Part shown: piece by piece, positions 1 to 64,000 of the stretch
How the letters are laid out: each line of letters opens with the position of its first letter
Position numbering within the stretch: the first letter of the stretch is position 1
From: an uncultured Flavobacterium sp.
GTDB taxonomy: Bacteria > Bacteroidota > Bacteroidia > Flavobacteriales > Flavobacteriaceae
Direction: 5' to 3'
NCBI GenBank assembly: GCA_913061465.1
Contig: CAJXSU010000001.1
Span: 1-64,000, forward strand
Length of the DNA: 64,000 nucleotides
Notes under the pieces: model-generated
Told to the model about the DNA's origin: nothing
Database searches by the model: none
The model's input: only the letters and a program-made list of their open reading frames with translations
Translations under genes and position numbers: made by a program

Positions 1-265
1 CATAATCCGCGTGACCTGGACAATCTACGTGTGCATAGTGACGATTTGCTGTTTGGTACTCAACGTGAGACGTGTTAATTGTAATACCTCTTTCTTTTTC
101 TTCTGGTGCATTATCGATCTGGTCGAATGATAATGCTGAAGATAAACCTGCATCAGCTAGTACTTTAGTAATAGCCGCAGTTAGTGTAGTCTTACCGTGA
201 TCTACATGTCCGATTGTACCAATGTTTAAGTGTGGTTTCGAACGGTCAAAATTTGCTTTTGCCAT
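1..265 (-). CDS. tuf: Elongation factor Tu, N-terminal part (runs off the window)
   Basis: The minus strand encodes the first 88 residues of EF-Tu, the GTPase that delivers aminoacyl-tRNA to the ribosome. The protein opens [20 protein letters not shown] and continues with the P-loop GHVDHGKTT (about residues 19-27), the switch-I region ending [12 protein letters not shown], and the DCPGH G3 motif at about 81-85, where the window ends. The start ATG at 263-265 is the standard EF-Tu start. It is the last visible member of a minus-strand cluster of tRNA genes followed by tuf. No promoter box is visible in the 57 bp between it and the tRNA upstream, so co-transcription with the tRNAs is likely. 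The gene is incomplete only because the window stops. Confidence 0.98.
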
Positions 266-323
266 GATTATTAATTTTTAATTCTAAGTTAAATATATTT
301 AATACTAATAAATTCTTCTTTTG

Positions 324-396
324 AGCCAGCGACGGGATTTGAACCCGTGACCTCATCCCTACCAAGGATGCGCTCTACCAACTGAGCTACACCGGC
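324..396 (-). tRNA. tRNA-Thr (anticodon GGT)
   Basis: The reverse complement folds as a standard tRNA. The acceptor GCCGGTG pairs with CGCTGGC (two G-U pairs), the D-arm is GTAGCTCAGTTGGTAGAGC, the anticodon stem CATCC/GGATG encloses loop TTGGTAG with anticodon GGT, and the T-arm carries GGGTTCAAATCCC. The discriminator is T at 324; the next bases are CAA, so a CCA end is not encoded. It lies 58 bp upstream of tuf, the position of thrT in the E. coli thrU-tyrU-glyT-thrT-tufB cluster. Confidence 0.97.
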
Positions 397-580
397 TTGG
401 AAAAATTTGAATGTAAGTCCATAATTTAAAGACTAACACTCAGGATAAAGTTATTGATTTGTTTTAACCAATAATTCTATCTTTTTTGGTGACATATAGA
501 TTTTAAACTGACAATTATTTTGCATTGTTAATTACAAACTTCACCAATCTTACCTACTCTCACACTTTAAATGAATATTG
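397..580. other. 184-bp tRNA-free spacer where glyT would be expected
   Basis: Between tRNA-Tyr and tRNA-Thr(GGT) there is 184 bp of AT-rich DNA. I find no T-loop motif (GGATTCGAACC on the plus strand), no D-loop motif, no ORF and no TAnnTTTG box on the minus strand. A weak 6-bp stem (TTATTG/CAATAA) is the only structure noticed. In E. coli this slot holds glyT, tRNA-Gly(TCC). Confidence 0.7.
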
Positions 581-662
581 TGGGGAGAGCAGGATTCGAA
601 CCTGCGAAGACGTAGTCAACGGAGTTACAGTCCGTCCTCGTTGGCCGCTTGAGTATCTCCCC
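581..662 (-). tRNA. tRNA-Tyr (anticodon GTA)
   Basis: The reverse complement is a class II tRNA with acceptor GGGGAGA pairing with TCTCCCC, discriminator A at 581, anticodon stem-loop GGACTGTAACTCC with anticodon GTA, a long variable arm (GACTACGTC) and T-arm CAGGTTCGAATCCTG. It is 82 nt without CCA. It sits between the two tRNA-Thr genes, 38 bp downstream of the TGT one, matching tyrU in the E. coli cluster. Confidence 0.97.
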
Positions 663-700
663 AAAATTTCACTATTTAAATGAACGTGTTATTGTTTTTG

Positions 701-774
701 AGCCGATGGAGGGACTCGAACCCACGACCTGCTGATTACAAATCAGCTGCTCTAGCCAGCTGAGCTACATCGGC
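701..774 (-). tRNA. tRNA-Thr (anticodon TGT)
   Basis: The reverse complement has acceptor GCCGATG/CATCGGC, D-arm GTAGCTCAGCTGGCTAGAGC, anticodon stem CTGAT/ATCAG around loop TTGTA containing anticodon TGT, and T-arm GTGGGTTCGAGTCCC. The discriminator is T at 701. It is the first gene of the tRNA-tuf cluster and lies about 40 bp downstream of a TACATTTG promoter box. It corresponds to thrU of E. coli. Confidence 0.97.
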
Positions 775-782
775 TGTTTTTT

Positions 783-812
783 AAACAAAAACAATCCGTT
801 ATTTCTAACGGA
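783..812 (-). terminator. Hairpin plus T-rich tail between hpf and the tRNA cluster
   Basis: On the minus strand TCCGTTA (812-806) pairs perfectly with TAACGGA (801-795) around a GAAA tetraloop, followed by TTGTTTTTGTTT. This looks like an intrinsic terminator for the xerC-hpf transcript. However, the tRNA promoter box at 816-823 would start transcription at about 810-812, the first bases of the stem, so it could instead be a 5' leader hairpin of the tRNA-tuf RNA. The two roles are not exclusive. Confidence 0.45.
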
Positions 813-815
813 CTG

Positions 816-823
816 CAAATGTA
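816..823 (-). promoter_or_regulatory. TAnnTTTG (-7) promoter box of the tRNA-tuf cluster
   Basis: The minus strand reads TACATTTG, an exact match to the Bacteroidota -7 consensus TAnnTTTG. A T-rich GTTTTAG lies 17 bp further upstream and could be a weak -33 element. The box precedes tRNA-Thr(TGT) by about 41 bp, and no other consensus box is seen before tuf. Confidence 0.65.
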
Positions 824-870
824 ATAAGTTTTTTTAATTTCTAAAACTTTTTTATGCTTTTTTATACTTT

Positions 871-1179
871 TTATATAGCTATTGAATCTCTTAATTTTTC
901 TTTTGATTTTTTAAGCCTTCTTTTTAATGATTCAACACCTGTACTTATTCCTTCTTCAAAACTTTTGAATTGTTTTTTTACGACCAACTCATTTCCTGGA
1001 ATATTTATTTTTATCTCTGTGATTTTATTTTCTTTATCACTTGAATTTTCTAGTTTAAAAAACACTTCAGCTTTCAAAATTTTGTCATGGAATTTTGTCA
1101 AAGATTCTACTTTTTTTTCTGAAAATTCTAATAGATTGACTGCGGCATTAAAATTTACTGACTGGATCGATACTTTCAT
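871..1179 (-). CDS. hpf: Ribosome hibernation-promoting factor / RaiA family protein
   Basis: This 102-residue protein begins MKVSIQSVNFNAAVNLLEFS and matches the short HPF/RaiA (sigma-54 modulation protein) fold: a beta-alpha-beta-beta-beta-alpha pattern with a very basic last helix (SLKRRLKKSKEKLRD, about 83-97). HPF proteins bind the 30S decoding centre and stabilise inactive ribosomes. It is the short form, lacking the C-terminal dimerisation domain of long HPF. Its start codon overlaps the stop of the xerC-like gene by 4 bp (ATGA), so the two are translationally coupled. Placement between a recombinase gene and the tRNA-tuf cluster, close to rpsU, fits a translation-related block. The assignment rests on size, charge pattern and context. 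Confidence 0.85.
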   Translation of the reverse strand: MKVSIQSVNFNAAVNLLEFSEKKVESLTKFHDKILKAEVFFKLENSSDKENKITEIKINIPGNELVVKKQFKSFEEGISTGVESLKRRLKKSKEKLRDSIAI

Positions 1180-2075
1180 GAATTTTGTTTTTTTGTACTC
1201 CTAGGATGAGCTTGTTTATAAACTTTTTTTAATTGATCCAAGCTGTTGTGTGTATAGACTTGGGTAGAGGCTAAACTTGAATGTCCTAGTAATTCTTTAA
1301 CCGAATTTAAATCTGCTCCTTCGTTTAATAGATGGGACGCAAAAGAATGCCTCAGAATATGTGGGCTTTTCTTCAATTTCGAAGAGACTTTACTAAAGTA
1401 ATTATTTATAACCCTATAAACAAGAGTTTCATATATTTTATTGCCTTTTTGAGTCAAAAATAAATAATCTTCTGAGTTATTCATAAGACTTCTATGTTTT
1501 ATGTAAGCATCTAGGCTTTTCATAACACTAGGGAGTAAAGGAAGTAATCGTTCTTTATTTCTCTTCCCTAAAACTTTTAATTGTTTTTCAGAAAAATTTA
1601 TAGAACTTGTTTTAAGCTGAATCAGCTCTGCTCTTCTCATTCCGGTTGAATAAAATAGCTCAACTATCAACTTATTTCTTGAGGCTTCAAAGGAGTCATA
1701 GTTTGTTATATTTGATAAAACTTCGTTAACTTCCTTAATAGAGAAAGGAACTTGAATTTTTTTTGGTGTCTTTAAAGCCTTGTGACTTGACAGGGGATTG
1801 TTTTCAATAATTTTAATTTTTTGTAGATACTTATAAAAAGATGTTAAAGAACTTATTTTTCTATTAATACTTCGGTTACTTACTTTGGCTTCAACCAAAT
1901 TAACAATCCAATACCTTATTTGAGAATAATTTATGTCTGAGATTTTCTCCTGACTATAGGTTTCTTTACAAAAATCTTGCAAAGAAATTAAATCTGTCCT
2001 GTAAGCTTTAATTGTATGAATAGAATATTTTTTTTCTAACATCAAATATTCTAGAAAAGAAGTAATTAAATTCAT
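1176..2075 (-). CDS. xerC: Tyrosine recombinase, XerC/XerD family
   Basis: The 299-residue protein has the Xer layout: an N-terminal SAM-like core-binding domain (about 1-90) and a catalytic domain (about 108-290). All six catalytic residues are visible: Arg147 in STGMRRAEL, Lys171 in LGKRNKER, His239 and Arg242 in HILRHSF, His265 in LLGHSSL and Tyr274 in TQVYTH. Length and spacing match housekeeping Xer proteins that resolve chromosome dimers at dif, not a phage integrase, and no attachment site or mobile genes flank it. Whether it is XerC or XerD cannot be settled from this gene alone. It has its own TACATTTG box at 2095-2102 and overlaps hpf downstream. Confidence 0.92.
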   Translation of the reverse strand: MNLITSFLEYLMLEKKYSIHTIKAYRTDLISLQDFCKETYSQEKISDINYSQIRYWIVNLVEAKVSNRSINRKISSLTSFYKYLQKIKIIENNPLSSHKALKTPKKIQVPFSIKEVNEVLSNITNYDSFEASRNKLIVELFYSTGMRRAELIQLKTSSINFSEKQLKVLGKRNKERLLPLLPSVMKSLDAYIKHRSLMNNSEDYLFLTQKGNKIYETLVYRVINNYFSKVSSKLKKSPHILRHSFASHLLNEGADLNSVKELLGHSSLASTQVYTHNSLDQLKKVYKQAHPRSTKKQNS

Positions 2076-2094
2076 TGGATTTAAATAGGTCTTT

Positions 2095-2102
2095 CAAATG
2101 TA
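2095..2102 (-). promoter_or_regulatory. TAnnTTTG promoter box for xerC-hpf
   Basis: The minus strand reads TACATTTG ending 19 nt before the ATG of the recombinase gene, the box-to-start distance seen at several other genes here (trxB, LOG gene, uvrA). It lies just downstream of the rpsU terminator, so xerC-hpf is probably a separate transcription unit. No clear -33 TTG at 19-20 bp is visible. Confidence 0.6.
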
Positions 2103-2110
2103 CTAAATAG

Positions 2111-2147
2111 AAAGCAATAAAAAACCCACACCGAGAGGTGTAGGTTT
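2111..2147 (-). terminator. Intrinsic terminator downstream of rpsU
   Basis: On the minus strand AAACCTACACC (2147-2137) pairs with GGTGTGGGTTT (2132-2122), with one mismatched pair and a four-base loop, followed by TTTTATTGCTTT. It begins 23 nt after the rpsU stop codon and ends rpsU as a single-gene transcript. Confidence 0.8.
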
Positions 2148-2169
2148 ATAATATTATTGTTAAAAAAGT

Positions 2170-2367
2170 CTAACCGACTTCTTCTTTTGTTCTGAGGCCT
2201 TGAACATAAGATGCTTTAATTCTTTGAGCTCTTTTAGCTACAGATGGCTTTGTGAAATGCTTTCTTTCGCGTAAGTTTCTCATTGTCTTTGTACGATCAA
2301 ATTTTCTTTTGAAACGTTTTAAAGCTCTATCAATATTCTCTCCTTCTTTTACTGGTATGATTAACAT
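2170..2367 (-). CDS. rpsU: 30S ribosomal protein bS21
   Basis: The 65-residue basic protein (MLIIPVKEGENIDRALKRFK...) is bS21, a small-subunit protein near the 3' end of 16S rRNA. The family signature is clear: the N-terminal beta strand plus the RALKRFKRKFDRTKTM region, then RERKHFTKPSVAKR. In Bacteroidota bS21, with bS18 and bS6, sequesters the anti-Shine-Dalgarno tail, which explains why most mRNAs there lack Shine-Dalgarno sequences. This gene has a perfect one (2375-2384), its own promoter box and its own terminator. The arrangement fits the autoregulation described for Flavobacterium rpsU, in which ribosomes lacking bS21 expose the anti-SD and preferentially translate rpsU. Confidence 0.96.
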   Translation of the reverse strand: MLIIPVKEGENIDRALKRFKRKFDRTKTMRNLRERKHFTKPSVAKRAQRIKASYVQGLRTKEEVG

Positions 2368-2374
2368 ATGTTGG

Positions 2375-2384
2375 CACCTCCTTT
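2375..2384 (-). promoter_or_regulatory. Perfect Shine-Dalgarno sequence of rpsU
   Basis: The minus strand reads AAAGGAGGTG, separated by 7 nt from the rpsU ATG: full complementarity to the 16S 3' tail at optimal spacing. Other genes checked in this window have A/T-rich leaders with no comparable site, so this one is very likely regulatory. Confidence 0.9.
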
Positions 2385-2410
2385 CAATGTTCTATTTTTT
2401 AAATGGATTG

Positions 2411-2418
2411 CAAATGTA
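2411..2418 (-). promoter_or_regulatory. TAnnTTTG promoter box for rpsU
   Basis: The minus strand reads TACATTTG, 43 nt before the rpsU start codon. A TTTTG lies 25 bp further upstream, a little far for a -33 element. The leader between the box and ATG carries the Shine-Dalgarno. Confidence 0.6.
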
Positions 2419-2497
2419 ATATGAATTTTTAATTATATGGAGGCAAAAGTGATTTTTTTTGATAAATTGAAAATCATATTTGAAAACTCTGAAAAAA

Positions 2498-3664
2498 CTA
2501 TGTTGCTGGCTTGTACTCTTTTCCGTCTATAATAATTTTTGCAATGATTTCTTTTAAGATCTCTGAAGTACCTCCTCCAATTGGGCCGAGTCTACTGTCT
2601 CTAAACAGTCTAGCAATTGGATATTCTTCCATGTAGCCGTATCCACCTAACAATTGAAGTGCATCATAAATAACTTCATCTGCCATTTTTGTAGACAATA
2701 ATTTAGACATACTTGCTTCTTTGACAACATATCCGCCGTTATTTAATCTTTTTGCAATTGAATAATTAAATTCCTTACACATTTCTACACGACTAGCCAT
2801 ATCAGCTAGATTATGTCTTAATGCCTGAAAAGTATCAAGAGACTTTCCAAAAGCTTGCCTTTCTGAGGTATATTTAAGAGCATAATCTAAAGCATATTCA
2901 GCTCTTGCATGAGCATTAATTCCCATAATTAGTCTCTCTAAAGCAAAATGTTGCATAATATATGGAAATCCCTTTCCTTCTTCCCCCATTAAATTTTCAA
3001 CAGGTACTTTTACGTTATCAAAGGCTATTTCCGCAGTATCAGAGGCTTTCCATCCTAACTTATCTAATTTAGTTGCCGAAACACCTTGAGATTCTCTGTC
3101 TACTATAAAAATAGACATCCCTGCATGCTTGGAGGTTAAATCTGTTTTGGCAGCTACTATAAGATAATCTGAATAAACCCCATTGGTGATAAATGTTTTT
3201 GAGCCATTAATTATGTAATAATCTCCATCTCTAAGAGCAGAGGTCTTCATACCTGCAACATCTGACCCTCCAAAAGGCTCAGTAACACATAAACAACCTA
3301 TCATTTCACCTGATATACTTGGACTCAAGTATTTGTTTTTTATTCTATTGTCACCTTCTTTGTTGAGATGTGTCATAGCTAAATAAACATGTGCCCATAT
3401 GGCTGCAGCAAAACCTCCTGAATTAATTTTTTGTAATTCTTCCAGAAAGATGACCATGTAAAAAATATCTAAATTTAAACCACCGTATTCTTCGGGGTAA
3501 CTCAATCCAAAATATCCCATATCTCCAAATTTTTTCCAAATGAATCGGTCTATATGACCGGTCATTTCCCATTTTTCAATGTGAGGAACAACTTCTTTTT
3601 GTAAAAAATTTTTGAAACTTTCTCTGAAAACTTGATGTTCTTCAGTAAAATACATGTGCGACAT
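2498..3664 (-). CDS. Acyl-CoA dehydrogenase family protein
   Basis: The 388-residue protein has the full acyl-CoA dehydrogenase fold: N-terminal helical domain, middle beta domain with CVTEPFGGSDVAGM (about 126-139) and INGSKTFITNG (about 152-162), and C-terminal helical domain with RQAFGKSLDTFQALRH and LGGYGYMEEYPIARLFRDSR. These enzymes oxidise acyl-CoA to enoyl-CoA with FAD. The Glu of the usual IYEGTSEI motif is replaced: this protein has GPIGGGTSEI. The catalytic base is more likely Glu243 in FALERLIMG, the place used by isovaleryl-CoA and long-chain acyl-CoA dehydrogenases. Substrate is unknown. It lies 22 bp downstream of the helix-hairpin-helix gene and is probably co-transcribed with it. 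Confidence 0.92.
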   Translation of the reverse strand: MSHMYFTEEHQVFRESFKNFLQKEVVPHIEKWEMTGHIDRFIWKKFGDMGYFGLSYPEEYGGLNLDIFYMVIFLEELQKINSGGFAAAIWAHVYLAMTHLNKEGDNRIKNKYLSPSISGEMIGCLCVTEPFGGSDVAGMKTSALRDGDYYIINGSKTFITNGVYSDYLIVAAKTDLTSKHAGMSIFIVDRESQGVSATKLDKLGWKASDTAEIAFDNVKVPVENLMGEEGKGFPYIMQHFALERLIMGINAHARAEYALDYALKYTSERQAFGKSLDTFQALRHNLADMASRVEMCKEFNYSIAKRLNNGGYVVKEASMSKLLSTKMADEVIYDALQLLGGYGYMEEYPIARLFRDSRLGPIGGGTSEILKEIIAKIIIDGKEYKPAT

Positions 3665-3686
3665 ACAATATTTTATTTTCTAAATC

Positions 3687-4571
3687 TTATTCTGCATGTA
3701 AATATAAGACTATTCTAGTGTATTTTTCAAGTGGAAAACCTTCAATATTTTTGATTTCAGAAATAGATTGTAGTTCTGCGACCTCATCTTTGTAATCAAA
3801 TATTTTTAAACACAAATTGTAATCTATATATGGATTAGATAAGATTTCTTTAAATGATGCTGTATTGATATTAGTTTTTACAATTATTGGCTTATGAATA
3901 ATTGAAAATGTCTCTAAAATTTTTATTCCTATTTCTTTATCCAAATCCCAAACCTCAAAAAGTTGTTCCGGCAAAGAAAATCCTTGTAATTTAGAACGAT
4001 ACTTAATAATTCTGTTCGCGAGATATTCATTAACTCCATTAACAGAAAGTAAATCTTTGAGAGTAGCTTCATTGATGTTAGTTGAAGATATATCTATACG
4101 ATTTACTTTAGGTTGACTATTGAAAATTCTTTTCTTTTTATTTTGTTGATTCTTTTTTTTAACCCAGTCTGGAAATTTAAAATGAGGAGCTATCTTTTTA
4201 AGTAAACTATCTGAAACTTTAGTAATCATTTGAAATTCTTTAGCTGAATTTACAAATAAGCTATTTTTCCTGTGAGCCAACAAACGATCGATTTCTTTTG
4301 TTTTCATTCCTAATTGATACCCTTTGTAATCTGAAATATAATTAGGATTGAACGGATATAATTTAAATCCCTTATCCTTTGAAATTTTTCTTAAACTATC
4401 AAGTTGGATTTGATAGGATTCTATTTTCGACTGATCTACAGCAATTAAAACACTTTCTTCAAAATTGATGAAATAAAAAAATATTTGAAATCCAATGATA
4501 CTAGCTATCAAAAATAAAATCCCATTTCGTTGGTTTTTAGTGTACCAAAAATGGGATTTCATTTTTTTCAT
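3687..4571 (-). CDS. Membrane-anchored helix-hairpin-helix (ComEA-like) protein
   Basis: The 294-residue protein starts with a basic stretch and one membrane segment (about 17-36, GILFLIASIIGFQIFFYFIN), followed by a polar Lys-rich region. Two helix-hairpin-helix repeats follow: INEATLKDLLSVNGVNEYLANRIIKYR (about 165-193, given with its key NGV turn) and INTASFKEILSNPYIDYNLCLKIFDYK (about 234-261). ComEA-type proteins bind double-stranded DNA non-specifically and pull it through the envelope during uptake; Bacteroidota carry long versions like this, often of untested function. It lies between the symporter gene and the acyl-CoA dehydrogenase on the same strand. No other competence genes are nearby, so a DNA-uptake role is inference. 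Confidence 0.8.
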   Translation of the reverse strand: MKKMKSHFWYTKNQRNGILFLIASIIGFQIFFYFINFEESVLIAVDQSKIESYQIQLDSLRKISKDKGFKLYPFNPNYISDYKGYQLGMKTKEIDRLLAHRKNSLFVNSAKEFQMITKVSDSLLKKIAPHFKFPDWVKKKNQQNKKKRIFNSQPKVNRIDISSTNINEATLKDLLSVNGVNEYLANRIIKYRSKLQGFSLPEQLFEVWDLDKEIGIKILETFSIIHKPIIVKTNINTASFKEILSNPYIDYNLCLKIFDYKDEVAELQSISEIKNIEGFPLEKYTRIVLYLHAE

Positions 4572-4619
4572 TTTTATTTTTCTTAGCTAGCCGATAATAA
4601 CCCTAAACTTATTTAAGGA

Positions 4620-6236
4620 TTATGCATTACTTTCTTTTATAGCATCAGTATATCTTTTTAATTGTTTTTTAACTACAGGGAATAGGAAATACAATCCAAC
4701 CATATTAGGAAAAACCATCGCAAAAATCATTGCATCAGAGAATGCCCAAATTGAATTCATACTTGCTGAGGCTCCAATAATAACAAACAATAAAAACAAC
4801 AACTTGTATGCCATATCTGCTGCCTTTCCTCTACCGAATAAAAACTTCCAGGATTGCAGTCCATAATAAGACCAAGAAATCATAGTAGAGACAGCAAATA
4901 AAACTACAGCAATAGTTAAGAATACATTGGAATAAGGGATATATTGTGCAAAGGCTTTCGAAGTAATTCCAGCACCTTCATAAGCTACCCCGTCAATCAT
5001 TACAGCACCTGAACCGTCTCCTCCATATTGAAAAACTGTTGCTCCTGAGGCATCTCCACCAAAATTAAAAATAATAATAACCAATGCCGTCATCGTACAT
5101 ATCACAACTGTATCAATAAATGGCTCCAATAATGCTACCAATCCTTCAGATGCAGAATATTTTGTTTTTACTGCGGAATGTGCAATAGAGGCTGAACCTG
5201 CACCTGCCTCATTTGAAAATGCCGCTCTTTTAAATCCAACTAGTAAAACACCTATAATTCCACCAACACCAATTGCTGTCGGATTAAATGCCTCTCTAAA
5301 GATTAAAGAAAATGCATCATCAACTAAAGAAAAGTTAGCTCCTAAAATATATAAGCAAGCTAATAAATAAAGGACTGCCATAAATGGCACAACCTTTTCA
5401 GTTACTTGAGCAATCCTCTTTATTCCTCCAATGATAATGACACCTACAATGATTGCCATGATTACTCCAATCCAAAAACCTGCACCCGTGCTCTCAAGAC
5501 CCATAAGCTCTTTCAATACTACAGTGGCTTGGTTCGATTGAGCTGCATTTCCCCCGCCAAAAGATCCACCAATACAAAAAATTGCAAAAATAATAGCTGC
5601 TATTTTTCCCAGTAAATTAAAACCTCTTTCTTTCAATCCTTTACTAATGTAATACATAGGTCCACCGTACACAGTTCCATCATCTCCAACATCTCTATAC
5701 TGAACCCCTAAGGTACATTCAACAAATTTTGTAGACATCCCTAAAAAACCACATACTATCATCCAAAAAGTAGCTCCTGGACCTCCAAGTGCAATTGCTA
5801 AAGCAACACCAGCTATATTACCGTTACCAACAGTACCTGAGACTGCAGTAGCTAATGCCTGAAAGTGAGTAACCTCACCTTCTTCACTTTCATCTTTAAT
5901 AGTATCTGCAATATCTCCATCAATTGCTAACTCGGGGTTAACCGAAATATGATCTAAATCATCATATTTTCCTCGAACAACGTTGATCGCTGTTTTAAAA
6001 TGAAAAACATTTGGAAATTTAAAATATATTGTAAAAAACAATGCACTTCCTACTAACAAGAGTAAGACAAAAGGAACATCCATCCCCGCTAATGGTATAG
6101 TAAAGAAAATTACTTGACTAAAGAAATCTGATATTGGCTTAAAAGCTTCATCAATTTGTTGATCTAATCCTTTCTCTTGTGCAAATGTTACCAAAGGAAT
6201 AAATAATAATAGTAACGACAGAAGTATTTTCTTCAT
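4620..6236 (-). CDS. Sodium:alanine symporter (AGCS) family transporter
   Basis: The 538-residue polytopic protein carries AGCS signatures: TVGNGNIAGVALAIALGG (about 134-151), GGPMYYISKGL, and SNEAGAGSASIAHSAVKT (about 343-360). AGCS proteins import alanine or glycine with sodium. Two features depart from textbook members. The N terminus is a signal-peptide-like segment ending VTFAQEKG (about 20), followed by a soluble stretch before the first permease helix. There is also an acidic insert around 90-125 (ELAIDGDIADTIKDESEEGE). Similar N termini are common among Bacteroidota AGCS proteins. It is preceded by 84 bp without a clear promoter box. Substrate specificity is not established. Confidence 0.9.
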   Translation of the reverse strand: MKKILLSLLLLFIPLVTFAQEKGLDQQIDEAFKPISDFFSQVIFFTIPLAGMDVPFVLLLLVGSALFFTIYFKFPNVFHFKTAINVVRGKYDDLDHISVNPELAIDGDIADTIKDESEEGEVTHFQALATAVSGTVGNGNIAGVALAIALGGPGATFWMIVCGFLGMSTKFVECTLGVQYRDVGDDGTVYGGPMYYISKGLKERGFNLLGKIAAIIFAIFCIGGSFGGGNAAQSNQATVVLKELMGLESTGAGFWIGVIMAIIVGVIIIGGIKRIAQVTEKVVPFMAVLYLLACLYILGANFSLVDDAFSLIFREAFNPTAIGVGGIIGVLLVGFKRAAFSNEAGAGSASIAHSAVKTKYSASEGLVALLEPFIDTVVICTMTALVIIIFNFGGDASGATVFQYGGDGSGAVMIDGVAYEGAGITSKAFAQYIPYSNVFLTIAVVLFAVSTMISWSYYGLQSWKFLFGRGKAADMAYKLLFLLFVIIGASASMNSIWAFSDAMIFAMVFPNMVGLYFLFPVVKKQLKRYTDAIKESNA

Positions 6237-6320
6237 GAGTTTGTGTGTATTTAAATTTAAGTGATTTGCAATATCATAAAAAAATGAACCCCAAACAACT
6301 TTTAATGATTAAAATTTTTT

Positions 6321-7220
6321 TTATGTCAAAGTTTGTTTAAATCTTTTTAAACCCTCTAAAAATGAAGTAGAATGAAACTCTAAATCTCTGGTAGTTTTAG
6401 ATAAATCAAAACCAGTTTTTAAAGGTCTAACAGCTTTTTGATTTAAAGTTTTAGTGGAGATGGGTTTAATTAGTTTTTTATCTAATCCAAATACAGTAGC
6501 TATTTGATTTGCAATTTCAAAAATACTTAATAACTCATTACTGGAAACATGATATATTCCTCTAATATTTTTATCAATACTTAATTTGCAAACTAGTGCT
6601 AAATCTTCTACATAGGTTGGCATTCTATGTTGGTCATCAACAATGGAGATTTCTTTATTGTTTTCAAGCATATCTTTTACCCAAAGAACAATATTATTCC
6701 TTTTAAGATTAACACCTTTTCCATACACTAGAATGGTTCTTAAAATAGAGAAATTTATTCCAGAACTTTTAACAATATTTTCGGCCTTTAATTTTGAATG
6801 CCCATATAAACTTAATGGATTTGGCAGGTCTGTTTCTTTGTAAATACCTTTAATTCCATCAAAAATAAAATCTGTTGAAATTTGAATAAAATGAATATTT
6901 AATTTGGCGCAAATTTGAGTTAGATACTTTACAGCTTCTATATTTAAATCATTACATTCATTAGGCTTATCCTCACAAGTATCTACATTAGTCATCGCTG
7001 CAGTATTTATGATAAAAGAAGGTTGAATAAAAGAAACACATTGTTTCAGTTGGTTATAGTCAGTAATATCTACATCATAGTAAACGAAATCGTTCCTGTT
7101 CATTCTATTATCACCTTTTGATAATCCAAATACAGAATAATTTTCAGGTGCTTTCATAAAGAGATTTACTAGGGTTTGACCAAGTAATCCATTACTTCCA
7201 GTAATTAAAATTTTTTTCAT
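6321..7220 (-). CDS. RmlD-like NAD(P)-dependent sugar nucleotide reductase (extended SDR)
   Basis: The 299-residue protein begins with the Rossmann motif ITGSNGLLGQTL (about 5-16), has the NTAAMTNVDTCED segment (about 71-83) typical of dTDP-4-dehydrorhamnose reductases, and the catalytic Tyr-x3-Lys in LYGHSKLKAEN (about 137-147). RmlD makes dTDP-L-rhamnose. No rmlA, rmlB or rmlC is adjacent, so the true substrate may be another sugar nucleotide or unrelated. It lies 38 bp downstream of the potassium channel gene on the same strand, an arrangement that gives no functional clue. The family call is firm; the exact reaction is not. Confidence 0.85.
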   Translation of the reverse strand: MKKILITGSNGLLGQTLVNLFMKAPENYSVFGLSKGDNRMNRNDFVYYDVDITDYNQLKQCVSFIQPSFIINTAAMTNVDTCEDKPNECNDLNIEAVKYLTQICAKLNIHFIQISTDFIFDGIKGIYKETDLPNPLSLYGHSKLKAENIVKSSGINFSILRTILVYGKGVNLKRNNIVLWVKDMLENNKEISIVDDQHRMPTYVEDLALVCKLSIDKNIRGIYHVSSNELLSIFEIANQIATVFGLDKKLIKPISTKTLNQKAVRPLKTGFDLSKTTRDLEFHSTSFLEGLKRFKQTLT

Positions 7221-7258
7221 TTACTAACTAGACTTTGTGAAAATTAATTAACAAAAAA

Positions 7259-8260
7259 CTAAAAGAGAGCTCTTAACTTAGAGATCTGCTCTGGCCTTCC
7301 TAAAACAATTAGATGCGAATCTTTTTGTAATATTATAGAAGCTTCGGGATTTATAAGGTAACTATTATCTGGTGCTTTAAAACCAATAACTGTACACCCT
7401 GTTTTTCTTCTTAAATCTAAATCTAAAATTGTTTTGTCTAAATATTCTTTTGGCAAATCATTTACTGAAATCTCCTCCAAATTAGCAGTCGTTTCTCCCT
7501 CAATGGTTAACCTTCCAACAAACTCAATTACGTCTGGAGTTACAACTAAAGAAGCCATGTGATCTCCTCCCAACTTATCGGGCATAATCACATTATTAGC
7601 TCCTGCAATTTTTAATTTACTGTAAGAGCTTTCATTTGAGGCTCTACTTATAATTGTGCAATTTGAATTTAATTGTCTAGCAGACAACACCACAAAAAGA
7701 TTGTCTGCATCAGATGGTAATGCTGTAATTAAATTTGCCGCCCTTTCTATTCCTGCTTTCATCAACACCTCATCAGTTGTAGCATCACCATGAACATTTA
7801 AAAAACCTTCAAGATCTATAGTGTTAATTATCTCATCCACTTTATCTATAATTACAAATTGCTTTTTATAATTCTGTAACTTTATCATGGATTGTTTTCC
7901 ATTTCTACCAAAGCCACAAATTATAGTATGTCCGTTTAATTTTTCGATGTTTTTTTGCACTTTTTTCAATTTTAATTGTTGAAATAATTGACCGCTTATG
8001 ATGTATTCTGTAAAAGCTGAGACTACATACACAAAACTAATAATACTAATAGTAATCAAAAATATAGTAAATAATTTTTCTTGGTCATTTAGAGGCGCTA
8101 CTTCACCAAACCCTATCGTAGATACTGTAATTACTGTCATGTAAAGCGCATCTACGAACGAATACTCAGATAACATCATATACCCAAAAATTCCAGTTGT
8201 TAAAACAAAGGCTAACAGAAATAAAGCTTTCTGAAATTTAGATTTAAAAATAGTCTTCAT
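7259..8260 (-). CDS. Two-TM potassium channel with TrkA-N (RCK) domain
   Basis: The 333-residue protein has two membrane helices (about 11-31 and 62-86) flanking a pore helix and selectivity filter TVSTIGFGEV (about 45-54; GFG in place of GYG). A cytosolic RCK/TrkA-N domain begins HTIICGFGRNGKQ (about 111-123, Rossmann GxGxxG) and a TrkA-C-like domain ends the protein (about 255-333). This is the MthK/Kch-type potassium channel architecture, gated by ligands on the RCK ring. It is preceded by an odd leader: a 16-bp palindrome, an AGGAG and a 10-codon ORF ending 2 bp before its ATG (see separate entries). Confidence 0.9.
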   Translation of the reverse strand: MKTIFKSKFQKALFLLAFVLTTGIFGYMMLSEYSFVDALYMTVITVSTIGFGEVAPLNDQEKLFTIFLITISIISFVYVVSAFTEYIISGQLFQQLKLKKVQKNIEKLNGHTIICGFGRNGKQSMIKLQNYKKQFVIIDKVDEIINTIDLEGFLNVHGDATTDEVLMKAGIERAANLITALPSDADNLFVVLSARQLNSNCTIISRASNESSYSKLKIAGANNVIMPDKLGGDHMASLVVTPDVIEFVGRLTIEGETTANLEEISVNDLPKEYLDKTILDLDLRRKTGCTVIGFKAPDNSYLINPEASIILQKDSHLIVLGRPEQISKLRALF

Positions 8261-8262
8261 TT

Positions 8263-8295
8263 TTATTTAGAAATAGTGATTTTTTTGTTTGTCAT
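8263..8295 (-). CDS. Possible 10-codon leader ORF before the potassium channel gene
   Basis: The minus strand reads AGGAG (8307-8303), a 7-nt spacer, then an ATG opening MTNKKITISK and a TAA that ends 2 nt before the channel ATG. Shine-Dalgarno-like sequences are rare in this genome, so the coincidence of motif, spacing and coupled stop is notable. It is far too short for coding evidence and may be chance. Confidence 0.3.
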   Translation of the reverse strand: MTNKKITISK

Positions 8296-8306
8296 GTAAA
8301 ATCTCC

Positions 8307-8322
8307 TAACAATTAATTGTTA
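8307..8322. repeat. Perfect 16-bp palindrome upstream of the potassium channel gene
   Basis: TAACAATTAATTGTTA is fully self-complementary. It lies between the PspC-like gene and the channel gene and touches the AGGAG of the mini-ORF leader. It could be a regulator site or an RNA hairpin; AT-rich palindromes also arise by chance. Confidence 0.4.
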
Positions 8323-8334
8323 ATGATGAGTATT

Positions 8335-8580
8335 CTATAAATCAAAAACAGAATTTCTCTTTGTATAAATCATATCTTTAAGTTTAAGTAGAAAAGCCAT
8401 TGTCAAATAAAATCCAAAAGACAAGCCTACAGTTACAAATGAAATATAAATGAAAAACAATCTAACATTCTGAGCTCTCATACCAAGACGATCGGCTAAA
8501 CGAGAAGAAACATGATAACCATGTCTTTCAAAATAATGCCGAACTGAGTTAACAAAAATCATATTATAAATTTTATGCAA
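8335..8580 (-). CDS. Small PspC-domain-like membrane protein
   Basis: The 81-residue protein has a basic N-terminal segment followed by LADRLGMRAQNVRLFFIYISFVT and a hydrophobic helix VGLSFGFYLTMAFLLKL (about 51-67). This order (short region, LGI/GMR-type motif, arginine, transmembrane helix) is that of PspC stress-response family proteins, shortened and divergent. A later start at Met7 (8562) is possible and would remove MHKIYN. It is on the minus strand, divergent from uvrA, 74 bp upstream of the channel gene. Function is unknown; PspC homology suggests a role at the inner membrane. Confidence 0.7.
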   Translation of the reverse strand: MHKIYNMIFVNSVRHYFERHGYHVSSRLADRLGMRAQNVRLFFIYISFVTVGLSFGFYLTMAFLLKLKDMIYTKRNSVFDL

Positions 8581-8672
8581 GATACTTTTTTAGTTCCTGG
8601 AAATAAAAAAGGAATAGATGAAACTTTAAGAGTTTACTAACAAGTTTACCCTAAAAAACAATTTGGTTTCTG

Positions 8673-8680
8673 TAACTTTG
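8673..8680 (+). promoter_or_regulatory. TAnnTTTG promoter box for uvrA
   Basis: TAACTTTG matches the Bacteroidota -7 consensus and ends 23 nt before the uvrA start codon. A GTTTAC at 8644-8649 is the only weak -33 candidate. No LexA-like site was recognised nearby. Confidence 0.6.
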
Positions 8681-8703
8681 TAAGTTTCTTAATTTTATCA
8701 ATA

Positions 8704-11526
8704 TTGAAAGAGCAAGAATATATTGAAGTTTATGGAGCTAGAGCCCATAATTTAAAAGACATAAATGTTAAAATACCAAGAGAAAAACTTGTAGTTATTA
8801 CTGGTTTAAGTGGAAGTGGTAAATCTTCTTTAGCTTTTGATACAATTTATGCAGAAGGCCAACGAAGATATATAGAAACGTTTTCAGCTTATGCTAGACA
8901 ATTTTTAGGAGGTTTAGAACGTCCAGATGTTGATAAAATAGATGGATTGTCTCCTGTAATTTCAATTGAACAAAAAACTACAAACAAAAGCCCACGATCT
9001 ACCGTGGGAACCATAACAGAAATTTATGATTTTTTGAGATTGTTGTTTTCTAGAGCTGCAGATGCCTACTCTTTCAATACAGGAGAAAAAATGGTGAGCT
9101 ATAGTGATGAGCAAATAAGAAAATTAATTTTAGAGGATTTTCCTCAAAAAAGAATAGCTATACTCTCCCCTATTATAAAATCAAGAAAAGGACACTACAG
9201 AGAACTATTTGAACAAATTTCTAAACAAGGTTTTTTAAAGGTCAGAGTAGATGGAGTAATCAAGGAAATTGAAAAAGGCATGCGTTTAGACAGATATAAA
9301 ACGCATGATATTGAGGTTGTCATTGATAGATTAATTGTGAGCAATTCCTCAGAAAAACGTTTAGAGGAGACTATTAAAACTGCCCTTTATACAGGAAATA
9401 ATATTTTAATGGTGATTGATGTAGATGATGAAAATCCTCGTTATTTTAGTCGAGAACTCATGTGCCCTTCTTCAGGAATTGCCTATCCAAATCCAGAACC
9501 AAACACTTTTTCGTTTAATTCTCCAAAGGGAGCTTGTTCGAAATGTAACGGACTAGGAATTACCAATGAAATAAATTTTAATAAAGTAATTCCAGATAAT
9601 TCAATTTCCATAAAAAGTGGTGGAATTATTCCTTTAGGAGAAGAAAAAAATAGCTGGATTTTTAAACAGCTACATTTAATTGCTGATAGGTATCATTTTA
9701 AACTCAGTGACTCTATAAAATCTATTCCAGAAGAAGCATTGAATATTATTCTTTACGGAGGTAATGAGAAATTTTCTATTGCTTCTAAAACTATGGGGGT
9801 AACCCGTAAATATGAAATAGATTTTGAAGGAATTACTTCTTTTATAGAAAACCAATATAAATCAAGTGAAAGTAGGTCTATTAAACGATGGGCTAAAGGG
9901 TTTATGGATGAAGTAGTTTGTAGTTCTTGTAACGGAAATAGATTAAAAAAAGAAAGTTTACACTTTAAAATAGATCATAAAAGCATCAGTGATCTTGCAA
10001 AATTAGACATTAATGAATTGGCTGAATGGTTTGAAAATTTAGAGGCTAAATTATCGGAAAGACAACTAATTATTGCTGTTGAAATTTTAAAAGAAATTAA
10101 AACTAGAATTCAATTCTTATTGGATGTTGGATTAGATTATTTAACTCTAGACAGAACTTCAAAATCACTCTCTGGTGGGGAAGCACAACGTATTCGTTTG
10201 GCTACACAAATTGGATCTCAACTGGTAGGTGTTTTATATATTTTAGATGAACCTAGCATAGGTCTTCACCAAAGAGACAATCAGAAACTCATAGATTCTT
10301 TGGTTAAACTAAGAGATATTGGAAATTCTGTTTTGGTTGTTGAGCACGATAAAGACATGATAGAAAACGCAGATTTTGTTTTTGATATTGGTCCAGGTGC
10401 TGGTGTTCATGGCGGTGAGGTTGTAAGTAAAGGAACCTTTCAAGAAATAAAAAACCACATTACTTTAACGGCAGATTATTTGGCTGGTAGAAGACAGATT
10501 GAGGTCCCAAAGAATAGAAGAAAAGGAAATGGTAAGACTATTAAAATTACTGGTGCCACCGGAAACAATTTAAAAAATGTTTCTGCAGAATTCCCATTGG
10601 GAAAAATGATTTGTGTAACAGGTGTTTCAGGAAGTGGAAAATCAACTTTAATTAATGAAACACTTTATCCTATTCTAAATAAGCACATATACAGAGGTGT
10701 AAAGGAACCGATGCCTTATAAAAAAATATCTGGTTTAGAACATGTAGATAAAGTCATTGACATTGATCAATCTCCTATTGGAAGAACTACTCGTTCGAAC
10801 CCCGCTACTTACACTGGTGTTTTTAGTGAAATTAGAAGTTTGTTTGCTAAAACTCCAGAAGCAGCTATACGAGGCTATAAACCAGGGCGTTTTTCTTTTA
10901 ATGTGAAAGGTGGACGCTGTGAAACTTGTCAAGGAGGTGGTGTTAGAATTATTGAAATGAATTTTCTGCCTGATGTTCACGTAGAATGTGAAACTTGCCA
11001 AGGGAAACGTTTTAATAGAGAAACTCTTGAGATTAGATATAAAGGAAAATCAATTTCCGATGTGTTGGAAATGACAATTAATCATGCTGTAGAATTCTTC
11101 AAACTTATCCCTAAAATACATGGAAAATTAAAAACTATTAAAGATGTTGGACTAGGCTACATAACTCTAGGTCAACGATCTACTACACTATCTGGAGGTG
11201 AGGCACAACGTATCAAATTAGCCTCAGAATTGTCTAAACGTGATACTGGAAATACCTTTTATATTTTGGATGAACCCACTACAGGACTTCATTTTGAGGA
11301 TATTAGAGTTTTAATGGGAGTGCTTAATACCCTGGCCGATAAAGGCAATACGGTGTTAATTATAGAGCATAACATGGATGTGATTAAATTAGCTGATTAT
11401 ATCATAGATATTGGAATGGAAGGTGGTAAAAAAGGTGGGGAAATATTATGTAAAGGCACCCCTGAACAAATTATTAAAAACAAAAAAAGTTATACGGCTC
11501 AATTTTTGATTGATGAATTAAGTTAA
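8704..11526 (+). CDS. uvrA: UvrABC excinuclease subunit A
   Basis: The 940-residue DNA damage sensor of nucleotide excision repair shows two ABC ATPase halves: Walker A GLSGSGKSS (34-42) and GVSGSGKSTL (about 640), LSGGEAQR signatures in each half (about 493 and 830), and zinc modules CSSCNG (about 405) and CETCQGGG...CETCQGKR (about 740-767). The first zinc module reads CPSSG...CSKC, so one of four cysteines (at Ser257) is missing compared with the E. coli CPxC...CxxC arrangement. The start is TTG at 8704: the next residues MKEQEYIEVYGARAHNLK align with UvrA N termini and no ATG precedes them in frame. Its stop codon forms the first bases of the next gene's promoter box. Confidence 0.97.
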   Translation: MKEQEYIEVYGARAHNLKDINVKIPREKLVVITGLSGSGKSSLAFDTIYAEGQRRYIETFSAYARQFLGGLERPDVDKIDGLSPVISIEQKTTNKSPRSTVGTITEIYDFLRLLFSRAADAYSFNTGEKMVSYSDEQIRKLILEDFPQKRIAILSPIIKSRKGHYRELFEQISKQGFLKVRVDGVIKEIEKGMRLDRYKTHDIEVVIDRLIVSNSSEKRLEETIKTALYTGNNILMVIDVDDENPRYFSRELMCPSSGIAYPNPEPNTFSFNSPKGACSKCNGLGITNEINFNKVIPDNSISIKSGGIIPLGEEKNSWIFKQLHLIADRYHFKLSDSIKSIPEEALNIILYGGNEKFSIASKTMGVTRKYEIDFEGITSFIENQYKSSESRSIKRWAKGFMDEVVCSSCNGNRLKKESLHFKIDHKSISDLAKLDINELAEWFENLEAKLSERQLIIAVEILKEIKTRIQFLLDVGLDYLTLDRTSKSLSGGEAQRIRLATQIGSQLVGVLYILDEPSIGLHQRDNQKLIDSLVKLRDIGNSVLVVEHDKDMIENADFVFDIGPGAGVHGGEVVSKGTFQEIKNHITLTADYLAGRRQIEVPKNRRKGNGKTIKITGATGNNLKNVSAEFPLGKMICVTGVSGSGKSTLINETLYPILNKHIYRGVKEPMPYKKISGLEHVDKVIDIDQSPIGRTTRSNPATYTGVFSEIRSLFAKTPEAAIRGYKPGRFSFNVKGGRCETCQGGGVRIIEMNFLPDVHVECETCQGKRFNRETLEIRYKGKSISDVLEMTINHAVEFFKLIPKIHGKLKTIKDVGLGYITLGQRSTTLSGGEAQRIKLASELSKRDTGNTFYILDEPTTGLHFEDIRVLMGVLNTLADKGNTVLIIEHNMDVIKLADYIIDIGMEGGKKGGEILCKGTPEQIIKNKKSYTAQFLIDELS

Positions 11527-11531
11527 CTTTG
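11524..11531 (+). promoter_or_regulatory. TAnnTTTG box overlapping the uvrA stop codon
   Basis: TAACTTTG includes the uvrA TAA stop as its first three bases. It ends 21 nt before the ATG at 11553, the usual box-to-start distance here. A TTTTTG at 11503-11508 lies 15 bp upstream, shorter than the usual -33 spacing. The box argues that the TTG at 11529 is promoter sequence and not a start codon. Confidence 0.6.
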
Positions 11532-11552
11532 TATTCACCAAACAGAACAGAT

Positions 11553-12260
11553 ATGACAAATGACGATAGAAAAATACGCGAAAAATTACAACAAAAAACT
11601 TGGAATGAAATAAAAACCAATGACTCTTGGGCCATCTTTAAAATTATGGCAGAGTTTGTAGAGGGCTATGAAAAATTAAGCAAAATTGGCCCTTGCGTAT
11701 CTATCTTTGGTTCTGCAAGAACAAAACCCGGAGAAGAATACTATGAGCTTTCTGAAGAAGTTGCTTTTAAATTGACTCAGAACGGATATGGTGTTATCAC
11801 TGGTGGTGGTCCTGGTATTATGGAAGCTGGTAATAAAGGAGCTCATAGAGGAAAAGGAACTTCTGTTGGTTTGAATATTGAATTACCATTTGAACAACAT
11901 GACAATCCGTGGATAGATAAAGATAAGAATTTAGAGTTTGATTACTTTTTTGTAAGAAAAGTAATGTTTGTTAAATATTCTCAAGGTTTCATAGTTATGC
12001 CAGGTGGATTTGGAACCCTGGATGAATTGTTTGAAGCCATTACCCTAATACAGACAAAAAAAATTGGAAGATTTCCAATTGTTTTGGTAGGTTCTTCATT
12101 TTGGAGTGGACTGTTAGACTGGATTAAAAACACCTTACTTGAGCAAGGAAATATAAGCGAAACAGACCTTAAATTGTTTAGAGTGGTAGATACTGCAGAT
12201 GAGGCTATTGAGCATTTAAATAAATTCTACGGAAAATATAGTTTAAAACCGAACTTCTAG
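11553..12260 (+). CDS. LOG-family (TIGR00730-type) protein, possible nucleotide phosphoribohydrolase
   Basis: The protein (235 residues from ATG) has the lysine-decarboxylase-like LOG fold: SIFGSARTKPGEEYY, the ITGGGPGIMEAGNKGA nucleotide-binding loop, and the family motif MPGGFGTLDELFE. Characterised LOG proteins hydrolyse nucleoside 5'-monophosphates to base and ribose 5-phosphate; despite old annotations they are not lysine decarboxylases. I place the start at ATG 11553 because the upstream in-frame TTG (11529) lies inside a TAACTTTG promoter box. It follows uvrA on the same strand but probably has its own promoter. The next gene starts 8 bp later, so the two may form an operon. Confidence 0.9.
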   Translation: MTNDDRKIREKLQQKTWNEIKTNDSWAIFKIMAEFVEGYEKLSKIGPCVSIFGSARTKPGEEYYELSEEVAFKLTQNGYGVITGGGPGIMEAGNKGAHRGKGTSVGLNIELPFEQHDNPWIDKDKNLEFDYFFVRKVMFVKYSQGFIVMPGGFGTLDELFEAITLIQTKKIGRFPIVLVGSSFWSGLLDWIKNTLLEQGNISETDLKLFRVVDTADEAIEHLNKFYGKYSLKPNF

Positions 12261-12268
12261 AGAATTCG

Positions 12269-13570
12269 ATGAAATATAATATCTCTAAGGAAACTACAAT
12301 ATTCTTACTTCTTATCTTGTTTGTTAATGTAAACTATGGACAAACTCGCATCAAGGCAATGATGTACAATATATTAAATTATTCAGATTCTGAGGTAAGC
12401 CAAAATAAAACACCTTTTTTATCCACAATACTAAACGAAGTAAACCCAGATTTATTGATGGTTTGTGAGGTAGTTGATGAAATTGGGTCTGATTACCTTT
12501 TTGAGAACGCAATTATTCCATTTAATGAAGATTTTGAAAAAGCACCTTTTGAAGAAAATCAATCTGGTAATTATAGTCTCCAGCAGATGGTCTATTTCAA
12601 TACTAAAAAATTAATTTTGGAGGACACTAGAGTTATTACAGCAGACACTAGAGATATTAATCAGTATACTTTTAAAATCAACACAGAAAATTCCGATACT
12701 AATCCTATTATATTACAGGTATTTGTGACTCACTTAAAGGCCTCTACAGGCTATAATAATCGTCAGAGAAGATTAAATTCTATTCAGAGTTTTGTTAGTT
12801 TTACTAATAATATTGAAAATGATAGCCATGTATTATTTGCCGGAGATTTCAATTTTTATACAAGCAATGAAGAGGGGTATCAACATTTAATTGACGATAG
12901 AAACCCAATAGTTATGTTAGACCCCATAGATAGACCAGCACCAAATTTCCCTGACGATAATGTTGACTATTATGAAAATTATAATTCAACTTATTTTTGG
13001 AACAATAGTACTTTTGCAGACATTCATTCTCAATCTACAAGAACCTCAAACAATGGGTTTATTGATGATAGCGGTTCTACTGGGGGATTAGATGATCGAT
13101 TTGATTTTATTATGATGTCTAAAAATTTTAATACAAGTTCTAATTTTTATTATGTTGAAGATAGTTATCGAGTTATAGGAAACAATGGGAACTGTTATAA
13201 TTCTTTCATAAGTAATGAAAATTGTTCAGGTGTATTCTCACAAACCCTTAGAAATGCTTTGATTGAGTTTAGTGATCATTTACCTGTAGTAATGGAAATA
13301 GAAACACTAGAAAACACATTGCAAACTACGCTAGTTGATGAAATTAACTTTGTTGGATCTAACGTAACAGAAGGCTATCTAGAAATTAGATCAAAAGAGA
13401 GTATAGATAACTTTAAAATATATACAATTACTGGGCAACTTGTTAAAGTGAAATTTATTAAAAACACAAGTGATAATAGTATAAGTATAGATGTAAAACA
13501 TATTTCAAAAGGTATTTACTATCTTATACATCAAAAATTGAAAAAACCATTAAAATTTATTAAGATTTAA
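12269..13570 (+). CDS. Secreted endonuclease/exonuclease/phosphatase-fold protein with T9SS sorting domain
   Basis: The 433-residue protein has a signal peptide ending VNVNYGQTR (about 25), then an EEP domain with its motifs intact: MMYNILNY (Asn), LMVCEVVDE (Glu, about 66), THLKASTGYNNRQRR, LFAGDFNFY (about 190-198) and the final SDHLPVVME (about 338). A C-terminal segment of about 75 residues resembles the type A sorting signal of the type IX secretion system (KIYTITGQLVKVK...KGIYYLI). EEP enzymes cleave phosphodiesters or phosphomonoesters. All parts indicate an exported or cell-surface hydrolase. It sits 8 bp after the LOG gene and abuts the barrel-fusion gene with no gap, so translation may be coupled. 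Confidence 0.87.
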   Translation: MKYNISKETTIFLLLILFVNVNYGQTRIKAMMYNILNYSDSEVSQNKTPFLSTILNEVNPDLLMVCEVVDEIGSDYLFENAIIPFNEDFEKAPFEENQSGNYSLQQMVYFNTKKLILEDTRVITADTRDINQYTFKINTENSDTNPIILQVFVTHLKASTGYNNRQRRLNSIQSFVSFTNNIENDSHVLFAGDFNFYTSNEEGYQHLIDDRNPIVMLDPIDRPAPNFPDDNVDYYENYNSTYFWNNSTFADIHSQSTRTSNNGFIDDSGSTGGLDDRFDFIMMSKNFNTSSNFYYVEDSYRVIGNNGNCYNSFISNENCSGVFSQTLRNALIEFSDHLPVVMEIETLENTLQTTLVDEINFVGSNVTEGYLEIRSKESIDNFKIYTITGQLVKVKFIKNTSDNSISIDVKHISKGIYYLIHQKLKKPLKFIKI

Positions 13571-16384
13571 TTGAAAAAATACACCTATATATTGTGGATT
13601 ATTTTATGCTCATATACCTACATGAATGGACAAGAGCACAAAATCACTATTGAAGCTCAATTAGATGATCAAAAAGATATATTACGAATAAATCAAAGTA
13701 TTATTTATCACAATACTTCAGACTCAACTCTTAATTATATAATTCTTCACAACTGGGTAAATGGGTATAAGAATAATAAATCTCCACTTGCTAATAGACT
13801 TATCGAAGACTATGACAAGTCGTTGTTTTTTGCAAAGCAAAAAGACAGAGGCTTTTCAATTATTAATAATTTAACAGTCGATTTTGAAGAAGTAAAATTC
13901 CTTGAAAAAGAGGACAATAAAATTGACATCATAAAAATAGTTTTAAACACTCCTTTAAAACCTAAAAATTCAACCAAAATAAAAATCACTTATGATGTTA
14001 AAATTCCAAATTCCAAATTTACCAGCTATGGAAAAACAAAATCAGGATATCATTTGAGATATTGGTATTTAGTACCCGCTGTTTTTGATAATAATTGGAA
14101 AACAATGAGTAACCTAAATATGGATGATTTATTAACGAATAGTTCTGATTTCAATATAAAAATTAGACTTCCAAAATATTACTATCTAAACACAAACTTA
14201 AATAAACAGAAAACTCCGATAGGAAAATTGAACGAATTTTTGCTAAGTGGTAAACAAATGACAGAAGTTCACATGAATATTGATTTGGAAGATAAATTTA
14301 AATCTTACAAAATAAATGAATTTGAAATTAAAACTGATCTTAATAATACCGATATTGACAATAAACTAAGTGCAGATATTTTAAATAGACAATTAGAGTT
14401 TATTCAGCGTTTTTTAGGAACTTATCCTCATAAAAAATTATTTATTGATAAAGCTAGTCAAGCAAAAAATCCAATTTATGGATTAAATCAATTACCAAAG
14501 TTTATTAGACCTTTTCCTGATGTTTTTGAATGGGATCTAACTATGTTAAAAGCTATGTCTAAAAAATACATAGATAATACCTTGCTTTTAGACAAACGAG
14601 AAGATTATTGGCTTACAGATGGCTTACAGACTTATTTAATGATGAATTACGTCTCTGAATATTATCCTGAGATTAAACTAACTGGAAATATTTCAAAAAT
14701 TTGGGGTTTAAAAAATTTCAATTTTTCAAAATTAAATTTCAATGACAAGTATCCTTTAATATATCAATATACTGCTCGTCAATTTTTAGATCAAGCACTA
14801 AATACAAGAGCAGATTCTTTATCGAATTTTAATCGTAAGATCGTAGGTAAATATAAAGCAGGTTTGGGTTTAAGGTATCTTGCTGATTACATAGGTGATA
14901 CTATAATTAGTGCCTCTTTTCAAGAATTTTACCTCAAAAACAAACTTAAATATGCAAAAAGTGATGACTTTAAAAAAATAGTTTCCTCCAAAACCATTAA
15001 AGATCTTAGTTGGTTTTTTGAAGACTATTTAAAAACTAATAAAAAAATAGATTATACCATAAAAAAAGCTGTTACCAAGGGTGATTCTGTTTATGTAACC
15101 ATAAAAAACAAAAGAAACATTACTGCACCTGTTGCTTTATATGGGTTAAAGAACAAGAAGGTTAAATTCAAAAAATGGCTAACAAATATTGATAGTATTA
15201 AAACTATTGCAATTCCGAAAAATAATTTCAATAGAGTTTCTTTAAATTTTGAAAACTCCTATCCAGAGTTTAATTCTATGGATAATTGGAGAAAAGTAGG
15301 AAAAAACATTCTAAACAAACCAATACAACTCAAACTATTTAAGGATATCAACGATCCTTATTACAACCAGTTGTATTTACAGCCCAACATAAAATATAAT
15401 TTTTATGATGGAGCCTTGTTAGGGTTAAGAATTCATAATAGACCCATTTTATTGAGAAATTTTCAATTCTCTATCACACCACAGTACGGAACAAAAAGTA
15501 ATGCTTTAAACGGAACATTTAATACTCGATATACTCAATATTTTGAGAATTCAACAATAAATAGAATTTATTATTCTTTATCTGGTAGCAATTTACACTA
15601 TGCTGAGGATCTATCCTATAATACATTTAATCAAAATATTACCATTCAATTTAGAAGAAAAAACTTAAGAGACGTTGGAGGCAGTTATTTATCTGCAAGA
15701 TTATTAAACATAAATAGAGAATTAGCAACAAATGACTTTCAGACAGACTCTGATAAATATAGTGTATTTAAGCTAAAATACTATAACAACAAGCCTGATA
15801 TTATCGAAGGAATTAAATATTCATTTGGTACAGAAATAGCAAATAATTTTTCAAAAGTTTCTGGGGAATTTCGATACAGAAAATTAACAGCAAAAAACAC
15901 ACAACTAGATTTCAGATTCTATGCAGGTTCATTTATAAAAAACAATACAAATTCAGATTTCTTTAGTTTTGGATTAAACAGAGCAAATGATTATTTATTT
16001 GAATTGAGTTACATAGGACGATCAGAAAGTACTGGATTTCTTAGTCAACAGTTTATTATGGCTGAAGGAGGTTTTAAATCGGTATTAGATCAAAGTTTTG
16101 CCAACCAATTTTTAGTCTCCTTTAATTCTAGTATTGGAATCTGGCGATGGCTTGAGATATATAATGACGTTGCATTTCTGAAAAATAGAGGAAGTAATGT
16201 CTTTTTTGCATATGAAAATGGATTGAGATTAAACTTTATTCATAATATTTTAGAATTATATCTTCCAATCTATTCAAATAACGGTTGGGAAGTAAATGAA
16301 AATAAGTATTCTAAAAACATTAGATTTGTATTAGTAGTTAAGCCAAAAGCTATTTTCAATTTCTTTAGAAGAGGCTTTTTATAG
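13571..16384 (+). CDS. Degenerate M1-peptidase-like protein fused to an outer-membrane beta-barrel
   Basis: The 937-residue protein starts with a signal peptide (MKKYTYILWIILCSYTYMNG) from a TTG codon that abuts the previous stop. Residues about 25-500 follow the M1 aminopeptidase layout (N-terminal beta domain, then a peptidase-like domain), but no HExxH is present; the third-ligand region that normally reads WLNEGFA is WLTDGLQTY (about 353-361). About 600-937 is rich in alternating aromatic/polar strands and ends KPKAIFNFFRRGFL, typical of an outer-membrane barrel. I infer a catalytically dead peptidase domain displayed on a barrel. Function is unknown. It directly follows the secreted EEP gene and may act with it. 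Confidence 0.75.
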   Translation: MKKYTYILWIILCSYTYMNGQEHKITIEAQLDDQKDILRINQSIIYHNTSDSTLNYIILHNWVNGYKNNKSPLANRLIEDYDKSLFFAKQKDRGFSIINNLTVDFEEVKFLEKEDNKIDIIKIVLNTPLKPKNSTKIKITYDVKIPNSKFTSYGKTKSGYHLRYWYLVPAVFDNNWKTMSNLNMDDLLTNSSDFNIKIRLPKYYYLNTNLNKQKTPIGKLNEFLLSGKQMTEVHMNIDLEDKFKSYKINEFEIKTDLNNTDIDNKLSADILNRQLEFIQRFLGTYPHKKLFIDKASQAKNPIYGLNQLPKFIRPFPDVFEWDLTMLKAMSKKYIDNTLLLDKREDYWLTDGLQTYLMMNYVSEYYPEIKLTGNISKIWGLKNFNFSKLNFNDKYPLIYQYTARQFLDQALNTRADSLSNFNRKIVGKYKAGLGLRYLADYIGDTIISASFQEFYLKNKLKYAKSDDFKKIVSSKTIKDLSWFFEDYLKTNKKIDYTIKKAVTKGDSVYVTIKNKRNITAPVALYGLKNKKVKFKKWLTNIDSIKTIAIPKNNFNRVSLNFENSYPEFNSMDNWRKVGKNILNKPIQLKLFKDINDPYYNQLYLQPNIKYNFYDGALLGLRIHNRPILLRNFQFSITPQYGTKSNALNGTFNTRYTQYFENSTINRIYYSLSGSNLHYAEDLSYNTFNQNITIQFRRKNLRDVGGSYLSARLLNINRELATNDFQTDSDKYSVFKLKYYNNKPDIIEGIKYSFGTEIANNFSKVSGEFRYRKLTAKNTQLDFRFYAGSFIKNNTNSDFFSFGLNRANDYLFELSYIGRSESTGFLSQQFIMAEGGFKSVLDQSFANQFLVSFNSSIGIWRWLEIYNDVAFLKNRGSNVFFAYENGLRLNFIHNILELYLPIYSNNGWEVNENKYSKNIRFVLVVKPKAIFNFFRRGFL

Positions 16385-16464
16385 GAAATGATAAAAATTT
16401 CTATTCAATATTTTAATAGATATCAGCTCTAATAGATAAATTATTAATTTTCATCTATAAAAGC

Positions 16465-16472
16465 TATCTTTG
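16465..16472 (+). promoter_or_regulatory. TAnnTTTG promoter box for the E1 fusion gene
   Basis: TATCTTTG ends 24 nt before the ATG at 16497, in the 112-bp gap after the barrel-fusion gene. No obvious -33 TTG at the expected distance. Confidence 0.6.
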
Positions 16473-16496
16473 CAAAATCTTAATATTTTTTGATAT

Positions 16497-18950
16497 ATGC
16501 CGAAATTAGCTACTAAAAGTAAGACTTCTGATATCTCATTTAATGATTTTAAAAGTGAAATCTTAAATGACTATAAAATTGCTAGAATTAGTAGAGAGTG
16601 TAGCTTGTTAGGTAGAAGAGAAGTTTTAACAGGGAAAGCTAAGTTTGGTATTTTTGGTGATGGAAAAGAAATACCTCAATTGGCAATGGCTAAAGCCTTT
16701 AAAAACGGTGATTTTCGATCGGGATACTATAGAGATCAAACATTTATGATGTCTATAGGGGAATTAAGTCCTCAACAATTTTTTGCTGGTTTATACGCAC
16801 ACACAGACATACACATAGAGCCTATGTCTGCTGGACGACAAATGGGTGGTCATTTTTCTACTCACAGCATAGACGATAATGGAGATTGGAAAAATCTAAC
16901 TTTACAGAAAAATTCAAGTTCTGATATTTCTCCAACAGCTTCACAAATGCCTAGACTAGTTGGATTGGCTCAAGCATCAAAAGCATACAGAAATATTAAA
17001 GCCCTCAACAAGCAGTCAAACTTTTCAGTTAATGGAAATGAAGTAGCTTGGGGAACCATTGGAAATGCCAGCACTAGTGAGGGGATTTTTTTTGAGAGTA
17101 TAAATGCAGCTGGTGTATTAGAAGTTCCTATGGTAATGAGTGTATGGGATGACGAATATGGAATTTCAGTTCATGCCAAACATCAAACAACCAAAGAAAG
17201 TATTTCTGAAATTCTTAAAGGTTTTCAGAGGGAAGAAGGTACTAATGGTTACGAAATTTTTGTAGTCAATGGATGGGACTATGTTCAATTAATTGATGTA
17301 TATGCCAAAGCATCAATCATCGCTAGAGAAAATCATACTCCTGTATTAATTCATGTTAAAGAGTTAACACAACCACAGGGTCATTCTACCTCCGGGTCTC
17401 ATGAAAGATATAAAAATATTGAACGATTAAAATGGGAGAAGGAATTTGATTGCATTGAAAAAATGCGTGAATGGATCTTAAATTTCGAATTAGAGGATGC
17501 AAATGGGAATGTCCTGAAATTTGTAGATAACATTCAAGAATTAATCTCACTTGAAAAAGATGTAAAAAAAGAGGTAGCTGCGGCTAAAAGAACCGCATGG
17601 AATGCTTTTATAAATGAGATAAAACAAGAGGTTTCAACTGCTGTTATTATATTGGAAAAAATAGCAATAAAGAGTAATAATGGAGCTTTTATTACTAAAA
17701 TAAAAAATGATTTAGAGTGTATCATAGAACCCATTAGAAAAGATATCTTGACGGCATCAAGAAAAGCACTTCGGTTCATAAAAGATGAAAATTTTTCTGA
17801 AAAAATTGAACTTCAAAATTTCATAAAAGAATCAACATCAAAAGCCTCTTACAAATATTCATCTCATCTAACTAGCGAAACCACAAAAGCATCAGCAAAT
17901 ATTTCTGAAAAATTAGTTAACTATGGTTCTGAAAAAAAGATTGTTGATGGTAGAATTATCATGAGAGAAAATTTTGATGCTATCTTAAATAATCATCCAG
18001 AAGTATTAATATTTGGTGAAGATGTAGGAAGAATTGGTGATGTAAATCAAGGATTAGAAGGACTCCAACAAAAATATGGTACACAACGAGTTTCTGATAC
18101 TGGTATTAGAGAAGCCACAATTATTGGACAGGGTATTGGATTAGCTATGAGAGGGTTACGCCCTATTGCTGAAATCCAATATTTAGACTATTTGCTATAT
18201 GGCCTTCAAATAATGAGTGATGATTTAGCTACCCTTAGATACAGAACATTTGGTAAACAAAAAGCTCCCCTAATTATTAGAACTAGAGGGCATCGTTTAG
18301 AGGGTATTTGGCATTCTGGATCACCAATGGGTGGCATCATAAATAACATTAGAGGTATTCATGTACTAGTTCCAAGGAATATGACAAAAGCTGCAGGATT
18401 TTACAATACTCTTCTTCAAGGAGATGACCCTGCATTGGTTATAGAATGTTTAAATGGTTATCGACTTAAAGAAGAATTACCTTCAAATTTTGGAGAATTT
18501 ACAACTCCTATTGGAGTAGTTGAAAACATTAGACAAGGAAAAGACATTACAGTAGTTTCTTATGGTTCAACGTTAAGAATAGTTCAAGAAGTAGCTAATG
18601 AATTAATGCAAACAGGAATAGACATTGAAATTATAGATGCTCAAAGTTTATTACCGTTTGACATCAATCATGATACTCTAAAATCTCTGGCAAAGACAAA
18701 TAGATTGTTAATTGTAGACGAAGATGTTCCGGGAGGAGCCTCTGCCTATTTGCTGCAACAAATTATTGAAGAACAGGACGGTTACCAATACCTTGACAGT
18801 AAACCAGCAACATTAACTGCAAAAGCCCATAGGCCTGCTTACGGGTCAGATGGAGATTATTTTTCAAAACCTTCAGCTGAGGATATTTTTGAAAAAATTT
18901 ATGAAATGATGCATGAAGCTTATCCTAATAAATTCAAGAGCTTGTATTAA
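16497..18950 (+). CDS. 2-oxoacid dehydrogenase E1 component, alpha-beta fusion
   Basis: The 817-residue protein joins both E1 subunits of a branched-chain 2-oxoacid/pyruvate-type dehydrogenase. The alpha part (about 25-330) has GRREVLTGKAKFGIFGDGKE, the substrate loop YRDQTFMMSIGELSP, and thiamine diphosphate binding in NASTSEGIFFESINAAG followed by SVWDDEYGIS. A helical linker (about 330-480) follows, then the beta part with IFGEDVGRIGDVNQGLEGL, DTGIREATIIGQGIGLAM and VDEDVPGGASAYLLQQI. Single-chain E1 fusions of this length are common in Bacteroidota. The reaction is oxidative decarboxylation of a 2-oxoacid with transfer to lipoyl E2; E2 and E3 are not in the window. The substrate cannot be told from sequence. 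Confidence 0.92.
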   Translation: MPKLATKSKTSDISFNDFKSEILNDYKIARISRECSLLGRREVLTGKAKFGIFGDGKEIPQLAMAKAFKNGDFRSGYYRDQTFMMSIGELSPQQFFAGLYAHTDIHIEPMSAGRQMGGHFSTHSIDDNGDWKNLTLQKNSSSDISPTASQMPRLVGLAQASKAYRNIKALNKQSNFSVNGNEVAWGTIGNASTSEGIFFESINAAGVLEVPMVMSVWDDEYGISVHAKHQTTKESISEILKGFQREEGTNGYEIFVVNGWDYVQLIDVYAKASIIARENHTPVLIHVKELTQPQGHSTSGSHERYKNIERLKWEKEFDCIEKMREWILNFELEDANGNVLKFVDNIQELISLEKDVKKEVAAAKRTAWNAFINEIKQEVSTAVIILEKIAIKSNNGAFITKIKNDLECIIEPIRKDILTASRKALRFIKDENFSEKIELQNFIKESTSKASYKYSSHLTSETTKASANISEKLVNYGSEKKIVDGRIIMRENFDAILNNHPEVLIFGEDVGRIGDVNQGLEGLQQKYGTQRVSDTGIREATIIGQGIGLAMRGLRPIAEIQYLDYLLYGLQIMSDDLATLRYRTFGKQKAPLIIRTRGHRLEGIWHSGSPMGGIINNIRGIHVLVPRNMTKAAGFYNTLLQGDDPALVIECLNGYRLKEELPSNFGEFTTPIGVVENIRQGKDITVVSYGSTLRIVQEVANELMQTGIDIEIIDAQSLLPFDINHDTLKSLAKTNRLLIVDEDVPGGASAYLLQQIIEEQDGYQYLDSKPATLTAKAHRPAYGSDGDYFSKPSAEDIFEKIYEMMHEAYPNKFKSLY

Positions 18951-19017
18951 TACTTCATAAAAAATTATTTAATTACACTATAATAGTTTCTACCTAAATT
19001 CATTATCAGATATTTAA

Positions 19018-19025
19018 TATCTTAG
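19018..19025 (+). promoter_or_regulatory. Near-consensus -7 box before the zinc protease gene
   Basis: TATCTTAG differs from TAnnTTTG at one position and ends 27 nt before the ATG at 19053. The same octamer occurs 18 nt before the DUF4159 gene at 42100-42107. Confidence 0.35.
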
Positions 19026-19052
19026 TGGTATTAAATTCAAACTTTTATTCGC

Positions 19053-21500
19053 ATGAAAAATTTATTTTCACTAGTAATAATTATATGCATTTCAATTCCT
19101 CTCAATAGTTCTGCCCAAAGCGGAAGAAGTAAAAAGAGAAAAAAAGTTGAAAAAAAAATCACACCAGTTATAAAAAAAAATATAACAAAGGTTCCTACAT
19201 ATTCAAAATTTGTAAATAAAAACACCAAAACTGATAAAGGACTATTTTCTGTTCATGAAACAAAAGATAAATTTTATTATGAAATACCCGATAAGCTTTT
19301 AAATAAAGAATTTCTTCTTGTTACACGTTTAAAAGGTATTCCGGCTGGATTAGGAGGTGGTTATGTAAATGCTGGAACAAAAATTAACACACAAGTAGTT
19401 GTTTGGGAGAAATTTAAAAATAAAATTCTTTTAAAGGTAAAGTCCTATGAAGCAATTGCTGAAGATAGTTTACCCATCTATAAATCTGTAAAATCTAACA
19501 ATTTAGAACCTATTATTTATGCTTTTGATGCTACAATTAAAAACTCAGATTCAACAGCAACTTTAATAGACGTTACCAAATTTTTATCTTCTGATGTAAA
19601 GGCTATTAGCGGTCTTCCAACGTCTCTTAGAAAGAGGTACAAAGTAAAAAGATTAGATGTATCTAGGAGTTTTATTAATTCAATTAAGAGTTATCCAAAA
19701 AATATAGAAGTTGTTCAAGATTTCACCTTTGATGCGGATGCTCCTCCTAGCAATAGGAGTACCAATACTATCTCAGTGAGAGTTAATCAATCTATGATTA
19801 TGCTTCCTAAAGAACCTATGATGCCGAGATTATTTGATAAACGAGTAGGTTATTTTACAGTTAATAACATAGACTATAATTCAGAGGCTTTAAAAGCAGA
19901 TGCTAAAAGTTACATCCGAAGATGGAGATTAGAACCTAAGGATTTAGTGGCTTATAATAGAGGGGAATTGGTAGAACCGTTAAAACCCATTGTCTATTAT
20001 TTAGATCCTGCTACACCAAAAAAACTGAGGAAGTATATTAAACAAGGAGTAGATGATTGGCAAAAAGTTTTTGAAACTGCAGGGTTTAAAAATGCAATCA
20101 TGGCTAAATATCCACCAACTAAGGAAGAAGATCCAGAGTTTAGCATGGAAGATATTCGGTATTCCTCAATTAGGTATGTAGCAAGTACAACAAGGAATGC
20201 TGTTGGCCCAAGCGTATCTGATCCAAGGTCTGGAGAAATAATTGAAAGTGATATAGTATGGTACCATAATCATCTTCGTTCCTATAGAAACAGGTATTTA
20301 CTTGAAACAGGTGCCGCAAACCCTCTAGCAAGAACTCTAGATACACCTCAAGAAGAAATTGGAGAAATGATGCGTATGGTAATTTCGCATGAGATAGGGC
20401 ATGCACTGGGTCTACCCCACAACATGGCAGCTAGTTATGCATATCCTGTAGATTCTTTACGATCTGGTGAGTTTACTCAAAAAAACGGAATAGCTGCTAC
20501 TATCATGGATTATGCTCGATATAATTATGTAGCGCAACCGGGTGATAAAAATATACGATTTATACGTCAATTAGGCCCCTATGATCATTATTCGATCAAT
20601 TGGGGGTATCGAGTGCTTCCAAATATAAAAAAACCCACAGATGAAACTAAAACTTTAGACAAATGGATTTCTGATAAAGGAAACGATCCTATTTATAAAT
20701 TTGGAATTCAAAGAAGAGGAGGTTTTGATCCAGAGTCTCAAACAGAGGGTATAGGAAATAATCAAGTAAAAGCAAGTACCTATGGGGTTAAGAACTTGAA
20801 AATTGTTGCAAAAAACCTTCAAAATTGGACCTCTAACCAAACTAATAATTATGATGATTTATCAGAACTTCACCAAGAATTACTAAGTGTTTTTAGTAGA
20901 TATTCTGGTCATGTTACTGGTATAATTGGAGGTGTTACTGAAAATAATAAAAAACCAGATCAAGAAGGTTACATCTATACAAATTCTTCAAAATCGTCAC
21001 AGAAAGATGCTATGAAGTGGCTGCAAAGTAATGTTTTTGACAATATAAAATGGTTAATGCCAAACGAAATCATTAAAAATATTAATCCATCAGGTCATTC
21101 AGAAAGTATTTTGAAGCTACAGAATAGACAACTTTTCAGTCTGTTAAATACTCAAAGATTACAAAGAATAATGGATGCGGAAGTTACTCAAGTAAGTCTC
21201 TACAGAACTATAGACATGTTTAGAGATTTAAGGAATGGGATTTTTTCAGAAATAAAAACAAGTGATAATGTCACAATTTACAGAAGAAATATTCAAAAGT
21301 CTTTCATTGAAAAAATGTCCCTATTAATGAAAACCAAGGAGATTAAAAATTCTGATTTATTTTCAATAATCAGAGGAGATTTAATTGTTTTAAAAGATCA
21401 ACTAACCACCATAAATAATAAAAATATAGATTTAATAACAAGATATCATTACAATGATTGTTTGGCAAGAATTAAAAATATATTGAATCCCAATAAATAG
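19053..21500 (+). CDS. Secreted zinc-dependent metalloprotease (DUF5117/DUF5118 family)
   Basis: The 815-residue protein has a signal peptide (MKNLFSLVIIICISIPLNSS, cleavage near AQSG), a Lys-rich stretch, then the two N-terminal domains of this family (DUF5118 about 45-95, DUF5117 about 100-290). The metzincin-like zinc site is complete: HEIGHALGLPH (His446, Glu447, His450, His456), followed by a Met-turn in ATIMDYARYNY (about 486). This signature predicts an active extracellular or periplasmic endopeptidase. Length is typical for the family. A near-consensus promoter box precedes it. Neighbours give no substrate clue. Confidence 0.9.
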   Translation: MKNLFSLVIIICISIPLNSSAQSGRSKKRKKVEKKITPVIKKNITKVPTYSKFVNKNTKTDKGLFSVHETKDKFYYEIPDKLLNKEFLLVTRLKGIPAGLGGGYVNAGTKINTQVVVWEKFKNKILLKVKSYEAIAEDSLPIYKSVKSNNLEPIIYAFDATIKNSDSTATLIDVTKFLSSDVKAISGLPTSLRKRYKVKRLDVSRSFINSIKSYPKNIEVVQDFTFDADAPPSNRSTNTISVRVNQSMIMLPKEPMMPRLFDKRVGYFTVNNIDYNSEALKADAKSYIRRWRLEPKDLVAYNRGELVEPLKPIVYYLDPATPKKLRKYIKQGVDDWQKVFETAGFKNAIMAKYPPTKEEDPEFSMEDIRYSSIRYVASTTRNAVGPSVSDPRSGEIIESDIVWYHNHLRSYRNRYLLETGAANPLARTLDTPQEEIGEMMRMVISHEIGHALGLPHNMAASYAYPVDSLRSGEFTQKNGIAATIMDYARYNYVAQPGDKNIRFIRQLGPYDHYSINWGYRVLPNIKKPTDETKTLDKWISDKGNDPIYKFGIQRRGGFDPESQTEGIGNNQVKASTYGVKNLKIVAKNLQNWTSNQTNNYDDLSELHQELLSVFSRYSGHVTGIIGGVTENNKKPDQEGYIYTNSSKSSQKDAMKWLQSNVFDNIKWLMPNEIIKNINPSGHSESILKLQNRQLFSLLNTQRLQRIMDAEVTQVSLYRTIDMFRDLRNGIFSEIKTSDNVTIYRRNIQKSFIEKMSLLMKTKEIKNSDLFSIIRGDLIVLKDQLTTINNKNIDLITRYHYNDCLARIKNILNPNK

Positions 21501-21565
21501 CAAGAATACTAACTTTTCAAAAAGTATTTATCTATAAAATAATTGATTTTTATAATCATAAGAAA

Positions 21566-21596
21566 TTGATGAAATCACTACAGGGTTGTATTTTTG
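21566..21596 (+). promoter_or_regulatory. Complete -33/-7 promoter for the nitroreductase gene
   Basis: TTG at 21566-21568, a 20-bp spacer, then TATTTTTG at 21589-21596 match the Bacteroidota TTG-N19/20-TAnnTTTG arrangement. The box ends 19 nt before the ATG at 21616 and shows that the upstream in-frame TTG (21586) is not the start. Confidence 0.65.
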
Positions 21597-21615
21597 TAAA
21601 AAACAAATAACCATT

Positions 21616-22248
21616 ATGAATAGTATAAATAATCTTAAATGGCGATATGCTGTGAAAAAATTTGATCATCACAAAACCCTGAGTGAATATCAAGTTAATA
21701 TTTTAAAACAAGCCTTTAACTTAACAGCTACTTCCTATGGTTTGCAACCTATAAAGCTTGTTGTTCTAAAAAATAAAGATATTCAAAAAGAACTTGTTCA
21801 ACACAGCTGGAATCAACAACAAATTCTTCAGGCCTCTCACCTACTTATTATTTGTATAGACACAAAATTAAATGAATCTGATGTTGAAAAATATTTTGAA
21901 AGAGTAAAAGAAATTAGAAATACACCAGATGAAATTATTAATTCGTTTAGAGAATATCTAAAAACTACCATCGCAGGAAAAACGAAAGAGGATTTACTTT
22001 CTTGGGGTAAAAATCAAGCTTATCTAGCATTAGGAAATCTATTAACTGTTTGTGCAAATGAAAAAATAGATTCTTGTCCGATGGAAGGTTTTATCCCAGA
22101 AAAATATGACGAAATATTAGGTTTAAAAGAAAAAAAATTATCATCTGTGTTAGTATTACCTGTAGGATACAGAGCAAATGATGATATTATGATCCATCAA
22201 AAAAAAGTTCGTAAAAATGTTGAGGAAATCGTTATAGATATTTCTTAA
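21616..22248 (+). CDS. NAD(P)H-dependent oxidoreductase, nitroreductase family
   Basis: The protein (210 residues from ATG) is a flavin-dependent nitroreductase of the NfsB type: MNSINNLKWRYAVKKFD at the start (FMN-phosphate binding RYAVKKFD), LTATSYGLQPIKLVVLKN, SWNQQQILQASHLLIICID, the LALGNLLTVCANEKIDSCPMEGF segment and the final VLPVGYRANDD. These enzymes reduce quinones, nitroaromatics or flavins with NAD(P)H. I chose ATG 21616 since the in-frame TTG 30 nt upstream lies next to the -7 promoter box and would add ten unconserved residues. It is a single-gene unit before pepD. Confidence 0.9.
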   Translation: MNSINNLKWRYAVKKFDHHKTLSEYQVNILKQAFNLTATSYGLQPIKLVVLKNKDIQKELVQHSWNQQQILQASHLLIICIDTKLNESDVEKYFERVKEIRNTPDEIINSFREYLKTTIAGKTKEDLLSWGKNQAYLALGNLLTVCANEKIDSCPMEGFIPEKYDEILGLKEKKLSSVLVLPVGYRANDDIMIHQKKVRKNVEEIVIDIS

Positions 22249-22302
22249 CACAGCTAACGTTTTAACTAAATTTACACAAAAATATTTTATTTCACACCAC
22301 CT

Positions 22303-23769
22303 ATGGAATCCTTGATAAGAAAATTACAACCTATTAGTATTTGGAATCATTTTTCTGACTTAAATGCTGTACCACGCCCTTCTAAAAAAGAAGAACGAAT
22401 TATTGAGTTTATGGTAAATTTTGGAAAAAAACTCATGTTAGAAACTATTGTTGATGGAGTTGGAAATGTTATCATTAAAAAACCTGCAACTAAGGGCTTT
22501 GAGAATAAAAAAACCGTAGTGATGCAAAGCCATCTTGACATGGTCCATCAAAAAAATTCTGAAATAGTTTTTAATTTTGAAACTCAAGGAATAAATATGT
22601 TCATAGATGGAGATTGGGTTACTGCAGACGGAACAACACTAGGAGCAGATAATGGATTAGGAGTAGCAGCTATCATGGCAATCCTGTCATCTGTCACTAT
22701 AGAGCATCCAACAATCGAAGCGCTTTTTACTATTGATGAAGAAACTGGAATGACTGGTGCTATGGGACTAAAAGGAGGCCTTTTATCTGGTGAAATTTTA
22801 TTAAATTTAGATACCGAGGAAGACGATGAAATAGATATGGGATGTGCTGGAGGTATTGATGTTACTGCAAATAGAAATTACCAGGAAGAAACAACACCTA
22901 TAGACACATTAGCTTTTAAAATAGCTATAAGAGGATTACAAGGGGGTCATTCTGGGATGGATATTCATAAAGAATTTGGTAATGCCAATAAAATCATGAA
23001 TCGATTACTATACCATGGTACAGAATCTGTAGGATTAAGGATTTCTACTATAGATGGAGGCAGTTTACGAAATGCCATTCCTAGAGAAAGTTTTTCAACT
23101 ATCATAATAAATGCAACTGAGAAAGACCGTTTTTTATTAAAAATGAAAGATTTAATTGGTTTAATTAAAGAAGAATTTAATACCAAAGAACCTAACCTAA
23201 CTATAGATATAACTAGTTCAGAAGTTCCATTAAAAATAATGGATTTGAAAACTCAAAAAGTATTTTTAAGATGTATTTACACCACATTAAATGGGGTTTA
23301 CAGAATGAGCCCACATATTGCAAATTTAGTAGAAACATCTAATAATATTGCAAGAATAGTTGTTGGAGATGGTAAAATTCATGTAGCATGTTTAACAAGA
23401 TCCTCTTCTGAATCTTCAAAAAATGATTTAACAAATGCATTAACATCATGTTTTGAATTGGGAGAATTTAAAGTAGAATTATCTGGGGCATATCCGGGTT
23501 GGCAACCAAATGTGGATTCAGAAATATTAAAAGTTTTAACCAATTTATATGAAAATTTATTTGGTAAAAAAGCTAGAGTGGAAGCTTGTCACGCAGGATT
23601 AGAATGCGGTATTCTTGGCCAAAATTATCCATTAATGGATATGATTTCATTTGGTCCAACTATTAAAGGAGCTCATTCACCAGATGAAAGAGTTAGCATT
23701 ACTTCTGTTCAAAAATTTTGGAAATTTTTACTTCAAATATTAAAAAATATTCCTGAAAGAAACTCATAA
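22303..23769 (+). CDS. pepD: Aminoacyl-histidine dipeptidase (peptidase M20C)
   Basis: The 488-residue protein is a PepD-type cytosolic dipeptidase that hydrolyses Xaa-His dipeptides. The M20 metal-site motifs are complete: MQSHLDMVHQ (about 74-83), DGTTLGADNGLGVAA (about 110-124), TIDEETGMTGAMG (about 145-157), NLDTEEDDEIDMGCAGG (about 171-187), GLQGGHSGMDIH, and LECGILGQ near the C terminus. Length agrees with E. coli PepD (485). A near-consensus TAAATTTA box (22267-22274) lies 28 nt before the ATG. No operon partner: 54 bp upstream and 184 bp downstream are non-coding. Confidence 0.95.
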   Translation: MESLIRKLQPISIWNHFSDLNAVPRPSKKEERIIEFMVNFGKKLMLETIVDGVGNVIIKKPATKGFENKKTVVMQSHLDMVHQKNSEIVFNFETQGINMFIDGDWVTADGTTLGADNGLGVAAIMAILSSVTIEHPTIEALFTIDEETGMTGAMGLKGGLLSGEILLNLDTEEDDEIDMGCAGGIDVTANRNYQEETTPIDTLAFKIAIRGLQGGHSGMDIHKEFGNANKIMNRLLYHGTESVGLRISTIDGGSLRNAIPRESFSTIIINATEKDRFLLKMKDLIGLIKEEFNTKEPNLTIDITSSEVPLKIMDLKTQKVFLRCIYTTLNGVYRMSPHIANLVETSNNIARIVVGDGKIHVACLTRSSSESSKNDLTNALTSCFELGEFKVELSGAYPGWQPNVDSEILKVLTNLYENLFGKKARVEACHAGLECGILGQNYPLMDMISFGPTIKGAHSPDERVSITSVQKFWKFLLQILKNIPERNS

Positions 23770-23864
23770 TTTAGTTCGCTCTATTCTATAAATTATAGTT
23801 AAAAACTTACGTCAAAAATTGTTTAAAAACTTTAATAAAAATTCCCTAAGCATCTATAATACAT

Positions 23865-23885
23865 AAGTTTAACTAAATTAAACTT
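23865..23885. repeat. Inverted repeat upstream of parAB
   Basis: AAGTTTAA, a 5-bp loop (CTAAA), and TTAAACTT form perfect 8-bp arms. The right arm overlaps a promoter-like TAAACTTTG (spacing three instead of two bases). It lies 68 bp before parA and could be an operator; chance is a real alternative in DNA this AT-rich. Confidence 0.35.
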
Positions 23886-23953
23886 TGTTAACATCTATTC
23901 TTTCTAAAAATACTATTTAATTGTAAATTTACTGATGAAATTAATATTTTTTA

Positions 23954-24736
23954 ATGGGTAAAATTATAGCAATAGCAAATCAGAAAGGTGGAGTTGGTAA
24001 AACAACTACATCTATAAATTTAGCTGCATCGCTTGGAGTATTGGAAAAAAAAGTTTTATTAATAGATGCCGATCCTCAAGCAAATGCTTCCTCTGGGCTA
24101 GGTATAGATATAGAATCTAATAAAATTGGTAGCTATCAAGTTTTAGAACACACTTGTTCTGCAAAAGATGCCATATTAAAAACTTCCTCTCCGAATCTAG
24201 ATATCATTGCTTCCCATATAGATCTAGTCGCCATAGAAATAGAGTTAGTTGACAAAGAAAGAAGAGAATACATGTTAAAAGAATCTCTTGCAAAAATTAA
24301 AAACGAATATGATTATATTATTATAGATTGCGCACCTTCTCTGGGTTTAATAACCCTAAATTCTCTGGTTGCTGCAGATTCTGTAATCATCCCTATACAA
24401 TGTGAATATTTTGCCCTTGAAGGTTTAGGTAAGTTACTTAATACTGTTAAGAGTGTTCAAAAAATTCATAATAAAGACTTAGATATTGAAGGGTTGTTGT
24501 TAACAATGTTTGATTCTCGCTTGAGATTATCTAATCAAGTGGTAGATGAAGTACAAAAACACTTTAGCACCATGGTTTTCGATACAATTATTCGAAGAAA
24601 TACACGTTTAGGAGAAGCACCTAGTTATGGAGAAAGCATCATAGCATATGATGCCACAAGTAAAGGTGCTGTAAATTACTTAAATTTGGCTAATGAACTT
24701 TTAAAAAAGAACCAATATTATGGCAAAAGCCACTAA
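23954..24736 (+). CDS. parA: Chromosome partitioning ATPase ParA (Soj)
   Basis: The 260-residue protein is a ParA-type Walker ATPase: deviant P-loop KGGVGKTT (11-18), ADPQANASSGLG (about 40-51), the Walker B-like DYIIIDCAPSLGLITLNSL (about 118-136) and the C-terminal LTMFDSRLRLSNQVVDEV. It dynamically binds nucleoid DNA and moves ParB-parS complexes to segregate chromosome origins. It overlaps parB by 17 bp, the normal parAB operon. No canonical parS palindrome (TGTTTCACGTGAAACA) was seen in the window. The upstream gap of 184 bp holds an inverted repeat at 23865-23885. Confidence 0.97.
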   Translation: MGKIIAIANQKGGVGKTTTSINLAASLGVLEKKVLLIDADPQANASSGLGIDIESNKIGSYQVLEHTCSAKDAILKTSSPNLDIIASHIDLVAIEIELVDKERREYMLKESLAKIKNEYDYIIIDCAPSLGLITLNSLVAADSVIIPIQCEYFALEGLGKLLNTVKSVQKIHNKDLDIEGLLLTMFDSRLRLSNQVVDEVQKHFSTMVFDTIIRRNTRLGEAPSYGESIIAYDATSKGAVNYLNLANELLKKNQYYGKSH

Positions 24737-25592
24737 AAAACAGGTGCTAGGCAGAGGATTATCTGCGTTATTAAAAGAAACTTCATCGGATAATGTGAAT
24801 AACAACTTGGTTGTTGGAAATATTATTGAAATAGAACTTGAAGATATTGAGGTAAATCCTTACCAACCCAGAACTTATTTTGACGAGGAGTCACTTCGTG
24901 AATTAGCCGGCTCAATCAAAGAATTAGGAGTTATTCAACCAATTACAGTTAGAAAAATAGGTGAAATTTTTCAGCTAGTTTCAGGTGAGCGTCGTTTTAG
25001 AGCATCAAAATTAATAGGAAATAAAAGTATCCCTGCCTACATAAGAACTGCTAATGATCAAGAAATGCTTGAAATGGCATTAGTTGAAAATATTCAACGA
25101 AAAAATCTTGATCCCATAGAGGTCGCATTATCCTATAAGAGACTTATTGATGAAATTCAGTTAACTCAAGAAGAGTTAAGTATAAGGGTTGGTAAAAAAA
25201 GATCGACAGTAACCAATTACCTTCGTTTATTAAAATTAGATCCTATTTTACAAACCGGAATTAGAGATGGGTTTATATCTATGGGACATGGAAGAGCTTT
25301 AATTAATATAAAAAGTACTGCAAAACAGCTAGATATTTATGAAAAAATACTTTTAGATAAATTATCAGTTAGACAAACTGAAGAGTTAGTTAAAAGTTTA
25401 AAAATTGATAAGAAAATTCCAAATGAAATAAAAAAACAACTCCCTAAATATATTAAAAATAGTTTACCACACATCAATTCCTATTTGGGTCAAAAAGTTA
25501 ATGTGACAATAAATGGGAAAGGAAAAGGGAAAATTTCTATTCCTTTTCATTCTAAAGAAGATTTTGAAAGAATTAAAAACTTGTTAAAATAA
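24720..25592 (+). CDS. parB: Chromosome partitioning protein ParB (Spo0J)
   Basis: The 290-residue protein shows the ParB/Spo0J order: N-terminal RGLSALL, the ParB/sulfiredoxin CTPase domain with NPYQPRTYFDEESLRELAGS (about 42-61) and SGERRFRAS (about 83-91), ENIQRKNLDPIEVA (about 118-131), and the HTH with TQEELSIRVGKKRSTVTNYLRLL (about 143-165). It binds parS and loads onto DNA as a CTP-dependent clamp. Its start lies within the parA reading frame, and its stop is followed directly by the GTG of the next gene. Confidence 0.97.
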   Translation: MAKATKKQVLGRGLSALLKETSSDNVNNNLVVGNIIEIELEDIEVNPYQPRTYFDEESLRELAGSIKELGVIQPITVRKIGEIFQLVSGERRFRASKLIGNKSIPAYIRTANDQEMLEMALVENIQRKNLDPIEVALSYKRLIDEIQLTQEELSIRVGKKRSTVTNYLRLLKLDPILQTGIRDGFISMGHGRALINIKSTAKQLDIYEKILLDKLSVRQTEELVKSLKIDKKIPNEIKKQLPKYIKNSLPHINSYLGQKVNVTINGKGKGKISIPFHSKEDFERIKNLLK

Positions 25593-26171
25593 GTGTTTGT
25601 AAAAAACTTCATATTATTAATTATCCTTCTGTTGCCGATTTACTGTTTTAGTCAAAAAGACACTACAAAAATTGTTGTAAAAGAGAAAAAGGTTATTTCT
25701 AAAAACATATATAATCCTTTATCTCCATCAAAAGCTGCATTTTATTCTGCAGTTTTTCCAGGAGGAGGTCAAGCTTACAACAAAAAGTATTGGAAAGTCC
25801 CCTTAGCGTGGGCAGCTGTTGGTATTCCTACTTATTTTTATCTAAATAACAATAGTGAATACAAAAGGTATAGAGAAGCATACAAGCTAAGAAAAAGGGG
25901 CTTAGAAGATGAATTCACATTAGAGGACGGAACTGAACTTATCTCATCAACAGGGCTTGAAAGAGCACAAAAGACGCTGAGAGGCAATAGAGATTTATCT
26001 CTACTAGTGGTTATATTAGGCTATGCACTTCAAATTTTAGAAGCAAGTGTGAATGCTCATTTATTACAATTTGATGCCAGTGATGACATCACTATAAATC
26101 CAACAATAATAAGAAATCCCATTACTGTAGAGCCACCATCAGTTGGATTCAGCTTTAAGTATTCTTTCTAA
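25593..26171 (+). CDS. DUF5683 domain membrane protein
   Basis: The 192-residue protein starts at a GTG that abuts the parB stop. It has a signal peptide (MFVKNFILLIILLLPIYCFS), then NPLSPSKAAFYSAVFPGGGQAYNKKYWKVPLAW (about 41-73) with the glycine-rich SAVFPGGGQAYN motif that defines DUF5683, a membrane segment (AAVGIPTYFYL) and a second hydrophobic stretch (LSLLVVILGYALQILEA). The parA-parB-DUF5683-dapB-lepB order is a recurring Bacteroidota arrangement. Function is unknown; the gene is clearly in the parAB operon. Confidence 0.85.
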   Translation: MFVKNFILLIILLLPIYCFSQKDTTKIVVKEKKVISKNIYNPLSPSKAAFYSAVFPGGGQAYNKKYWKVPLAWAAVGIPTYFYLNNNSEYKRYREAYKLRKRGLEDEFTLEDGTELISSTGLERAQKTLRGNRDLSLLVVILGYALQILEASVNAHLLQFDASDDITINPTIIRNPITVEPPSVGFSFKYSF

Positions 26172-26207
26172 GAAAAAAAACTTTAAAGAAAATCATAAAT
26201 TAAAAAA

Positions 26208-26918
26208 ATGAAAATTGCACTCTTTGGATATGGTAAAATGGGAAAAGAAATTGAGAAAATTGCTTTAGAGAGAGGCCATGAAATAGTCCTAAAAATCAAA
26301 GAAAATCAAGAATATGATGTATCTAAAGCAGATATTGGAATTGATTTTAGCGTTCCAAATGCAGCACTAAATAATATTGTTAGTTGCTTTAAAAATAATG
26401 TCCCTGTGATTTCAGGAACTACAGGATGGCTAGACGACTTAGATAAAGCACTTACTGTTTGTAAAGAAAATAAAGGAAGTTTTATTTATGCTTCTAATTT
26501 TAGTGTAGGAGTTAATCTATTTTTTGAATTAAATAAGACCCTAGCAAAAATAATGAATACCCACAAAGAATACTCTTTAGATATTGAAGAGATTCATCAC
26601 ACAAAAAAATTAGATGCACCAAGTGGAACAGCTATTTCTCTAGCTGAAGAAATCATAAAAAACTCCTTTAAAAACAATTGGGAATTAATAGAAAACACTG
26701 TAAAAGAAGACATAAACTCAGTACCCATTTTAGCAAAAAGAATTTTAGATACCCCAGGAACACACAAAGTGTCCTACAGATCTGAAATAGATACGATTGA
26801 AATTAAGCATATTGCGAACAACAGAAAAGGATTTGCTTTAGGTGCTATAATTGCTGCAGAATGGTTAATTAAAAAAAATGGTATTTACACAATGAAAGAT
26901 GTGTTAAACATAGGTTAA
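26208..26918 (+). CDS. dapB: 4-hydroxy-tetrahydrodipicolinate reductase
   Basis: The 236-residue protein catalyses the NAD(P)H-dependent DapB step of lysine and diaminopimelate (peptidoglycan precursor) synthesis. Rossmann motif FGYGKMGKEI (about 5-14), SGTTGW (about 72-77), ASNFSVGVNLFFELN (about 98-112) and the active site EIHHTKKLDAPSGTA (about 128-142) are all present. The length is slightly short compared with 267-273 in proteobacteria but normal in Bacteroidota. It follows the DUF5683 gene by 36 bp and precedes lepB by 55 bp on the same strand. Confidence 0.95.
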   Translation: MKIALFGYGKMGKEIEKIALERGHEIVLKIKENQEYDVSKADIGIDFSVPNAALNNIVSCFKNNVPVISGTTGWLDDLDKALTVCKENKGSFIYASNFSVGVNLFFELNKTLAKIMNTHKEYSLDIEEIHHTKKLDAPSGTAISLAEEIIKNSFKNNWELIENTVKEDINSVPILAKRILDTPGTHKVSYRSEIDTIEIKHIANNRKGFALGAIIAAEWLIKKNGIYTMKDVLNIG

Positions 26919-26973
26919 AAACCGTAACTATTTCTTTTATTTGTAACTAATTGTTAAACAAAAAAATAAAAAT

Positions 26974-28674
26974 ATGACTATTAATGAATGGTTTGTTTTT
27001 TTTCTAATAGTTCAGGTAATTCATTTTGCTGGAACTTGGAAATTATATCAAAGAGCTAATAGGAAAGCCTGGGAAGCTGCTATTCCTGTTTATAATGCTG
27101 TTGTTTTAATGGGTATTATAAAAAGACCTAAATGGTGGGTGTTTTTATTATTTATTCCCATAATAAACCAATTAATGTTTCCCATTGTATGGATAGAAAC
27201 AGCTAGGAGTTTTGGTTTTAATAAAAGAAAAGACACTATTTTAGTACTGTTAACTTTAGGTTTTTACCTATACTACATAAACTACGCTTCAAACTCAACA
27301 CATAGAACAAATAGAAGTTTAAGTCCTAGGACTGGGTTAGGAGAATGGGTACACTCAATTGCCTTTGCTATTATTGCGGCTACCCTAGTGCATACCTACG
27401 TTATGCAGCCATATACTATACCTACCTCTTCACTTGAGAAAACATTATTAGTCGGAGATTACCTTTTTGTTAGTAAATTCCATTACGGGGCAAGGGTTCC
27501 AACGACAACAATTGCTACTCCTATGCTTCATGATAGTTTACCAACTTCATTAATAAGCGGGAAAAACACTAAATCATATTTAAATAAACCTCTTTTACCT
27601 TATTTAAGGATTCCTGGTTTTCAAAAAATAAAAAGAAATGATATTGTTGTTTTTAATTGGCCTGTAGACACCTTAGTTCATTGGATGGACCCTAGTAAAG
27701 GAGCTGATTTTAAACCGCTAGATAAAAAAACTAATTATGTAAAGAGGTGTGTTGGAATAGCAGGTGATACCCTTGAAGTAAGAGATGGGTATGTTTATAT
27801 TAATGGAAAACAAAACATACTTCCAGACAGAGCAAAACTTCAATTTTATAACAAAATATACTCTAGCAAAGGCTTGTCTACACAAAAACTATTGAGATAC
27901 ACTAACAAAGAGTTTGATAGAAAGTTTATCATCAACTTTACTAATCAAAATCAATTTGATAAGGTGATGAATTTTGTAACAGACAACCCTAAAAAAATAA
28001 AAGATAACCAATTTAAAATCACTACTTCTGAAGGAGGAATTCCTGACTGGATAATTAGTAATTACAAATTGGATATAAGAGAGGTTAGAACAAAAATAAG
28101 GAAAGCTAATATAACTGATGAAATAGTAGTCAAACTAAGAAAGGATTCAGAGATAGATAGTGTAATTAAAGTTTTAAAACCTAAAGGAATTAAAGGGAAT
28201 TATATGTTTCCTGAGATTTCAAGTTTATCTTGGAATACCGACAACTATGGACCTATATATATTCCAAAAAAAGGATCTTCTGTTGGATTAAATATAAATT
28301 CATTGCCTTTCTATAAAAGAATAATAGAAGAATATGAAAATAATCAGCTAGATGTAATTGGAGATCATATTTTCATAAATGGTAAAAAAGCTTCAACATA
28401 TACTTTTAAGCAGGATTATTATTGGATGATGGGTGATAATAGACAAAACTCTCTAGATGCAAGAAGTTGGGGTTATGTTCCTTTTGACCATGTAGTAGGA
28501 AAACCAGTATTAATTTGGTTTAGTATTGAAAATGGAAAAATTCGGTGGGAGAGATTATTTACTACTGTTGGAGGTAGTGGAGAACCAGTTTCTTATTTAA
28601 TGTATTTTTTAATTGCATTAGCTGGATATTTTGGATATTCATTTTTTAAAAAGAATAGAAAAAAAGTGTCATAA
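26974..28674 (+). CDS. lepB: Signal peptidase I, large Bacteroidota type
   Basis: The 566-residue enzyme removes signal peptides from exported proteins. Catalytic Ser153 lies in PTSSLEKTLL (Leu replaces the usual Met after Ser), catalytic Lys257 in NYVKRCVGIAGDTLEV, and the C-terminal box GDNRQNSLDARSWGYVP is at about 488-504. It is much larger than E. coli LepB (324). An N-terminal membrane region of about 105 residues resembles DUF5684 (FFLIVQVIHFAGTWKLYQRA...), and an insert of about 200 residues separates the Lys box from the GDN box. A C-terminal helix (LMYFLIALAGYFGYSFF) ends the protein. It is the fifth gene of the parAB-dapB block; the wbqC start overlaps its stop by one base (TAATG). 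Confidence 0.95.
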   Translation: MTINEWFVFFLIVQVIHFAGTWKLYQRANRKAWEAAIPVYNAVVLMGIIKRPKWWVFLLFIPIINQLMFPIVWIETARSFGFNKRKDTILVLLTLGFYLYYINYASNSTHRTNRSLSPRTGLGEWVHSIAFAIIAATLVHTYVMQPYTIPTSSLEKTLLVGDYLFVSKFHYGARVPTTTIATPMLHDSLPTSLISGKNTKSYLNKPLLPYLRIPGFQKIKRNDIVVFNWPVDTLVHWMDPSKGADFKPLDKKTNYVKRCVGIAGDTLEVRDGYVYINGKQNILPDRAKLQFYNKIYSSKGLSTQKLLRYTNKEFDRKFIINFTNQNQFDKVMNFVTDNPKKIKDNQFKITTSEGGIPDWIISNYKLDIREVRTKIRKANITDEIVVKLRKDSEIDSVIKVLKPKGIKGNYMFPEISSLSWNTDNYGPIYIPKKGSSVGLNINSLPFYKRIIEEYENNQLDVIGDHIFINGKKASTYTFKQDYYWMMGDNRQNSLDARSWGYVPFDHVVGKPVLIWFSIENGKIRWERLFTTVGGSGEPVSYLMYFLIALAGYFGYSFFKKNRKKVS

Positions 28675-29270
28675 TGGCGCTGTTCATTCCTACATATTTT
28701 TCTACAATTTCACAATATACCTCTATTGTAAAATCTAATATTATAACTTTTGAAGCTGAAGAAAACTATCAAAAGCAGAGTTATAGAAATAGATGTTACA
28801 TTTTTGGTGCAAACGGTAAACAACTACTGAATATTCCTATTTCAAACACAAATAAAATTTCAGGAAAAATAAAAATGCGAGATGTTGTCATTGAAAATTC
28901 AAACTGGCAAAGACAGCATTATAAGTCTTTGACAACTGCATATAACCACTCCCCTTTCTTTGAGTTTTATAAAGACGACTTACAATTTATTTTTACCAAA
29001 AAATACAAGTACCTTTTAGATATCAATATAGATTCATTTCTTTTCATAAATGATGCACTTGAACTATCAAAAAAATACAATATTTCAAAAATATATAATG
29101 AAAGTGTCATAAATGATTTTAGATATCATGCAGCTGTTAAAAATAATGACAAAACTAGATGTACTCCTTACATACAAATGTTCGAGGATAAAAATGGCTT
29201 TTTAAAAAACTTATCCATACTAGATTTATTATTTATGGAAGGACCAAATTCGATTAATTTCTTGGAATAA
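28674..29270 (+). CDS. WbqC family protein
   Basis: The 198-residue protein matches the WbqC-like family (PF08889): IPTYFSTISQYTSIVKSN at the start, RNRCYIFGANGKQLLNIPI, and KIKMRDVVIENSNWQRQHYKSLTTAYNHSPFFEFYKDDL in the middle (key residues QRQHYKSL...Y..SP). WbqC proteins occur in O-antigen loci of some bacteria but have no proven reaction. Here it is coupled to lepB (start overlaps the stop by one base) and is the last gene of the block. The DNA following it contains a long inverted repeat. Confidence 0.85.
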   Translation: MALFIPTYFSTISQYTSIVKSNIITFEAEENYQKQSYRNRCYIFGANGKQLLNIPISNTNKISGKIKMRDVVIENSNWQRQHYKSLTTAYNHSPFFEFYKDDLQFIFTKKYKYLLDINIDSFLFINDALELSKKYNISKIYNESVINDFRYHAAVKNNDKTRCTPYIQMFEDKNGFLKNLSILDLLFMEGPNSINFLE

Positions 29271-29291
29271 TTTTTATGTTAATTAAAAAAA

Positions 29292-29362
29292 TACCTCAAG
29301 AAAATAATCAAACACCTCTAAGTCATAGCTTTAATTCACATAATTTAATTATCTTGGAGGTA
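29292..29362. repeat. Imperfect long-loop inverted repeat after wbqC
   Basis: TACCTCAAGA (29292-29301) is complementary to TCTTGGAGGTA (29352-29362) with one bulged base; the loop is about 50 nt. The right arm contains GGAGGT, but no ATG, GTG or TTG start follows within range, so it is not a ribosome binding site. No T-tract follows. Its role is unknown; the rest of the 184-bp gap (29271-29454) holds only the Crp/Fnr promoter box. Confidence 0.35.
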
Positions 29363-29403
29363 AATTAAATAAAAAGAATTTTAAAATATTCAATTTTTAT
29401 TTC

Positions 29404-29411
29404 TACTTTTG
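29404..29411 (+). promoter_or_regulatory. TAnnTTTG promoter box for the Crp/Fnr gene
   Basis: TACTTTTG matches the -7 consensus and ends 43 nt before the ATG at 29455. The DNA 20 bp upstream is AT-rich without a TTG. Confidence 0.55.
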
Positions 29412-29454
29412 TTTGATTCCCTTTAAAATTACACAAAACATTAATGAACTTTAA

Positions 29455-30033
29455 ATGGATGCACTTTTAAAAAATATTAGAAAAATATTTCCTATTTCTA
29501 AAAATTCTTCTGAGCAATTAAAAGGAATATTTAAAGAAAAAAAGTTCAAGAAAAAGGCACCTTTAAGTTTCAAAAATCATATTTCAACAAAATTTTATAT
29601 AGTCAAATCAGGCATCTTAAGATCATTCATTACAGATAATAATGGAAAGGAATTTATAAAATTTATATATACCAAACATTCTGTTGTTGGAGCTTTTAGC
29701 TCATTGATAAGAAAGAAAGAGAAAAATGTTATCATAGATTGTCTTTCTGATTGTGATTTGATTGAAGTTGATTTTGCAGAATTTAAAAATTTAGCAAATT
29801 CAAATAAAGAAATTCTTCAATTGTATAATAATCTATTAGAATTACTTTTTATCAAGTTAGAAAATAGATTTTATGAACTATCGTCTCTTAATGCAACTGA
29901 ACTTTATTTAAAATTTAAAAAAGATAATCCTGGTATAGAAAATTTAATACCATTATATCATATAGCTTCTTATTTAAATATTACCCCTGTTCAACTAAGT
30001 AGAATTAGAAAAGATTTATATAAAACTAAATAA
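29455..30033 (+). CDS. Crp/Fnr family transcriptional regulator
   Basis: The 192-residue protein has an N-terminal cyclic-nucleotide-binding-like barrel (about 25-120; KFYIVKSGILRSFITDNNGKEFIKFIY) and a C-terminal winged helix-turn-helix (about 148-190) with IPLYHIASYLNITPVQLSRIRK as recognition helix. No conserved cAMP-binding RES motif and no Cys residues for an Fe-S cluster are evident, so the ligand is unknown, as in most short Bacteroidota Crp/Fnr proteins. It stands alone between the parAB-lepB block and a small membrane protein gene; its targets cannot be deduced. Confidence 0.88.
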   Translation: MDALLKNIRKIFPISKNSSEQLKGIFKEKKFKKKAPLSFKNHISTKFYIVKSGILRSFITDNNGKEFIKFIYTKHSVVGAFSSLIRKKEKNVIIDCLSDCDLIEVDFAEFKNLANSNKEILQLYNNLLELLFIKLENRFYELSSLNATELYLKFKKDNPGIENLIPLYHIASYLNITPVQLSRIRKDLYKTK

Positions 30034-30061
30034 CTTTCATCCTAAGAAATCAAAAGAATTG

Positions 30062-30069
30062 TATTTTTG
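30062..30069 (+). promoter_or_regulatory. TAnnTTTG promoter box for the DUF6122 gene
   Basis: TATTTTTG lies 58 nt before the ATG at 30128. The longer-than-usual leader contains a perfect 10-bp hairpin at 30078-30102. Confidence 0.55.
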
Positions 30070-30077
30070 AATTTTAA

Positions 30078-30102
30078 TATATTCATCAATCTGATGAATA
30101 TA
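30078..30102 (+). repeat. 5' leader hairpin of the DUF6122 gene
   Basis: TATATTCATC, loop AATCT, GATGAATATA form a perfect 10-bp stem beginning 9 nt after the promoter box, so it would sit close to the 5' end of the mRNA and 25 nt before the start codon. There is no T-tract, so it is not a terminator for the Crp/Fnr gene. It may stabilise the RNA. Confidence 0.45.
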
Positions 30103-30127
30103 AATTTAAAATTTACTTTTAATTTAG

Positions 30128-30436
30128 ATGTCATTTAAGTTTTTATTACATTATGGTTTTCATTTCCTAGTTCCATTATTAATTGCCTTAATTTTTTACA
30201 AAAAAAATTGGATTCAAGCATATATAATATTTATTGGAACCATGTTAATAGATTTTGATCACTTATTGGCTAATCCAATATTTGATCCTAATAGGTGTAG
30301 CATCAATTTTCACCCTTTACATACGAATTATGCCATTATTATGTATATTCTTATGACTATCCCCAAAAGAAGCAGAATTTTAGGTATTGCACTACTATTT
30401 CATATGCTAACAGACTTGCTAGATTGCTACCTCTAA
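30128..30436 (+). CDS. DUF6122 family small membrane protein
   Basis: The 102-residue protein has about three hydrophobic helices (FHFLVPLLIALIFY, AYIIFIGTMLIDFDHLLA, ILGIALLFHMLTDLLDCYL) and the sequence features of DUF6122: LHYGFHFLVPLL near the start, GTMLIDFDHLLANPIFDP with a DxDHL motif, CSINFHPLHT and HMLTDLLDC. The conserved His/Asp pattern (DFDH, HPLH, HMLTD) recalls the YdjM/metal-dependent membrane hydrolase type, but no activity is established. It converges with the polysaccharide operon, overlapping the flippase stop by 4 bp. Confidence 0.82.
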   Translation: MSFKFLLHYGFHFLVPLLIALIFYKKNWIQAYIIFIGTMLIDFDHLLANPIFDPNRCSINFHPLHTNYAIIMYILMTIPKRSRILGIALLFHMLTDLLDCYL

Positions 30437-31887
30437 AATTTAATGATACTATAAATCAATTTATTGATATCTGCAGATAGTTTTAATTTTATGGCCAACA
30501 CCATATATAATAAAAATACTAGCAATGATTTTAGTAAAATATTAATTATCGGATGAAAACCAAAGTTCCAGAAATAAAAACTAAAAAAGATGAGTATTAT
30601 AAGAAATAATAACTGAGCTGTTTTCCCGGAGTATGGTATCATATCAAATTTATATTTGACATACCAAAGTTTGATTCCATTAAAAAATAAAATCACCACA
30701 AGCGTTGATATAGCTGCTCCGTTGGTACTATATAAATCAATTAACCAGTCATTCATATAGGCAACAGAAAATGCCATCCCTAAACCTAATGGCAACAAAA
30801 CTTTATAATATTTAGAATTTAAAATTATTTCACCGTTAATTCCTAAAAACATTTTAAATAGTTTTGCTCCAGAAATCATTAATACTACCCATGAACCTCC
30901 AGAATACTTAAAGGGTAGTAATTTAAATAATTCGTTAATATTTAAATTAACTAGTAAAAAAAGTAATCCTCCTACCAATAATAAATTAATGGAGCTTTGC
31001 TTATATAATTTATGTACTTCTTCAAAATTATTATCATTAATAGCTCTTGATGTCAATGGCTGTAAAATTTGAAGCATTGCTCTACCTGGAGCTTCAATAG
31101 CAGATCCAATAAATACGGCAACTGTATAATATGCAGCCAAGGCAATTTCTTCTTTTGCCGGAATCATTACCTTGTCAATGTCTAAAAGTATGGCACCAGC
31201 ACTACCAGCTAAAATGATATATAAAGAGTATCTAAATATTTCTTTATAATTTTCTGGTAGCGAAAATGAGAATTTAGGCAAATACAATTTAAATGCATAA
31301 AGCATCATGATCAGTAACCTTAGAAAATAAGCCGCTGTCAAGTAATAAATAAATTCTTTCTCTGTTATAAATTTAAAATAGACAGAAAATAATAAGATCA
31401 TAACAACCAATCTATTGTACATTTCCTTGATAAAATTACCAAAAACAGATCTAAATTGAACCTTGGACCATGCATAAAAAACTTCAAAATAGGCTGTAGC
31501 TACAGCAACTAGATAAATTACAAAAGTATATTCTTTAATTATTGGATTTTTTATTGATAAAAGTGCACTAATTTGTTCATAAAACATTGACCCTAAGAAA
31601 CCTAATGGAATGGCAATTAACAGGGGTAAAACCATTGCTAAGCTCAAAAACTTATCTCTTTCTAGCTTAGATTCATAAGAAGAATAAAATTTCACTATGG
31701 TATATTGAACTCCAAATGCTGTTAGAGGCATAAGTAAATTGGAAGATGACAATAAAAATGTAACTAAGCCGTAGTAATCTTCATCTAAAAAACGAGTGTA
31801 AAGAAATAAAGTATTAATACCTCCAACTGCAAAAGCTAAGTAAACGATTAGTGTGTTTTTAAAAGACTGATTTAGTACAATTCCCAA
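30433..31887 (-). CDS. Wzx-type polysaccharide/lipid-linked oligosaccharide flippase (MOP superfamily)
   Basis: The 484-residue protein consists almost entirely of hydrophobic helices (about 12-14) separated by short polar loops, the layout of Wzx/RfbX flippases. Typical stretches are FLLSSSNLLMPLTAFGVQYTIVKFYSS near the N terminus and GSAIEAPGRAMLQILQPLTSRAI in the middle (partly quoted key residues). Such proteins move undecaprenyl-linked oligosaccharides across the inner membrane. It is the last gene of the polysaccharide operon, 3 bp after the epimerase gene. The family assignment rests on topology and context; the exact glycan is unknown. Confidence 0.85.
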   Translation of the reverse strand: MGIVLNQSFKNTLIVYLAFAVGGINTLFLYTRFLDEDYYGLVTFLLSSSNLLMPLTAFGVQYTIVKFYSSYESKLERDKFLSLAMVLPLLIAIPLGFLGSMFYEQISALLSIKNPIIKEYTFVIYLVAVATAYFEVFYAWSKVQFRSVFGNFIKEMYNRLVVMILLFSVYFKFITEKEFIYYLTAAYFLRLLIMMLYAFKLYLPKFSFSLPENYKEIFRYSLYIILAGSAGAILLDIDKVMIPAKEEIALAAYYTVAVFIGSAIEAPGRAMLQILQPLTSRAINDNNFEEVHKLYKQSSINLLLVGGLLFLLVNLNINELFKLLPFKYSGGSWVVLMISGAKLFKMFLGINGEIILNSKYYKVLLPLGLGMAFSVAYMNDWLIDLYSTNGAAISTLVVILFFNGIKLWYVKYKFDMIPYSGKTAQLLFLIILIFFSFYFWNFGFHPIINILLKSLLVFLLYMVLAIKLKLSADINKLIYSIIKF

Positions 31888-31890
31888 AGT

Positions 31891-32973
31891 CTACTGAATT
31901 AGTTTATAAATTGATTGATAGATTTTTTCTCCAACTAAATCACCATAGAGTTGCATAGAAAAATCTTGATTAGAACTTAGATACTTTTTAAACGTATTAA
32001 TCATATCTTCAGTATCGCTACCAACTATTTTTGCAAATCCATTTTCAACTAATTCCACCCATTCTGTTTCATCCCTGGCAATAATGCTTTGTTTTTTATT
32101 GAAAAATGCTTCTTTTTGTAATCCACCACTATCTGTGATTACCATAGAACAGTTTTTTAATAATTCCAACATATCATAGTAACCAACAGGTTCTATGATA
32201 TGTATTTTTGGATGTATTGATAATTTATTTAATACCGCTTTTGTTCTGGGATGCATTGGTAGAATTACAGTATGAGTTTTATGAATTTCTTCTAATCCAA
32301 GAAAAATTGATCTTAACTTTTTCTCATCATCAGTATTTTCTTGACGATGGATAGTCGCTAAAACAAAATGATTTTTTTGTAATTTTTCGTCAATAATAAT
32401 AGATGATTTTTCTTTTGAAAACTGACCATAATAACTAACAGCATCTTTCATAATATCACCATGCTTCTCAACTAAAATTTGCAGATTATCATAACCTTCT
32501 TTCTTTAGATTATCTAGGGCAGTTTCTGTTGGACAACTTAATAAATCAGAAATTCTATCAGTTGCTATTCTATTGATTTCCTCAGGCATTTTCATATTAA
32601 AAGAACGTAGGCCAGCTTCAATATGTACTACTTTAATATGCATTTTTTTTGCAGCTAATGCTCCTGCTATGGTAGAATTAGTATCACCATAAACAACTAC
32701 TGCATCAGGCACTTCTTCAATCAAAACCTTTTCTATTTCCAAAAGCATTAAACCTGTCATTGCTCCATGACTCATGTTGTTGATTTCAAGATTGTATTTA
32801 GGTTTAGGAATCATCATTTCATCAAAAAAAATAGCACTCATATTTGAATCAAAATGCTGACCAGTATGAACAATAATTTCTTCAATATTGTTGTGCTTCT
32901 TAATTATTCTACTTAAAACTGCAGCTTTTACAAACTGAGGTCTAGCTCCTAATATCGTTACAATTTTCTTCAT
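31891..32973 (-). CDS. wecB: UDP-N-acetylglucosamine 2-epimerase (non-hydrolysing)
   Basis: The 360-residue protein shows the WecB pattern: TILGARPQFVKAA (about 6-18), VHTGQHFD, VYGDTNSTIAGALAAKK (about 94-110), HIEAGLRSFN (about 116-125), PEEINR (about 130-135), TIHRQENTDD (about 209-218) and ITDSGGLQKEAFF (about 280-292). The enzyme interconverts UDP-GlcNAc and UDP-ManNAc. No UDP-ManNAc dehydrogenase (wecC) is in the operon, so ManNAc itself or a derivative made elsewhere is presumably used. It is packed 3 bp from both neighbours. Confidence 0.95.
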   Translation of the reverse strand: MKKIVTILGARPQFVKAAVLSRIIKKHNNIEEIIVHTGQHFDSNMSAIFFDEMMIPKPKYNLEINNMSHGAMTGLMLLEIEKVLIEEVPDAVVVYGDTNSTIAGALAAKKMHIKVVHIEAGLRSFNMKMPEEINRIATDRISDLLSCPTETALDNLKKEGYDNLQILVEKHGDIMKDAVSYYGQFSKEKSSIIIDEKLQKNHFVLATIHRQENTDDEKKLRSIFLGLEEIHKTHTVILPMHPRTKAVLNKLSIHPKIHIIEPVGYYDMLELLKNCSMVITDSGGLQKEAFFNKKQSIIARDETEWVELVENGFAKIVGSDTEDMINTFKKYLSSNQDFSMQLYGDLVGEKIYQSIYKLIQ

Positions 32974-32976
32974 AGA

Positions 32977-34260
32977 TTATATACTTCTCACTAAATGAGC
33001 TAGTTTTCTTGTCAATTCCCTCCTATGATACTGCTCAATATTTTCAGAATCTACAATTAGCTGATTTTTTTTATAATCTTTGTAAAGCTCTAAAATATGT
33101 TGCTTTAATTTCTGCTTGTTTTCAAATCCAAAAATACTTCCCGAATTTGTATTCTTTAAAATTTCTGCGGCATCACCATCTTCAGGCCCGATAGCTAAGA
33201 TAGGGCGTTTTGCTTGTAAATATTCAAATATTTTTCCAGTTATAATTCCTCGAGCGCTTGGAACATTATTAATGCAAAGTAATAATACTTGGGTTTTTAA
33301 CTGATATTTTTTCACTTCAGCATAACTTACATAATCAACAACCTCTATAATTCCACTATCAAAAATATTTAAATCATGGGAAACCTCTTTGGCAATTTTC
33401 CCAATCAATCGTATTTTTAAATCACTTTTAAAATCTGGATTTTCAAGACAGATTTCTTTCAATATTTTCCACAAAGCTGTTGGGTTTCTGTCTGCATTCA
33501 ACATTCCAACATGCGTAATTGAAAAAACAATATCAAGATGTGAAACCTCTTTGTTTTCAGATGTGTCAAATCCATTTGAAATTGTTACTACCTTATCAGT
33601 TTCCTTCAAATATTGATCTCTCATTGTATTCCCTACAACAATAACACTATCTGAATTCTTCAGAACCTCTCTTTCTAACTGATGATGCTTCTTCTTTGCT
33701 TTTTTATTAAGTGGCATTTGGTGGAAGTAATCTATTTCAGTCCAGGGGTCTCTAAAATCTGAAATCCACTTTATCTCTTTTATCTTTTTTAAATGTAGAC
33801 CTATTAAGTGTAAACTATGAGGAGGACCAGTTGTAATTATTACATCTACAGGGTTCTTTTCTAAATAATTAGTTAAAAATTGTACGGAAGGCTTTATCCA
33901 AAACTTTCTAGCATCGGGAATAAAGTAATTGGCTCGAATGTATTGTATTATCTTTCCTATAAAATTTGGATTTGGATTTAAAAAACCAGCACTTTCTCTA
34001 TTTGTTTTATTTCCAAAAAAATTCAAAATTGAATTAGGTTCAAATATTGGTTGCCTGAGGGTTTCAATAGAATTGGGAATTTCATTGATTAAACTTTTGT
34101 CATAAATTGCATACCTAGGTTTATCTACTGTATAAATGACTGGCTCAATATCAAAATCCCTAAGATATTTCACAAACTTTAACCATCGCTGAACTCCAGA
34201 ACCACCAGCTGGTGGCCAATAATAAGTGATAATTAAAACTTTCTTTTTAGAATTCATCAT
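32977..34260 (-). CDS. Glycosyltransferase, GT4-like
   Basis: The 427-residue GT-B fold protein starts KKVLIITYYWPPAGGSGVQRWLKF (key glycine-rich loop at about 15-21), has the acceptor-domain segment ISDFRDPWTEIDYFHQMP (about 165-182) typical of Bacteroidota GT4 proteins, and in the C-terminal half GIITGKIFEYLQAKRPILAIGPEDGDAAEIL (about 340-370) with the donor-binding E-x7-E type motif. It transfers a sugar from a nucleotide donor to the growing glycan; donor and acceptor are not predictable. Its start overlaps the stop of the second glycosyltransferase gene by 14 bp. Confidence 0.88.
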   Translation of the reverse strand: MMNSKKKVLIITYYWPPAGGSGVQRWLKFVKYLRDFDIEPVIYTVDKPRYAIYDKSLINEIPNSIETLRQPIFEPNSILNFFGNKTNRESAGFLNPNPNFIGKIIQYIRANYFIPDARKFWIKPSVQFLTNYLEKNPVDVIITTGPPHSLHLIGLHLKKIKEIKWISDFRDPWTEIDYFHQMPLNKKAKKKHHQLEREVLKNSDSVIVVGNTMRDQYLKETDKVVTISNGFDTSENKEVSHLDIVFSITHVGMLNADRNPTALWKILKEICLENPDFKSDLKIRLIGKIAKEVSHDLNIFDSGIIEVVDYVSYAEVKKYQLKTQVLLLCINNVPSARGIITGKIFEYLQAKRPILAIGPEDGDAAEILKNTNSGSIFGFENKQKLKQHILELYKDYKKNQLIVDSENIEQYHRRELTRKLAHLVRSI

Positions 34261-35431
34261 ATAATTTCACTAAGGCTTTGGAGGTAAGTTCCCAGGAGAA
34301 TTTATTCTCTATAAATTCTTTACCATTATCGCCTAATTCTTGAGACTTCTCTTTATTCTTGTACAATTCTAATACTTTAGACTGAAAATCTTCTTCATTA
34401 TTTTGTTCATGTACGAACCCACTATTTATGCTTTCAACTAATTCTTTTTGAGCAGTTGCATTACTAACTAATATAGGCTTGCCAAAACTCATATACTGAA
34501 AAATCTTATTCGCATAAGCGACATCATGTTGAATACTTCTATACAAAGGTGAAATACATACATCACTTGCAAGTATATATGATGGAAACAAAGAAACATC
34601 TTGCCATCCTTCAAAATCTATAAAAGATTCTAAATTTAATCTTTTTACCTCTTCAATTAAAATATTATCTGTCGTATTTCTTCCTACTATCACTAATTTA
34701 AAGTTTGTGATATCTTGAGATAATGTTTTAGAGGCTCTTATGGCAGTTAATAAACCTCGCCTTATGTGGGTATCCCCTAAATAAAGTACAACAAAATTAT
34801 TAGAATACTTATTTTTAATTTCTTCAGAATAAATAGCTTCCTTATAGAAAGACTGCCTAACAGTATTTGGTACTAAAACCATTTTTTCAGGACCTAAATT
34901 ATTAGTCTCAATTAGATCTTTAGCAAAGTTAGGAGAAACTGTTATAATTTTATCAGATTTAAGAATGAACTCCTTTTCTTTAATTTTCCATCTTTTTGGA
35001 GAAATAATATACTTTCCAGGAAATTTATGTAAATGTGGATAGAACTTCATGTTTTCAGGAATATTATCATGCAGGTCTAAAACTATTTTTAATTGATACT
35101 TTTTATTTGATAAAAATACAGCTTCTGCTATTCTAATATCATGAATATGTATTACCTCAATAGAATTCTCTTTTATAAAATCATCTATTTTTGGTTTCAT
35201 AATCATTCTATAACCAAAGAAATCATAGGAGAGAGCAGAAAGTTTATAAATTATTTTATTAGACTTGTATCTTCTGATTTGAATACCATTTATATTTTCA
35301 TGTAGTTTTTGATTCCCATAAGTAAGACAGAATAAAAAAACCTCATGACCAGAATTAATTAATGTAATTGCTTCGTTCTCAACCCTTGGATCAGGTGGAA
35401 AAATATCATCTAAAATCATTCCAATTTTCAT
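34247..35431 (-). CDS. Glycosyltransferase family 4 protein
   Basis: The 394-residue protein has the GT4 two-domain layout: MILDDIFPPDPRVENEAITL at the start, IHIHDIRIAEAVFLS (about 94-108), DLHDNIPENMKFYP in the acceptor domain, and in the C-terminal donor domain VLYLGDTHIRRGLLTAI (about 214-230), VIVGRNTTDN, and ASDVCISPLYRSIQHDVAYANKIFQYMSFGKPIL (key D-V, P, and K/E positions at about 292-325). Donor and acceptor are unknown. It lies 7 bp downstream of the methyltransferase gene. Confidence 0.9.
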   Translation of the reverse strand: MKIGMILDDIFPPDPRVENEAITLINSGHEVFLFCLTYGNQKLHENINGIQIRRYKSNKIIYKLSALSYDFFGYRMIMKPKIDDFIKENSIEVIHIHDIRIAEAVFLSNKKYQLKIVLDLHDNIPENMKFYPHLHKFPGKYIISPKRWKIKEKEFILKSDKIITVSPNFAKDLIETNNLGPEKMVLVPNTVRQSFYKEAIYSEEIKNKYSNNFVVLYLGDTHIRRGLLTAIRASKTLSQDITNFKLVIVGRNTTDNILIEEVKRLNLESFIDFEGWQDVSLFPSYILASDVCISPLYRSIQHDVAYANKIFQYMSFGKPILVSNATAQKELVESINSGFVHEQNNEEDFQSKVLELYKNKEKSQELGDNGKEFIENKFSWELTSKALVKLYDEF

Positions 35432-35438
35432 AATCTAA

Positions 35439-35954
35439 CTACCTTTTGGCGTAAACAATATAATATCTTGGAGTAAATGTTCTTAAAATTGGGCGGAAAC
35501 CGATTTTTTTAATTGGGCTGGTCCATTTTTGTGTTTCAATAATTTTCCAACTAGATTTCTCCAATAACCAGTCAAATTGCCAATCTTCAAACTCATGGTA
35601 GTGTCTGTCCCATAAATCTGTTTTACTTCTATATGCTTTGGCAAACCATAAATTAAGAGGAACAGAGGCTATTAGTTTAGTAGACTTTATTTTACTTAAA
35701 ACATTGAATGGTGCAATTAAGTGTTCAAAAATTTCAAAAGCAGTTACGGCATCTACATTATACTTCTTAACTATTTCTGGTAATATATCTAAATCCTCTC
35801 CGCTAGTATTAAATACGGTATAGCCATTTTGCTCCATTATTTCAGAAAAAGGATTTTTAACACCTAAGTCTAAAATAGTTGCAGGAGCAGGAAGTACTTT
35901 TTGTAAAAAACGTAAGGTTAAATTGTATCTTCTTTGATGATGTTTAGGAAACAT
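35439..35954 (-). CDS. SAM-dependent methyltransferase (class I, Methyltransf_11/23-like)
   Basis: The 171-residue protein has a compact Rossmann methyltransferase core: PAPATILDLGVKNPFSEIM (about 22-40, motif I with DLG), the acidic loop NTSGEDLDILPEI, and VDAVTAFEIFEHLIAPFNVLSKI (about 70-92, motif IV plus following helix). It lacks the longer C-terminal extension of larger methyltransferases. In this operon it probably methylates a sugar or lipid-linked intermediate, an inference from context only. The gene begins 33 bp after the YfhO-like gene. Confidence 0.82.
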   Translation of the reverse strand: MFPKHHQRRYNLTLRFLQKVLPAPATILDLGVKNPFSEIMEQNGYTVFNTSGEDLDILPEIVKKYNVDAVTAFEIFEHLIAPFNVLSKIKSTKLIASVPLNLWFAKAYRSKTDLWDRHYHEFEDWQFDWLLEKSSWKIIETQKWTSPIKKIGFRPILRTFTPRYYIVYAKR

Positions 35955-35987
35955 AAATATATTGTATCTATTATGAAAAGTAAACTA

Positions 35988-38402
35988 TTAAGTTGGTTTC
36001 TTCTTATTGTAGAGGAACCATCCTAATGGGATTAGAAATAAAAGCACGTATGACATTAAAGAAATAGTACTTCCTGTTTGAATTACTTTCGGTTCAAATT
36101 TAAATTCTATGTGATGATTTCCTGCAGGAATCTCCAATCCTCTCAATACATAATTAACATTCAAATGAGGTTTAAGTTCACCATCTATATATACATTCCA
36201 ACCATCCTTATAATATATCTCTGAAAATACTGCAAATTCATTTTGATTTGAAAAAGATTCATAGCTAAGGGCATTTAACGAATATTTTGTGAGTTTTATG
36301 GTCGCTAAACTATCTATATTATATTTTTTTGAATCTTCGAATCCGTAAGAATTAAGGTCTTTAAGTATTGCAATTTTTTTAGTATTTAAACTGTCTAAAG
36401 CTTTTATTTCTTCATTTGCAGTTTGAACGTATTTAATTTCATTTACAAACCAAGCATTTCCATTTGCATTAGGGTTTTGCTGTGCTTCTTCTTTACCATT
36501 ATCATCATGAATAATAAAATACTTAACATTTAGCATATTAAAAATCTGCATATTTTGTTTTCCTAATTGAAATTCAATCAAATCTTGATATCTGCCCATT
36601 TTCGCAGCATGATAGCCCCCAATTGATTTGTGAAAATAGGAAGTTCGTCCATCTTGAAATGGATCTCCTGAGAAATTTGCTACTCTGTAATGAGTTTTAT
36701 CTTTCAAAATTTGAAGGTCAGCATTACTTGCTGTAAAAGGTTTATCAATTTTCCTGGCCTGTTTAAAATCATCTTCATTCACATATCTTAAATTCACCTG
36801 AACTAAATCAAATAGTATTAATAATGTAAAAACAATAATTACTTTGATTTTATTAATTTGTTGCTTTAGAAATAACCAAAGAATACTAAAACTTACACTA
36901 ATCAAAACTAAAGACCTAAAACTATCATTATATAATAGTGATTTCCTATCTGATATTACGGCATCTAACAACCCTTCATATTGACTGTAATTGGCATCTC
37001 TTAAACCCTCAAAAGTTGAAAAAGAAATAGCATAAAATAAACCAATAAGAATTAAACCACTAGTTACATAAAATGCTTTTTTAATAGCCTCTAATTTTTC
37101 TTTTTTTGATATTTCAGTAAAAATAAATTCTTTTACCGCTAGGATTCCTAGTAAAGGAATACATAATTCAGCAATTACTTGAAATGAAGACACAGCCCTG
37201 AACTTATTATATAATGGCACATAATCAATAAAGAAATTAGTTAAAAACTCAAAGTTTCTTCCCCAACTCATTACTATTGAAAAAACTGTTGATGCCACTA
37301 ACCAATATTTCAATTTCCCTTTTACCAAGAATAGTCCTAGAAAGAAAAGAAATATGATAACGGCTCCAACATAAGCTGGTGCTTCAACAATTAATTGATC
37401 TCCCCAATAGGTATAAACTTGTTTTGTAAAACCTTCTGCCTGCTTAGGGCTAGCTATTGAAGAAACATGTTTATAAGTATTCGAGTTTTTATCTAAACGT
37501 TCTACTGTCCCACCTCCCATGTACCTGGGAACTAATAAATTAAAAGTTTCAGAAATCCCATAACTAAATTGAGTGATATAATCTTTAGATAATCCTGAAG
37601 AAACCTCTTTTGGGGTTCCATCTGAGTTGATTGTTAATTCAGTATTTCCTCGAGTACTAAAATCTGAATATTCTTTAGTTGCCATTAACCTTGTTGAATT
37701 AACTCCAACAGCCAGCAACATGGCGGTAATTATTATTAAAGATTGAGACGTAAACTGTGTAATTTTCTTTTTTTTAATGGCTTCTATAAGCTCTATAATC
37801 GCTAAGATAAAAATAGCGTAGAGTAAATAGTAAGTCATTTGAGGATGGTTTGCTTTAATTTCTAAAGCAGTTGCCACAGCGGTTAAAGTAAAACCTGTTA
37901 AATATTTTTTCTTAAAAACATAAATAACACCTGCAAGAACTAGAGGCATATAAGCAATTGCATGCGCTTTTGCATTGTGCCCTGCACCAAATATAATCAT
38001 GAGGTATGTTGAGAAACCAAAGGCTAGGGATCCCATAATGGCTAATTTCCAATCTACCTTAAAGGCAATTAACATAATGTAAAAGCCTAAAAAATATAAA
38101 AATAAATAATCGGCAGGTCTGGGAAGAAAACGAATTAAACGGTCTAAATAAGATAGGTAATCGTGTGGAAAATAAGTTCCAATTTGATATGTAGGCATGC
38201 CACTAAAAGCACTTTCTGCCCAATAAGGTTCTAAACCAGTTGCTAATCTATAATCATTTACCTCCTTTGCCATTCCGATGTGTTGTGTGATATCGGATTG
38301 GGATAGTTTTTCTCCTTTTAAAACTGGATGGAAGTATAATAATGCAGCAATTATAAAAACTAATAATGAAACTAAATGAGTTGAAAAAAATTTTAAATTC
38401 AT
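35988..38402 (-). CDS. YfhO-like large membrane protein (putative lipid-linked sugar glycosyltransferase)
   Basis: The 804-residue protein has an N-terminal helix followed by an extracytoplasmic loop (LSQSDITQHIGMAKEVNDYR and WAESAFSGMPTYQIG, about 34-76), then about ten more hydrophobic helices, a large periplasmic domain (about 545-775) and a final helix at about 780-797. This is the YfhO family layout (GT-C-like superfamily). Gram-positive YfhO glycosylates teichoic acid via an undecaprenyl-phosphate sugar; the Bacteroidota members are untested. The Asp in QSDITQ is the expected GT-C catalytic position. It lies 1 bp downstream of the DUF4834 gene in the polysaccharide operon. Confidence 0.85.
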   Translation of the reverse strand: MNLKFFSTHLVSLLVFIIAALLYFHPVLKGEKLSQSDITQHIGMAKEVNDYRLATGLEPYWAESAFSGMPTYQIGTYFPHDYLSYLDRLIRFLPRPADYLFLYFLGFYIMLIAFKVDWKLAIMGSLAFGFSTYLMIIFGAGHNAKAHAIAYMPLVLAGVIYVFKKKYLTGFTLTAVATALEIKANHPQMTYYLLYAIFILAIIELIEAIKKKKITQFTSQSLIIITAMLLAVGVNSTRLMATKEYSDFSTRGNTELTINSDGTPKEVSSGLSKDYITQFSYGISETFNLLVPRYMGGGTVERLDKNSNTYKHVSSIASPKQAEGFTKQVYTYWGDQLIVEAPAYVGAVIIFLFFLGLFLVKGKLKYWLVASTVFSIVMSWGRNFEFLTNFFIDYVPLYNKFRAVSSFQVIAELCIPLLGILAVKEFIFTEISKKEKLEAIKKAFYVTSGLILIGLFYAISFSTFEGLRDANYSQYEGLLDAVISDRKSLLYNDSFRSLVLISVSFSILWLFLKQQINKIKVIIVFTLLILFDLVQVNLRYVNEDDFKQARKIDKPFTASNADLQILKDKTHYRVANFSGDPFQDGRTSYFHKSIGGYHAAKMGRYQDLIEFQLGKQNMQIFNMLNVKYFIIHDDNGKEEAQQNPNANGNAWFVNEIKYVQTANEEIKALDSLNTKKIAILKDLNSYGFEDSKKYNIDSLATIKLTKYSLNALSYESFSNQNEFAVFSEIYYKDGWNVYIDGELKPHLNVNYVLRGLEIPAGNHHIEFKFEPKVIQTGSTISLMSYVLLFLIPLGWFLYNKKKPT

Positions 38403-38403
38403 A

Positions 38404-38673
38404 TTAATCTATTTCTTCAAAATCTACATATTCTCCAACAGAGTTATTCCCTTGAGTATTAGAATTTGGCTTTTTATCAATAATAGTTTCACCTTCTTTA
38501 GTTGATGAATTATGGGTTTGTTTATGTTTTTGCTGAGCTTTTTCTTGCATATTCCCAACTACTTTCTTTAATAAAATAGGAGCAAATATTCTTGCTAGAA
38601 AGCGAAAACTATAATATACAATTAAAAAAATAAGAATTGTTCTTAATAAACCCATTAAATCTGCTTGTTGCAT
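38404..38673 (-). CDS. DUF4834 family small membrane protein
   Basis: The 89-residue protein has one membrane helix (LLRTILIFLIVYYSFRFLARIF, about 9-30), a basic stretch (LLKKVVGNMQEKAQQKHKQ) and a polar tail ending GEYVDFEEID, the conserved acidic C terminus of DUF4834. Function is unknown. It is the first gene of the polysaccharide operon and is preceded by a consensus -7 box 19 nt before its ATG. Confidence 0.85.
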   Translation of the reverse strand: MQQADLMGLLRTILIFLIVYYSFRFLARIFAPILLKKVVGNMQEKAQQKHKQTHNSSTKEGETIIDKKPNSNTQGNNSVGEYVDFEEID

Positions 38674-38692
38674 GTAAACATTAAATTAAAAT

Positions 38693-38700
38693 CAAAAATA
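38693..38700 (-). promoter_or_regulatory. TAnnTTTG promoter box for the polysaccharide operon
   Basis: The minus strand reads TATTTTTG, ending 19 nt before the DUF4834 ATG. All downstream gaps to 30433 are 33 bp or less, so this is the likely promoter of the whole seven-gene operon. Confidence 0.6.
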
Positions 38701-38822
38701 ACAATTTGATAATAAAAGTTACGTTAATAGAATACAAAAATTTAACACCATTAAAAAGTATTTATGCATTTGATGAGTCCAATTTTTAGAGTATGTTTGT
38801 GTGAAACCAAAAAAATATTTTT

Positions 38823-40226
38823 TTGAGATTAAATTATTTAATAAATAAACTTAAAGTATTTTTAATGCTTAGTATGTTAGTTTTAACACATACTGCATTA
38901 GCTCAGTACACTAATGTTATCAATTCAAACAGACCTGGACTCTCAGAATCTCCCTATTCAATTGGCACTAGAGTGTACCAGTTAGAAACGAGTTTGTTTT
39001 ATAGAGAAACTAACAAGTACCCAACTTTTTACAGACCTCAATCCTACGGGGTTGATTTCTTATTAAGATCTAGTTTTTTAAATGAAAAACTAGAGTTTAA
39101 TATAAATTTAGCCTATCAAAATGAGGAAGTTGGTTTTCAAAATATTTTTAATTCAAGTTACCAAAAAACAGGCATTAGCAAGTTAATTATTGCAGCAAAA
39201 TATTTAGTATTTGAAAAAAAATACGAAGACAAATCAAAAGAAATAAGAAGTTGGGTTGCAAGAAATAGTTTTGATTGGAAAAGACTAATTCCTTCTGTCG
39301 CAATTTATGCCGGAGCAAATACCGGTATTCCAGATAACATATATAAAACAAATAGTTTTTCGCCCAAGGTCGGAGTACTTCTTCAAAACGACCTGAGTGA
39401 TAATTTTAATATTATCACTAATATATTTTATGATAGAATTGGGACTGATCTACCTGAATTATCTTACATCATAACAGCTACCTACAGTTATAAACCTAGA
39501 TGGTCTGTTTTTTTTGAAAATCAAACAATGTTTGACAAGTATAAATATCAAGCAAATATTGGTACTGGTATTGCCTTTTTATTTAATAGAAATCTTCAAT
39601 TGAATAGCTCTTTTAGATTACTAGCAGATGGAAAATCTTCAGGGTTTTACTCTTCATTAGGAGCTTCATATAGGTTAGACAGACATGTTGACAAAGTACT
39701 TAATGAAGACAAAAAAAGTAAGTCAATAAAAAGTAAAGGATTTTTTGGTGAAAAAGGTTTTTTGGACAATTTAACAAATAAATTTAAAAATCTATTTAGA
39801 AAAAAAGGTAAGAGAATATCAACAAAAAAATCTAGTTTAAAAAAGGGAACTATTCAATCTATCAATAATAATAGCTCTACAAATAAAGAGAATTTGGAAG
39901 AAAAATCTTTAAGAGTAAAACCTGTAAGAAGAAGAATTAGTCCCTCAAAAATTAAGGAAGAAAAAAATAAACCAAAAAAAGGGTTTTTTAATATTCTAAA
40001 GACAAGAAAAAAAGATGAAAAAAAAGATTCAGAAAAAAATGCTAAAGAACTTGAAAAAGAAATAAAAGATCTGGAGAAGGAAGTAAAAAAAGACAATAAA
40101 AAACTCAAAAGAGAAAGGAAAAAAGAAGAAGCTAAAAAAAATAAAAAAGATAAAACAAGTAAGAAAAGAAAACAAAAAAGTGAGGAAGATGATGATGATG
40201 ATGATGATGAAAACGATTTAAATTAA
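38823..40226 (+). CDS. Outer-membrane barrel (transporter-like) protein with Lys/Glu-rich tail
   Basis: The 467-residue protein starts at TTG with a signal peptide ending THTALAQYT (about 28). Residues about 30-285 look like a small outer-membrane barrel of the MetA-pathway/phenol-degradation type (SNRPGLSESPYSIG, then alternating strands such as AKYLVFEKKYED, WSVFFENQTMFDKY, LGASYRLDRHVDK). After about 290 the character changes to about 175 residues of Lys-, Glu- and Ser-rich low-complexity sequence (EKDSEKNAKELEKEIKDLEK region predicted coiled coil), ending in seven Asp. The TTG start coincides with a TTTG promoter-like motif, but the first ATG (38865) would give a signal peptide without positive charges, so I keep TTG. 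The tail is unexpected and its function unknown. Confidence 0.75.
   Translation: MRLNYLINKLKVFLMLSMLVLTHTALAQYTNVINSNRPGLSESPYSIGTRVYQLETSLFYRETNKYPTFYRPQSYGVDFLLRSSFLNEKLEFNINLAYQNEEVGFQNIFNSSYQKTGISKLIIAAKYLVFEKKYEDKSKEIRSWVARNSFDWKRLIPSVAIYAGANTGIPDNIYKTNSFSPKVGVLLQNDLSDNFNIITNIFYDRIGTDLPELSYIITATYSYKPRWSVFFENQTMFDKYKYQANIGTGIAFLFNRNLQLNSSFRLLADGKSSGFYSSLGASYRLDRHVDKVLNEDKKSKSIKSKGFFGEKGFLDNLTNKFKNLFRKKGKRISTKKSSLKKGTIQSINNNSSTNKENLEEKSLRVKPVRRRISPSKIKEEKNKPKKGFFNILKTRKKDEKKDSEKNAKELEKEIKDLEKEVKKDNKKLKRERKKEEAKKNKKDKTSKKRKQKSEEDDDDDDDENDLN
40188..40208 (+). repeat. (GAT)7 trinucleotide repeat coding for Asp7
   Basis: Seven consecutive GAT codons near the 3' end of the barrel-protein gene. 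Being in units of three, length change would alter only the number of Asp residues and not the reading frame. Confidence 0.95.
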
Positions 40227-40242
40227 GACCTAAACTAGTGCC

Positions 40243-41379
40243 ATGATTACACTAAAGGAAATGACCACGAAAAAGGAAATGAAACAATTTGTTCAATTTC
40301 CTTTTTCTATCTTCAAAAATAATCCTTACTGGGTTCCTCCAATTATTAAAGAGGAGTTAGATGTTTTAAACAAAGAGATTAATCCAGCATTTGAAAATGC
40401 TGAAGCATTCTTCTTTGTAGCTATCCAAAACAATAAAATAGTTGGTAGAATAGCAGCCATCATTAATTGGTATGAAGTGAAGAACCAAAAAATTAAAAAA
40501 ATGCGTTTTGGTTGGTTTGATGTAATAGACAATATAGATGTTACCAAAATTCTTGTTGAAAAAGTACAAGAAATTGGTAAAAAAAATAAATTAACATATA
40601 TGGAAGGTCCTGTTGGATTTTCAAATCTTGATAAGGTAGGTGTACTCACAGATGGTTTTGATCATATTGGAACTATGGTAACTTGGTACTCTAATCCTTA
40701 TTACAAAGAACATTTAGAACAATTAGGATTTGTAAAAGAAAAAGAATATCTAGAAAATAAATTTAAATTATCAAAAGTAGATGGACCTTATTATGAAAGG
40801 ATCTCAAATTTAATAAAGCGAAGGTTCAAACTAAAATCTTTAAATTTTTCAAATACGAAAGAGATTATGCCTTATGTAAATGAAATGTTTGATCTTTTCA
40901 ATAAAACATACGTGACCCTTTCATCTTATGTACCTATATCTGAAAATCAAATAGATTATTTTAAAAAAAAATATATCAATTTTATAAATCCAGATTTCAT
41001 AAAGTTTGTTGTTGATGAAAACGGTAAACTAGTTGCATTTGGAATTATGATGCCTTCTTTCTCAGAGGCTCTACAAAAAGCGAAAGGTAAATTATTTCCC
41101 TTTGGGATATTTCATCTTTTAAAAGCAAAAAAAAATGCAAAAACTGTAACCTCATACTTAATTGGTGTAGATCCAGAATATCAAAACAAAGGGATAACTG
41201 CTATTATTTTTAGTGATTTTACAACTAGTTTTAATGCAATCGGAGTTGAAACAGTAATTAGAACACCCGAGCTAGAAGATAATAACGCCATACATCAATT
41301 ATGGAAAAATTTTGATCCCCAAACCCATAAAAGAAGAAGAACTTATAAAATGAATATTAAAGACTATCCTGTAAAATAG
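40243..41379 (+). CDS. GNAT-fold N-acyltransferase-like protein
   Basis: The 378-residue protein is a large member of the GNAT superfamily of a kind widespread in Bacteroidota, at times mislabelled GTP cyclohydrolase. The N-terminal part carries FIVPFSIFKNNPYWVPPII-like sequence (FVQFPFSIFKNNPYWVPP, about 17-34), an acceptor region (FEVAIQNNKIVGRIAAIIN, about 57-75) and MEGPVGFSNLDKVGVLTDGF (about 119-138). The C-terminal half has the acetyl-CoA pyrophosphate loop as VDPEYQNKGITAIIF (about 309-323) followed by ETVIRTPELEDNNAIHQLW. Substrate is unknown. It starts 16 bp after the barrel-protein gene and ends 5 bp before rsmE, so these form an operon. Confidence 0.8.
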   Translation: MITLKEMTTKKEMKQFVQFPFSIFKNNPYWVPPIIKEELDVLNKEINPAFENAEAFFFVAIQNNKIVGRIAAIINWYEVKNQKIKKMRFGWFDVIDNIDVTKILVEKVQEIGKKNKLTYMEGPVGFSNLDKVGVLTDGFDHIGTMVTWYSNPYYKEHLEQLGFVKEKEYLENKFKLSKVDGPYYERISNLIKRRFKLKSLNFSNTKEIMPYVNEMFDLFNKTYVTLSSYVPISENQIDYFKKKYINFINPDFIKFVVDENGKLVAFGIMMPSFSEALQKAKGKLFPFGIFHLLKAKKNAKTVTSYLIGVDPEYQNKGITAIIFSDFTTSFNAIGVETVIRTPELEDNNAIHQLWKNFDPQTHKRRRTYKMNIKDYPVK

Positions 41380-41384
41380 AACCC

Positions 41385-42092
41385 ATGCAATTATTTTACA
41401 ATCCAACTATAGATAAGAATACTCATGAAATTACTTTTGATAAAATTGAAAGCAGACATGTAGTAAAAGTACTTCGAAAAAAAGAGGGAGATCATATTTA
41501 TCTAACCAATGGGAAAGGAGATCTATTTCACTGTAAAATTAGTGTCGCTAATGACAAAAAATGCTTAATAAATGTAATTAGCATAGAACATAAGAAACAA
41601 CAAAGAAAATATTATTTACATCTAGCTATAGCACCAACAAAAAATAATGACAGACTAGAATGGTTTTTAGAAAAAGCAACGGAAATAGGGATTGATGAAA
41701 TTACACCAATTATTTGTGACAATTCTGAGAGAAAATTTATTAAACCTGAAAGGCTAAAAAAAATTATAATATCTGCAATAAAACAATCATTAAAAATTCA
41801 CTTACCAAAACTAAATGAGGTGGTTACTTTATCAGAATTTTTAAAACAAAAACAAACGCAAGGAAAATATATTGCACATTGTTTAGAAAATGAGAAACAA
41901 TTAATGAAGGATGTGCTCCTGCCCAAAGAATCTTCTACAATATTAATAGGACCTGAGGGTGATTTTTCATTATCAGAAATTGAAAAAAGCTTGCAGAAAG
42001 GATATACTCCAATAACACTTGGCAAAGCAAGATTAAGAACCGAAACAGCAGCTTTAGTGTCTGTTATGAATGTTTCATTTATCAATCAATAA
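41385..42092 (+). CDS. rsmE: 16S rRNA (uracil-1498-N3)-methyltransferase RsmE
   Basis: The 235-residue SPOUT methyltransferase methylates U1498 of 16S rRNA. N-terminal PUA-like part (MQLFYNPTIDKNTHEITFD, HVVKVLRKKEGDHIYLTNGKGDL), then LAIAPTKNNDRLEWFLEKATEIG (about 84-106), ILIGPEGDFSLSEIE (about 186-200) and the knot LGKARLRTETAALVSV (about 211-226). All the conserved GPEGD and LGxxxLRTETA motifs are present. It is the third gene of a plus-strand operon with the barrel protein and the GNAT-like gene, followed after 33 bp by the DUF4159 gene. Confidence 0.95.
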   Translation: MQLFYNPTIDKNTHEITFDKIESRHVVKVLRKKEGDHIYLTNGKGDLFHCKISVANDKKCLINVISIEHKKQQRKYYLHLAIAPTKNNDRLEWFLEKATEIGIDEITPIICDNSERKFIKPERLKKIIISAIKQSLKIHLPKLNEVVTLSEFLKQKQTQGKYIAHCLENEKQLMKDVLLPKESSTILIGPEGDFSLSEIEKSLQKGYTPITLGKARLRTETAALVSVMNVSFINQ

Positions 42093-42125
42093 GAATTGCT
42101 ATCTTAGTTTAAAATTACACTTAAA

Positions 42126-42773
42126 TTGAAGTTTACAAAAATTTTTCTTTTGGTTATTGTATGTTTTTCTGTGAAGATATCCTCACAAGAAGTGGCAGTT
42201 TTAAAATATAATGGTGGCGGAGATTGGTATTCAAATCAAACTGCTGTTCCCAACTTAATTAAATTTGCGAATAAAAACTCAAACACAAGAATTAAATTAA
42301 ATCAAGGCACTGTAGCTGTGGGAAGTTTAGATCTTTTTAACTTTCCTATTGTTTTCATGACTGGTCATGGAAATGTGTTTTTCACAAAACAAGAAGCACA
42401 AAACTTACGAAATTACTTAACAGCCGGAGGGTTTCTTCATGTGTCTGACAATTATGGATTAGATAAATTTATTAGAAGAGAAATGAACAAAGTTTTTCCT
42501 GAATTAAAATTTCAAGAAATTCCAAGTAGTCATCCCATTTATAATCAAACATTTACTTTTAAAAATGGAGTCCCTAAAATTCACGAACATGATAAAAAAA
42601 AACCAAAAGGTTTTGGATTATTTTTTAAGGGCAGATTGGTGTGTTTTTATGATTATGAATCTGATTTAAGTGATGGCTGGGAAGACAGTTCTATTCATAA
42701 CAACCCTAAAAACATAAGATTAAAAGCTTTAAAAATGGGTTCAAATATTATAGAATATGCTTTTAAAAACTAA
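42126..42773 (+). CDS. DUF4159 domain secreted protein
   Basis: The 215-residue protein begins at TTG with a signal peptide (MKFTKIFLLVIVCFSVKISS) and consists of one DUF4159 domain: VAVLKYNGGGDWYSNQTAVPNL (about 23-44), VFMTGHGNVFFTKQEAQNLRNYL (about 74-96), GGFLHVSDNYG (about 100-110), DLSDGWED and the C-terminal helix. DUF4159 has a glutamine-amidotransferase-like fold; function in vivo is unknown. The near-consensus TATCTTAG (42100-42107), 18 nt before the TTG, may be its promoter. The next gene starts inside it, 17 bp before its stop. Confidence 0.85.
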   Translation: MKFTKIFLLVIVCFSVKISSQEVAVLKYNGGGDWYSNQTAVPNLIKFANKNSNTRIKLNQGTVAVGSLDLFNFPIVFMTGHGNVFFTKQEAQNLRNYLTAGGFLHVSDNYGLDKFIRREMNKVFPELKFQEIPSSHPIYNQTFTFKNGVPKIHEHDKKKPKGFGLFFKGRLVCFYDYESDLSDGWEDSSIHNNPKNIRLKALKMGSNIIEYAFKN

Positions 42774-43683
42774 TAGTGATATTCCTATTGATAGTATCAA
42801 AATTAATTTTGATACAGAGGGGCTTTGGATATTAAATATAGCATTGGCTATTATTATGTTTGGTGTAGCTCTGAGTATAAAAATTGAGGATTTTAAACTT
42901 CTTATTAAGAAACCTAAAATTCTACTAGTAGGCGTTTTTTCTCAATTTATTTTGTTACCAGCACTCACATTTGCGGCTATTTTAATCATAAAACCTCATC
43001 CAAGTTTTGCTTTAGGAATGATGATGATAGCTGCCTGCCCGGGTGGTAATATTTCTAATTTTTTTAGTAAGATGGCTAAAGGTAATTCAGCCTTATCTGT
43101 AAGTTTAACTGCATTTGCAACAGTCATATGTTTACTAATGACTCCTTTAAATTTACAATTTTATAGTGGATTATACGAACCTACGAATGAAATCATAAAA
43201 ACAGTTCAATTAGATCCAATAGAATTATTTAAATTAGTTTTATTAATACTAGGGATTCCTATTGTGCTGGGAATGTTTTTAAATCATTATTTTGAGGAAA
43301 TTTCAAAAAAGATTGAAGTACTGCTAAAGCCCTTTTCAATTGTTGTTTTTTTAGCATTGATTGTTATTGCATTCTATGATAATATAGATGTTTTTTTAAA
43401 GTATATTCATTTGGTTGCAGGATTGGTAATTTTCCATAATATCGGAGCCTATTTTATTGGATTCTACACAGCAAAAACATTTGGACTAGATAAAAAAGAT
43501 AGAAAAACTATTAGTATGGAAACTGGAATTCAAAATGGTGGATTAGGATTATTACTAATCTTTCAATTTTTTGATGGTTTAGGAGGAATGGCCTTATTAG
43601 CTGCTTTTTGGAGTATATGGGATATTTTCTCGGGGCTGGTATTAGCTGCTTTTTGGGGAAGAAGTAACAAACAATTAAAATAG
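42757..43683 (+). CDS. Bile acid:sodium symporter (SBF) family transporter
   Basis: The 308-residue membrane protein has about nine helices and SBF-family features: GVALSIKIEDFKLLIKKPK (about 37-55), MMIAACPGGNISNFFSKMAKGNSALSVSLTAF (key CPGGN-x-SN and A-G-N-x-A-L-S motifs at about 92-121) and TISMETGIQNGGLGLLLIFQF (about 251-271, with the ETGIQN motif of cation-coupled exchangers). SBF proteins move organic anions with sodium; substrate here is unknown. It starts inside the DUF4159 gene by 17 bp. Confidence 0.88.
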   Translation: MLLKTNSDIPIDSIKINFDTEGLWILNIALAIIMFGVALSIKIEDFKLLIKKPKILLVGVFSQFILLPALTFAAILIIKPHPSFALGMMMIAACPGGNISNFFSKMAKGNSALSVSLTAFATVICLLMTPLNLQFYSGLYEPTNEIIKTVQLDPIELFKLVLLILGIPIVLGMFLNHYFEEISKKIEVLLKPFSIVVFLALIVIAFYDNIDVFLKYIHLVAGLVIFHNIGAYFIGFYTAKTFGLDKKDRKTISMETGIQNGGLGLLLIFQFFDGLGGMALLAAFWSIWDIFSGLVLAAFWGRSNKQLK

Positions 43684-43693
43684 TTAACCAATT

Positions 43694-44734
43694 TTGAAAA
43701 CAATCTGGTATTATTTTTTTAAATTTCTTTTAAAGACTTCATTATTTTTTATGACAAAAAAAATAATAGTTAACGGCAAAGAGAATATACCAAAAAAAGG
43801 AGCCATTTTATTCATGGCAAACCACCCCAATGGGCTTATAGATCCTTTAATAGTTACGACAAACAATCCAAGAACAAATTATTTTCTAACTCGTGCAGCT
43901 AGTTTTAAAAAACCATTAGTAAGATGGTTTCTAAATTCTTTAAATTTAATACCCATTTACAGAATAAGAGATGGTGTTAATCAATTAAATAAGAATAAAG
44001 AAGTCTTTGAAAGGTGTTTTAATTTATTAGACAACCAAAAAGCATTAATGATTTTTCCTGAAGGAAGCCATGATAAAAGAAGAACTGTAAGAAGCTTAAG
44101 CAAGGGGTTTTCAAGAATAGTTTTTGGAGCTATCGAAAGAAATCCAAAACTACAAATTCAAATTATACCTGTTGGGATTACTTATCAAGATTCCTCTAGC
44201 TACCCTTTTAAAGTTTCTTTAAATTATGGAATCCCAATATTAGCAAATGACTTTTATAAATCAAACTTAAATCATTCTGATATAAAAAAAATAAAGGATG
44301 TTATTTCTGTTCAATTAAAAACACTTTCTGTTCATATTCCTTTAAACGAAGATTATGAGAAATGGTCTAAAAAATTAAGTTCTGCAAATATTGATTTTAC
44401 AAAAGTTGATGAAGTTAATTCAATGATTCAATCTAACATTATTATTAAAAGAGAGAGAAAGATTAATTTAGTTAAGTTTTTAAAACCAATTATAATATTA
44501 AATAGCTTCATACCGTGGTTGTTATGGAAATATGTGAAAAATAAGGTCACAGACTTTGAATTCATAAGTACTTTTAAATTCGGTGTTGGCTCTCTGACAG
44601 TTATTCCTTTCTTTCTAATGAATAGCTATATAATTTATAATTTATTTACTTTAAAAAGTAGTATAATATATTTTGGCTGTTCTATGTTAATATTATTAAT
44701 CTACAGTAAATTTCATCTTACTCCGGCAAGATAG
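43694..44734 (+). CDS. PlsC-type 1-acyl-glycerol-3-phosphate acyltransferase-like protein
   Basis: The 346-residue protein has an acyltransferase domain in its first 200 residues: the active-site box FMANHPNGLIDPLIV (about 40-54, His and Asp of the HX4-5D motif), RAASFKKPLVRWFLNSLNLIPIYR (about 70-93), the IFPEGSHDKRR box (about 119-129) and VGITYQD. About 150-250 is a soluble linker, and two or three helices form the C terminus (FLKPIIILNSFIPWLLW, VIPFFLMNSYIIYNLF). It is larger than PlsC. Initiation is from TTG, 10 bp after the SBF gene. It probably acylates a lysophospholipid; the acceptor is not proven. It converges with the GH3 gene, overlapping it by 17 bp. Confidence 0.85.
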   Translation: MKTIWYYFFKFLLKTSLFFMTKKIIVNGKENIPKKGAILFMANHPNGLIDPLIVTTNNPRTNYFLTRAASFKKPLVRWFLNSLNLIPIYRIRDGVNQLNKNKEVFERCFNLLDNQKALMIFPEGSHDKRRTVRSLSKGFSRIVFGAIERNPKLQIQIIPVGITYQDSSSYPFKVSLNYGIPILANDFYKSNLNHSDIKKIKDVISVQLKTLSVHIPLNEDYEKWSKKLSSANIDFTKVDEVNSMIQSNIIIKRERKINLVKFLKPIIILNSFIPWLLWKYVKNKVTDFEFISTFKFGVGSLTVIPFFLMNSYIIYNLFTLKSSIIYFGCSMLILLIYSKFHLTPAR

Positions 44735-47642
44735 CGTCTTGGATGATCTGTTGAATTTTTGTTCTAATATCTTCATCTACTAAACCAGTATTTTCCATAG
44801 TTGGAAAAACCCTATTGGATAGAAAAACATATAAAATTCCACTTTCTGGGTCTGCCCAAGTGAAAGCACCAGTAAATCCGCTATGTCCAAAACTTTCATC
44901 TGAAACACACCCACATGTTGCCTTAATTTCTGGATCTAGCTGAGGTTTATCAAACCCTAAGCCTCTTCTTACTTTTTTATCAGAATAATATCGTTTATTA
45001 AATTTATCAAAAGTTTCTTTTTTAAAATATCGTTTTCCTCCATAATACCCTTTTTGAAGGTATAATTGCATCATTTTTGCCACATCATTTGAATTAGCAA
45101 ATAAACCGGCATGACCTCCCACTCCACCGAGCATTGCAGCCCCCATGTCATGAACATAACCATGTAATAATTGATTTCTATAATACGTATCTTTTTCTGA
45201 GGGAACAATTGAAGATTTATCTAATTTATTCAAGGGTAAATAAGTCATCCTATTTGCACCTAATGGCTCATAAAATTGTTCTTGAACTAAGTCATCTAAT
45301 CTACCTTTATATTTCTTCTCTAAAGCTTCTTTAAAGAGATAATAGCCTAAGTCACTATATTTATAACCAGCTCCAAGCCTTTGGTCAGAATCTTTTATAA
45401 ACTTGTAAATAGAATCTTTATAAGAATTATTTAAATATAAATTTTCAGCAACTTTAATAGAAAATTTTTTAGACCTACTTTGACTGTAAAACTCTTTTAA
45501 ATTATTTTTAGTAATGCTGTCTTGTGTGAGCTTGTAAAAAGGTATCCAAGCTTTTAGGCGGCCGTAATGAGATAAAATTTCTAGGACAGTTAATGTATCT
45601 TTATTAGAATCTTTAAAAGATGGTAATATGCTTTTAATGGTAGACGTTAATTTTATTTTATTTTCCTCCTCTGCTTTTATCAACATGGGTAATGATGCTA
45701 AAATTTTTGTTAATGAAGCCACATCGTAGACATCAGTACTTTTAACAGAATTAACTTTTTTATCTGTGTGAAATCCAAAACTTTTTTCATAAATAACTAC
45801 GCCATGCCTAGCAACTAAAACCTGAAGTCCTGGAGCCATTTTTTTTTCAATTACAAGATTAGCTACAGAATCTATTCGTTGTAATTTAATTGAAGACATA
45901 CCAACAGATTCTGGAATAGAATACTGAAGTCTTTTTAAATCTTTTGTTAAAATACCTGTTCCTTCAGGAAAATTTTTTTTAATACTCACGGGGAGAACTC
46001 CCTTAGCAACTATAGCTCCAAAAATTGTTTGAGCGGCAATTTTTTGGGCTATCACACTATTTTGATAAGCTACTAAAATACTCTCTAAATTATTAAAGGA
46101 CTTTATATTTAACAAACTGTATGGGCTTGCAAAAACAGAGAGAATAGTTTTATTTTTTCTTGAAATCTCATGTAACCAGACAGCTTCTTTATTTGAAAAC
46201 TGATAGGGTTTCCAGGGATGGGCATTTGACTTATGAAAACCAACTATTACCAAATCAAAATCCTCTAATGCATCTATGATCTCATTTAAATTATCTTTTT
46301 CTACTTTAAATATATCAGAATATTTTTGTAATTCTTCAAAAAAAGTATCATGATGGTCTTCACCTAATGCCACATATGCTATTTTATGAAACTTTCTTAA
46401 ATCTGAGATGGGTAATAACTGTTTTTTATTTTTAATGAGAGTCATTGAGTTCTTTACCAATTCTCTATGAAGAACCTCATCCGCTGAAGTATTGATGTCT
46501 TTTTCTAAATTTAATAGCTCAATTGGTTTGTATGTGTGAAGCCCAACTTTATACTTTGCTAATAGAATCTTACGAACAGATTCATCTATTCTTTCATAAC
46601 TTAAAACTCCTGATTGTATGGAAGTTTTAAATAAATTTATGGTTTCCGGAATATCATGTGGTATCAATAAAATATCATTCCCTGCTAGTATTGCCGCTAA
46701 ATTAATTTCTGAAGGACTTGAATAATTAGCAGCACCCTTCATATTTAAACCATCTGTAAAAATCAAGCCTAAAAAACCTAATTTATACTTTAATAAATCT
46801 GTTACCACCTTCGATGACAACGAGGTTGGCAACTTAGGGTTTGGTTCTAATACTGGAATACTTAGGTGTGCTGTCATTACACTTGACATTCCTGCATCAA
46901 AAACTTTTTTGTAAGGGTACAATTCCACAGAATCTAGACGTTGTCTGTCAAAATTTAAAACAGGTAATTTTAAATGTGAATCTGTTGCCGTATCTCCGTG
47001 TCCAGGAAAATGTTTTGCATTAGCTAATACGCCTATACTTTGCATTCCTTTGCAAAATGCTATTGCTTTTTGAGTAACATTTTTTTTATTTTCTCCAAAA
47101 GATCGATTTCCAATAATTGGATTAAGTGGATTTGTATTAATATCTACAACAGGTGCAAAATTTACATGAATACCTATTCGTTTAGCGTGCCTTCCCAAAT
47201 GTTCTCCAAATTTATGAATTAGAGTATTATCTTGAATCGCACCAAGAGTCATATTCCAAGGAAATCTAAAGGTCTTTTGCAAACGCATGTCTAGCCCCCA
47301 TTCACCGTCAAAACCAATCATTAAAGGTGTTTTAGATAGTGATTGATAAATATTTGTTAATTGTGCTTGTTTAGTGGGTGTTCCTTGCATAAAAATTAAA
47401 TTTCCAATATGATATTTTTGTATCATTTCTTTAATTTTATTTTCATGAACTGAATCCAAATTAGAATAGGTTTGGACCATAAATAATTGGCCAATTTTCT
47501 GATCTATTGACATAGAACTTAAAATACTGTCTACCCATTGTTCTTGTTCAAAATAATCATCTGTTCTTAATGGATCTAAGTTTTGACCATGAGTATTGAC
47601 GCATAATAATAAAAGGGAAATAAATAAGAGTCTTTTAAACAT
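44718..47642 (-). CDS. GH3 beta-N-acetylglucosaminidase / serine beta-lactamase-like fusion
   Basis: The 974-residue secreted protein has a signal peptide (MFKRLLFISLLLLCVNTHG) and two enzymes in one chain. The GH3 part (about 25-560) has ANAKHFPGHGDTATDSH (His/Asp pair at 211 and 217) and nucleophile Asp297 in LIFTDGLNMKGA, the NagZ-type signature. The C-terminal part (about 575-970) is a class C beta-lactamase-like domain with DVASLTKIL (Ser643, Lys646), YKYSDLGYY (Tyr762) and HSGFTGAF (about 936). Known relatives recycle peptidoglycan muropeptides, with the second domain as a possible amidase or peptidase; the joint reaction is inferred. It shares an operon with the unknown gene and the exonuclease upstream. 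Confidence 0.93.
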   Translation of the reverse strand: MFKRLLFISLLLLCVNTHGQNLDPLRTDDYFEQEQWVDSILSSMSIDQKIGQLFMVQTYSNLDSVHENKIKEMIQKYHIGNLIFMQGTPTKQAQLTNIYQSLSKTPLMIGFDGEWGLDMRLQKTFRFPWNMTLGAIQDNTLIHKFGEHLGRHAKRIGIHVNFAPVVDINTNPLNPIIGNRSFGENKKNVTQKAIAFCKGMQSIGVLANAKHFPGHGDTATDSHLKLPVLNFDRQRLDSVELYPYKKVFDAGMSSVMTAHLSIPVLEPNPKLPTSLSSKVVTDLLKYKLGFLGLIFTDGLNMKGAANYSSPSEINLAAILAGNDILLIPHDIPETINLFKTSIQSGVLSYERIDESVRKILLAKYKVGLHTYKPIELLNLEKDINTSADEVLHRELVKNSMTLIKNKKQLLPISDLRKFHKIAYVALGEDHHDTFFEELQKYSDIFKVEKDNLNEIIDALEDFDLVIVGFHKSNAHPWKPYQFSNKEAVWLHEISRKNKTILSVFASPYSLLNIKSFNNLESILVAYQNSVIAQKIAAQTIFGAIVAKGVLPVSIKKNFPEGTGILTKDLKRLQYSIPESVGMSSIKLQRIDSVANLVIEKKMAPGLQVLVARHGVVIYEKSFGFHTDKKVNSVKSTDVYDVASLTKILASLPMLIKAEEENKIKLTSTIKSILPSFKDSNKDTLTVLEILSHYGRLKAWIPFYKLTQDSITKNNLKEFYSQSRSKKFSIKVAENLYLNNSYKDSIYKFIKDSDQRLGAGYKYSDLGYYLFKEALEKKYKGRLDDLVQEQFYEPLGANRMTYLPLNKLDKSSIVPSEKDTYYRNQLLHGYVHDMGAAMLGGVGGHAGLFANSNDVAKMMQLYLQKGYYGGKRYFKKETFDKFNKRYYSDKKVRRGLGFDKPQLDPEIKATCGCVSDESFGHSGFTGAFTWADPESGILYVFLSNRVFPTMENTGLVDEDIRTKIQQIIQDAILPE

Positions 47643-47659
47643 AAATGAAATCTAGAGGT

Positions 47660-48148
47660 TTATGAAATTAAAAAGCGTTTGTGCCAACTTTTTGTCAAGG
47701 GAACCTCCCAAAGAGTTTTAAAATCTTGTTTTATTGAAATCATATTATTAAAAACAATAGTTTCTGAAGTAATCTTATTATTATCAACATATTCTTTAAA
47801 AACATTCATTTTAACACTGTTGATAAACTCACCATCTCTAAAGGAGATATTCATTTTATTCATCATATCTACCTTTAATGTTTTCTCAACATCTTGAACA
47901 AAACGTACTGAAGAATCTATAGAACAACCAGAAACATTATTAAAACCCTCATCTACAGCCAATACCAAAAATTGATCGTATTTAATGTCAAAAGAACCTT
48001 GTAAATCAGAACCGTGCTTTGTCCATTGGTCTATAAATAAAATGGCTTTTTCTGAAATAAAACCAACCTCTTTAGTTGTGAATTTCCTGTCAGATTGATA
48101 AATCCAAACTCTTGAATGACTGGGTAAATTTTCGAATTTTACAAACAT
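47660..48148 (-). CDS. Conserved Bacteroidota protein of unknown function (labelled ABC transporter ATPase in many genomes)
   Basis: The 162-residue protein has no Walker A or other ATPase motif, so the customary label is unfounded. It is soluble, alpha/beta, with recognisable family features: FENLPSHSRVWIYQSDRKFT at the start, IDQWTKHGSDLQGSFDIKYDQFLVLAVDE (about 38-66), VSGCSIDSSVRFVQ (about 72-85) and a C-terminal WEVPLTKSWHKRFL. The gene is between the GH3 fusion and the exonuclease, 4 bp and 17 bp from its neighbours, indicating one operon. I do not recognise a function. Confidence 0.7.
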   Translation of the reverse strand: MFVKFENLPSHSRVWIYQSDRKFTTKEVGFISEKAILFIDQWTKHGSDLQGSFDIKYDQFLVLAVDEGFNNVSGCSIDSSVRFVQDVEKTLKVDMMNKMNISFRDGEFINSVKMNVFKEYVDNNKITSETIVFNNMISIKQDFKTLWEVPLTKSWHKRFLIS

Positions 48149-48152
48149 ATTT

Positions 48153-48980
48153 TTAACGTAAATTAAACTTCTGCTGTAATGCTTGAAGTTTGTCTGAATC
48201 AGATAATCCTTTTTTAGGGATAGACATTCTTTCTTTAATTTCTTTTAATACCTTTTTAGTGTACAATGGAAAATCTGCATTTTGAATCCAAGCATTGTAC
48301 CCCGGGTTCTCTTTAAAAACATCTTCTACAGTTCTTCCTTTGTATTTACCAAATGAAAAAATTTCTTGATCCTCATTATTAAATAAAATAAATCCAGCAA
48401 AATCTGCTCTTTTAGAATGAGTAGAAAAATCACTTAATGCTTCTACCGAATTTTCAATATCATCGTACCTATCCAACTGTGCTTTAAGTATCTCATAAGT
48501 TGCTTTGGTATCTGCTTCAGCAGAATGCGCATCTTCTAATATTCTATCACAATAAAATTTATAACCTGCGCTTAAAGTTCTTTGCTCTTTTTTGTGAAAA
48601 ATTACTTGTACATCTACAGCCTTTCTATCATTCATATCAAAATCTATTCCAGCTCTCAAGAATTCTTCAGCTAATAAAGGGATATCAAAACGATTGGAGT
48701 TAAAACCTGCTAAATCAGCATCAGAAATCAAATCATAAACAGTCTGAGCTAATTCTTTAAATGTAGGTTCGGTAACCACTCTTTCATTAGTAATGCCATG
48801 TATTGCACTCGTTTCAGCTGGTATTTCTATCTCAGGATTTACCAACCATGTGTTGCTTTCTTCATTTCCGTTGGGAAAGATTTTAAGCATTGAAATCTCA
48901 ACAATTCTATCGTTTCCTATATTAATCCCGGTAGTTTCTAAATCAAAAAAAACAATGGGTTTTAACAACTTTAATTCCAT
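48153..48980 (-). CDS. DnaQ-family 3'-5' exonuclease with ExoX-like C-terminal domain
   Basis: The 275-residue protein has a DEDDh exonuclease domain: VFFDLETTGINIGNDRIVEISML (Asp13, Glu15), AIHGITNERV (about 60), LAGFNSNRFDIPLLAEEF (about 93-110), and DAHSAEADTKATYEIL (about 149-164, His and Asp). A separate C-terminal domain (FSFGKYKGRTVEDVFKENPGYNAWI, about 208-232) resembles the ExoX C-terminal module. The likely role is proofreading or DNA-end trimming rather than the main DNA polymerase III epsilon subunit; that distinction is inferred. First gene of the minus-strand trio with the GH3 fusion. Confidence 0.9.
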   Translation of the reverse strand: MELKLLKPIVFFDLETTGINIGNDRIVEISMLKIFPNGNEESNTWLVNPEIEIPAETSAIHGITNERVVTEPTFKELAQTVYDLISDADLAGFNSNRFDIPLLAEEFLRAGIDFDMNDRKAVDVQVIFHKKEQRTLSAGYKFYCDRILEDAHSAEADTKATYEILKAQLDRYDDIENSVEALSDFSTHSKRADFAGFILFNNEDQEIFSFGKYKGRTVEDVFKENPGYNAWIQNADFPLYTKKVLKEIKERMSIPKKGLSDSDKLQALQQKFNLR

Positions 48981-49144
48981 AAATAAAAAGGTTATTTTTA
49001 TCTTTTAAAAGTACAGATTTTTAACTAAAAAAATCTAAAAAAATATACATCTTTTTATAAATAAAAGTTGAAGTTGTATGCAATCATTTAAAACTTCAAA
49101 GAGATTCAAAAAAAATAGTAATCAAATAGTCAAAAATATACCAT

Positions 49145-49288
49145 ATGCCTAAAAAAGGAAAAGCAAAAAACACACTAAATAAGGCAAAACACACTAAATT
49201 AATGAAACAAAAGGTTTCAAAAATTACTGAGCAAAAAAAACAACAAAAACTGCGTTTAAAAGAGATTATTAAAAAAATGAATAGTTAA
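49145..49288 (+). CDS. Possible small basic protein (47 aa)
   Basis: An ATG-to-TAA frame encodes MPKKGKAKNTLNKAKHTKLM and continues to 47 residues, about 40% Lys/Arg, no hydrophobic segment, predicted helix. It is alone in a 449-bp gap between the exonuclease and katG. There is no visible promoter box or Shine-Dalgarno, which is normal here for the latter. Composition is like small RNA- or DNA-binding proteins, but poly-A-rich DNA can produce such Lys-rich frames by chance. The remaining non-coding DNA of the gap holds the katG promoter and a weak ATTGCT/AGCAAT stem. Confidence 0.4.
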   Translation: MPKKGKAKNTLNKAKHTKLMKQKVSKITEQKKQQKLRLKEIIKKMNS

Positions 49289-49390
49289 TAATAAACAAAA
49301 GTTATTGCTAATTTTATGCCTTTTTAAAGCAATAGTCTCCAACTATCATTAAATAAAAAATATAGATAAAAATTATTGAAAGATTGTCCG

Positions 49391-49398
49391 TAAATTTG
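49391..49398 (+). promoter_or_regulatory. TAnnTTTG promoter box for katG
   Basis: TAAATTTG ends 31 nt before the katG ATG. Nearby TTG triplets (49376-49378) are 12 bp upstream, too close for a standard -33. No OxyR- or PerR-type site was recognised. Confidence 0.6.
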
Positions 49399-49429
49399 AA
49401 TTCCTTATTTAAAGAAAATATAAAAAACC

Positions 49430-51619
49430 ATGGAACACAACAATACTGGAGACATCAATAAATGTCCATTTATGGGAGGCATTCAAAAACAAACAGCAGG
49501 TAATGGAACTTCTGTGCGAGATTTTTGGCCCAATGAACTAAAATTAAATATTCTACGTCAAAATGCAGTAAAATCTAATCCTATGGGTGGAGATTTTAAT
49601 TATGCAGATGCGTTTAACTCCATAGATTTTGCTAGTTTAAAGCAAGATATTATTAATGCTATGACAGATTCTCAAGATTGGTGGCCTGCAGATTATGGAA
49701 ACTATGGTCCATTTATGGTACGTATGGCATGGCATAGTGCTGGTACATACAGAGTTGGTGATGGGCGAGGTGGAGCACGTTCTGGATCGCAGCGTTTTGC
49801 GCCAATAAATAGTTGGCCAGACAATGGTAATTTAGATAAAGCACGTTTATTACTTTGGCCTATTAAAAAGAAGTATGGAAACAAATTATCTTGGGCAGAT
49901 TTAATGATTCTTGCAGGGAATTGCGCAATGGAATCTATGGGATTTGAAACCTTTGGTTTTGCTGGTGGACGTGAGGATGTTTGGGAGCCAGAACAAGACA
50001 TATATTGGGGTTCTGAAACCGTTATGGGAGAAAATAAAGAACGGTACGCCGAAGGCGAATTAGAAGATCCTTTAGGTGCTGTAATGATGGGTTGGATATA
50101 TGTAAACCCGGAGGGACCCAATGGAGACCCAGATCCAATGGGCTCTGCAAAAGACATTAGAGAAACCTTTGGTAGAATGGCAATGAATGATGAAGAAACG
50201 GTAGCCCTTGTTGCGGGTGGACATACTTTTGGTAAAGCCCATGGCGCTGCAGATCCAGACAAATATGTTGGACCATCACCACATGGAGCTCCTATAGAAG
50301 AAATGAGTACGGGTTGGAAAAACTCTTACAAATCGGGTGTTTTAGATGATACCATTACAAGTGGTATAGAAGGTGCTTGGACACCAAATCCAACAGTTTG
50401 GGATCATGATTATTTTGATATGTTATTAAACTATGACTGGGAACTTACAAAGAGTCCGGCAGGCGCTCACCAGTGGAAACCAACCACAGCATCAAATGCG
50501 AAAAAAGCACCCAAAGCGGGTGATGCAAACAATACGCAAGATTTAATGATGACCACTGCTGATATTGCTTTAAAGTTAGATCCAGCTTATTTAGAAATTT
50601 CTGAACGTTTTCACAAAGATCACAAAGCTTTTGAAGATGCTTTTGCAAGAGCATGGTATAAATTAACACACAGAGATATGGGACCAATTTCTAGATATTT
50701 AGGTCCAGAAATACCAAAAGAAGAATTGATTTGGCAAGATCCAATTCCAGCAGGGCAGTCATTGTCTGAAACAGATATAACAAGCTTAAAGAGCCTGATT
50801 TTGGCCTCAGACCTTACTATATCACAATTGGTTTCTACGGCTTGGGCTTCTGCATCAACCTTTAGAGGGTCAGACATGAGAGGTGGCGCAAATGGAGGAA
50901 GAATTCGTTTAGAGCCTCAAAGAAGTTGGGCTGTAAATAATCCTTACGAGCTAAATAAAGTACTCGCTATTTATGAAGGAATTCAAAATGACTTTAATGG
51001 AGAAGTTTCCATTGCAGATTTAATTGTCTTGGGTGGTTGTGTAGCTATAGAAGAGGCTGCTTTAAAAGTGGGACATACCATCTCTGTACCTTTTACAAGT
51101 GGTAGAGCAGATGCTTCTCAAGAACAAACGGATGTTGCTTCTTTTGGTTATTTAGAACCGAAAGCAGACGGATTTAGAAATTTTATTAAAAAAGATTTAA
51201 ACCTAGCAGCAGAAGAATTATTGATTGATAGAGCGCAATTATTAACACTTAGCATCCCAGAAATGACTGTTTTAGTTGGTGGCTTACGAGTTCTTGGAGC
51301 TAATTATGATGGTTCTAAATATGGTGTTTTTACAGAAAATCCTGGTAGCTTAACCAATGATTTCTTCACAAATGTTCTAGATCTTGCTACTACATGGAGT
51401 GCAACTTCCTCTGATGATACTCTTTTTGAAGGAAAAGACAGAAAAACTGGAAACGTTAAGTTTGCAGGTACAAGAGCAGATTTAATTTTTGGATCAAATA
51501 CTGAATTAAGAGCGGTTTGTGAAGTCTATGGAGCCAATGATGGTAAGCAAAGATTTATCAATGATTTTGTTGCTGCTTGGACTAAAGTAATGAACTTAGA
51601 TCGATTTGACTTAGTATAA
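49430..51619 (+). CDS. katG: Catalase-peroxidase
   Basis: The 729-residue KatG dismutes hydrogen peroxide and has peroxidase activity. The distal haem triad is Arg98, Trp101, His102 ([12 protein letters not shown]); the covalent Met-Tyr-Trp adduct is formed by Met250 (RMAMND), Tyr224 (GWIYVNPEG) and Trp101; proximal His265 sits in [11 protein letters not shown]. The second, non-catalytic domain is complete (e.g. [21 protein letters not shown], about 474). Length matches the bacterial family (about 720-740). It uses more CGT/GCG codons than neighbours, compatible with high expression or with horizontal origin. It is a single-gene unit with its own promoter box and a strong terminator. Confidence 0.97.
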
Positions 51620-51627
51620 ACAAAACT

Positions 51628-51669
51628 AAAGCTCTCTGAAATTAAATTCCAGAGAGCTTTTTTTTTATA
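51628..51669. terminator. Bidirectional terminator between katG and the molybdopterin oxidoreductase
   Basis: AAAGCTCTCTG (51628-51638) and CAGAGAGCTTT (51650-51660) form a perfect 11-bp stem around an 11-nt loop. On the plus strand the stem runs into nine T, ending katG; on the minus strand it is followed by AGTTTTGTTT and could end the convergent gene. Confidence 0.88.
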
Positions 51670-53770
51670 AATTAACTTTCACTCTAGTACCACTAAAATT
51701 AACATTACCTGTTAATTTATCTATATTATAATCGTCTGTTAAGTCATTAATACTTTCTCCAGCATTCTCCTCTGCTAATTTTATTTTTGTTCCTTGCCTA
51801 TTGTGTCCAAAACCATGTGGAATACTTAATACGCCCTCTTTCATTTCATCACTAATTTCTACTGGTAATTCTATACTACCCACATTAGAAGTTATTCTAA
51901 TTTTTTGGTGATTTGTTATTGAAAGATTATTTGCATCTTTAGGGCACATAAGTACAGTACATCTATTTTTACCTTTCATGAGTAGCTTAGAATTATGCAT
52001 CCAAGAGTTATTATTTCTTAAATGTCTCCGACCTATTAAAGCAAAAGGATAGTTTGTATTATCTTCACCATTAGCATTGAACAACTCTTTATCTAATCTT
52101 TTTAAATCATTAATAAAAAATTTTGGTGAAATATTAATTTTTTTATCTGGAGTAAAGATTCTTTTCGTTAAGAGTGGCTGTAAAGCTCCTAAATCTATTC
52201 CACTAGGGTTTTCTTTCAACTTTTTTACAGACAAATTTGCATCTTTATATGAGGAGAATTGAAACATACCATCTAACATCATTTCTGGTGTTAATGGATT
52301 CTTTTTTCCTGTTATTCTCTCAGTTAATTCATTTAATATTTGCCAATCATGTTTTTGATTTTCATCTTTCTCAAATAAAACTTCAGATAGTTTTGCGGTA
52401 TTTCTAATTGCTAACTGATGAAAAACTAAATCATAATGTAGTGTTTCCAATCCATTCGTAGATGGTAATATAATATTTGCATATTTACTTGTTTCATTTA
52501 AATAAATATCAATTGAAACCATGAAGTCTAAGCCCTCCAGAGCCTTTTCTAGCTTTTTACCATTAGGCGTGGATAATACTGGGTTTCCTGCAGTACAAAT
52601 TAACATTTTTATTTGCCCCTCTCCCTCTACTATCATTTCATCTGCTAGGGTAGCTACAGGTAATTCTCCCGAATACTCAGGTAAATCATGAACCCTACTT
52701 CGATATCTATCAAAATTACCAACCTTACCTTTCATGCCAGTCATAAAGACCAAATCAATGGCTGCCTCAGTAAACATTGCTCCCCCAGCTTTATCCATAT
52801 TATTAGTAACAATATTTATGACATTAATTAGCCATTGACAAATACCTCCAAATTCTTGTGTAGAAACCCCCATTCTTCCATAACAAACTGCAGTTTTTGA
52901 GTTCATGAAATTTTTAGCAATTTTCTGAATCTCTAAACTATCTATACCAATTATGGAAGCTGTTTTTTGTGGTGGATATTGTTTAATAATTTTTTTAATT
53001 TCCTCTAAACCTTTTAAATGACTGGAAAGATGTGTTTTTTTATCTATTCCTTGCTCAAAAATTACGTGCAATAAAGACAATAATAAAAGAGCATCTTTAC
53101 CTGGATTTATAAAAAAATGATCACTAGAAATTTTAGAGGTCTCGGTATATCTTGGGTCAATATTTATAACCTCACCACCTCTTTTCTGAATGTTTTTTAT
53201 TTTTTGAGAAAATCCTGGTGCAGTTAGTAAACTTCCATTTGAGGCTCCTGGATTAGCACCCAGTATCAATAAATAATCTGTTCTTTCAATATCAGGAATT
53301 GGAATTAACATTTGATGTCCAAACATTTTTAAAGAAGCAATATGATGAGGTAATTGATCTGCAGAAGTAGCAGAATATTTTTGTTTGGTCTTTAAACTTT
53401 TTAAAAATGGACCTCCATATAACATTGACCCTAGATTGTGAACGTTTGGATTTCCCTGATAAGTAGCTACTGCATCGTTGCTATATTGTTCTTGAATTTT
53501 CTTTATTTGATGTTCAACTTCATCAAAAGCTTCTGTCCAAGAGATTTTTTTCCATCCATTTTCTACTCTCTTAATTGGTGTTTTTAGCCTGTCTGAATCT
53601 TCATACAAATCTTTTAATGCTAAGGACTTAGGACAGATATAACCTTTACTTAAGGGATCTTTTTTGTCACCAACAATTGAAATGACTTTTTTTTCTTTAT
53701 ATGTGATCTTTAAACCACACATTGCTTCACATAAATTACAAGTCCTGTAATGAATTTTATTTTCTAACAT
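51665..53770 (-). CDS. Molybdopterin-dependent oxidoreductase (DMSO reductase superfamily)
   Basis: The 701-residue protein begins with a 4Fe-4S motif CxxCxxxCx27C (Cys11, Cys14, Cys18, Cys46), then GYICPKSLALKDLYEDSDRL. Bis-MGD binding regions follow: LILGANPGASNGSLLTAPG (about 167-185), ICTAGNPVLSTPNGKKLEKA (about 390-410) and the C-terminal molydopterin-dinucleotide domain with LIGRRHLRNNNSWMHN (about 580-595) and PHGFGHNRQGTK. At the usual metal-ligand site, where Ser, Cys or Sec is expected, the sequence reads KYSATSADQLPHH (about 134-146), so the ligand is uncertain. No signal peptide, electron-transfer subunit or chaperone gene is adjacent. Substrate is unknown. Confidence 0.88.
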   Translation of the reverse strand: MLENKIHYRTCNLCEAMCGLKITYKEKKVISIVGDKKDPLSKGYICPKSLALKDLYEDSDRLKTPIKRVENGWKKISWTEAFDEVEHQIKKIQEQYSNDAVATYQGNPNVHNLGSMLYGGPFLKSLKTKQKYSATSADQLPHHIASLKMFGHQMLIPIPDIERTDYLLILGANPGASNGSLLTAPGFSQKIKNIQKRGGEVINIDPRYTETSKISSDHFFINPGKDALLLLSLLHVIFEQGIDKKTHLSSHLKGLEEIKKIIKQYPPQKTASIIGIDSLEIQKIAKNFMNSKTAVCYGRMGVSTQEFGGICQWLINVINIVTNNMDKAGGAMFTEAAIDLVFMTGMKGKVGNFDRYRSRVHDLPEYSGELPVATLADEMIVEGEGQIKMLICTAGNPVLSTPNGKKLEKALEGLDFMVSIDIYLNETSKYANIILPSTNGLETLHYDLVFHQLAIRNTAKLSEVLFEKDENQKHDWQILNELTERITGKKNPLTPEMMLDGMFQFSSYKDANLSVKKLKENPSGIDLGALQPLLTKRIFTPDKKINISPKFFINDLKRLDKELFNANGEDNTNYPFALIGRRHLRNNNSWMHNSKLLMKGKNRCTVLMCPKDANNLSITNHQKIRITSNVGSIELPVEISDEMKEGVLSIPHGFGHNRQGTKIKLAEENAGESINDLTDDYNIDKLTGNVNFSGTRVKVNL

Positions 53771-53864
53771 AAAAAGAATTTAATCAGAAACCCAAGTTAA
53801 TGAATTTATTTAGACTTAGTTGGTGAGAGATTCTTATGCCTATGTTTAGATAAATAAATTGGGG

Positions 53865-55028
53865 CTACTTACTTGCAAATAAATTTACGTCAGCTTGAGA
53901 AATCTCTTGTTCTCCAAGTATCATTAATCTTTCTACCACATTTCTCAACTCTCTAATATTGCCTGTCCAATCATAGCCTTGTAATAAAGCAATTGCATCA
54001 GAAGAAAATTCTTTTTTTAGAACCCCTTGTTCAGCAGCAATTTTCTGAGTAAAATATTCTATTAATAAAGGGATGTCATTTCTTCTGTCATTTAAAGCTG
54101 GTACATTAATTAAAATTACAGCTAATCTGTGATATAAATCTTCTCTAAATCTTCCCCCAGCAATTTCTTTCTTTAAATCTTTGTTTGTTGCCGCAACAAT
54201 CCTAACATTTACTTTAATATCTTTATCACTGCCAACTCTTTGAATTTTATTTTCTTGTAAAGCACGAAGAACTTTTGCTTGAGCTGATAAACTCATATCA
54301 CCAATTTCATCTAAAAAAATTGTCCCATTATTTGCGGCTTCAAATTTACCTGCCCTATCTTTATTTGCTCCAGTAAAACTTCCTTTTACATGACCAAATA
54401 ATTCACTTTCAATTAGCTCAGACGGTATAGCTGCACAATTAACTTCTATTAAAGATGATTTTGAGCGATTAGATTTTTCATGTAACCAATGCGCTACTAA
54501 TTCCTTACCTGTTCCATTTGAACCGGTAATTAAAACACGAGCATCTGTAGCTGCGACCTTTTCAATCATTTCCTTAATTTGAATAATAGCGTCACTTTCA
54601 CCAATCATTTCATAATTTTTACTCACCTTCTTTTTCAATCGCTTGTTTTCAATAACCAAAACTGTTCTGTCCAAGGCGTTTCTAACAGTATTTAATAAAC
54701 GGTTCAAATCGGGTGGTTTAGATATATAGTCAAATGCTCCCAATCGCATGGTATTTACAGCAGTATCTAAATCTCCATGGCCAGAAATCATTACAATTGG
54801 AATTTCAGGTTTTATTTTTTTTGCTTTTTCTAATACCTCTACTCCATCCATTTTAGGCATCTTTATATCACATAAAACCAAGTCATAATCGTTGTCTTTA
54901 AATTTTTTAATACCTTCCAAGCCATTTTCAGCCTCTTCTACAACATAAGAGTCACTTTCTTCAGAAATAATTTTTACTAATACTCTTCTAATAGCTGCTT
55001 CATCCTCAATAACTAAAATTTTACTCAT
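53865..55028 (-). CDS. Sigma-54-activator response regulator without DNA-binding domain
   Basis: The 387-residue protein has a receiver domain (about 3-118; phospho-acceptor Asp54 in LVLCDIKMPKMDG) and an AAA+ sigma-54 interaction domain (about 140-375) with GSNGTGKE (169-176), the sigma-54 loop GSFTGANKD (216-224; Ser replaces Ala of GAFTGA) and Walker B GTIFLDEIGDM (235-245). It ends EISQADVNLFASK, where NtrC-type proteins continue into a Fis-like helix-turn-helix. The stop is a clear TAG and no frame in the next 94 bp encodes an HTH, so truncation by frameshift is unlikely. It may activate sigma-54 promoters from solution. No histidine kinase is adjacent. It has its own -33/-7 promoter, divergent from marR. 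Confidence 0.92.
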   Translation of the reverse strand: MSKILVIEDEAAIRRVLVKIISEESDSYVVEEAENGLEGIKKFKDNDYDLVLCDIKMPKMDGVEVLEKAKKIKPEIPIVMISGHGDLDTAVNTMRLGAFDYISKPPDLNRLLNTVRNALDRTVLVIENKRLKKKVSKNYEMIGESDAIIQIKEMIEKVAATDARVLITGSNGTGKELVAHWLHEKSNRSKSSLIEVNCAAIPSELIESELFGHVKGSFTGANKDRAGKFEAANNGTIFLDEIGDMSLSAQAKVLRALQENKIQRVGSDKDIKVNVRIVAATNKDLKKEIAGGRFREDLYHRLAVILINVPALNDRRNDIPLLIEYFTQKIAAEQGVLKKEFSSDAIALLQGYDWTGNIRELRNVVERLMILGEQEISQADVNLFASK

Positions 55029-55106
55029 GATACTACTACATTAAATTATAATTAGTTTGTAATATACATCTTACACAACAAACTTTTTTATTTTAACTGA
55101 TTTAAA

Positions 55107-55136
55107 CAAATTTACTTTTTTTACAATAGTTCGCAA
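55107..55136 (-). promoter_or_regulatory. -33/-7 promoter for the sigma-54-activator gene
   Basis: On the minus strand TTG (55136-55134), a 19-bp spacer and TAAATTTG (55114-55107) match the Bacteroidota promoter pattern. The leader to the ATG at 55028 is about 75 nt. An imperfect TTACAA-A-TTGTAA palindrome lies next to it at 55152-55164. Confidence 0.65.
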
Positions 55137-55186
55137 TTGTTTAATTAATTATTACAAATTGTAAAAATTATTTAAATCAAAAAAAA

Positions 55187-55204
55187 TACTATGCATGCAT
55201 AATT
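55187..55204. promoter_or_regulatory. Distal candidate MarR operator
   Basis: TACTATGCATGCATA (55187-55201) repeats, over 15 bases, the left arm and core of the perfect palindrome at 55211-55236; the right arm is degenerate (AATT in place of AGTA). Centres are 28 bp apart, a little under three helical turns. It lies upstream of the expected -33 region. Confidence 0.7.
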
Positions 55205-55210
55205 TTTATG

Positions 55211-55236
55211 AATTTACTATGCATGCATAGTAAATT
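55211..55236. promoter_or_regulatory. Perfect 26-bp palindrome, proximal candidate MarR operator
   Basis: The half-site AATTTACTATGCA is followed by its exact reverse complement. It fills the spacer between the -33 region and the TATCTTTG -7 box of the marR-fadNAE operon, so a bound dimer would block RNA polymerase. Position next to a marR gene and presence of a second copy strongly suggest autoregulation. Confidence 0.85.
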
Positions 55237-55240
55237 TTTA

Positions 55241-55248
55241 TATCTTTG
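55241..55248 (+). promoter_or_regulatory. TAnnTTTG promoter box of the marR-fadNAE operon
   Basis: TATCTTTG matches the consensus and ends only 5 nt before the marR ATG, against 19-31 nt for most other boxes here. Transcription would begin at or next to the ATG, giving a leaderless or nearly leaderless mRNA. Confidence 0.75.
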
Positions 55249-55253
55249 GCATA

Positions 55254-55715
55254 ATGGATAAAAATAAATCAATAGATCATCAATTAAGAGCTACTTGGCA
55301 AGCCGTTGCAAAACTTTATAACGAGAGAGCTGCCAAACATGATAGTACAATGGCTACGGCTTTTGTACTATTAAATATTGATTTTGAAAAAGGAACACCT
55401 TCAACTGCTCTTGGCCCTTTAATGGGAATGGAACCAACAAGTCTCTCAAGAATTTTAAAAACAATGGAAGACAAGGGAGCAATATTTAGAGAAAAAAACC
55501 CTAGTGATGGCAGAAGTGTTATTATTAAACTTACTGACTTTGGAAAGGAGATGAGAGAAATCTCAAGAGAATCCGTTATTATTTTTAATGACATAATTAA
55601 AGAGCATACATCACCAAAAGAATTAGAGGCCTTCTTTAAAGTAACCTCAACCATAAACAAATTAATAGCAGATAAATTAATATATAAAGAAGATACTATT
55701 AATAAAGCTGTATAA
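55254..55715 (+). CDS. MarR family regulator, probable repressor of the fad operon
   Basis: The 153-residue protein has the MarR winged-helix layout: helical N terminus (HQLRATWQAVAKLYNERAAKHD), recognition region STALGPLMGMEPTSLSRILKTMEDKGAIFREKNPSDGR (key residues at about 46-84, wing with SDGRS), and a C-terminal dimerisation helix (LEAFFKVTSTINKLI). MarR repressors bind palindromes and release on ligand binding. It is 15 bp upstream of fadN on the same strand, so it should control the operon together with itself; the ligand could be an acyl-CoA or fatty acid, an inference. The start ATG is correct on homology grounds despite the very short leader. Confidence 0.92.
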   Translation: MDKNKSIDHQLRATWQAVAKLYNERAAKHDSTMATAFVLLNIDFEKGTPSTALGPLMGMEPTSLSRILKTMEDKGAIFREKNPSDGRSVIIKLTDFGKEMREISRESVIIFNDIIKEHTSPKELEAFFKVTSTINKLIADKLIYKEDTINKAV

Positions 55716-55730
55716 ACAAATCAAAAACAA

Positions 55731-58136
55731 ATGACTAGAAGAATTAAAAAAGTTGCAATAGTAGGTTCCGGTATTATGGGAAGTGGAATTGCATGTCACT
55801 TTGCCAATATTGGTGTAGAGGTCCTATTATTAGACATCATCCCAAGAGAACTTAATGAAAAAGAAAAGGCAAAAGGACTTTCATTAAAAGATAGTGTGGT
55901 TCGAAATAGATTAGTAAATGAAGCACTAAAAACTTCACTAAAATCAAAACCTTCACCAATTTATTCTCAAAAATTTGCTGATAGAATTAAAACTGGAAAT
56001 ATTGAAGACGATTTACACAAAATTAAAGATGTAGATTGGATTATGGAAGTAGTTGTGGAAAGACTAGATATAAAGCAACAAGTTTTTGAAAAAATTGAAA
56101 AACATAGAACTCCAGGAACTTTAATTACATCGAATACATCAGGTATACCAATTAAGTTCATGAATGAAGGAAGAAGTGAAGATTTTCAAAAACACTTCGC
56201 AGTAACACATTTTTTTAACCCTCCTAGATATTTAAAATTATTTGAGGTAGTTCCTGGCCCAAAATGCATCCAAGAAGTTACTGACTTTTTAATGATGTAT
56301 GGAGATAAATTTTTAGGAAAAACATCTGTATTGGCAAAAGATACACCTGCTTTTATTGGAAATAGAATTGGGATCTTTGGAATCATGAGTCTATTTCATG
56401 TTGTCAAGGAAATGGGACTTACCATAGAAGAAGTTGATAAGTTAACAGGTCCTGTAATTGGTCGTCCAAAATCTGCTACCTTCAGAACTATTGATGTTGT
56501 AGGTTTAGACACTTTAGTTCATACAGCCAATGGAGTTAAGGATAACTGTCCTAATGATGAAATGAGAGATCAGTTTGTAATTCCAGACTATGTAAACACT
56601 ATGATGGAAAACAAATGGTTGGGAAGTAAAACCAAACAAGGGTTTTACAAAATGACTAAAAATGCCAATGGTAAGAGAGAAATCTTATCGTTAGACTTAA
56701 ATACATTAGAATACAGAACAAAAAAATCTGCAAAATTCGAAACCTTAGAGCTAACAAAATCTATAGATAATGTAACTGATCGATTTAAAGTATTGGTTGC
56801 TGGTAAAGACAAAGCAGGGGAATTCTACAGAAAAAGTTTTGCCGCTATGTTTGCTTATGTTCAAAATAGAATTCCAGAAATTTCTGACGAATTGTACAGA
56901 ATTGATGATGGACTAAGAGCTGGATTTGGGTGGGAACATGGTCCTTTCCAAATTTGGGATGCCATAGGGGTTGCTAAAGGAGTTGAAATTATGAAAGCCG
57001 AAGGAAAAGAACCTGCTGGCTGGGTTACAGAAATGTTATCTAATGGAGAAACTTCTTTTTATTCTGTAAAGGAAGGAGCCACTTTCTATTATGATATTCC
57101 TGCAAAATCACATCTTAAAAAACCTGGACAAGATTCATTTATTATTTTAGACAACATAAGAAAAACCAACGAAGTTTGGAAAAATTCTGGTGCAGTTATT
57201 CAAGATATTGGAGATGGGATTTTAAATTTAGAATTTCAATCTAAAATGAATACTATTGGAGCTGATGTTTTAACAGCTATTAATAAGGCAATCGATTTAG
57301 CTGAAACAAATTACCAAGGATTAGTTGTTGGAAATCAAGCAGCAAACTTTTCAGTTGGAGCCAACATAGGAATGATTTTTATGATGGCTGTTGAACAAGA
57401 ATACGACGAATTAAATTATGCTATCAAATACTTTCAAGATACCATGATGCGTATGCGTTATTCTTCAATTCCTACGATTGCTGCTCCTCATGGAATGGCT
57501 TTAGGTGGTGGATGTGAAATCTCGTTACACGCCGACAAAGTAGTCGCAGCAGCAGAAACTTACATGGGCTTAGTAGAATTTGGTGTTGGTGTTATTCCTG
57601 GTGGTGGTGGTTCTAAAGAAATGGCTCTTCGAGCATCAGATCTATTCCATAAAGGAGATGTTCAATTAAATGTTTTACAAGAACACTTTTTAACCATTGG
57701 AATGGCAAAAGTAGCTACCTCAGCATATGAAGCTTTTGATATAGGATTACTCCAAAAAGGAAAAGATGTTGTGGTTGTAAACAAAGAAAGACAAATTGCT
57801 CAAGCAAAACAACATGCCTTGTTAATGGCAGAATCTGGATATACTCAGCCAGCTGCCCGAAAAGATGTACTTGTATTAGGTAAACAAGCTCTAGGAATGT
57901 TTTTAGTAGGAACAGATTCTATGGAAGCAAGTCATTACATTTCAGAACATGATAAGAAAATTGCAAATAAACTTGCCTATGTTATGGCTGGTGGAGATTT
58001 ATCAGAACCCACAAAGGTCACTGAGCAGTATCTTTTAGATATTGAACGTGAAGCGTTTCTAAGTTTAACAACAGAACGAAAAACTTTAGAACGTATTCAA
58101 CACATGTTAAAAACTGGTAAACCATTAAGAAACTAA
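55731..58136 (+). CDS. fadN: 3-hydroxyacyl-CoA dehydrogenase / enoyl-CoA hydratase, FadN type
   Basis: The 801-residue enzyme carries out two beta-oxidation steps. The dehydrogenase comes first: NAD-binding VGSGIMGSGIACHF (about 10-23), SNTSGIP, catalytic His in VTHFFNPPRYLKLFEVV (about 156-172) and the 3HCDH C-terminal repeats (e.g. AKDTPAFIGNRIG about 202-214). The hydratase follows: APHGMALGGGCEISLHAD (about 585-602, oxyanion hole) and GLVEFGVGVIPGGGGSKEMAL (about 616-636, catalytic Glu). This dehydrogenase-first order is that of Bacillus FadN (YusL), opposite to E. coli FadB. Length fits FadN (789). It is the first structural gene after marR, 5 bp before fadA. Confidence 0.94.
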   Translation: MTRRIKKVAIVGSGIMGSGIACHFANIGVEVLLLDIIPRELNEKEKAKGLSLKDSVVRNRLVNEALKTSLKSKPSPIYSQKFADRIKTGNIEDDLHKIKDVDWIMEVVVERLDIKQQVFEKIEKHRTPGTLITSNTSGIPIKFMNEGRSEDFQKHFAVTHFFNPPRYLKLFEVVPGPKCIQEVTDFLMMYGDKFLGKTSVLAKDTPAFIGNRIGIFGIMSLFHVVKEMGLTIEEVDKLTGPVIGRPKSATFRTIDVVGLDTLVHTANGVKDNCPNDEMRDQFVIPDYVNTMMENKWLGSKTKQGFYKMTKNANGKREILSLDLNTLEYRTKKSAKFETLELTKSIDNVTDRFKVLVAGKDKAGEFYRKSFAAMFAYVQNRIPEISDELYRIDDGLRAGFGWEHGPFQIWDAIGVAKGVEIMKAEGKEPAGWVTEMLSNGETSFYSVKEGATFYYDIPAKSHLKKPGQDSFIILDNIRKTNEVWKNSGAVIQDIGDGILNLEFQSKMNTIGADVLTAINKAIDLAETNYQGLVVGNQAANFSVGANIGMIFMMAVEQEYDELNYAIKYFQDTMMRMRYSSIPTIAAPHGMALGGGCEISLHADKVVAAAETYMGLVEFGVGVIPGGGGSKEMALRASDLFHKGDVQLNVLQEHFLTIGMAKVATSAYEAFDIGLLQKGKDVVVVNKERQIAQAKQHALLMAESGYTQPAARKDVLVLGKQALGMFLVGTDSMEASHYISEHDKKIANKLAYVMAGGDLSEPTKVTEQYLLDIEREAFLSLTTERKTLERIQHMLKTGKPLRN

Positions 58137-58140
58137 AAAA

Positions 58141-59331
58141 ATGAAAACAGCTTATATAGTAAAAGGATATAGAACAGCCGTAGGGAAAGCACCTAAAGGA
58201 TTGTTTAGATTTAAAAGAACAGATGAATTAGCTGCTGAAACTATTCAGCACATGATGAAGGAACTTCCTGAGTTAGATGTTAAACGTATTGATGATGTCA
58301 TTGTAGGAAATGCTATGCCAGAAGGATCACAAGGACTTAATATGGCTCGTTTAATTTCTCTTATGGGATTAAATAGTGTGGATGTTCCTGGAGTAACTGT
58401 TAATAGATTTTGCTCGTCTGGTGTTGAAACTATCGCAATGGCTACAGCTAAAATTCAGGCTGGAATGGCAGATTGTATCATTGCTGGTGGTGCTGAAAGC
58501 ATGAGTGCAGTTCCAATGACAGGTTATAAACCTGAATTAAACTACAATACAGTAAAACAAGGACACGAAGATTACTATTGGGGAATGGGAAATACTGCTG
58601 AAGCGGTCGCAAATCAATTTAAAGTTTCTCGACAGGATCAAGATGAATTTGCATATCACTCTCATATGAAGGCTTTAAAAGCTCAAGCTGAAAATCGTTT
58701 TCAAGAACAAATTGCTCCAATTACTGTAGACCAAATCTATCTAGATGCTAATGGTAAGAAAGCTACTAAGACCTATACCGTTACAAAAGATGAAGGACCT
58801 AGAGCTGGAACTAGCAAAGAGGCATTAGCTAAGTTACGTGCTGTTTTTGCAGCTGGTGGAAGTGTAACTGCAGGGAATTCGTCTCAAATGAGTGACGGTG
58901 CTGCTTTTGTTATGGTGATGAGTGAAGACATGGTTAAAGAATTAAATATAGAACCAATAGCTAGAATGGTAAATTATGCTGCAGCTGGTGTTGAACCAAG
59001 AATTATGGGAATTGGTCCCGTAGCTGCCATACCAAAAGCACTTAAACAAGCAGGTTTACAACAAAATGATATCGACCTAATAGAATTGAATGAAGCATTT
59101 GCTTCACAATCATTGGCTGTTATTAGAGAATTAGATTTAAATAAAGAAATTATCAATGTTAATGGTGGAGCCATAGCCCTAGGACACCCATTAGGTTGTA
59201 CTGGAGCAAAACTTTCTGTTCAATTATTTGATGAAATGAGAAAAAGAAATATGAAAAACAAATATGGAATGGTAACCATGTGTGTTGGAACAGGTCAAGG
59301 TGCAGCAGGTATCTTTGAATTTTTAAATTAA
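58141..59331 (+). CDS. fadA: Acetyl-CoA C-acyltransferase (3-ketoacyl-CoA thiolase)
   Basis: The 396-residue thiolase cleaves 3-ketoacyl-CoA with CoA. The catalytic residues are visible: Cys91 in VNRFCSSGVE, His350 in ALGHPLGCTGA and Cys381 in MVTMCVGTGQGAAG. The N terminus is typical (MKTAYIVKGYRTAVGKAPKG). It is the middle gene of fadN-fadA-fadE, as in Bacillus fadNAE; the ATG follows fadN by 4 bp and the fadE ATG comes 19 bp after its stop. Confidence 0.96.
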   Translation: MKTAYIVKGYRTAVGKAPKGLFRFKRTDELAAETIQHMMKELPELDVKRIDDVIVGNAMPEGSQGLNMARLISLMGLNSVDVPGVTVNRFCSSGVETIAMATAKIQAGMADCIIAGGAESMSAVPMTGYKPELNYNTVKQGHEDYYWGMGNTAEAVANQFKVSRQDQDEFAYHSHMKALKAQAENRFQEQIAPITVDQIYLDANGKKATKTYTVTKDEGPRAGTSKEALAKLRAVFAAGGSVTAGNSSQMSDGAAFVMVMSEDMVKELNIEPIARMVNYAAAGVEPRIMGIGPVAAIPKALKQAGLQQNDIDLIELNEAFASQSLAVIRELDLNKEIINVNGGAIALGHPLGCTGAKLSVQLFDEMRKRNMKNKYGMVTMCVGTGQGAAGIFEFLN

Positions 59332-59350
59332 AAAAAGTAAAATATATAAC

Positions 59351-61159
59351 ATGGAAACATTAGCAAAAGATATTTTAAGAGGAGGACAGTTTTTAGTAAA
59401 GGAATCTAAATGTGAGGACGTATTTACTCCAGAAGATTTTACTGAAGAACAAGTAATGATGCGTGATGCCGTAAGAGAATTTAACGATCGGGAAATTGTA
59501 GCTCATAGAGAACGTTTTGAAGCCAAAGATTACAAGCTAACCGAAGAGGTGATGAAAAAGGCAGGAGAACTTGGGTTTCTAGGTGTTGCTGTCCCTGAAG
59601 AATATGGAGGCTTAGGTATGGGTTTTGTGTCTACAATGATTACATGTGAATACATCTCTAGTGGAAATGGATCATTAAGTACTGCGTTTGGTGCTCATAC
59701 AGGAATTGGAACCATGCCGATTACATTATATGGCACTGAAGAACAAAAACAAAAATTTGTTCCTAAACTAGCTAGTGGAGAGTGGATGGGTGCTTATTGT
59801 TTAACTGAACCTGGAGCAGGTTCTGATGCCAACTCCGGAAAAACAACCGCTACCCTATCTGAGGACGGTAAATCTTATAAAATTAATGGTCAGAAAATGT
59901 GGATCTCAAATGCAGGGTTTTGTAATTTGATGATTGTTTTTGCCAGAATAGAAAATGATAAAAATATAACTGGATTTATTTTAGAATACGACTCAACAGA
60001 TTCCAATGGAATAGTGTTAGGTGAAGAAGAGCATAAATTAGGGATTAGAGCTAGCTCTACCCGTCAGGTATTTTTTAATGATACGGTTGTTCCCATTGAA
60101 AATATGCTTTCTGTCAGAGGAGGTGGTTTTAAAATAGCAGTAAACGCTCTAAATGTTGGTAGGATTAAATTAGCAGCTGCCTGTATAGATTCACAAAGAA
60201 GAATTACAGAAACGGCACTAAAATATGCTACTGAGAGAAAACAATTTAAAACTTCAATATCAAATTTTGGTGCCATTAAATCAAAATTAGCTGAAATGGC
60301 TACGAATACTTATGCAGGAGAAGCTGCTAGTTATAGAGCTGCAAAAGATATAGAAGATAGAATTAATGCCAGACTTGCAAATGGGAATTCACACAGTGAA
60401 GCTGAATTAAAAGGTGTAGAAGAATATGCTATTGAATGTTCTATTTTAAAAGTAACCGTATCTGAAGACGTTCAAGCCTGTGCAGATGAAGGCATCCAAA
60501 TTTTTGGTGGAATGGGATTTTCTGAAGAAACTCCTATGGAAGCAGCTTGGAGAGATGCTAGAATTTCTAGAATTTACGAAGGAACTAACGAAATTAACAG
60601 AATGCTTTCTGTAGGAATGCTTATTAAAAAAGCAATGAAAGGTCATGTAGATTTATTAGGACCAGCTACTGCTGTTGGTGAAGAATTAATGGGTATACCA
60701 TCTTTTGACACTCCTGATTATACAGTTTTATTTGCAGAAGAAAAAGAAATGATTGCAAATATGAAAAAAGTGTTTTTAATGGTAGCAGGTTCTGCAATTC
60801 AAAAATACGGACCGAATTTAGAAGAACATCAGCAATTACTGATGGCAGCGGCAAATATCCTAAATGAAATTTACATGTCTGAATCTACTTTATTAAGAGC
60901 TGAAAAAAATGCTAAAAGATTTGGGGAAGATGCTCAAGATATTCAAATAGCCATGGCAAAACTTTACCTTTATAATGCAGTTGAAATAGTTATAAAGAAC
61001 GGAAAAGAAGGAATCATTTCTTTTGCTGATGGTGATGAGCAACGCATGATGTTAATGGGTTTAAAGCGCTATACTAAGTATACCAATTATCCAAACGTAG
61101 TATCATTGAGAAATAAAATAGCAGAGAAATTGAATTCTGAAAATAAATACTGTTTCTAA
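59351..61159 (+). CDS. fadE: Acyl-CoA dehydrogenase, long form (FadE/YusJ type)
   Basis: The 602-residue flavoprotein catalyses the first beta-oxidation step. The dehydrogenase core (about 35-430) has LGFLGVAVPEEYGGLGMG, YCLTEPGAGSDANSGKT (about 149-165), NGQKMWISNAG (about 179-189), ATERKQFKTSISNFGAIKSKLAEMA and catalytic Glu410 in RIYEGTNEINRM. A further 170-residue C-terminal domain (about 430-602) makes it like very-long-chain dehydrogenases and Bacillus FadE (594). It is last in marR-fadN-fadA-fadE. Electron transfer flavoprotein and acyl-CoA ligase genes are not in the window. Confidence 0.95.
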   Translation: METLAKDILRGGQFLVKESKCEDVFTPEDFTEEQVMMRDAVREFNDREIVAHRERFEAKDYKLTEEVMKKAGELGFLGVAVPEEYGGLGMGFVSTMITCEYISSGNGSLSTAFGAHTGIGTMPITLYGTEEQKQKFVPKLASGEWMGAYCLTEPGAGSDANSGKTTATLSEDGKSYKINGQKMWISNAGFCNLMIVFARIENDKNITGFILEYDSTDSNGIVLGEEEHKLGIRASSTRQVFFNDTVVPIENMLSVRGGGFKIAVNALNVGRIKLAAACIDSQRRITETALKYATERKQFKTSISNFGAIKSKLAEMATNTYAGEAASYRAAKDIEDRINARLANGNSHSEAELKGVEEYAIECSILKVTVSEDVQACADEGIQIFGGMGFSEETPMEAAWRDARISRIYEGTNEINRMLSVGMLIKKAMKGHVDLLGPATAVGEELMGIPSFDTPDYTVLFAEEKEMIANMKKVFLMVAGSAIQKYGPNLEEHQQLLMAAANILNEIYMSESTLLRAEKNAKRFGEDAQDIQIAMAKLYLYNAVEIVIKNGKEGIISFADGDEQRMMLMGLKRYTKYTNYPNVVSLRNKIAEKLNSENKYCF

Positions 61160-61209
61160 CAATACTTATTTTTCAAAAACAATTTTAGTATTTAGTTTTT
61201 TGTTTAAAA

Positions 61210-61239
61210 AAGTAGACCGTCATTTATGACGGTCTACTT
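61210..61239. terminator. Hairpin between fadE and the arylsulfotransferase-like gene
   Basis: AAGTAGACCGTCA and TGACGGTCTACTT form a perfect 13-bp stem. On the plus strand it is followed by ATATTCG (weak T-tract) and lies 50 nt after the fadE stop; on the minus strand it is followed by TTTT AAACA. It probably ends the fad operon, and it may also act as a back-up terminator for the minus-strand gene. Confidence 0.75.
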
Positions 61240-61255
61240 ATATTCGCAACATGTT

Positions 61256-61287
61256 GTAAAAAAAAGAGGTTGTTTAAACAACCTCTT
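61256..61287 (-). terminator. Terminator of the arylsulfotransferase-like gene
   Basis: AAGAGGTTGTTT/AAACAACCTCTT is a 24-bp self-complementary block; as RNA it gives a 10-bp stem with a TTAA loop. On the minus strand it runs into eight T, and it lies 30 nt after the stop of the minus-strand gene at 61318. Confidence 0.85.
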
Positions 61288-61317
61288 AAAATAAATATAA
61301 ATTATATTTAAAAGTAT

Positions 61318-62868
61318 CTAATTTTGTAATTGCATTCTTTCAGATCTGTACAGAATATCAGTTTGTCCCCAACCTCGCTTTTTACCTTTATTGGTATTTT
61401 TAAAAAATATAGTTGCCTCAAAAACCTCTGAGTTGTCTTCAGGAGAAACTTCAACAATTTTTGCTCTATGAATGTTCTTAGGACTTACAAAACCAGAGGT
61501 CATCAAAATATTTTTTGTTTCAGCAAGAAAATCAACATCACTTACTATGGAAGAAAATAATTCAATCCCTCTATTCTTACCGTATTGCCAGACTTGTTTA
61601 AAAGTTTTATTGGTTTCATTAATCTCATACTCTACTGCCCTTGAGTAATTATTTTCGTTATTGTAGTTTCTAAATGGACCATTATCAAATACAATAATAT
61701 TACCATTTGGTAATAAGTATGGAGCATGTGGCCCCCACGGGAAATCAAAATCTTTTGCACTTTTATGCCCCGTTTGGATATCCTTAGCATAGGGAACACC
61801 TTCATTATTAACGGCAGTTAATAAATAAGATTTTGTTTCATATCCATTCCCTTTTCTTCCAGATTTTCCCCAATGTTGTTTTGGTGACATAATCCATTTT
61901 AGTTTATCGTCCCATGATACTTTTAATAATCCCTGATTTCTACCAGAGACAATAATAGTACTATCCCTCGGATCAAACTCTAATGCATTCATGTGTAACC
62001 AATCACCACCTCTGAAGAAGTTTAAATCATCTCTACTGACATCTAAATGTTTTGCTAAATCCCATTTTTTTACAACTTTAGACTGTTTCCTGTCATAATG
62101 AATCATAAAATCGCTATCAGATAAAATTGTTTTGCCGTCTATCTCTATATACGCATCTCTTGTTCCAACACAGAGGAGCAAGTCTCCGTTAGGTAATTCT
62201 AAAACATCATGATGAATTCCATAATTATTATCAATTAAAGTTTTATCCATCTGTTTACCCATCATATCGAACTCATAAATTGTTCTTCTTCCTGTAACTA
62301 AAATATTTCCATTTTTAATTTTCTGAAATGGCCCTAACATCGCACCATGAAAACTAAAATCTAAATACCATCTTATATTTCCTTGGTCATCAAAAATAAT
62401 TGGAGCTGAACGAAACTTTCCAAAATTAGCAAAATGAATATCTAATGCATGCATACCAGGTTCCATAGATTCTTTTTCTAACTTATCTACTTTAACTGAA
62501 GGAAAATAATCAGGTAATTCCTGTGTTTGAATTTCTATTATATCCACCTGTTGACCTCCATCAAAATCTAAAGTCACTTCTACTTTATTTAATTTGTTAG
62601 GGTATAGTCCCAAAACAGAGACAGTGGTAGCAGTTTTAAAATCTTCAATTGATTGTTCAACTGGAATATCACCTAAAACCTTCACATGAACACTACAAGG
62701 CTTGTCTGTGTTTATTTGTAAAGTTGCAGTTAGCGGTGATATGTTATTTGGATTTAAAGTAGTTTCAATGGTATACTCTAGTTTAGGGCTATTACAACCA
62801 ATAATAAATAATGAAAGGGAAATAAGAGTAAAAATTGATTTTTTAAATAAAGATATTTTAGTCCACAT
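61318..62868 (-). CDS. Arylsulfotransferase (ASST)-family lipoprotein
   Basis: The 516-residue protein has a lipoprotein signal: SLSLFIIGCNS with lipid-anchored Cys25. It then has an N-terminal beta domain (about 30-130) and a six-bladed propeller-like ASST domain (PF05935): GIHHDVLELPNGDLLLCVGTRD (about 217-238), SGRNQGLLKVSWDDKLKWI (about 307-325) and WGPHAPYLLPNGNIIVFDNG (about 376-395). The His pair in GIHHD and His in GPHAP occupy expected catalytic positions; AssT-type enzymes move sulfate between phenols without PAPS through a phospho/sulfo-His. Substrate is unknown. A lipidated surface or periplasmic location differs from soluble AssT. It has its own terminator. Confidence 0.87.
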   Translation of the reverse strand: MWTKISLFKKSIFTLISLSLFIIGCNSPKLEYTIETTLNPNNISPLTATLQINTDKPCSVHVKVLGDIPVEQSIEDFKTATTVSVLGLYPNKLNKVEVTLDFDGGQQVDIIEIQTQELPDYFPSVKVDKLEKESMEPGMHALDIHFANFGKFRSAPIIFDDQGNIRWYLDFSFHGAMLGPFQKIKNGNILVTGRRTIYEFDMMGKQMDKTLIDNNYGIHHDVLELPNGDLLLCVGTRDAYIEIDGKTILSDSDFMIHYDRKQSKVVKKWDLAKHLDVSRDDLNFFRGGDWLHMNALEFDPRDSTIIVSGRNQGLLKVSWDDKLKWIMSPKQHWGKSGRKGNGYETKSYLLTAVNNEGVPYAKDIQTGHKSAKDFDFPWGPHAPYLLPNGNIIVFDNGPFRNYNNENNYSRAVEYEINETNKTFKQVWQYGKNRGIELFSSIVSDVDFLAETKNILMTSGFVSPKNIHRAKIVEVSPEDNSEVFEATIFFKNTNKGKKRGWGQTDILYRSERMQLQN

Positions 62869-62978
62869 AATTAAATTTGTTTGATCATTTATATATAATT
62901 TTTCGACAACAATATACTTTTAATTAATTTCAAAGTACTTCTATTATTATAGAAATAATTTTGTAAGTTTTAAAAAAC

Positions 62979-63926
62979 CTAGGCTAAAGCACCTAAATAT
63001 CTTTCTGCATCAAGAGCAGCCATACAACCTGTTCCTGCAGCTGTAACTGCTTGCCTGTATTCTTTATCTTGAACATCTCCAGCAGCAAAAACTCCTGGAA
63101 TGTTTGTCTTTGTAGTTTTACCTTCGGTTATTAAATACCCCGTTTCATCCATGTTCAACACTCCTCTAAACAAGTCGGTGTTGGGCTTGTGACCAATAGC
63201 AATAAATAAACCCATCACAGAAATCTCTTTTTTATCTCCTGAAATATTATTGACCACTCTTACACCATCAACTACATTATCTCCCAATACCTCATCCAAT
63301 TCGGTATTGTATAATACCTCAATATTTTCAGTCTTATTTACTCTATGTTGCATAGCTTTTGATGCCCTCATATAGTCTTTACGAACTAACACAGTAACTT
63401 TATTACAAATATTAGCCAAATATGTTGCTTCTTCTGCAGCTGTATCTCCAGCTCCAACGACAACAACATCTTGCCCCTTGTAGAAAAACCCGTCACAAGT
63501 TGCACATGCCGATACTCCTCCACCAATTAATCGTTGTTCGCTTTCTATTCCTAGATATTTAGCAGTGGCGCCAGTAGATATAATCACTGTTTCTGCCTCA
63601 ATAATTTTAGTGCCATCAACAGTAACACGATGAATACCACCTATTTCTTCATTCAAAACCACCTCAGTAACCATCCCAAAACGAACTTCTGTTCCAAAGC
63701 GTTCTGCTTGGTTTTTTAAATCTTCCATCATAGCCGTTCCGTCTGTACCATTTGCATAGCCAGGAAAATTATCTACTTCGGTTGTTGTCGTTAATTGCCC
63801 CCCCATTTGAAGACCCGTATACATTACAGGCCTCATATCTGCTCTTGCTGCATAAATAGCTGCAGTATAACCTGCTGGACCAGAACCAATAATTAGACAT
63901 TTTATTTTTTCAATATTTTCAGACAT
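62979..63926 (-). CDS. trxB: Thioredoxin-disulfide reductase
   Basis: The 315-residue flavoprotein reduces thioredoxin with NADPH. FAD-binding IIGSGPAGYTAAIYAARAD (about 12-30), TTTTEVDNFPGY (about 46-57), the redox CATC (Cys141, Cys144) in SACATCDGFFYKG, NADPH-binding VVVGAGDTAAEEATYLA (about 155-171) and AAGDVQDKEYRQAVTAAGTGC near the C terminus are all present. Length is standard. The TATATTTG promoter box ends 22 nt upstream of the ATG. Single-gene unit near the end of the window. Confidence 0.97.
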   Translation of the reverse strand: MSENIEKIKCLIIGSGPAGYTAAIYAARADMRPVMYTGLQMGGQLTTTTEVDNFPGYANGTDGTAMMEDLKNQAERFGTEVRFGMVTEVVLNEEIGGIHRVTVDGTKIIEAETVIISTGATAKYLGIESEQRLIGGGVSACATCDGFFYKGQDVVVVGAGDTAAEEATYLANICNKVTVLVRKDYMRASKAMQHRVNKTENIEVLYNTELDEVLGDNVVDGVRVVNNISGDKKEISVMGLFIAIGHKPNTDLFRGVLNMDETGYLITEGKTTKTNIPGVFAAGDVQDKEYRQAVTAAGTGCMAALDAERYLGALA

Positions 63927-63948
63927 TTTTGTTCAGTTTTTACAGATA

Positions 63949-63956
63949 CAAATATA
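63949..63956 (-). promoter_or_regulatory. TAnnTTTG promoter box for trxB
   Basis: The minus strand reads TATATTTG, ending 22 nt before the trxB ATG. A TTTTG lies 15 bp further upstream, shorter than the usual 19-20 bp. Confidence 0.6.
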
Positions 63957-64000
63957 ATTTTTTTGACTTTTCAAAAGATATATTTTTATTAAATTTTTTT

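Follow-up and report, generated by a model that had tools for sequence, protein, structure and literature searches.

A conserved palindrome in the promoter of a flavobacterial marR-fad operon as the probable operator of the adjacent MarR-type regulator

Introduction

Which protein reads the long palindrome positioned in front of the marR-fad operon of an uncultured Flavobacterium, and which genes would be controlled through it? The window (the whole stretch of DNA analyzed here, 64,000 nucleotides in length) carries a gene for a MarR-type protein directly in front of a set of fad genes. The initial annotation of this DNA, made from the sequence itself, had drawn attention to a perfect 26-bp palindrome and a repeat of its core in the marR-fad promoter and had named the neighboring marR gene as the obvious source of the regulator. 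Here, we follow this suggestion through the promoter, the family of regulators and the genes that carry the site.

Results

A perfect 26-bp palindrome overlaps the marR-fad promoter

The features of the locus, in window coordinates, are the following:

55187 to 55204, no strand assigned: O2, distal candidate operator TACTATGCATGCATAATT; its 18-mer starts 28 bp upstream of that of O1
55211 to 55236, no strand assigned: O1, proximal candidate operator, a perfect 26-bp palindrome with the 18-mer TACTATGCATGCATAGTA at 55215 to 55232; conserved upstream of marR, both within the family and in further families of the same class
55218 to 55221, forward strand: TATG in the -33 slot, inside O1, 19 bp before the -7 box; spacing conserved across promoters
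55241 to 55248, forward strand: -7 promoter box TATCTTTG of the TAnnTTTG type (consensus from PMC9723704); 146 of 155 loci have a box at the corresponding position
55254 to 55715, forward strand: marR, MarR-family winged-helix regulator, 153 amino acids (Pfam MarR, 6.7e-11; model and fold search)
55731 to 58136, forward strand: fadB-like gene, 3-hydroxyacyl-CoA dehydrogenase/enoyl-CoA hydratase, 801 amino acids
58141 to 59331, forward strand: fadA-like gene, acetyl-CoA C-acyltransferase (thiolase), 396 amino acids
59351 to 61159, forward strand: acyl-CoA dehydrogenase gene (acd, FadE-type), 602 amino acids, above the NCBIfam cut-off of NF058590
61210 to 61239, no strand assigned: hairpin AAGTAGACCGTCATTTATGACGGTCTACTT 3' of the operon, a possible terminator, read by eye and without a terminator score

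The sequence AATTTACTATGCATGCATAGTAAATT at 55211-55236 is exactly self-complementary and is the longest perfect palindrome in the 64-kb window. Calculated from base composition alone, 0.006 palindromes of 26 bp are expected per 64 kb at the composition of the window, 0.07 per 64 kb if the entire window had the composition of the intergenic region, and 0.0003 in this 225-bp region itself (18% G+C). The 15-bp core TACTATGCATGCATA is present twice (55187-55201 and 55215-55229), 28 bp apart from start to start; read as an 18-mer (55187-55204), the upstream copy has two mismatches. In these three respects, the perfect palindrome, its improbability by chance and the repeat of its core 28 bp upstream, the initial annotation was borne out. 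The position that it gave, with the -33 region on one side of the palindrome and the TATCTTTG box on the other, had to be corrected, since the palindrome instead covers the -33 slot and contains the TATG at 55218-55221. The ATG of marR (55254) follows 17 bp past the palindrome, and a divergent gene for an NtrC-type response regulator borders the intergenic region on its other side.

The next-longest perfect palindrome (24 bp; 61264-61287) lies together with the hairpin at 61210-61239 between the convergent acyl-CoA dehydrogenase gene and a gene on the reverse strand (61318-62868); hairpin and palindrome (61210-61287) possibly form a two-way terminator. The third longest, GTATCAAAATTAATTTTGATAC, comprises 22 bp at 42794-42815.

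The protein encoded by marR scores 42.4 bits against the Pfam model PF01047 (cut-off 24.6), and its four Pfam matches are MarR, MarR_2, Staph_reg_Sar_Rot and HTH_27; a DNA-binding domain of the GntR or TetR type is not among them. The best NCBIfam model reaches 42.9 bits against a cut-off of 200. The AlphaFold2 model (mean pLDDT 89.3) adopts the MarR fold, with a recognition helix at residues 61-74 and strands at residues 77-81 and 89-93. Judged by title, the 50 Foldseek matches listed for this model (E-values from 1e-7 to 2e-6) are regulators of the MarR type or similar ones.

The palindrome holds a fixed position over the -33 slot of marR promoters

For the geometry of the promoter we compiled 155 marR loci, 75 from the genome search and 80 named ones, and found a -7 box in 146 of them. 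The distance from the end of the 18-mer to this box is 8-9 bp in 137 of the 146 promoters, and TATG stands 19 bp (95 promoters) or 20 bp (41 promoters) before the box, i.e., in at least 136 of the 146. The 19 bp found in the window is about the usual spacing of a -33 element.

According to a study of Flavobacterium psychrophilum, the TAnnTTTG box of this bacterium occupies positions -12 to -5 (PMC9723704). The transcript of the window marR gene is predicted to start at about position 55253, and since this is one base 5' of the ATG at 55254, the mRNA may be leaderless. Such a structure is less favored by the share of leaderless mRNAs in F. psychrophilum, given as just 5.5% in the same study (PMC9723704). 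Among the 146 promoters, the gap between -7 box and marR start codon (ATG) is bimodal: it measures 3-12 nt in 74 and at least 16 nt in 72, and distances of 13-15 nt do not occur. The short group is common in loci of Tenacibaculum, Polaribacter and Lutibacter and may represent leaderless mRNAs.

A second site (at most four mismatches) was found in 45 of the 80 named loci, always 28-30 bp upstream (28 bp in six, 29 bp in 35 and 30 bp in four). These pairs belong to Tenacibaculum, Polaribacter and their close relatives; the lower-ranked records of Lutibacter and Flavobacterium have a single site, with the exception of the SCGC-type Flavobacterium nearest to the window. Thirty-four of the 79 named loci with any site possess one alone. 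The other 75 loci yielded a second site in 14 cases, seven of them at 28-30 bp and five at 78 or 83 bp. Because the spacing of the paired sites is constant within a base, it suggests that neighboring MarR dimers touch each other. Loci L064-L068 come from a second family of the order; there, the spacing between the two operators before marR is 78 or 83 bp, not 28-30 bp.

The site is conserved before marR orthologues

Of 149 genomes sampled from the family, 141 have an orthologue of MarR (E ≤1e-20), and a profile search among 395 genomes of the class returned a match in 192 (E ≤1e-20). At the level of the phylum, 54 of 296 genomes matched (E ≤1e-15), all from the same class or closer. The nearest named relatives found were Flavobacterium sp. 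SCGC AAA160-P02, an uncultured Flavobacterium, Tenacibaculum and Polaribacter; from the named relatives, we take the class to be Bacteroidia.

If the palindrome serves this operon, it should recur before orthologous marR-fad operons, and this expectation was confirmed: the 18-mer TACTATGCATGCATAGTA (at most three mismatches) is present in 142 of 153 marR upstream regions (the 155 loci minus two with short upstream DNA) as compared with one of 1530 dinucleotide shuffles. The exact core ATGCNNGCAT was detected within 300 bp upstream of marR in 219 of 238 loci, a plain count, as the shuffles were made for the 18-mer, and 11 further loci contain it with one mismatch, bringing the total to 230. It is absent in eight loci, six of which offered the full 300 bp and two of which had short upstream DNA (23 and 141 bp). 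The locus sample leans toward close relatives (the family loci are the 30 best-scoring of 141). The palindrome is conserved in the promoter of the regulator's own gene, both within the family and in further families of the same class.

Genomes without marR mostly lack the site as well

Even with the threshold relaxed to E 1e-8, marR is missing from eight of the 149 family genomes. The 18-mer (at most three mismatches) is missing from six of these eight genomes vs. three of the 141 with marR (Fisher p 1.7e-7, calculated with kinship ignored). We rejected the idea that the latter three are truly devoid of the site; each has a site of more divergent sequence before marR, which the strict pattern missed. 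Three of the genomes without marR (G022, G095, G137) have retained fadB, and an exact core was not found in the 1.5 kb upstream of it; in a fourth (G015), fadB runs to the contig end. Three others (G023, G035, G055) possess neither marR, fadB nor the site. The remaining genome (G138) has kept sites, one of them before etfB, and its assembly contains neither marR nor fadB, likely because of an assembly gap.

Residue 62 of MarR covaries with a base of the operator

Residue 62 is the second residue of the recognition helix; most loci encode Thr at this position, and many others encode Arg. Of the 50 loci with Arg62, 43 carry a G on one or both arms at position 7 of the half-site, counted from the center, vs. 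three of the 177 with Thr62, leaving as exceptions seven Arg62 loci without and three Thr62 loci with this base. The three loci with Gly62 all lack the G. An earlier, smaller set had given 32 of 35 and two of 152, respectively, and thinning at 70% identity (76 sequences) left the association in place (24 of 28 with Arg62, one of 45 with Thr62). In the thinned set, and compared over the columns that are occupied in the window's protein, mutual information with the operator base peaks at residue 62 (0.60; the next column reaches 0.43). On the tree, residue 62 changed at least six times, and two independent pairs on supported branches are available, mostly in the expected direction; with two supported pairs, a phylogenetic sign test of the covariation cannot reach significance.

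These data support a contact of residue 62 with the operator base but fall short of proof. The SlyA-DNA complex (3q5f) shares the winged-helix fold with the window MarR (Foldseek TM 0.78), and the two proteins have 25% sequence identity and different sets of genes. We presume that Ser62, Val64 and Arg65 of SlyA match Ser63, Ser65 and Arg66 of the window MarR. It is these three SlyA residues for which base contacts are described in the CouR study (PMC4737184). Taken together, the joint loss of site and marR and the pairing of residue and base back the proposal of the initial annotation that the adjacent marR gene encodes the regulator, as far as comparison of genomes can indicate it.

The site precedes unlinked beta-oxidation genes

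The genome from which the window derives (2.35 Mb; 84% complete) contains the 18-mer with at most three mismatches at five places. Two are those before marR; a third is located 52 bp before etfB, a fourth 15 bp before a gene for a reductase of the FadH/OYE family, and the fifth, inside a penicillin-binding-protein gene, is probably a chance occurrence. The search for further copies of the motif that the initial annotation had proposed thus delivered a coherent beta-oxidation set (the marR operon, etfB and the FadH/OYE-like reductase) in addition to this one site. The bare core TATGCNNGCATA alone is not selective, since it has hardly more sites in this genome (five, the fifth being C45:11745) than its reversed control (three).

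We extended the search to eight hand-chosen further genomes, using a degenerate pattern with at most one mismatch, and obtained 36 sites vs. none for the reversed pattern. Eleven are at marR and eight at etfB, one in each of the eight genomes, so that with the window's own genome the etfB site is found in nine of nine. Four sites precede a FabK/nitronate-monooxygenase-like gene and two an OYE-like gene. The remaining 11, ten of which have one mismatch, precede genes without a clear role in beta-oxidation or unassigned ones: TonB-receptor-like or outer-membrane-protein genes (five), an M3 peptidase, a thioesterase/hydrolase pair, a KAS-III-like gene, RNase HII and unassigned genes. Several unlinked beta-oxidation genes, namely marR-fadB-fadA-acd, etfB and the FadH/OYE-like reductase gene, hence carry the site, and the assignment of regulator and regulon is well supported on comparative grounds.

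The one-mismatch sites before TonB-receptor-like or outer-membrane-barrel genes (assigned by Pfam) come from three genomes (L103, L106, L108, L109, L112) and possibly reflect lipid uptake, or chance. A divergent gene that resembles pyruvate dehydrogenase beta by its domains faces etfB across the site in eight of the nine genomes. Eight of nine etfB upstream stretches (own genome, L006 9830-9900; L100-L120) show, by eye, TAnnTTCG in place of the expected TAnnTTTG, which is not the case in L122.

Proposed repression by the linked MarR and competing readings

Most probably, the palindrome serves the adjacent MarR as its operator, and we consider it highly probable overall that the linked protein binds there, represses the fad operon and the further genes of the regulon, and is released by an inducer. 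A MarR dimer on O1 would occupy the -33 slot of the TAnnTTTG promoter as well as part of its spacer and would thereby exclude RNA polymerase from marR-fadB-fadA-acd, presumably a single transcript. Repression through polymerase exclusion, as has been proposed for CouR, is favored by the position of the palindrome over the -33 slot. A second dimer on O2 would most likely strengthen repression, presumably in a cooperative fashion. MarR would also bind the single sites before etfB and the 2,4-dienoyl-CoA-reductase-like gene. EtfB is an electron carrier for acyl-CoA dehydrogenases. One repressor would thus govern a set of genes for fatty-acid beta-oxidation; when fatty acids are present, an intermediate of the pathway would release MarR and the genes would be switched on. 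Judged from the genes under the sites, we lean toward an acyl-CoA as the inducer.

Two other readings are improbable in our view, and equally so. In one, the palindrome would be the operator of another regulator, either a second MarR or a FadR of the TetR or GntR type, and the linked marR would be a mere neighbor. A second MarR gene does adjoin the reductase site of the window's own genome (L003:984-1421, C26), and two relatives (L116, L119) have homologues of it at distances of 1.7 and 3.7 kb from a reductase site. However, the 185 bp examined upstream of this gene contain no perfect palindrome that reaches 10 bp, for which reason we judged its product an unlikely binder, and the gene is missing from the remaining stretches retrieved around sites (L100-L122). 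It is the linked marR that tends to vanish together with the site, and the linked protein whose residue 62 covaries with the operator.

In the other, MarR would activate the operon, or act in both ways, with O2 as an upstream activator site. Some MarR proteins are activators, as stated in two studies (PMC4737184, PMC5487221), and an upstream second site exists in 45 of the 80 named loci. Against this stand the position of O1, which lies over the -33 slot in no fewer than 136 of the 146 promoters, as is typical of repressors, and the single site in 34 of the 79 site-bearing named loci.

A palindrome of chance or purely structural origin (hairpin, terminator or repeat) without a protein partner is extremely improbable: palindromes are commoner in a region with 82% A+T, but the expectation of 0.0003 to 0.006 and the conservation before marR far beyond shuffles led us to reject chance, and a hairpin or terminator is rejected because the palindrome precedes the -7 box, and hence is not transcribed from the marR promoter, and the neighbor on the other side is divergent.

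Discussion

Control of beta-oxidation by a repressor that keeps the genes off until acyl-CoA releases it is known from FadR of Escherichia coli (GntR type) and from FadR/PsrA (TetR type). The regulator discussed here would work alike and differs in its DNA-binding family, given its MarR-type Pfam matches. Within the MarR family, CouR of Rhodococcus jostii, whose structure (5cyv) was among the matches of our model, likewise serves a catabolic gene set. As described in the CouR study, this protein is released by p-coumaroyl-CoA, a CoA-thioester inducer that provides a model for the mechanism proposed here, and its inverted repeat overlaps the -35 box, also at couR itself, much as O1 lies over the -33 slot (PMC4737184). 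CouR differs in that it serves the catabolism of aromatic acids from the box cATTGA-N5-TCAATg (PMC4737184); in the window, the genes concern fatty acids, the site is TACTATGCATGCATAGTA, and the inducer is deduced from the genes. FabT is also a MarR-family regulator of fatty-acid metabolism; according to its description, however, it governs synthesis, not degradation, and acyl-ACP raises its affinity for DNA (PMC5487221).

As far as sequence can tell, the system thus appears to be of a familiar kind, a self-repressing catabolic operon of the MarR type that is well conserved; its added interest would lie in the class-wide beta-oxidation gene set and in the matched change of residue and base. In its most far-reaching form, the interpretation reads as follows, and we give it an even chance. 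The MarR regulator would be the main repressor of fatty-acid degradation in Bacteroidia and would represent an undescribed family. One operator would have been kept class-wide, with one half-site base retuned (C/T to G) through the exchange of Thr62 for Arg62 at the start of the recognition helix, protein and operator changing together, and the Tenacibaculum/Polaribacter clade would in addition possess a second, phased operator and transcribe the repressor gene into a leaderless mRNA.

Among the matches listed by searches of the open-access literature, none was recognizable as describing the control of beta-oxidation, or such a regulon, in flavobacteria or the class, a passing mention deep in a paper being possible, and the matches listed for the bare motif strings held nothing recognizable as an account of the operator. 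In F. psychrophilum, fish mucus and plasma are reported to induce the genes for beta-oxidation; the section on this induction names no regulator (PMC9723704), and the term MarR is absent from the main text of that paper. The pair of operator and MarR could explain this induction by mucus and plasma. With a defined operator, a regulator and a short set of genes, the system is open to gel-shift experiments, and the pairing of residue 62 with an operator base offers a direct test of how MarR proteins shift their specificity.
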